Below are positions 1 through 22,769 of a DNA stretch of 22,769 nucleotides, in pieces. A program made the position numbers and the translations under genes. Origin of the DNA: a virus. A model generated the notes under the pieces. That model saw only the letters and a list, made by a program, of their open reading frames with translations. It was not told where the DNA came from and made no database searches. Position 1 is the stretch's first letter; every line of letters begins with the position of its first letter. The stretch covers positions 1 through 22,769 of the IMG/VR virus record IMGVR_UViG_3300021085_000236; one strand, given 5' to 3'.

Positions 1-3000
1 AATACCGTTTACAGCATCTTGCCCATCAATATCACCAATATCTATCTGACCTCCTGAACCCTCTATAAAAGCATTTTCAAATATCTCTATACGGTTTTCA
101 TCAAGGACAATGTCACCATTCATAGTACCACCTGTTAACTTCAAATAGCGAGTATCATGATTATGTGAAGACGTTGCAAACCCTGTTGAGTCTATTCCAT
201 CTAAAGTTGCAGCATCTATGGTATTGGTAATAGAAAGAGTAGTAGCCTCGTTAAAAGAACCGTTGTACCTCATTGGCATACGTCTTATTAATTCCTCGCC
301 ACCTGTCTGTGCTTGGGCTAAGGTTCTAGCCTGTACATTAACGTCATACCCATCATTAGTTTGGTGATCATAAGAATACCATGTTCCATTAGAAGCGGAA
401 GATACATAATTACTTGCTGAGGTTGAATCGTTAACCTCTATAGTTAAACTTCCATTTGGACAGTCTATATGATATGAAGCACCACCACCTCTTAACCATA
501 TAACATGTTTCATTGTATGTGCTGTCCAATAAACACCACCACAAATTCTAGAGTAAATTTCTCCAAAATCATGAACATTAAGCATGTTAGGATAACCTCC
601 CCAACCACCAACACGAATATCGTATGTTAAAGTTAAACCACCTTTATGAGATGCAGTATTCCAAGTACTTGGAGCAGTTTCATTATAACCTCTAAATACA
701 GTTATTCTAGTCATCCTAGCGTTGGACGCTCCTGATATTACAACTGGATAAAATATATCATCATCTCCATTAACAGTAAAGTCGTATTGCTTACCAACAC
801 CGTAACTTTTGTTTGCGTGCATACCGTCAACAGTGTCGGCATCTACTCCTCCTCCAGAACCTTGAACTAAATTGCCTGAGTGCCATAAAGTATGTGTGTT
901 CCCGCCTGTAGTAAAAGTACCATTACCTCTTAAGTAATGTGTTCCTCCTACGTTAGATCCTATATATACACCGTAACTAGCGTTCCAACCAATAGCATCA
1001 GACATAGCATCTGATTTAAGCCAATTTCCTGTTTTAGCACCTACATCAAATAAATTTGCATACCAAGTACCATCATGCGTTAAACTAGCCTTAACTCCGT
1101 TATTGTATCTAAAAACGAATGGCGAATCTGATGTATCATCACCCCATGCAATAACTGGCTTATAATTACCAGTACTATATTCTTCCATACCAAATAAAAC
1201 TCCATCAGAGTTTGATTGAAACGATATAGAATATCCGTTGTCTGTTACATATGTTGGGTAATTTCCATCTCCTGCTTCTCTTTCCTCTGTTTTACCAATA
1301 TCTATTACAGTATTCCATTTAGCACCACTTGTATGATTATCGTCATATACAACTTGTATACCTTTTGATGTTCCATCTTTACCTACTATAAGGTCACCCT
1401 CAATTGTTGTGTCGCCAGTAACTGTACCTCCCCCAATAGGTAAATATAAACCATCGTGATCTCCATGATCTGTAGGTATAGTAGGTTTGTTAAGTATAAA
1501 CGCATCACTAGTCGTAGTAGTTTCATTCCAATCCGCTTGTACATTTGCTTCTGCGTCTGTAGGTGCGAATGAAGGTTTTCCTTGTATATTATCCCACCTA
1601 GCGTCTGGTACTTTAGTAAGTGTATTTAGATTTGTAAGACCAGGATCAGTTGTAGTCGAAATACTCCAACTATTTCCCCAAGTAGAATCAGCACTAGAAG
1701 CAGAATACCCTAGCCATAAGTTTTTAGCAATAATTTGAGCGTAATTTTGATTATGCCCACTTATTGCAAAACAAGTTTTACCGTTTGTGTTTCTACCAAC
1801 CTGTATAGTTAATCCTGAACTTAAATTTGGGTTATCTGTAGTGTATTTAAATCCTGTAAAACCTCCATTACTCTCTGGATTCCAATAACCATATATTTTT
1901 ATTGTACCACCTTCTTTTTGAGTGCTATAATCATCTTCAAATATCAACTCAAACCCACCCATAGAGTAGTTGTCTTGAGGCACATTAGTTGTTATAAGCC
2001 AGTAAGTACTTGAACCACCTGCATCTGAATAAACAGCATGAACTTTATCCCAAGTATGCATATCATGGTCGCCTTGCACTCCATGATTAATATATGTAGG
2101 TTTTATATCTGTAATCCCATAACCTGCTAGAGTAGTAGGAGTAGATGTAATTGTCGACCATGCTTGATTATGTGCACTTGGTGCAAACGTAGTAGGTACA
2201 TTGCTGAAGTTATTATAATCTAAATAATAAGTCCCTTGTTGTCCATCTAACTTATCTGAATCTAAACCATTACCCGATCCTTGTTTTGTTATTTGTGTAG
2301 GGTGTATCATTCCAGTACCTTCAGTTCCTTCCCACTGTGAAGAAGAAAAAGTAATACCAGTTAAATGAAATCTACCAGATCTATTTTTAAATTTTATTTT
2401 TCCAAAACTACTTAAACTTGTACCTGCAAAAGTTATAGTAGAGCCATCATGTTGACTTGCTCCTTCGTCACTATTTTGTACTGATTGATGTGTGTTTATT
2501 CTTCTTAAGAAAACTTCCCCACCATCTGACTGAACACCCAATACATCAACATAACCACCACTACTCCAAGTAAGATGTGAAATCCAACAAGATTGTGCCC
2601 CTGTAGGAACTGTAAATGTTATTGAACCTGTTCCATCATTATGAGCATAGCCTCCTGTAATATTAGGTTGACCCCATGCCTCGCTTGTTCCTGTAGACCA
2701 AGTTCCTGATCTAGACTCATAGTCGTCATTAACATCTAAAACAAATTCTCCATTTATTCTTTTTAATATACCGCCATGCGTTCCATCAACAGTATCAGCG
2801 TCTAATCCTGATCCTGAACCATCATTTGCTGAGTTCCAGATTTTAGTATCTGACCCTAAATAAGTAGTGTCGTAAGTTTGATTTACATAGGTTGTTATAT
2901 TAGTTATAGTTGGAGTTTCATAAATTACAGTTATACCTGCACCCTCTGTTGGATTAGAATGTAATATTGAGTGACCTAATGCGTCAACTACTACCTTAAC

Positions 3001-6000
3001 AGATTTATAATAAGCAACCTCTACATATATATCAGTATAGTAAACATTCTGACCAGAGTGATCCCAACCTGCATCTGTATGACTGCCTAATACGATCTTG
3101 TATCTTTGTATATCACCGTTATTACCTCTGTAATCTACAACTCTTAAATTTAAAGTTTGGTTATTAGTTCCGTTGTAGTATCCAAATAAATGATACTTAA
3201 CGTATCCTGAATTATACGTCTCTTCGTTTAATGTAAAATATATGTTCTGCCATGTAGTGTCCCAATGTTTTGGACAATAGTAAACACGACCTATATGATG
3301 TTTTCTAGCCTGTGCTCCACTTGCTCCTAATCCTGGAAATACGTGTCTATCGGTCACCCCAGTTAAATAAGGAGTTCCTGGATTATTTAAAATCTGTGAA
3401 TCACCACTTGTTGAAGTCCAATTAGCATTAACGTTTTGTTCTGCATTTGTTGGAGCGAAAGTTGTAGGAAGTGCAGATATATCTACACCATCAACCGTTG
3501 CACCTGATGACATCACTATGTTACCTCTATGAACTTCTACATTTCCATCATCGTATAAAGATAAACCCTGTTTTGGACCTGTAGAATAACTGTCTGTTGT
3601 AAATAAAGATATAGAAGTACCTGTTGATGAATTTTGTGATGCATAAATACCTCCTTGAACTTGCCCTGCTGTATTACCAGGAAATGTTATTAAAGGAGTA
3701 GTGTCAGCAGATCCAGTTACTCCACCCTCACCTCCTGCCGCATGCACAGCACCTAAAGATGTTTTAGTTGCTGTAAATTGTCTGTTAGCATCATTATTAC
3801 CTGATAAGCCTGTATCAACCGTTAATGTTCCTGCTAAATCTAAAGTACCTGGGACAGTAAGAGCGTTTGTGCTCTCTAACCACTGTAAATAAGAGTCTGC
3901 ACCAAAATAACCTCTAAGGTTGTCATTACCTGCACCCTCTTCTAAAGATAACCTTTCGTGAGAGACGTTAATGTTATAATCATTAGTATGCCAAGTTTTT
4001 ACTTTAGGCACACTATCTGATATTAAAAATTCAATATGATTTGAACTTGTACCTCCTGCAAAAGTATTATTACAATACCAAGTTCCATTCTCATTCCAAA
4101 AAACAGCCATAGAAACTTGCTCTGTTCCTGTTCCAGAAATATGACCAGTCATTCTATAAGCACCACCTGTAGGTAAAGCGTTACCATCGTTTGTTGTAAG
4201 TGTAGCAATATTTGTATTACTTGCTGCGTATGTTTTTCCCCATGAAACTCTATCTACAACACCTGCTTGCGTTACTTGACCATTTACTTGTAAGTTACCA
4301 GTTATTGTTCCTCCTCCAATAGGCAAGTATAACCCAGAGTGTGCAGGAGGTATTGTAGGCTTATTAAGTATATGAGCATCACCACTTGTTGCATTCCAGT
4401 CCGCTTGTACATTTACCTCTGCATTATCAGCAACTCCTGTAGCGGTTGAATAAGTGTCTCCATCAGTTGTTGTTAGTATTCTAACTCTTGATGAAGCGTT
4501 TCCTAAAAATATATTACCTCTTGCTGAATTAAAAGTTCCAGAGCCTATAGCCCCTGATGCAACACCTGGATTTAAATAAATATCTCCAGAAGATTCTATC
4601 GCTATTGCATCCTCAGACGTAGCACCACCATCATTTTGTGCTGCAATAAGAAGAACTCCATTTTCCGTAGAGTCCAATTCATTGTAGTGGTCGTTATTAT
4701 CATACCACCAAATATAACCTGCATCCGAAGTACTATTAACATTACTTCTAAACGTAATACCTGTAGAACCACCACTTGTACTCGGCTGTAAATTTATTGC
4801 CCCTTTATTGTAAGCAGGAGTTTCATTTCGACTATTGTTTACTAACTGTCCAGTAAAATTGTCATCTACGTCACTTCTTATGTATTTACTTTGAGTTGAA
4901 GAAGATGTTAAGTATCCTGCTAATGAATGATCTCCCCACCCATATGCAGAGTTCCAGTTGGCTGAAGTTGTTCCAGATGCTGTTGTTATCACTCCTCCTA
5001 AATAACCTCCTATAGATGATATATTACCACCTTGAGAGGCTGCCATTCTACTAAAAAACAACTCAAATTCAGATATTCCATAAGTTACATTTCCAGTAAC
5101 AAAAGGTGCCGAAGTTCTTGCAGTTAAAGTAAACTCAATATCTGTTAGCCAGTTGCCAATAGGTATAACACCTCTTAATTTACTGTTACCTATTTTATTA
5201 AGACTAGTTACAGTTGTCCAATTACCATCTTTATTTTTAACCCTTGCAGACCATGAAGCAGGAAAAGGATTGGAGTAAAAGTTTATATCAAAAAATCCGT
5301 TCGAATATGTTATACCGTTTGAATTAGGACTTCCTGTTGCTAAAGATTGAACATTTATATTAAAAATTTTAGTTTCACCTGCACTTGTACCAAACAATCT
5401 ATTTTGATTGTATTCCTCAAAGTTTTGGTTAGATAATTTCAAAGAAGCACCTGCTTCTGTTGTACCGTCAATAGTAACCACAAACCTATCATGTCTACCT
5501 GCTAAAGCGTTTGTCAATACACCATCGTGAAACTTTTGCCCTGCAAATGGATTAAATGGTTCATTAGGCTCAGATGAGTTTATATAACCAACTACATTAT
5601 TAACATGTATGTTAGTAGAGCCTTGATCCGTAGTCCAGTCTATTATAGAGTTCCCTGATGGTATTGTAGGCTTATTAAGTATTAAAGCATCGCCAGTAGT
5701 AGCATTCCAATCTGCTTGCACATTTGCCTCAGCATCCGTAGGTGCGAAGGAAGTAGGCAGTCCACTTATATCTACTCCATCAACTGTGGCATTTGCTGCC
5801 ATTACAATATTTCCTTTAAACTCTGCGGTTTTGCTTTTATCTAGCCTAAGAACAAGGTTTGGTGTGTTAGCACCTCCTGAATCTGTGTAAAATTCTAAAT
5901 ACCCATCTGCTGTATTTCCAGTGTTGTCTGTACCACCTTTAATAGCCGCTCTTAATGTTTTGTTATAACTACTATTACTATAGTAATTATCTGTAAATGT

Positions 6001-6648
6001 AATTATAGAACCTTTTTGATCTGTATCACTTTCCCAAGTGTTAAATAAATCAAGATGAGCGTTACTTGCTGATATGTTATTTTGAGTAACATGTTGTGAT
6101 TCTCTACTTATTGTTAATTTACCCCCAAAAGATCCTCCACTTGTAGCAGATACAAAATCTGTCGGGATAGCAGGCTTGTTTAGAATAAAAGCGTCACTTG
6201 TTGTAGTTGTCTCGTTCCAGTCCGCCTGTACATTTGCTTCTGCATCTGTTGGAGCGTGTGTTGCCTGTGAATGAGTGTACGCTGTTCCCCAATTAGTAAC
6301 ATCAGTTGTGCTAAAATGCGAATCATTCCATAATCTATTGTAATCTCCAAAAGTTTCTGAAGCGTCAGCAGATCTAATAAATAAATCGTTTGTATTGGTA
6401 GATAACGCTAACTGAGTATAGTAATTACCTGAATGTGTTTGAAAAGAAAGTATACCTACTCCATTATGAGATCCCGCAGGTTTGGCTCCTGCACCCCAAC
6501 CACCATCTGTAGGAGAAAGGATATAAGAACCTAAAGCATCATTATCAAAGCCTGTTGCTCCATTTCCTGATGCTCGTTCTATTGTAATACCTTTTAGGTT
6601 TATTTCACCCGCAGGTATTTTAATTCCATTTAAGAATTCTATTGCCAT
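1..6648 (-). CDS. Giant modular tail fibre / receptor-binding protein, C-terminus beyond the window
   Basis: One uninterrupted reading frame of 2216 codons runs from an ATG at 6648 to the left edge without a stop, so the C-terminus is missing. The protein is rich in G, S, T, N, D and aromatic residues and is built from repeated modules typical of long phage side fibres. These include five clear copies of a linker beginning APTDAEANVQADWN and ending ILNKPTIP (residues about 132, 302, 740, 1065, 1695), two LYLPIGGGT-TG segments, three GSG-x-LDADTVDG-like segments, and two NIVM-x-ATVDGVDIS segments. The N-terminus MAIEFLNGIKI resembles that of the next gene upstream, which suggests a shared docking site. 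It is the last visible gene of the leftward structural operon, 14 nt after its neighbour. Role inferred: host-surface binding. No enzymatic or chaperone domain is visible in the portion present. Confidence 0.88.
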   Translation of the reverse strand, partial: MAIEFLNGIKIPAGEINLKGITIERASGNGATGFDNDALGSYILSPTDGGWGAGAKPAGSHNGVGILSFQTHSGNYYTQLALSTNTNDLFIRSADASETFGDYNRLWNDSHFSTTDVTNWGTAYTHSQATHAPTDAEANVQADWNETTTTSDAFILNKPAIPTDFVSATSGGSFGGKLTISRESQHVTQNNISASNAHLDLFNTWESDTDQKGSIITFTDNYYSNSSYNKTLRAAIKGGTDNTGNTADGYLEFYTDSGGANTPNLVLRLDKSKTAEFKGNIVMAANATVDGVDISGLPTSFAPTDAEANVQADWNATTGDALILNKPTIPSGNSIIDWTTDQGSTNIHVNNVVGYINSSEPNEPFNPFAGQKFHDGVLTNALAGRHDRFVVTIDGTTEAGASLKLSNQNFEEYNQNRLFGTSAGETKIFNINVQSLATGSPNSNGITYSNGFFDINFYSNPFPASWSARVKNKDGNWTTVTSLNKIGNSKLRGVIPIGNWLTDIEFTLTARTSAPFVTGNVTYGISEFELFFSRMAASQGGNISSIGGYLGGVITTASGTTSANWNSAYGWGDHSLAGYLTSSSTQSKYIRSDVDDNFTGQLVNNSRNETPAYNKGAINLQPSTSGGSTGITFRSNVNSTSDAGYIWWYDNNDHYNELDSTENGVLLIAAQNDGGATSEDAIAIESSGDIYLNPGVASGAIGSGTFNSARGNIFLGNASSRVRILTTTDGDTYSTATGVADNAEVNVQADWNATSGDAHILNKPTIPPAHSGLYLPIGGGTITGNLQVNGQVTQAGVVDRVSWGKTYAASNTNIATLTTNDGNALPTGGAYRMTGHISGTGTEQVSMAVFWNENGTWYCNNTFAGGTSSNHIEFLISDSVPKVKTWHTNDYNINVSHERLSLEEGAGNDNLRGYFGADSYLQWLESTNALTVPGTLDLAGTLTVDTGLSGNNDANRQFTATKTSLGAVHAAGGEGGVTGSADTTPLITFPGNTAGQVQGGIYASQNSSTGTSISLFTTDSYSTGPKQGLSLYDDGNVEVHRGNIVMSSGATVDGVDISALPTTFAPTNAEQNVNANWTSTSGDSQILNNPGTPYLTGVTDRHVFPGLGASGAQARKHHIGRVYYCPKHWDTTWQNIYFTLNEETYNSGYVKYHLFGYYNGTNNQTLNLRVVDYRGNNGDIQRYKIVLGSHTDAGWDHSGQNVYYTDIYVEVAYYKSVKVVVDALGHSILHSNPTEGAGITVIYETPTITNITTYVNQTYDTTYLGSDTKIWNSANDGSGSGLDADTVDGTHGGILKRINGEFVLDVNDDYESRSGTWSTGTSEAWGQPNITGGYAHNDGTGSITFTVPTGAQSCWISHLTWSSGGYVDVLGVQSDGGEVFLRRINTHQSVQNSDEGASQHDGSTITFAGTSLSSFGKIKFKNRSGRFHLTGITFSSSQWEGTEGTGMIHPTQITKQGSGNGLDSDKLDGQQGTYYLDYNNFSNVPTTFAPSAHNQAWSTITSTPTTLAGYGITDIKPTYINHGVQGDHDMHTWDKVHAVYSDAGGSSTYWLITTNVPQDNYSMGGFELIFEDDYSTQKEGGTIKIYGYWNPESNGGFTGFKYTTDNPNLSSGLTIQVGRNTNGKTCFAISGHNQNYAQIIAKNLWLGYSASSADSTWGNSWSISTTTDPGLTNLNTLTKVPDARWDNIQGKPSFAPTDAEANVQADWNETTTTSDAFILNKPTIPTDHGDHDGLYLPIGGGTVTGDTTIEGDLIVGKDGTSKGIQVVYDDNHTSGAKWNTVIDIGKTEEREAGDGNYPTYVTDNGYSISFQSNSDGVLFGMEEYSTGNYKPVIAWGDDTSDSPFVFRYNNGVKASLTHDGTWYANLFDVGAKTGNWLKSDAMSDAIGWNASYGVYIGSNVGGTHYLRGNGTFTTGGNTHTLWHSGNLVQGSGGGVDADTVDGMHANKSYGVGKQYDFTVNGDDDIFYPVVISGASNARMTRITVFRGYNETAPSTWNTASHKGGLTLTYDIRVGGWGGYPNMLNVHDFGEIYSRICGGVYWTAHTMKHVIWLRGGGASYHIDCPNGSLTIEVNDSTSASNYVSSASNGTWYSYDHQTNDGYDVNVQARTLAQAQTGGEELIRRMPMRYNGSFNEATTLSITNTIDAATLDGIDSTGFATSSHNHDTRYLKLTGGTMNGDIVLDENRIEIFENAFIEGSGGQIDIGDIDGQDAVNGI
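1478..6255 (-). repeat. Dispersed 30-residue linker repeat inside the giant fibre gene (5 copies)
   Basis: Copies start, on the minus strand, at about 6255, 5745, 4431, 3456 and 1566, and each spans roughly 85-95 nt. The first and last copies encode 28 identical residues (APTDAEANVQADWNE followed by TTTTSDAFILNKP). The inner copies are more divergent, for example FAPTNAEQNVNANWTSTSGD at about residue 1064. The spacing is irregular (170 to 630 residues), so these are linkers between different modules and not a tandem array. Confidence 0.85.
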
Positions 6649-6662
6649 GTTCTGCTATTTTT

Positions 6663-7868
6663 TTATGATGCAGCAGAAAGAACGTTTACTGTTATACTAT
6701 CTGCTACTTGTCCTGATGCAAAAATTATCTTAACATTATTACTGTCTGTTAATTCTACTTCACAGTGAACTACCTTACTATCTTTATATGTTTGAACAAT
6801 GACGTTTGACGTTCCTAAAGCATGATTAAAAGTAAAATCAGTATCATTATCTGTCGCAGGTCCTGTTCCGTTTGCTGCCTTATTTTTTACTGTGTCTAAT
6901 GCAATAGATACATCTCCTAGGTCTGTCATAGTTCCAGAACCTGTAACATCTCCTGTAAGAGTTATCGTAGGGTCTGCACTTAAAACAAAGTCAAGGTTTT
7001 TATTTGTAGTATCATACGTTACATCTAATCCTGTTTCCGTATTACTAGTAACCATTCCACCGACAATATCCTTAATCTCATCATCAGTCCTAATGTCACC
7101 ATCTAAAGCAATAGTACCGTCATTATCTGGTAGCGTAATTGTTCTGTCAGCAGTTGGCTCTCCAATTGTAAGAGTTGTCTCAAATTCATCAGCAGTTGCA
7201 CCCTCAAATACAAATGCATCTGTAACATTAATTGCTGTTTGATTAACAGTAACAGTTGTTCCCTCTACATTAAGGTTACCCTTTATTGTTACAGTATCAG
7301 AACTTGCATCACCTAAAGTAACATTACCACCAACTGTTAAAGTTCCATCAACATTAAGACTACCATCAATTTCAACATCATTAAAAGTTACATTTGAATC
7401 TGTTGCAACCTCCTGACCAATAGAAACTTCACCATTAGTTACTGTAACACCAGTGCCACCTGTAATAGCAGCCTGAGCCATTGCATCAGTATATTGGGTG
7501 ATAGTGGTAGATATTGCTCCATTGGTTATAGAGATACCTGTACTTGCAGATATATGTGCTCTTACTTCAGCAGCACTAGGTCCTGTATATGTAAATACAC
7601 CTGTAGAGTTATCGTAAGAAAAACTACCATCACCTCCTGCATCAGATGCAGAAATCATTGCTCTTACTTCAGACTCATCTAGTTCATCTTGTAAGTTAAG
7701 CCAGTTACTTCCGTCATAAAACTGAAACTTACTTAATGAAGTATTAAAGATAACGTGACCTGCCGCAGCAGTCATTGCGTCTCTTTGAGTTGTAGTTTTA
7801 TTGTCTAACTTTACATTTTGGATCTCATTATCGCTGAGATTAATGTGGTGTAAATATTCTATTGCCAT
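6663..7868 (-). CDS. Fibre-like virion structural protein, 401 aa
   Basis: The protein starts MAIEYLHHINL, resembling the N-terminus of the adjacent giant fibre. A duplicated segment follows (EVRAMISAS near residue 67 and EVRAHISAS near residue 100, flanking a GGDGSFSYDNSTGVFTYTG stretch). Next comes a beta-rich region of the type DGSLNVDGTLTVGGNVTLGD, with GNLNVEGTTVTVN at about residues 195-210. The C-terminal 55 residues (FNHALGTSNVIVQTYKD through NNVKIIF) match the pattern of a small beta domain that I recall ending many marine phage fibre proteins. The gene lies 6 nt after the 407-residue tail gene and 14 nt before the giant fibre. Likely a short fibre, or an adaptor linking fibres to the tail. 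The exact role is not determined. Confidence 0.8.
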   Translation of the reverse strand: MAIEYLHHINLSDNEIQNVKLDNKTTTQRDAMTAAAGHVIFNTSLSKFQFYDGSNWLNLQDELDESEVRAMISASDAGGDGSFSYDNSTGVFTYTGPSAAEVRAHISASTGISITNGAISTTITQYTDAMAQAAITGGTGVTVTNGEVSIGQEVATDSNVTFNDVEIDGSLNVDGTLTVGGNVTLGDASSDTVTIKGNLNVEGTTVTVNQTAINVTDAFVFEGATADEFETTLTIGEPTADRTITLPDNDGTIALDGDIRTDDEIKDIVGGMVTSNTETGLDVTYDTTNKNLDFVLSADPTITLTGDVTGSGTMTDLGDVSIALDTVKNKAANGTGPATDNDTDFTFNHALGTSNVIVQTYKDSKVVHCEVELTDSNNVKIIFASGQVADSITVNVLSAAS

Positions 7869-7874
7869 AGTTTT

Positions 7875-9098
7875 TTAATTTAAATATACTTTACCTTTTG
7901 AGAGGGTTCGAAATGTGATTTTTATAACGTTCAAATTTACGTATTCTACAGCCCCGTACACAATATTATCGTATTCATCAACGAGTGTTACCGAAGGCTT
8001 TTTATTTAGACTATGCGTAACATCCCATTGTAAGGATGCTGTAGCAAATGTTTTTTCATATGTTGCAAATGGGTTATAGGTTGGAACATCCTCTATAGAT
8101 GTCCAAGTAACACTAACCCCAGTAGAGTAAATTTGTAGAGATACAAGACTTAACTCATCACCAGTATGAGTTCTAGGAACATCATTTCTAAGAATTGCCA
8201 ATATATCTCTAATAATATCTGTATTATCGTCATCAGATAATCCTGCATCTAGTCTTTTTACTAAAAGATCAAAACTAGTTATAACAAACTCGTAATTTTT
8301 TGAGTACTTCTGATATAAAGATTTATTATATCCATCATACGTTTCAACTAAATTTCTTAAAGTATTAAAGTAGGATATCATTTCTAACTTTGTAGGTACT
8401 TTATGAACCTTTACAGTATCTCTTTTTATACTTTTTGATTTAACACTAAACCAATTAAATGTAGAGTGTTGGTGAATTAAGGTCACCTCTAAATCAACAA
8501 TATATTTGCTATCATAAAATTTTGACGCTGTATCCGCTAGAGAAAATTCTCTATCGTCATTAGTAACCCCTGTTGTAGTTTGATTATTTATAGATGATCC
8601 ACTTATATTATTTTGACCAATAAAAAGTCTGTTAATACTACTTAGGTTATAATTTGTTACATCATAACTAGGTGTTGTATCTTTAACTTTTACAAGTGGA
8701 GTAAATTCATTTATATCTTGAAAGGTTGTAAGTTCTATTTTCTTAAAATCGTATGAAATTGTTTTCACTCTTTTAACAGTGTCTTCATCGCCAACGGTAA
8801 AACTATATTCAACTTTATACGATCCCTTACTAACTTGACCGTCACTTGGAGATAAAGGTAATATGTATTCAAAAACATTTAAGTCCCCAGTATTACCAGA
8901 TATATCTGCTACTCCTTCAGCCTGATGACTTCTTATTATTCCATCCGGTCTAGTTATTTTTATAAATACCTTAATTCCTGATTGAGAAGAACTATAAGTT
9001 GAGTTATCCGTAACCTTCAACTTTGGTGTTGAGGTTAAATCGAATTGAATTGAAAAATCTATAGATACAGTTCCTGTATCATTAGTGAATGTGCTCAT
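7875..9098 (-). CDS. Tail / baseplate-region structural protein, 407 aa
   Basis: I do not recognise the N-terminal two thirds, which is beta-rich and resembles an immunoglobulin-like or tail-attachment region (for example YILPLSPSDGQVSKGSYKVEYSF at about residues 78-100). A helical stretch at about 240-315 (MISYFNTLRNLVETYDGYNK onward) may mediate oligomerisation. The last 60 residues (WDVTHSLNKKPSVTLVDEYD, then YGAVEYVNLNVIKITF, ending KVYLN) are a recognisable variant of the small C-terminal beta domain found in phage fibre proteins, also present in the next gene. The gene begins 13 nt after the U-tract of an intrinsic terminator, so its transcription may depend on read-through. Position and domain suggest a tail protein that carries or anchors fibres. 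Confidence 0.7.
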   Translation of the reverse strand: MSTFTNDTGTVSIDFSIQFDLTSTPKLKVTDNSTYSSSQSGIKVFIKITRPDGIIRSHQAEGVADISGNTGDLNVFEYILPLSPSDGQVSKGSYKVEYSFTVGDEDTVKRVKTISYDFKKIELTTFQDINEFTPLVKVKDTTPSYDVTNYNLSSINRLFIGQNNISGSSINNQTTTGVTNDDREFSLADTASKFYDSKYIVDLEVTLIHQHSTFNWFSVKSKSIKRDTVKVHKVPTKLEMISYFNTLRNLVETYDGYNKSLYQKYSKNYEFVITSFDLLVKRLDAGLSDDDNTDIIRDILAILRNDVPRTHTGDELSLVSLQIYSTGVSVTWTSIEDVPTYNPFATYEKTFATASLQWDVTHSLNKKPSVTLVDEYDNIVYGAVEYVNLNVIKITFRTLSKGKVYLN

Positions 9099-9111
9099 AC
9101 ATATTAATAAT

Positions 9112-9149
9112 AAAAAAAGCCGGTCTCAGTACTTAATTTCCTGCGACCG
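9112..9149 (-). terminator. Intrinsic terminator after the 273-residue gene
   Basis: Read leftward, arms at 9141-9149 and 9121-9129 form a 9-bp stem with one mismatch (CGGTCGCAG against CTGAGACCG) around an 11-nt loop, followed by GC and seven Ts (9112-9118). GC-rich stems are rare in this AT-rich sequence. It begins 24 nt after the stop codon at 9174 and ends 13 nt before the next start codon at 9098. Confidence 0.85.
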
Positions 9150-9173
9150 ACCTTTAAACAAACCAACAACAAA

Positions 9174-9995
9174 TTATTTAAGCAATTTTACGATTTCTTG
9201 GTAAACTAATTCACCATTTTTGTTACTCAAAACAAAGTTAGTGAAGCCCTGTAAATAACTTGTTTTTGATGACCTTGGAACCTGCACGATAGTCTCGCCA
9301 GTTGACACCCATAAAAAGGTGCTAGAAGCCTTGTCGAACCTGATTAGTTTTTTGTCTAAAGCAGCCTTACATGTTGCCTGTATAGATTTATTTTTATCCT
9401 TACTTAGTGTTATAAACTCTTTTGGAGTTTTCTCTGCCATAATCTCTAACTCATCTCTTAAGATAGAAATATCTCTTTTTTCATCCTTATTCATTGATGC
9501 AATAAACTCTCTTACTTCAGCAGCAGAAAGTTCAGCAGCAACATTCATAGCATCTCTTCTTAGAGTTCTTAATTTTCTACTATCAGCAGCCTCTTTTTTA
9601 GGCTCTACTAATTTAAATATTGGAACAATACTTGTATCTCTATTTGGATTTGATGCGTTGTAGTTAGATAGCATTAAATATTGATAGATTTCTCTATCTC
9701 CTGTTTTACTACCTCTTAAAGCCATAAGACCTTTATCTTTTTTTGTAAACTGTATTGTATTAAAAGATGGTTTTCCTCCAATACCTAACGACCCAATAGA
9801 CGCAATATCTATGTAATCATCAGCCTCTTTATCATAAACTCTGTCTACTTGAGGTATCATATGAATAGATGGCATTATTACCTTTCCAGGGTTTTGCTTA
9901 TCATCTTTCACATTTAAATACTGAAATACCTTTACCTCATTTCTTTTTAATTGAGGAGGGGTTTTTACGTTGTTGTACTCTTTTGTTTTTATCAT
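9174..9995 (-). CDS. Unknown virion-associated protein, 273 aa
   Basis: I do not recognise a domain. The protein is lysine-rich and soluble, with no signal peptide or membrane segment. The first half looks beta-rich (GKVIMPSIHMIPQVDRVYD, then a GIGGKPSFNTIQFTKKDKG stretch). Residues about 135-195 are strongly helical and charged (SRKLRTLRRDAMNVAAELSA onward), and the C-terminus returns to mixed structure. It is flanked by two terminators and lies directly after the capsid gene, where head-completion, decoration or internal virion proteins are often encoded. The ATG at 9995 follows the leader AAAACCAACAAT without a Shine-Dalgarno sequence. The same 12-nt leader precedes the small-terminase candidate. 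Confidence 0.75.
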   Translation of the reverse strand: MIKTKEYNNVKTPPQLKRNEVKVFQYLNVKDDKQNPGKVIMPSIHMIPQVDRVYDKEADDYIDIASIGSLGIGGKPSFNTIQFTKKDKGLMALRGSKTGDREIYQYLMLSNYNASNPNRDTSIVPIFKLVEPKKEAADSRKLRTLRRDAMNVAAELSAAEVREFIASMNKDEKRDISILRDELEIMAEKTPKEFITLSKDKNKSIQATCKAALDKKLIRFDKASSTFLWVSTGETIVQVPRSSKTSYLQGFTNFVLSNKNGELVYQEIVKLLK

Positions 9996-10008
9996 AATTG
10001 TTGGTTTT

Positions 10009-10042
10009 AAAAAAAAAGAAGGGAGGGAATACCTCCCCTCTT
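10009..10042 (-). terminator. Intrinsic terminator after the capsid gene
   Basis: On the minus strand a GGGAGG/CCTCCC stem (10032-10037 with 10021-10026) closes a 5-nt loop. After one mismatch it is extended by four further pairs, and then comes an A-run on the plus strand at 10009-10017 that gives a nine-base U-tract. It follows the capsid stop by 17 nt and leaves 13 nt to the next start codon at 9995. Confidence 0.88.
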
Positions 10043-10059
10043 CTTAAGGTTTATTATTA

Positions 10060-11373
10060 CTAAAATCCTGTTACAAGTGCACAGTGTTCTTTTCCTAATA
10101 CTTCTAGACCCATAATAGCCTGGTAGTTTACGTCAAGAATTGAATCAGCACTAGTTGGAGTTGGAGCAAGTCCACCTGTTAAAGTTTCTCTGAAAGAGTA
10201 GTTGTTTCCATCTCCTTCTAAGTAACGTACTTGTAGGTAATCTTGTGATCCACCACCACCGGCAGTTTTAACTTGTCCAGTTGGTACAAGGTAAATTTCT
10301 CCAGATCCAGTTACTGTAGAACCTAGTTCATTGTGATCTAAGATAGATAACTGCTTCTTGTTCCAAGTTCTTCCGTATAGGCTAAACTTGTCAACACCTA
10401 AATCAATGCTTTTTCCATCTACTGAAAATCTAGCACCAGTTAAACCAGTTGAATTCAAACCGTTTAATGCATTGTCAATAGCAATGTTAGCAGAAGTACC
10501 TAACCACATCCAGTAGTCTTTTGGTGCTCTTGCTTTGTTCAAAGCAGCAGTTAAAGTAGATAACGTTGCTAATACATCCGATCCATGATCGTAAGGTGAT
10601 CCAGAGTTCAAGATACCACCAGACTTAAGTTCTTGCTTAAGACCGTTAGTAGTTTGTACTGCGTTTCCTCCGATATTCATATCTCCTACAGATGCTCCTG
10701 CGTAGAAATCTCCTGATCCTTTACCAAACATCAATGCGTTAGAGATATCTCCTCTAAAACGTTGTAACGCTTCGTAAGTACCTTTATACATGAAATAAGG
10801 CTTTCCTTTATACTCAACAGTAATTTTAGACGCTTTTGCAACATCAGAAATTCTGTATTTGTTTTTAAAGATTTGCACTCTGTTTGACTGCTTAGTCAAT
10901 CCATACTTGATTGGGTCTGGTGATCCAGATCCTTCTCCTTGTGCATTCGAGAATACAACAAATTTATCGTCTGCTGCATTGTAATCTGCTGCTGCTCCCG
11001 CACCGTCTACTGGTACAAAGTCAATCTCGTTTGAAGCAGAGATAGCAGTAATTAAGTATACTTCACCTGAAGCACCCATGATTAAATCTCCAACTCGTGC
11101 ATTTCCAATTGCAGAAGTAGCAATACCGGATTGTTTTCCTGTACCTGATCCTGCTTCAGAGATGGTGATAGTGTTATCTTTATACAATGCTTCATTTACA
11201 AAAGCGTGGTATACTGGTTGGCTAACTGGCTTTAATTTACCTAATGCCTGCATTACGTCAAGGAATCCTTCCTCTTCGTTCTGTACGTCTAAGACGCTTG
11301 ATAAGATCTCTCTTCCTTGTACAAATGAATGTTGTAGGAATGATAGAGAACTAATATAACTTGAATTTTCCAT
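10060..11373 (-). CDS. Probable major capsid protein, 437 aa
   Basis: Assigned from length, context and composition. It directly follows portal and scaffold-like genes and has its own strong terminator, as expected for the most highly made protein. Residues 1-65 resemble a capsid N-arm region. Residues about 70-147 form a Gly/Ala/Ser-rich insert containing VGDLIMGASGEVYLITAI, which looks like a small beta-barrel. The core includes SNRVQIFKNKYRISDVAKAS (163-182), RFRGDISNALMFGKGSGDF (205-223) and a TTNGLKQEL segment near 241, a pattern common in HK97-fold capsids. No protease gene is visible nearby, and cleavage of the N-arm is unknown. Alternative: another abundant head protein. The ATG is preceded by an A/T-only leader. 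Confidence 0.78.
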   Translation of the reverse strand: MENSSYISSLSFLQHSFVQGREILSSVLDVQNEEEGFLDVMQALGKLKPVSQPVYHAFVNEALYKDNTITISEAGSGTGKQSGIATSAIGNARVGDLIMGASGEVYLITAISASNEIDFVPVDGAGAAADYNAADDKFVVFSNAQGEGSGSPDPIKYGLTKQSNRVQIFKNKYRISDVAKASKITVEYKGKPYFMYKGTYEALQRFRGDISNALMFGKGSGDFYAGASVGDMNIGGNAVQTTNGLKQELKSGGILNSGSPYDHGSDVLATLSTLTAALNKARAPKDYWMWLGTSANIAIDNALNGLNSTGLTGARFSVDGKSIDLGVDKFSLYGRTWNKKQLSILDHNELGSTVTGSGEIYLVPTGQVKTAGGGGSQDYLQVRYLEGDGNNYSFRETLTGGLAPTPTSADSILDVNYQAIMGLEVLGKEHCALVTGF

Positions 11374-11393
11374 TTTTAATATTTATTTTTTAA

Positions 11394-12533
11394 TTAACGA
11401 ATTATTTTTACATCTGAGTCACCTCTACTCAGAGCACCAAATAGTCCTGAAAAAGGGCTTTCTGGTGTTTTATAATCTCTTGAACTTTTTGTAGGAGCAG
11501 TAGGATTTTTTAAATCAGCAACTACTTTTTCTTGTCCTAGTTCTTGTCCATGAGAAATAAGGGACGAATCATAAACTTCAGGGTCTGTAGCGTAAGCCAA
11601 TACACGATACCACTTATCAAAATCAACCTCACCTTTATCATCCTTAAATAAATCAAAAAACTTATTGTTATCGACAGTCATTTCCTGTAACGATTCCGGG
11701 TTTTCTACTTCATAAGAGAATTTATCATCACCATAAGAAATTAAAATACGCTTGTTCTCCAACACGTCTTTAGTTGTTTCATGAGATGATACAGTTTCTG
11801 TCCATTTAGAAAGTTGTTCTTCTTGGTTTACAGTTTCAGTATCTTCAGTTTCTTTTACAGGCTGAGTAAAGTTTTTCTGTTCGTCAACATACTTATCTCT
11901 TAGTTTAGAAGCATCTGCTGCCAGAAGTTCTTTACCAAGTTCTACCTCATCCTCATCAAATCTGTCTTCGTCTAAAGAGTACTTGTTAACTATTTCCCTA
12001 GTATACAATCTTTCAATTGCACCTTTTGAAAGGGTAGGGTTAGCCTGTTCTAGGTCACGTCTCATGACCGCTTCGTCAGACATTTCTGAATAGTTAACTG
12101 AAGTTGCCTCTAAATACGGAGTCAAGTTTCCAGTTTTATTGTAATATTCGACTGCATTTTTAATGTAGTCATCTTTAAATTGAGCATTCGATGAATCTCT
12201 CATCCTTGCATACTCGTCAAAAAAGTCTTCTAAGGTTTCTGCTTTTCCGTTGCTTAAATCCTTAGATATAGCGTCAAGTTGACTAAACAACTCGTCTGGT
12301 TTTCCAACCTCTTGCTCTGTTTTTTCTTCAGTTTCCTTTACCTCTGATTGATCTTCGGAGGTAACCTCTACCTCTGTTTTCTCTTCAGGTGTAACTTCTA
12401 CCTCTGTTTCTGCTTTTACTTCTTCAGTTTCAGAAGCCTCTAATTGTGTCTCTTCTTGTGGGGTTTCCACAGGTTGAGCCTCACCATTGTCATCAATAAC
12501 TTTGACTTCCGATAAATCAAATTGTTCTTCCAT
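11394..12533 (-). CDS. Acidic scaffold-like protein between portal and capsid, 379 aa
   Basis: The protein is strongly acidic, especially in the N-terminal 80 residues, which are almost all E, T, V and S with a decapeptide repeat (TEVEVTPEEK, TEVEVTSEDQ, SEVKETEEK at residues 43-71). The middle is helical (for example DELFSQLDAISKDLSNGK and FFDEYARMRDSSNAQFKDDY). The last 30 residues are basic and Gly/Ser-rich (SPFSGLFGALSRGDSDVKII), as expected for a capsid-binding tail. The location between portal and capsid, the acidic helical character and the basic C-terminus match phage scaffolding proteins. Sequence identity to a named family is not claimed. It ends 20 nt before the capsid start codon with no terminator, so the two are probably co-transcribed. 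Confidence 0.68.
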   Translation of the reverse strand: MEEQFDLSEVKVIDDNGEAQPVETPQEETQLEASETEEVKAETEVEVTPEEKTEVEVTSEDQSEVKETEEKTEQEVGKPDELFSQLDAISKDLSNGKAETLEDFFDEYARMRDSSNAQFKDDYIKNAVEYYNKTGNLTPYLEATSVNYSEMSDEAVMRRDLEQANPTLSKGAIERLYTREIVNKYSLDEDRFDEDEVELGKELLAADASKLRDKYVDEQKNFTQPVKETEDTETVNQEEQLSKWTETVSSHETTKDVLENKRILISYGDDKFSYEVENPESLQEMTVDNNKFFDLFKDDKGEVDFDKWYRVLAYATDPEVYDSSLISHGQELGQEKVVADLKNPTAPTKSSRDYKTPESPFSGLFGALSRGDSDVKIIR

Positions 12534-12576
12534 AATTATAATTTGTTTTGTTGTTTGTTAATTATTATTCATGTTG

Positions 12577-14856
12577 CTAAACTCCTGGCTGTTCCATCAT
12601 CTTCACACCCATTTCTTTAGTAGGAAGATTATCCATTGCGTTTCGCTCTATGTTTGATGCTTGTCTTATACCTTCTATTTCTAGTTCGTACTCGTACTTT
12701 TCTTTCTGTAACTTAGATGCTAACTCAGCCTTCATTTTCTCCATCTGCATCTTCATTTCCATTTCCATTTGCAAAGTCTGTTGTTTAGACTGTTCTGCTG
12801 CTTGTGCAGACTGCTGTTGGATTTGACCATTCATTTGTTGCTGTCTTTCAGCATTAGCCTGAGCCTCTTCTCTTTTCTTTTTCATCCTATAAGCAAGAAC
12901 TTGTTGTGCCTGCTTTAAGTTTGTTATTTGCTCAATATAAACAGCATCCTCAAAGTCAACTTGTCCTTGTGCTACGCTACCCTGAAGAATCTGCATTAAT
13001 CTTTGTTTTTGCTCTTCAGTTGGTCTGTCTTCTATTTTAACTCCAAACTCATGTTTACCAACAGAAGGAGATAATTTGAAAAACTCCATAGATTTATTAC
13101 CTAGAGATCTTACATAACCTTGAATTGGATTTTTCTTAACACTGTCTTGTAATCTAATAATTACAGATGACGCTAAATTTTCCAGTAAATATCTTTCACC
13201 TTGTTCAATATGTGCTAAAGCATTATTAGTTGCTTGGGCTGCTAACTTTGCAGTTGTAGTTAAAGATCTTGCATCAGGTGTAGACCCGTCAGTGAATTCA
13301 TTAAGACCAGTAATCTGTCTAATCATTTCAATGTTGTTTTGAATTACTTGGTAGTAAGTCATAGCATCTCTACCCAAACCGTTCTCTAATTCTTCAATTG
13401 GCTTGTAGTTTGTTGCTTTTCCACCGATATCATTCTTTCTATAAACTAACGTACCTGTCTTGTTAAACAAGTCGATGACATCCATTGGCTTCATTTGCTG
13501 CCCTCCTGAACCTAATGGAATATCCTCAAGAGCACCGAGTTCGATCATAATCCCTTTAGGTCTCGCTTGATTAATTGTATTTTGAAGCCTATACCATGAG
13601 ATCTGTATTTGATCAGCAATAGGAAGTAATTGTTCCATGATACCTAATGGCTTCATGTTATGGAAATCAGGTGAAAACAAATGATATGATAAGTCAGTAT
13701 CCATTAACTTTGACTTTACCCTTTTCATGTCATTACACAAACCATAGTCATAACAATATTCAGAATCTACAATCCATGATATCTTGTACACAGTTTTGTA
13801 CGAAGACCTTACATATTTGTTTTTTCTTTTGTTTTGGCTATTGTAACCTGCTCTACCAAATCTTTTATTACCTCTTCTATCTGTTCTAGATTCATGAACC
13901 ATTTGATCAACAGAAAAGAATTCCATTTCTAATACCTGTATCTTACTGTCATCATAATCTTTAGAAAACACCTTGTTAGATGTATTCATTCTTGTAAAAC
14001 CTTTTGTACCTGAAAATCTTTCCGCAATGTCTTGATATTCTTTTTCACTAAACTGATCGCCTGCTCTTTGCTTTAAATCAGCGATAGACATTTCAGTAAC
14101 CTCACCCATATGTATCTTGTCAGAAAAATCTCTTTTATTACAGTGAGATATTAATAACTTTGATGGGTTTACTACCCTAATTTTTACAGCACCATTACTG
14201 TCTATATATTCCTTATATCCCGCAACACCAAAATCAAATAAATATTCCATTACTTGTTTTCGCTTTTCATCCATTCCATTAGTATGAAACACAAGGTCAA
14301 TACCTTGTTCCATTTCTATAGAGGCATTATGCTTGAAAGTATAATTCATATGCATTTCTAGTTCCTCGTCATTTTCAGGATCTTTTGGAGATTTTTTTAA
14401 CGCACTAAACTCCTCCATTCCTGGCATAGTCTTAGAAAGGGATTTTCTTAAATCCATCTTTGCTTTTGTACGTTTGTAGTAGTCTTCTATATCTGCCTGT
14501 GCTATAGCATCAATAGGAGTGGCGGTAATATTGTATTCTGTTTTGTTTAATTTACCAAGTGCAATTCTTCTAAATTTTGGAACTATAGGAAGAATTGTGT
14601 AATCAATTGCTAACCAACTTTCATTTTCAGCCTCGTCTACATTTAATAATTGCTTATACTTATCAACTGACTGATTTCCTTGTGCATAATCTTTAATCTT
14701 AGAATAAGTTCCACGATTATTATGAAATGATTGTGTACCATGATTTTTATAATCAAACCATGATGCTTTTGCATATGACAAACACCAATCTTTACCCTTT
14801 TGACTAGGATCTATATTATGGTTTGGATAGTTTGCCTTACTCTCGTTTTTTATCAT
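12577..14856 (-). CDS. Portal protein, 759 aa
   Basis: This is the dodecameric portal through which DNA is packaged, placed at the head vertex by function of the family. Support: its start overlaps the large terminase stop (ATGA), its size is typical of large Bacteroidota-phage portals, and its region order fits. It has an N-terminal alpha/beta part (WLAIDYTILPIVPKFRRIAL near 80), a central region (DLVFHTNGMDEKRKQVMEYL, then VVNPSKLLISHC near 230), a stem-like segment (MEQLLPIADQIQISWYRLQN near 405), and helices with IEMIRQITGLNEFTDGS near 512. The last 100 residues are a Q/E/K/M-rich coiled coil (MEMEMKMQMEKMKAELASKL), a common portal tail. It resembles portals of crAss-like and related Bacteroidota phages, but I cannot separate those groups by eye. 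Confidence 0.85.
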   Translation of the reverse strand: MIKNESKANYPNHNIDPSQKGKDWCLSYAKASWFDYKNHGTQSFHNNRGTYSKIKDYAQGNQSVDKYKQLLNVDEAENESWLAIDYTILPIVPKFRRIALGKLNKTEYNITATPIDAIAQADIEDYYKRTKAKMDLRKSLSKTMPGMEEFSALKKSPKDPENDEELEMHMNYTFKHNASIEMEQGIDLVFHTNGMDEKRKQVMEYLFDFGVAGYKEYIDSNGAVKIRVVNPSKLLISHCNKRDFSDKIHMGEVTEMSIADLKQRAGDQFSEKEYQDIAERFSGTKGFTRMNTSNKVFSKDYDDSKIQVLEMEFFSVDQMVHESRTDRRGNKRFGRAGYNSQNKRKNKYVRSSYKTVYKISWIVDSEYCYDYGLCNDMKRVKSKLMDTDLSYHLFSPDFHNMKPLGIMEQLLPIADQIQISWYRLQNTINQARPKGIMIELGALEDIPLGSGGQQMKPMDVIDLFNKTGTLVYRKNDIGGKATNYKPIEELENGLGRDAMTYYQVIQNNIEMIRQITGLNEFTDGSTPDARSLTTTAKLAAQATNNALAHIEQGERYLLENLASSVIIRLQDSVKKNPIQGYVRSLGNKSMEFFKLSPSVGKHEFGVKIEDRPTEEQKQRLMQILQGSVAQGQVDFEDAVYIEQITNLKQAQQVLAYRMKKKREEAQANAERQQQMNGQIQQQSAQAAEQSKQQTLQMEMEMKMQMEKMKAELASKLQKEKYEYELEIEGIRQASNIERNAMDNLPTKEMGVKMMEQPGV

Positions 14857-16838
14857 CCGACCTTAAACTTTTTAAACATTGTTTTCGCTTCTACTAGATT
14901 ACCTTTTGCGTGATAATTTCTTAATAGAATATTTTTATCTGCTATTAGAGTGTACCCTGCTGCCATTGCCGCATCAAATTTTGTTGTTTTACTTATATCA
15001 AATCCTAACCAGTCTTTTAATAATTCCGGAAAGCATACTCTTTCTATATTATTTTCTATATATTCTTCAGTCACTTCTGCTATTTGTTGATGTGTTCTCA
15101 CAGACCCACTCATACCAGGTTTAGCACTACCAGGCAAGTACATCAAAAACGAAGCATAACCTCTATCTTCAAAGTAATTCTTTATACCTATCTTGTTATC
15201 TTCAAAAAGAAGTTGACAAGAATAATAGTGACAGCACTTTAAAACATCTTCATAAAATTGTCTTGCGGTACTTGGTCGGTAAATGTATTCAACTATGAAC
15301 GAACTATCATAAAAATTTGATACTGAGTTGTGCTTCTTGTACACATAGAAGGCTCCATTAGATCTTCTTTGGTCTACAGTACTGTCATGATCATATGGAT
15401 CACAACCTATAACAAATTCATTCTTTCTTGTAGGTAAATAATTTTTACCTCTTTTTATAACATTATTTGCGTCTTTTTTATCGTCAAACAAATAGGTTAC
15501 ATTAAACCTTCCGTTTGACATGGGCTTAAATTCTACATGCCCTGTCTCTCTATCTCCAACCCATTCAAAATTACCTTTTGTATAAAGGTTTTCATTCCAA
15601 GAAATACGATCTATTTGATCATTTAACTTCATTGCGTTAAACAAAGATCGTTCACCGTCTATCCTAAAAGCCTCTTCAATAGTGAACGGATTCCTTCTAA
15701 TAATACTTGAAAGAGCACGATCATCATTGACAAGATTTGCACGTTCAGCCAAATAATAGTCCTTAGCACGTTCTTCATCTGCTTGACCATATTTATCGAA
15801 GTATAAGGTTTTATATGAGGGAGTAAAGAATCGAAATAATCCACTGGGAGTTCTACCATGAGCATTTCTATCTTCCTGGTTACTGTTGTCCCATAATCTT
15901 TTAAATGACTCACCACCTGATTCCATTTCCTCGACAGTGGTTGTGTAAAGTAACTTTCCAATATACTCCCCATCCAATTCCGAACAGAAACGTACAACGT
16001 TATGCCTTTCCCAGACATCCACTTCCATAGTTTTTCCAACCTCGTCACCAAGGTATCTGTGTAATTTTGTTCCATCATATCCGTATTTTTCTGAACTCTT
16101 CCAATCTATTTGGCTTTCAAGTTCTGGTTTTCCTAAATCTTCTAAAGATTTTTTTCCTCTTTTTGTAGTTCTATAAAATCTTAATTCTGAGGTTGGGGTG
16201 ACCCCTTTTGATTGATCGTATACAGGTCTAAAAAAGTCAGGCAGTTTCTTAAAAGGTCCTACTATAGACTTTGCAAATACATTGTTTTTTGCGTCACTTG
16301 CTGTCTTAGATTGTATACCACCGTTCTTATTTTTAGATCTTGATATTAAGTCAAACATAAATACACCTGCTCTCACTGTTTTACCTTGCCTACGCTTTGT
16401 TAACTCAATCATTCCTAGAGAGTTAGGGTCATCGATAGATGCTTGTAAAAAATAAAAATAATCTTGATCTACTTTTCTAAAACTAGGATACCCAATATCA
16501 ATCTTCCACCAGTTTAAAAACAAATAGTGCATCCCAGTCAGGTATTCAGCCTTACCATTATTCATGAACCAAACCCCATTTAATCTTCTATCCCATTCCT
16601 GTGATCTAAAGTTTTCCAACTCTACATCAAAATAATCTTTATCCTCTGCTTGCCTTATTAACTCTTCTTTTCTCTTATAGTTATAACTTTCAGGGAGCAT
16701 AGTCCTAATCCATACCTGATCTTCCTTTTTCGAAGCACTAGTTATGATTGGTCTTTTTTCAAATTCTTTAGATATTACATTATAAACTTTACCTACAGGA
16801 GGTAATGTAAAATCTACACCTTGTATATTTATTGTCAT
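14853..16838 (-). CDS. terL: Large terminase subunit (packaging ATPase and nuclease), 661 aa
   Basis: It drives DNA translocation into the prohead and cuts the concatemer. The ATPase domain shows Walker A TKRRQGKT (147-154), Walker B RYLGDE (261-266) and a TTT coupling motif (299-301). The nuclease domain has the RNase H-like acidic set: D480 in FVIGCDPYDHD, E546/D547 in QLLFEDNK, and D622 in TKFDAAMAAGY. All key residues are present, so it should be active. An N-terminal extension contains LTGMHYLFLNWW (100-111), a pattern I associate with terminases of Bacteroidota phages. The gene overlaps the upstream gene (ATG 16838, stop 16835) and the portal (stop 14853, ATG 14856), which indicates translational coupling. 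It ends with TGA, so that codon is not reassigned. Confidence 0.95.
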   Translation of the reverse strand: MTINIQGVDFTLPPVGKVYNVISKEFEKRPIITSASKKEDQVWIRTMLPESYNYKRKEELIRQAEDKDYFDVELENFRSQEWDRRLNGVWFMNNGKAEYLTGMHYLFLNWWKIDIGYPSFRKVDQDYFYFLQASIDDPNSLGMIELTKRRQGKTVRAGVFMFDLISRSKNKNGGIQSKTASDAKNNVFAKSIVGPFKKLPDFFRPVYDQSKGVTPTSELRFYRTTKRGKKSLEDLGKPELESQIDWKSSEKYGYDGTKLHRYLGDEVGKTMEVDVWERHNVVRFCSELDGEYIGKLLYTTTVEEMESGGESFKRLWDNSNQEDRNAHGRTPSGLFRFFTPSYKTLYFDKYGQADEERAKDYYLAERANLVNDDRALSSIIRRNPFTIEEAFRIDGERSLFNAMKLNDQIDRISWNENLYTKGNFEWVGDRETGHVEFKPMSNGRFNVTYLFDDKKDANNVIKRGKNYLPTRKNEFVIGCDPYDHDSTVDQRRSNGAFYVYKKHNSVSNFYDSSFIVEYIYRPSTARQFYEDVLKCCHYYSCQLLFEDNKIGIKNYFEDRGYASFLMYLPGSAKPGMSGSVRTHQQIAEVTEEYIENNIERVCFPELLKDWLGFDISKTTKFDAAMAAGYTLIADKNILLRNYHAKGNLVEAKTMFKKFKVG

Positions 16839-17431
16839 AAATTTGCTATAAATTCTGGTGTCAACCTTTTATCTGCTTTTATGGTTTTTAATAATTCTTG
16901 ATCTTCACCATAAAGTTTCATGTAGTAAGAATCTAACCTGTCATTTATAGTATTCAGGTCATCCATTATTTTAGACTTAATTTGTAAAGCCTGCAATATA
17001 TCTTTATCTCTTTCGCCCTCAACTGGACTCAATAATTTAGTTTGATACTCAAAGAATGTTTGCTCATTTGAAACTATCATTGACCAAATTCTATTATTTT
17101 GTTTTCTTAGAAACTCGTCAACCATCTCAACTAGTTTTGAATTTGTAAAGAAAAATATTTGATGTAATGCCTCAGCATCTTTTGTTATGTTATAACCCGA
17201 CAACTCTGCTGCTTGTTCTTTTCTTATTTTTAAATCAGGAAACTGTTCTTTTAGTGGAGTATTTTGATCGTACATGTAAAGTACATATGCAATTAGTTGA
17301 TCCTCAGCAGATTGAAATGTTTTAAACATTTTCATCTTAGGATACTTCTTTTTTATAGACCCTCTGACCTTAAAGGGACTGAAGATCATTTTATTAAAGT
17401 CTTCAGAATTGAAGATTTCTGTTAATGACAT
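16835..17431 (-). CDS. Candidate small terminase subunit, 198 aa
   Basis: It lies immediately upstream of the large terminase with an ATGA overlap, the standard place for the DNA-recognition subunit. The N-terminal half contains a helix-turn-helix-like segment (LKIRKEQAAELSGYN, about residues 65-80 of this start). The C-terminal half is long amphipathic helix suited to ring oligomerisation (DILQALQIKSKIMDDLNTIN, then DRLDSYYMKLYG). I chose the ATG at 17431. An in-frame ATG at 17503 would add 24 residues, but that extension falls in the divergent promoter region and has no supporting features. The 17431 start has the same AAAACCAACAAT leader as the gene at 9995. No characteristic active-site motif exists for this family, so the call rests on context and fold. 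Confidence 0.62.
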   Translation of the reverse strand: MSLTEIFNSEDFNKMIFSPFKVRGSIKKKYPKMKMFKTFQSAEDQLIAYVLYMYDQNTPLKEQFPDLKIRKEQAAELSGYNITKDAEALHQIFFFTNSKLVEMVDEFLRKQNNRIWSMIVSNEQTFFEYQTKLLSPVEGERDKDILQALQIKSKIMDDLNTINDRLDSYYMKLYGEDQELLKTIKADKRLTPEFIANL

Positions 17432-17574
17432 ATTGTTGGTTTTGTGTAAAAATATATTAATAATACCGAAGGGTTTATAAATTTTACAATCCACTTTAAC
17501 CACACTATTCTGGGTATTGAATTTTTAGTCTGTTTTTATAGGTAACAATTATATTTACCCTTTAAATAATTGAC
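17432..17574. promoter_or_regulatory. Divergent promoter region between structural operon and small-gene cassette
   Basis: This 143-nt AT-rich spacer separates leftward and rightward operons and must hold promoters for both. Rightward, TATATTTA at 17550-17557 is one base from the Bacteroidota -7 consensus TAnnTTTG, inside a short inverted repeat GGTAA/TTACC (17541-17559). Leftward, TATATTTT near 17446-17453 is a similar one-mismatch candidate. No clear -33 TTTG box is spaced correctly for either, so the exact elements are uncertain. Confidence 0.4.
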
Positions 17575-17820
17575 ATGGCACTACATCAAGGTAAGAACGT
17601 TACGCTTAATAAAATTATGAAGTCGGAACGAGCAGCAAAAAAAAGTAAGGTTTACGTAAAAAAACCTAACGGAAAGGTTACTGTTGTTCACTTTGGTGAT
17701 CCTAACATGAAGATTAAGAAAAACATCCCTAGCAGAAGAAAATCTTTCAGGGCTAGACATAAATGCGACAACCCAGGTCCTAGATGGAAAGCAAGATACT
17801 GGGCTTGTAAAACATGGTAA
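17575..17820 (+). CDS. Small basic protein with FGDPNM and RRKSFRARH motifs, 81 aa
   Basis: First gene of the rightward cassette. It is highly basic, with a beta-strand pair and motif YVKKPNGKVTVVHFGDPNM (27-45), then RRKSFRARHKC (54-64), NPGP (66-69) and a terminal WKARYWACKTW (71-81). I recall this motif combination from many marine phage genomes and from the ends of larger virus proteins, where it is an uncharacterised domain. Here it stands alone as almost the whole protein. The two conserved cysteines (C64, C78) with nearby H62 could bind a metal or nucleic acid, but that is inference. The function is unknown, and DNA or RNA binding or a virion role are both possible. Confidence 0.85.
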   Translation: MALHQGKNVTLNKIMKSERAAKKSKVYVKKPNGKVTVVHFGDPNMKIKKNIPSRRKSFRARHKCDNPGPRWKARYWACKTW

Positions 17821-17828
17821 AATAAAAT

Positions 17829-18113
17829 ATGGCACAGAAAATCAGTGAATCAACAGAGGTGCAACTCGACTTAAAAACTATTGGGGTTATAATTGGCTTT
17901 GTAATTAGTCTTGCTACAGTGTTTTTTACTTTAAAAGCAGATATTGCTTTAGCAAAAGAACTTCCAAAACCTCCAATAACAAGATCAGAATACGATCTAA
18001 AGGATCAGTTGGTAAGAGAGCAAATAATGAATACAGGTGCTCAAGTATTGGAAAATGGAAAGAAGTTGGATCTAATAGAAGAAAGATTATATGAACTTAG
18101 TATAAAAAAATAA
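17829..18113 (+). CDS. Small single-pass membrane protein with helical tail, 94 aa
   Basis: After a short polar N-terminus (QKISESTEVQLD), one hydrophobic segment spans about residues 17-36 (IGVIIGFVISLATVFFTLKA). It is followed by PKPPITRSEYDLKDQLVREQ and a charged coiled helix to the end (ENGKKLDLIEERLYELSIKK). This is an N-out or N-in single-pass membrane protein with a soluble helical domain. It lies 8 nt after the FGDPNM gene and 6 nt before a gene with a signal peptide, so two consecutive products are envelope-directed. A holin or spanin-like role is possible but unsupported, since no endolysin is visible in this window. Confidence 0.82.
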   Translation: MAQKISESTEVQLDLKTIGVIIGFVISLATVFFTLKADIALAKELPKPPITRSEYDLKDQLVREQIMNTGAQVLENGKKLDLIEERLYELSIKK

Positions 18114-18119
18114 TTTATT

Positions 18120-18470
18120 ATGAAAAATGTATTCTTTGGCATTTTATTGCTATTCTTCCCCTTAAACTCTAACTCTGTAAGGAGTAATGTTTCAAAAAGT
18201 GAAAAGGTTAGTAAAATTGTAGTTTATCAAATAAACTCAGAGTGGAATGAAAGGAATTCAATAAAAAACCTAGATGATTTAAGAGGTTGTAAATATGTTT
18301 ACGGATATTTAGAAGATCAACCTGATGTTTTTAAAGAAAAAATTAAATCTGTTCCTGCTGTCTTTATTACTAATAACGGTAAAATTGTCTATAAGTATCA
18401 ACCAGGAGTTTCATTAGTTCCAACAATTAAAAGATCACAAATTCAAGAAATTGTAAATAAACATAGATAA
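18120..18470 (+). CDS. Secreted thioredoxin-fold-like protein lacking CxxC, 116 aa
   Basis: The N-terminus is a short signal peptide (KNVFFGILLLFFPLN, residues 2-16), so the product probably enters the periplasm or is membrane-anchored. The mature part follows a thioredoxin-like order. A strand (KIVVYQI, 32-38) leads to W42 in SEWNERNS, where active thioredoxins have WCxxC, then come YVYGYLEDQPD (59-69) and KSVPAVFITNNGKIVYKYQPG (76-96). V78-P79 fits the conserved cis-proline position. Both redox cysteines are absent and only one cysteine (C57) remains, so it is unlikely to be an oxidoreductase. I recall similar inactive proteins in marine phages. The function is unknown, and binding of a periplasmic partner is the simplest idea. 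Confidence 0.75.
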   Translation: MKNVFFGILLLFFPLNSNSVRSNVSKSEKVSKIVVYQINSEWNERNSIKNLDDLRGCKYVYGYLEDQPDVFKEKIKSVPAVFITNNGKIVYKYQPGVSLVPTIKRSQIQEIVNKHR

Positions 18471-18473
18471 AAT

Positions 18474-18746
18474 ATGGACGAAGAAAAAATTAAAAGACTC
18501 AAGGAAAAAATAGCCTACTTAAGAAAGATGGGTAACGAAGAAAAAGCCATGAATCTTGAAAGAAGAATCAAACAAGCAGCGATCAAAAAAGAATATAAAG
18601 AAACCAGAACACCTTCTAAAGTCGGAAAGGTTTTACGCAAAATTAAGAAAGGTGTATCTAATGCTGCTAACACTGTAGTTAATGAGGTTAAAGAAACTGT
18701 AGACACAGTAAAGAAGGTTAAAAAAGCAAAAAAGGAAAAAAAATAA
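18474..18746 (+). CDS. Lysine-rich helical protein, 90 aa
   Basis: About a third of the residues are K or R. The first 45 residues form a charged helix (EEKIKRLKEKIAYLRKMGNE, then KAMNLERRIKQAAIKKEYKE). A short TRTPSKVGKV break follows, then a second helix with GVSNAANTVVNEVKETVDTV and a pure Lys/Ala/Glu tail. The second half resembles amphipathic, apolipoprotein- or LEA-like repeats. No enzymatic motif is present. Plausible roles are DNA condensation or an internal virion protein, both inferred only from charge. It starts 3 nt after the previous stop and ends 2 nt before the next start. Confidence 0.78.
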   Translation: MDEEKIKRLKEKIAYLRKMGNEEKAMNLERRIKQAAIKKEYKETRTPSKVGKVLRKIKKGVSNAANTVVNEVKETVDTVKKVKKAKKEKK

Positions 18747-18748
18747 TC

Positions 18749-18823
18749 ATGGCATATTCAAAAATCAAAAAAAAGTGTAAGTGTGGTAAACCATATAGTA
18801 AATGCACTAAATGTGGTAAGTAA
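18749..18823 (+). CDS. 24-residue four-cysteine zinc-knuckle-like micropeptide
   Basis: The sequence is MAYSKIK followed by KKCKCGKPYSKCTKCGK, with cysteines at 10, 12, 19 and 22 (CxC-x6-CxxC, each pair followed by or near glycine), as in a treble-clef or zinc-ribbon half. Nine of 24 residues are lysine. It is embedded in the operon: the ATG comes 2 nt after the previous stop, and its own stop overlaps the next start (TAATG). The gene packing, cysteine spacing and clean in-frame fit argue that it is real despite its size. Inferred role: a metal-binding nucleic-acid or protein-interaction peptide. Confidence 0.68.
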   Translation: MAYSKIKKKCKCGKPYSKCTKCGK

Positions 18824-19053
18824 TGGCAGCCAAAAGAGACTATAAAGCAGAGTACAAAAAGTTTCAGTCATCACCTAAGATGATTAAGTACAGAACCATA
18901 CTGAAAAAGTACAATAGAGATAGAGGTACTTACGGTAATGGGGATGGTTTAGATGCATCTCATAAAAATGGTAAAATTGTTGGTTTTGAACCATCAAAAA
19001 TAAACAAGAGCAGAAAAGAAAAAAGCAGACTAAAAAAAACAAACAACAAATAA
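18823..19053 (+). CDS. Conserved small basic marine-phage protein, 76 aa
   Basis: The pattern KRDYKAEYKKFQSSPK (4-19), RGTYGNGDGLDASHKNGK (34-51) and KSRKEKSRLKK (62-72) matches a family I recall from many marine phages. Relatives carry a D-x-D/S-H-x-N/D-G core that resembles part of an HNH fold. Here the core is DASHKNG (44-50), but zinc-binding cysteines and the full HNH set are absent, so nuclease activity is not claimed. The start overlaps the stop of the micropeptide gene (TAATG), which implies coupled translation. The function is unknown. Confidence 0.82.
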   Translation: MAAKRDYKAEYKKFQSSPKMIKYRTILKKYNRDRGTYGNGDGLDASHKNGKIVGFEPSKINKSRKEKSRLKKTNNK

Positions 19054-19055
19054 TT

Positions 19056-19205
19056 ATGAGCAACACTGTAGAATTAAGAAAAACGGAAAAAAAGGATCAT
19101 TTCAGACTTTTAATAAATGGAACCGATGTAACTGGAGAACAAGAAAAAGGAACATTCAGACATATACTAGAAGTAGTAGACAAGGGAATTGATTCTGGTA
19201 ATTAA
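19056..19205 (+). CDS. Small hypothetical protein, 49 aa
   Basis: It starts 2 nt after the previous stop and keeps the operon's spacing. The sequence is mixed alpha/beta (STRAND-like HFRLLINGTDVTGEQEKGTF at about 15-34, then helix RHILEVVDKGIDSGN). Its beta-hairpin plus helix could be a tiny standalone fold. No cysteine, signal or membrane segment is present, and I do not recognise a family. It is included because it fills the only frame between two well-packed neighbours. Confidence 0.65.
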   Translation: MSNTVELRKTEKKDHFRLLINGTDVTGEQEKGTFRHILEVVDKGIDSGN

Positions 19206-19216
19206 AATTATTAGTT

Positions 19217-19354
19217 ATGAGTAAAATGATAAAACGTAAAGACGGTAGTTACTCTAAGAGAGGATTATGGGATAATATACGAAACGTAAAGAATCCTAAA
19301 AAAGGACCCTCAAAAGAAATGATCAAACAAATAAAGAAAATTAAAAATAAATAA
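19217..19354 (+). CDS. Small basic hypothetical protein, 45 aa
   Basis: The ATG follows the previous gene by 11 nt, and the stop precedes the next ATG by one base. The product is strongly basic: KMIKRKDGSYSKRGLWDNIR followed by NVKNPKKGPSKEMIKQIKKI. A single tryptophan (W18) lies in the first half. Lys/Arg clusters at both ends suggest nucleic-acid contact. Small proteins with a KDGSYSKRGLWDNIR-type start occur in phages in my recollection, but no function is known. An alternative internal start at M4 would shorten it by three residues. Confidence 0.65.
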   Translation: MSKMIKRKDGSYSKRGLWDNIRNVKNPKKGPSKEMIKQIKKIKNK

Positions 19355-19355
19355 T

Positions 19356-19532
19356 ATGGCAGATCAAATAGTCTCTATAACAGATCAACAAACCGTTGAC
19401 GTATTAGCAATAAGAAAAATAGAAGTACTATTAGATGTACTGGCTGCTTTAGAAAATTCAAATGCACCTGAACTTTATGGTGTTAAAATTACTGTGATCG
19501 ACAAGATTGAGCGAGCAGTAAGTAATCTATAA
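19356..19532 (+). CDS. Small acidic helical protein, 58 aa
   Basis: Last gene of the rightward cassette and the only acidic one. The sequence starts MADQIVSITDQQTVDVLAIR, continues through a helix rich in L, V and A (KIEVLLDVLAALENSNAPEL), and ends YGVKITVIDKIERAVSNL. Heptad-like spacing of hydrophobics (I18, V23, L25, L28, L32) suggests a two-helix or coiled-coil oligomer. No family is recognised. Its last six bases overlap the end of the convergent gene at 19527, so the two operons run tail to tail with no spacer and no visible hairpin terminator. Confidence 0.65.
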   Translation: MADQIVSITDQQTVDVLAIRKIEVLLDVLAALENSNAPELYGVKITVIDKIERAVSNL

Positions 19533-19643
19533 TTCATCTAATAAGACTTGTAACCCTGGTATGCTTGGGTGATATGGGTGTTCTAACTTCAGTTTCAATA
19601 TTTTATTTAATATTTCTTCCTTAGTCATTTTAGGAACAGACAT
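19527..19643 (-). CDS. Small hypothetical protein, 38 aa
   Basis: Last gene of the leftward accessory operon. It starts one base after the HNH gene's stop, so the two are probably coupled. The sequence begins MSVPKMTKEEILNKILKLKL, a charged amphipathic helix, and ends EHPYHPSIPGLQVLLDEL. No domain is recognised. Support is limited to operon packing and a plausible protein composition. It overlaps the convergent rightward gene by 6 nt. Confidence 0.5.
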   Translation of the reverse strand: MSVPKMTKEEILNKILKLKLEHPYHPSIPGLQVLLDEL

Positions 19644-19644
19644 T

Positions 19645-19920
19645 TTAATTTGTGTTCCAGGCTTTATAGATTTGCTTGAGTCTTTCATGATGCATAGTTG
19701 TTAGCATTCGTTTAAATTGTTTTTTATCTCCAAAGTAACTATGACATTCTCTACACAACGCTTGTAGGTTTTCTGGGGTGTCCTTTTTATTTGAACCTCC
19801 CATACCTCTGGGGTTTATATGATGAATGTCTACAGCAGTTCTATCACAAACCTCACATCCAATCCATTCTCCTGGATCAATACAAAACGCTTCGTGATAT
19901 ACTTTAGTGTGGTTTTTCAT
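19645..19920 (-). CDS. HNH endonuclease, 91 aa
   Basis: A compact HNH nuclease. Zinc ligands are CEVC (22-25) and CREC (56-59), the catalytic pair is in VDIHHINPRG (30-39), the central N is N51 in ENLQALCREC, and the last H is H60. A basic helical tail (KKQFKRMLTTMHHERLKQIY) follows. All motif residues are present, so it should cut or nick DNA. The start at 19920 is chosen because it overlaps the stop of the upstream membrane-protein gene (ATGA). An in-frame ATG at 19950 would add 10 residues lying entirely within that gene. It is not next to the terminase, where packaging-assisting HNH proteins usually sit. It could be a homing-type or DNA-processing enzyme. Confidence 0.88.
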   Translation of the reverse strand: MKNHTKVYHEAFCIDPGEWIGCEVCDRTAVDIHHINPRGMGGSNKKDTPENLQALCRECHSYFGDKKQFKRMLTTMHHERLKQIYKAWNTN

Positions 19921-20081
19921 GAGTTCACGATCTCTATAATTGTAACACAAATCACAACTGCTGCTATCATAGTCAACAGAAGTATGTCTGCGTCCTTTAG
20001 GGTGTAAACCTTTTTCTTTTTACTAATTCTTGTTACCCACTCTTTTAATGTTTCCTCTGGCTTTCTTTCTAGTCTACTCAT
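19917..20081 (-). CDS. Small single-pass membrane protein, 54 aa
   Basis: The N-terminal 30 residues are charged (MSRLERKPEETLKEWVTRIS then KKKKVYTLKDAD). A hydrophobic helix follows at about 32-51 (ILLLTMIAAVVICVTIIEIV), ending almost at the C-terminus. The positive-inside rule predicts a cytoplasmic N-terminus and a tail-anchored membrane protein. Its stop overlaps the HNH start (ATGA), which is strong evidence that both genes are real and co-translated. The function is unknown. It is one of three single-pass micro or small membrane proteins in this accessory region. Confidence 0.75.
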   Translation of the reverse strand: MSRLERKPEETLKEWVTRISKKKKVYTLKDADILLLTMIAAVVICVTIIEIVNS

Positions 20082-20107
20082 TTTCAAAAATTTTTATTTG
20101 GGGGTAT

Positions 20108-20344
20108 TTATATATCCCAACACCATATAGGGGTTTTTTCACCCACATAACCTCCACTTACATTGTATGTAAAGTGTTCCATCGCATCTATCTCATTCAT
20201 TTCATCTTTAAGTATCTCAATACATAAATGAACTGAATAAATAAGTCTCATAGAGTTTTGTTCAATACCTATCACAGCATCGTCAAAACCGTCAGCGATT
20301 AGTATTTCTTCGTCAATATAGTTCTCTAAAATTCTTTCTAACAT
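20108..20344 (-). CDS. Conserved phage protein of unknown function, 78 aa
   Basis: The pattern ADGFDDAVIGIEQ (17-29), RLIYSVHLCIEILKDEMNE (33-51) and DAMEHFTYNVSGGYVGEKTPI (53-73) matches a small family I recall from cyanophages and other marine phages, with a conserved N-x-x-G-x-YVGEKTP ending. It is acidic and soluble. Homologues have no assigned activity that I know of. It starts two bases after the previous stop, inside the overlapping leftward operon with nuclease genes, so a role in DNA metabolism or host takeover is plausible but not shown. Confidence 0.85.
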   Translation of the reverse strand: MLERILENYIDEEILIADGFDDAVIGIEQNSMRLIYSVHLCIEILKDEMNEIDAMEHFTYNVSGGYVGEKTPIWCWDI

Positions 20345-20346
20345 AT

Positions 20347-20451
20347 CTAATATTTATCCTTCCAGTCATCTGGAAATAATATTTTACCAATTTGTTTTCC
20401 TAAACCTGCTACGATCATGGCTACCATAATCCATCCTAGTGCTTCTATCAT
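20347..20451 (-). CDS. Micro membrane protein, 34 aa
   Basis: The sequence MIEALGWIMVAMIVAGLGKQ places a hydrophobic helix at residues 3-18, followed by an amphipathic, partly basic segment and an acidic tail (IGKILFPDDWKDKY). The ATG overlaps the stop of the PD-(D/E)XK gene (ATGA), and its stop is two bases before the next start. This strict packing on both sides supports a genuine gene too short for standard gene callers. The function is unknown. Confidence 0.68.
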   Translation of the reverse strand: MIEALGWIMVAMIVAGLGKQIGKILFPDDWKDKY

Positions 20452-21011
20452 ATTATTTGATTTTCTGTTGTTGCTAAATCGGGGGTGACATATCTATACT
20501 GTCGCTTATCAATCTTGTACTCGTAATATTTATTTCTATCATTGATTGTAACCACATTCCAATCCTTAATTTTATCCTTTTTAAACCTCAATAAAATGTA
20601 TCTGTGGTCTGATAAAAACAAAACAAATAAGACATAATCAACATCTAACTTATCTATGGTAAACATATTCACCTTCAAAGATCTCTCACAACCCTTTACA
20701 TCAATCCTCTTTCCATCAACAATTAAATCTGGATCACTTACACCCTTCTCTTTTACGAATGCTGAGGTAGTATAATTAACCCCTTTTAAATCAAAATGAT
20801 GCCTTACTAAAAGTTCACCCAATATACCTTTGAAGTCTGTGTAGAACTCATTATCTACAGGTTCATCAAATAATATAGGGTGCTTGTACTTGTAACTTCT
20901 AGACTTCCAATAAAGTTTTTTGTAGTGGTCACGATTTGCCATGACTCTTGTGTCAACATATAATCTTGCGTGTTCAAAAATACACTGTGGTATTTTATAG
21001 ATTTCCTCCAT
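20448..21011 (-). CDS. PD-(D/E)XK-fold nuclease, 187 aa
   Basis: The restriction-endonuclease-like core is readable. E66 in KGILGELLVRHHF sits on the first helix, P94-D95 in SDPDLIVDGKR on one strand, and D104-V-K106 in RIDVKGCER on the next, followed by strands MFTIDKLDVDYVLFVLFLSD (116-135). The three metal-binding residues and the catalytic lysine are all present, so an active Mg-dependent nuclease is likely. Family-level function could be DNA degradation, recombination or repair. The short spacing and small size resemble phage-encoded nucleases and not full restriction enzymes. It overlaps the GroES-like gene by 17 nt and the micro membrane gene by 4 nt. Confidence 0.84.
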   Translation of the reverse strand: MEEIYKIPQCIFEHARLYVDTRVMANRDHYKKLYWKSRSYKYKHPILFDEPVDNEFYTDFKGILGELLVRHHFDLKGVNYTTSAFVKEKGVSDPDLIVDGKRIDVKGCERSLKVNMFTIDKLDVDYVLFVLFLSDHRYILLRFKKDKIKDWNVVTINDRNKYYEYKIDKRQYRYVTPDLATTENQII

Positions 21012-21594
21012 TTAGAATCTTTCCTAATATATCGTCTTGTTTCATTACATAATAATCCTTACCCTCGATCGTATTAAGAAATGCATTCCTTTCATGAAAT
21101 CGTACAGTGTCACCGTTAACTAACCCCAAATCATCCTCGCCAGATATGGGTGTACCTATGAACCTTAAGTTACCCTCTTCTTCGCTCCGAGTGGGTACCC
21201 CAATGTAAATAGAACCTACCATCTCCTCGATCATAATGGGTTCAATTAAAACATGATTGGAAATAGCAGTTAAACTTCCCCCTCTCAAAAAGCAGAAGCA
21301 CTCTTCTAAGTCAACAAGATAAATGTCCTTTTCGCCAAATACTAGATTGTCCTCCTGCACTGTTAAGTAGTTGAAGTAGACTAAATCGCCTGTCTGCAAC
21401 TCTTGTTTCAAAAACTGTCCTCTTGTATTTTTACACCATTTCCCTCTAGGTAAAGCCACGACACTTCCGCATATGGTAACGTGCTCTTCTGGACTCCAAG
21501 TAACATCTAAATAAAGTTTTCCTGTAGAAAACTCAACTTCATCGTTATATTTCTTTGTGATCTTAACCGCTATTTTTTGACCAATCATATTCAT
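20995..21594 (-). CDS. Tandem GroES-like co-chaperonin, 199 aa
   Basis: The C-terminal half (about 107-195) reads as a GroES barrel. NHVLIEPIM (113-121) opens it, an EEMVGSIYIGVP segment (123-134) corresponds to the mobile-loop region, VNGDTVRFHERNA (159-171) follows, and the end DYYVMKQDDILGKI (180-193) parallels the usual YLIMKEDDILAII. The N-terminal half (6-106) looks like a second, more diverged barrel (GQKIAVKITKKY, SVVALPRGKW, TGDLVYFNYL, DIYLVDLEECFCFLRGG). At 199 residues it is twice the length of bacterial GroES. Family knowledge: phage co-chaperonins such as T4 gp31 replace host GroES to fold capsid proteins. No GroEL gene is visible, so use of the host chaperonin is inferred. First gene of its operon. 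Confidence 0.75.
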   Translation of the reverse strand: MNMIGQKIAVKITKKYNDEVEFSTGKLYLDVTWSPEEHVTICGSVVALPRGKWCKNTRGQFLKQELQTGDLVYFNYLTVQEDNLVFGEKDIYLVDLEECFCFLRGGSLTAISNHVLIEPIMIEEMVGSIYIGVPTRSEEEGNLRFIGTPISGEDDLGLVNGDTVRFHERNAFLNTIEGKDYYVMKQDDILGKILNGGNL

Positions 21595-21615
21595 CTGGTT
21601 GCAATATAAATATTA

Positions 21616-21629
21616 TGAACGATTGTTCA
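21616..21629. promoter_or_regulatory. Operator-like inverted repeat TGAAC-N4-GTTCA
   Basis: Perfect 5-bp arms around a 4-nt spacer, located 22-35 nt upstream of the GroES-like start codon (21594), where a repressor could block the leftward operon. Next to it, read leftward, lies TATATTGC at about 21601-21608, an imperfect -7 element. The binding protein is unknown, though the winged-helix gene at 22211 is a candidate. Confidence 0.4.
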
Positions 21630-21679
21630 CTTAAAATGTAGGACAAGAAATCAACAGAGATATCAACTGATGGACATAC

Positions 21680-21712
21680 TGTCTAGCCTAGGTAGACAAA
21701 ATGGCTAGCCTA
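21680..21712. repeat. Palindromic block with direct CTAGCCTA repeat
   Basis: TGTCTA (21680-21685) and TAGACA (21693-21698) flank CCTAGG. Immediately after lies the perfect 8-bp palindrome GGCTAGCC (21703-21710). The octamer CTAGCCTA occurs at 21683-21690 and 21705-21712, 22 bp apart, about two helical turns. This arrangement suggests a paired protein-binding site. Confidence 0.6.
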
Positions 21713-21780
21713 TATAATATATAATATATATATATAATATATAATATACTAGTATTATAAATTAAATTAATATAATACAT
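21711..21780. other. A/T-only tract, candidate DNA-unwinding element
   Basis: About 70 nt contain only a handful of G or C bases (ACTAG at 21749-21752, and one C near 21778). It starts with alternating TATAATA units and ends with an inverted repeat GTATTATA/TATAATAC (21752-21759 and 21771-21778). Such easily melted DNA beside binding-site repeats is characteristic of replication origins. It could also arise simply from promoter-rich intergenic DNA. Confidence 0.5.
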
Positions 21781-21871
21781 CTTTTTAGAAGTTGCATTTC
21801 TTTTTTAAAGGTTCTAAGGCACTATAAAAAACGCTCCGGAATATTACCATATAAATTACATTAAAGTTGCT

Positions 21872-21879
21872 TATATTTG
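21872..21879 (+). promoter_or_regulatory. Bacteroidota-type -7 promoter element (rightward)
   Basis: TATATTTG matches the Bacteroidota -7 consensus TAnnTTTG exactly. No TTTG box is seen at the usual -33 distance, so it is only a candidate. Transcription from here would give a leader of roughly 320 nt before the winged-helix gene at 22211. Confidence 0.4.
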
Positions 21880-21945
21880 CTCAGAATGTCATTGTAGGTG
21901 TTTTTGTGGGTTAATACATATACAATGGTGTATCGATCGCAAAAA

Positions 21946-21974
21946 GGGAAGTGGATTTTGGCAAGTGGGTAGGG
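21946..21974 (+). other. G-rich cluster with potential two-quartet G-quadruplex
   Basis: Five G-runs (GGG, GG, GG, GGG, GGG) occur within 29 nt at 21946-21948, 21953-21954, 21960-21961, 21966-21968 and 21972-21974, in a stretch almost free of C. This is very unusual for the surrounding AT-rich DNA. A weak two-layer quadruplex could form on the plus strand. Confidence 0.35.
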
Positions 21975-22116
21975 TGCAAAAAAAGGTTTCTGAAATGGGA
22001 TTTAGTCCACTTAGGACTAGCAACTATACCTATAACACGTTCACAATCAGTACAATACATAGTACATGACCAGAGTTTTGGACGATTTTTGTCCTAAAGC
22101 ATAGGAAAAAGGGAAA

Positions 22117-22188
22117 CAATGAAACAATATAAGCCCCAATGAAATAATTTCAACGTCCTTAAAGAGATGGAGTAATACAATGAAGCAA
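22117..22188 (+). repeat. Three phased CAATGAA-x-x-AA repeats upstream of the winged-helix gene
   Basis: CAATGAAACAA (22117-22127), CAATGAAATAA (22137-22147) and CAATGAAGCAA (22178-22188) differ at only two positions. Their spacing is 20 and 41 bp, close to two and four helical turns, so they would lie on about the same DNA face. The last copy ends 22 nt before the ATG at 22211. Each also contains ATGAA, so they could instead be mini-cistron starts. Confidence 0.5.
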
Positions 22189-22210
22189 ACCAATTAAAAA
22201 CAATTAACAC

Positions 22211-22597
22211 ATGAAAGTCGGTAACAAATTACGAGAGTTGTTTAGCCATCAGAAGTCTATACACAAGTACTTAAAGAGTCTTGACAATGACTTCACACCT
22301 AAGACAATTTACATCTTCTTAGCGGTCGGAATAGTAGAGTCTGAATGCTGTTCAGATTTCACATACTATGAGATTAAGCCAACATTAAAACTACTAGACA
22401 AAATGGAATTGGTTAAGTCTACAAATCCACATCAATTCTATAGAGAACACAAGAAACTTTTGAACGAGGGTTTTATAGAACGTCAAACAAAACGAGGTAA
22501 GTATACCAAACAACAATACAACGTGACAATATACGGACGAATGCAGTTGAGAAGAATCTATAATTATCTTATTAGAGAGTTGTATACTTCCCTATAG
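22211..22597 (+). CDS. Winged-helix DNA-binding protein, probable regulator, 128 aa
   Basis: The C-terminal half fits a winged helix. Helices TYYEIKPTLKLLDKMELV (51-68) and NPHQFYREHKKLLNEGFIE (72-90) are followed by a basic wing RQTKRGKYTKQQYNVTIYGR (91-110) and a final helix (MQLRRIYNYLIREL). The order of recognition helix, ending in GFIE, and beta-hairpin wing is typical of MarR/PadR-like or replication-initiator winged helices. The N-terminal 45 residues are helical and basic (GNKLRELFSHQKSIHKYLKS). It is the only rightward gene right of the control region. Its position next to repeats and an A/T tract suggests that it binds that region as a repressor/activator or as an origin-binding protein. 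Which of these is not determinable here. Confidence 0.65.
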   Translation: MKVGNKLRELFSHQKSIHKYLKSLDNDFTPKTIYIFLAVGIVESECCSDFTYYEIKPTLKLLDKMELVKSTNPHQFYREHKKLLNEGFIERQTKRGKYTKQQYNVTIYGRMQLRRIYNYLIRELYTSL

Positions 22598-22769
22598 TAA
22601 TTCTATAAGGTCACCCCAAAATGATTGTGTATAGTTTATCTGATTTTTTATACATAACGCAGATGTAATGTAAAGAAAATCAACATTTTAATACACATTG
22701 TCGAGATCACGTCAAACTTCATCAAATTACCCCCGAAAAAAAAATCTCGAGCGGGAAAAATGTGTGCAG
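22598..22769. other. Non-coding right end with nested inverted repeat
   Basis: No convincing gene follows the winged-helix stop. An outer 7-bp inverted repeat ACACATT/AATGTGT (22693-22699 and 22759-22765) encloses an inner 7-bp repeat TCGAGAT/ATCTCGA (22701-22707 and 22744-22750), with CCCCCG and an A-run between them. A weaker TGTATA/TATACA pair lies at about 22627-22655. The element may be a bidirectional terminator, a protein-binding site, or part of a structured control region continuing past the edge. Confidence 0.5.

Follow-up and report, generated by a model that had tools for sequence, protein, structure and literature searches.

A single-copy polycationic micropeptide gene in a phage small-gene cassette, with a four-cysteine tail exchanged among relatives for lysine-rich tails

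The window, that is, the whole stretch of DNA analysed here, is a 22.8-kb record (22,769 nt) of an uncultured marine phage in which the terminase, portal and head-like genes all lie on the minus strand. A run of small genes on the plus strand, most of them lysine-rich and hereafter called the cassette, is oriented divergently from these (Table 1). The large terminase shares 31–32% identity with those of Flavobacterium phages and of an uncultured podovirus, and a flavobacterial host is therefore likely. No family match was obtained for the presumed small terminase subunit (TerS), whose label rests on its place. An Rfam search gave no match in the window. The Bacteroidetes -7 motif TAnnTTTG was not enriched, occurring 41 times against 32 expected, a count as high as this being reached in 9 of 100 shuffles, and no promoter was called.

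Table 1. Coordinates of the micropeptide gene, its parts and its neighbours in the window
Feature	Position	Strand	Remark
Presumed small terminase subunit, TerS	16835–17431	-	named by position
Micropeptide cassette	17575–19532	+	micropeptide gene once per complete relative cassette
81-aa small basic gene	17575–17820	+	homologues in unrelated marine phages
116-aa protein	18120–18470	+	signal-peptide-like start; SVPAVFI segment
90-aa lysine-rich gene	18474–18746	+	directly upstream of micropeptide gene, 2-nt gap
Micropeptide gene, 24 aa	18749–18823	+	purifying selection, 16 distinct relatives
Head MAYSKIKK, codons 1–8	18749–18772	+	alignments A1, A2
Cys4 tail C10-x-C12-G-K-x-Y-S-x-C19-x2-C22, probable metal site	18776–18814	+	Cys invariant in 16/16 distinct sequences
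76-aa basic gene, PHROG 6437	18823–19053	+	directly downstream of micropeptide gene, 1-nt overlap
r187	20448–21011	-	neighbour used as query
199-aa protein	20995–21594	-	weak GroES-like C-terminal region

The 76-aa gene is widespread among marine phages, cyanophages included, and homologues of both this gene and the 81-aa gene were seen in unrelated marine phages, namely those of Pelagibacter, Roseobacter, Methylophilales and Flavobacterium and cyanophages. The 90-aa gene gave no Pfam match above the cut-off and no significant match in PHROG or NCBIfam. The SVPAVFI segment of the 116-aa protein recalls thioredoxin folds, but without a CxxC, and the protein had no match in Pfam, PHROG or NCBIfam and no homologue among cultured phages. 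The GroES-like region of the 199-aa protein was detected with an NCBIfam E-value of 1e-5, below the cut-off; in Elemovirus phages of flavobacteria, GroES/GroEL lie in the vicinity of the homologue of the 76-aa gene.

The micropeptide, MAYSKIKKKCKCGKPYSKCTKCGK, has the cysteine layout C10-x-C12-x6-C19-x2-C22 (cysteine codons at 18776–18778, 18782–18784, 18803–18805 and 18812–18814). Its TAA stop codon (18821–18823) overlaps the ATG start codon of the 76-aa ORF by a single base, giving the sequence TAATG. The ORF, its CxC-x6-CxxC motif and its junctions with both neighbours are exactly as described in a first-pass annotation of the window, which had proposed an easily missed gene for a metal-binding micropeptide, locked into an operon.

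Relatives were first gathered with the neighbouring genes as queries, so that this part of the sample is independent of the cysteines; a pattern scan, in which the cysteines were required for inclusion, then added more loci. Over 22 codons of 16 distinct nucleotide versions, pooled pS was 0.615 and pN 0.057 (pN/pS 0.093), 17 of the 26 variable columns fell at third codon positions, and the amino-acid conservation was matched by none of 2000 column shuffles. All four cysteine codons were intact in each of the 16 versions. The comparison of cysteine spacing and synonymous bias in related phages, which the first-pass annotation had suggested as a check, hence came out in favour of the gene. Frameshifts at this place had been named as evidence against it, and one was indeed found: in the contig L002, near-identical to the window, one extra A in the AAAAAAAA homopolymer run breaks the frame. 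As the frame is intact in L003, a near twin of L002, this insertion is probably an assembly error. Judged from these sequence comparisons, it is nearly certain that 18749–18823 is a real gene, and its conservation in relatives marks it as genuine and under-annotated.

The 2-nt gap upstream and the TAATG overlap downstream could also be taken to suggest a leader ORF for translational coupling, in which translation itself matters and the peptide does not. The low pN/pS ratio argues against this, since it is the amino acids that are conserved, and so does the position of the gene among relatives. In the window and in its nearest relatives it lies between the 90-aa and 76-aa genes, whereas it is found directly 3' of the 76-aa gene in L029, L033, L036 and L040, directly 3' of the 90-aa gene in L015, L113 and L094, and 3' of inserted genes in L004 and L014, and the TAATG overlap is present in only some versions. 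The gene is thus mobile within the cassette, with variable overlaps, and the proposal that it is locked into an operon has to be given up, as neither the gap nor the overlap is conserved. A gene that shifts relative to its neighbours while its peptide stays is very improbable as a mere coupling device.

A second collection of relatives was obtained via r187 and TerS rather than via the peptide and pooled with the earlier loci, which gave 110 loci with complete TerS-to-downstream cassettes, 38 of them unique. Slot peptides were defined as ATG-initiated ORFs of 18–32 codons with a Tyr at one of positions 1–5 and a Lys/Arg content of 33% or more, and exactly one such ORF was present in every one of the 38 unique cassettes. 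Because the rule was devised after the peptides had been inspected, the controls carry more weight than the count: 1.23 cassettes were expected by shuffling, and no ORF satisfied the rule in antisense or in about 200 kb of flanking DNA (both strands). Moreover, small four-cysteine ORFs occurred in 30 of the 38 cassettes, where dinucleotide shuffling predicts 0.03, 25 of the 30 being the micropeptide and five a separate Cys4 ORF. The ORF is very short and A-rich regions readily yield lysine-rich ORFs, which might suggest a product of chance; nevertheless, the single copy in each cassette, the rarity of small Cys4 ORFs in shuffled sequence and the pN/pS ratio leave a chance ORF with a negligible probability, and the conservation already refutes it.

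Four cysteines are present in 25 of the 38 slot peptides and none at all in the other 13. The tails comprise 23 with CxC-x6-CxxC, two with CxxC-x6-CxxC (as in MAYGKIKKKKRCKTCGKMKSSCSSCKKY), four of a Lys-Pro type (for example MSYPRIKKVKPKPKPKPKPRPKY) and nine of a poly-Lys type (for example MKKYKKIKKVKTKKKKKQKKSSYNY); another Lys-Pro relative reads MTYAKIKKVKVKPKTSKPKSKY. The peptides measure 20–31 aa and bear a net charge of about +9 to +14. The first-pass annotation had regarded relatives without the four cysteines as an argument against its reading, and the 13 cassettes with a homologous-looking peptide, just as small and basic but devoid of cysteine, partly realise that case. As the cysteine-less peptides give no sign of decay, the four cysteines represent one version of the tail, and the gene is not defined by them.

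The tails are exchanged between relatives. On the r187 tree the cysteine and non-cysteine forms interleave: the best tree requires about five switches of the Cys4 label, and well-supported branches make two of these unavoidable. The position immediately 3' of the 76-aa gene is occupied by a Cys4 form in L029 and L033 and by a Lys-Pro form in L022, L031 and L032. Besides, the incomplete cassette of L017 contains a Cys4 form and a Lys-Pro form together, and the two may accordingly be distinct genes, one of which as a rule substitutes for the other. Tyr3, Lys5, Ile6 and Lys7-8 of the head are common to the window peptide and its Lys-Pro-tailed relatives, and the head common to cysteine and non-cysteine forms amounts to only about 5–6 residues. 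Several unrelated cassette genes also start with M-x(1-5)-KIKK (L014, L021, L032, L113 and L227), perhaps as a consequence of A-rich codons following the initiation codon. So short a shared head, together with similar starts elsewhere in the cassette, weakens the argument for homology, and common descent of the cysteine and non-cysteine forms is no more than plausible.

With regard to the four cysteines, the first-pass suggestion of a metal site gained support. Among the Cys4 forms seen, the cysteines are either invariant or re-spaced and never fewer than four: the Cys4 form of L017 reads CxC-x6-CxxxC, that of L227 (MAYGKIKKKKRCKTCGKMKSSCSSCKKY) follows the CxxC-x6-CxxC pattern given above, that of L305 is likewise re-spaced, and the distant peptides of L132, L148 and L158 read CxC-x5-CxC. 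Retention of four cysteines despite altered spacing fits metal ligands, and disulfide pairing is less likely since the peptide has no export signal. The tail is therefore likely, as far as sequence can tell, to form a metal knuckle, which would most simply hold one ion, most likely zinc, with its four cysteines.

Searches of Pfam, PHROGs v4, NCBIfam and PDB sequences returned no family match for the Cys4 forms, and PHROGs v4 none for the Lys-Pro and poly-Lys forms. A tblastn search of cultured phages with the 24-mer was likewise without a match, although the low-complexity filter of BLAST may have hidden one, and literature searches retrieved no paper on the micropeptide. Three leads were discarded: zf-Paramyx-P (E 0.014, below the cut-off) was judged a chance similarity, a scan of bacterial and archaeal genomes gave a single chance match in an open frame of nine residues that is not part of any ORF, and a relaxed CxCGK pattern scan retrieved mostly unrelated proteins and unsupported frames. 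AlphaFold, run on a 33-residue read-through on account of its length limit, gave a weak model (pLDDT 67) with a predicted helix at residues 3–13, for which no structural match was found.

The nearest look-alike is SEC-C, known from the SecA zinc tail and YchJ (PDB 1tm6, 1sx0, 1ozb, 9l6b). In both motifs CxCG, Lys, Tyr and the third Cys follow in equal order, about 13 residues separate the first and last ligands, and SEC-C is autonomous at 22–27 aa; the solved structures of 22-residue SecA-tail peptides (1tm6, 1sx0) indicate that a motif so small can stand alone. The micropeptide nonetheless falls outside SEC-C, since it has CxC-x6-CxxC instead of CxC-x8-C(C/H) with a GSGKKY core, lacks the SG insert, and has CxxC, not CC or CH, at its third and fourth ligands. 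An origin from SEC-C (PF02810) was not supported, and none of 11 members gave a Pfam SEC-C match at E-values up to 10. The likeness also brings up the idea of a host-takeover peptide, whose knuckle would dock on a specific host protein or the ribosome like the SecA zinc tail, with the basic residues merely assisting. Although CxCG-K-x-Y-x-x-C of the micropeptide resembles CxCGSGKKYKQC and hhalign aligns the two, it does so with a probability of just 16.6% and with a different cysteine spacing, and the substitution of Lys-Pro or poly-Lys for the entire cysteine tail would abolish a specific docking surface. We consider such a role quite unlikely.

The nearest kinds of system are the Haloferax C(P)XCG micro-proteins and the small CxxC proteins of haloviruses. 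A small zinc protein of the CpXCG type with a basic helix provides an architectural precedent: HVO_0758 of Haloferax, with 56 aa and two C(P)XCG motifs, has proven zinc binding (PMC10716476). Like the micropeptide, it is a tiny single domain with four cysteines split between two short motifs and with a basic stretch at the N terminus, which is helical in HVO_0758 and weakly predicted as helix in the micropeptide. In contrast, the micropeptide is phage-borne, has 24 aa and CxC plus CxxC, and displays no sequence relation to it. It lies outside the C(P)XCG class (two such motifs, fewer than 70 aa), as the window form has CxCG plus CxxCG and the forms of L227 and L305 have CxxCG plus CxxC. HF1-like haloviruses and AFV1p06 provide many small CxxC proteins of unknown function that carry putative zinc motifs (PMC7230728). 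Unlike the micropeptide, these are larger and come from archaeal viruses; this comparison is by motif alone. A retroviral-type zinc knuckle (CX2CX4HX4C) does not describe the micropeptide either, which has no histidine and four cysteines spaced 1-6-2.

The features common to all forms, very short length and strongly positive charge, suggest that the peptide binds nucleic acid or some other polyanion. We favour the reading, with a probability of roughly 0.55, that this genuine single-copy gene encodes a polycationic micropeptide, most probably nucleic-acid-binding, whose tail is folded by a Cys4-bound metal here and is of Lys-Pro or poly-Lys type in sister lineages; nucleic-acid binding as such is plausible. 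The peptide would bind its polyanion during infection or in the virion, with phage DNA, host RNA or polymerase, or packaging in virions as candidate targets. In the window lineage the C-terminal half would fold round one metal ion through four cysteines within about 13 residues, while in sister lineages an unstructured Lys-Pro or poly-Lys tail would do the same cationic job, tails of either kind following the same kind of head, M-x-Y-x-K-I-K-K. We tentatively entertain, as a possibility of lower standing, that this is a single gene slot whose tail switches over short evolutionary times, so that zinc knuckle and disordered polycation are interchangeable. As a special case of polyanion binding, a protamine-like peptide packaged with DNA inside the virion is suggested by the high charge of +9 to +14 on a chain of 22–31 aa, by the vicinity of the small basic proteins to the terminase genes and by the one copy in every relative. 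That the cassette and the genes for terminase, portal and head are transcribed divergently speaks against such a peptide, and it appears unlikely.

For the favoured polycationic peptide, the main interest lies in a conserved single-copy slot in which cysteine-knuckle and plain polycation tails alternate, more than in the small size of the putative zinc peptide. The locus provides a clean, selection-supported phage gene of 20–31 codons that standard annotation missed and that is absent from every family library searched. If tail exchange holds true, it is a natural experiment on the purpose of a minimal zinc knuckle; the peptides are short enough for synthesis, and metal binding, nucleic-acid binding and tail equivalence are thus directly testable.

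Other tiny peptides were noticed in relatives. A second, separate Cys4 micropeptide of 25–30 aa with no Lys-rich head and a CxC-x7-CxC pattern (MNKIENPCECGNMTVDTCNCKEKKK and variants) lies directly after the 81-aa gene in L249, L281, L284, L285 and L286, and in these genomes the slot peptide is of the poly-Lys form. L132, L148 and L158 (for example L158:2344–2436), a phage group with 36% terminase identity and 43% identity in the 76-aa gene, encode a 30-aa peptide, MAYGKPKGPRVVKKKCKCGKPKACGCKNSY, that is perhaps distantly related to the one in the window. Among nine stretches of cultured or named phages with homologues of the 76-aa gene, the 81-aa gene or the large terminase, the only convincing peptide was gp57 of Pelagibacter phage Kolga EXVC016S (L320:4245–4343; MAYKKKKGAAGKACWKGYRRAGAKKCVKIKKR), an annotated 32-aa product located 4 nt 3' of a homologue of the 81-aa gene. 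This merely possible relative is tiny and basic with an MAYKKKK head but has two cysteines only and a tail unrelated to that of the micropeptide. A further tiny Tyr/Lys peptide, MYGAKKPTKKNTKNTKKKGTKKSYKK, is encoded at L078:1302–1382; both it and the Kolga peptide, though from unrelated phages, lie beside a homologue of either the 76-aa or the 81-aa gene.
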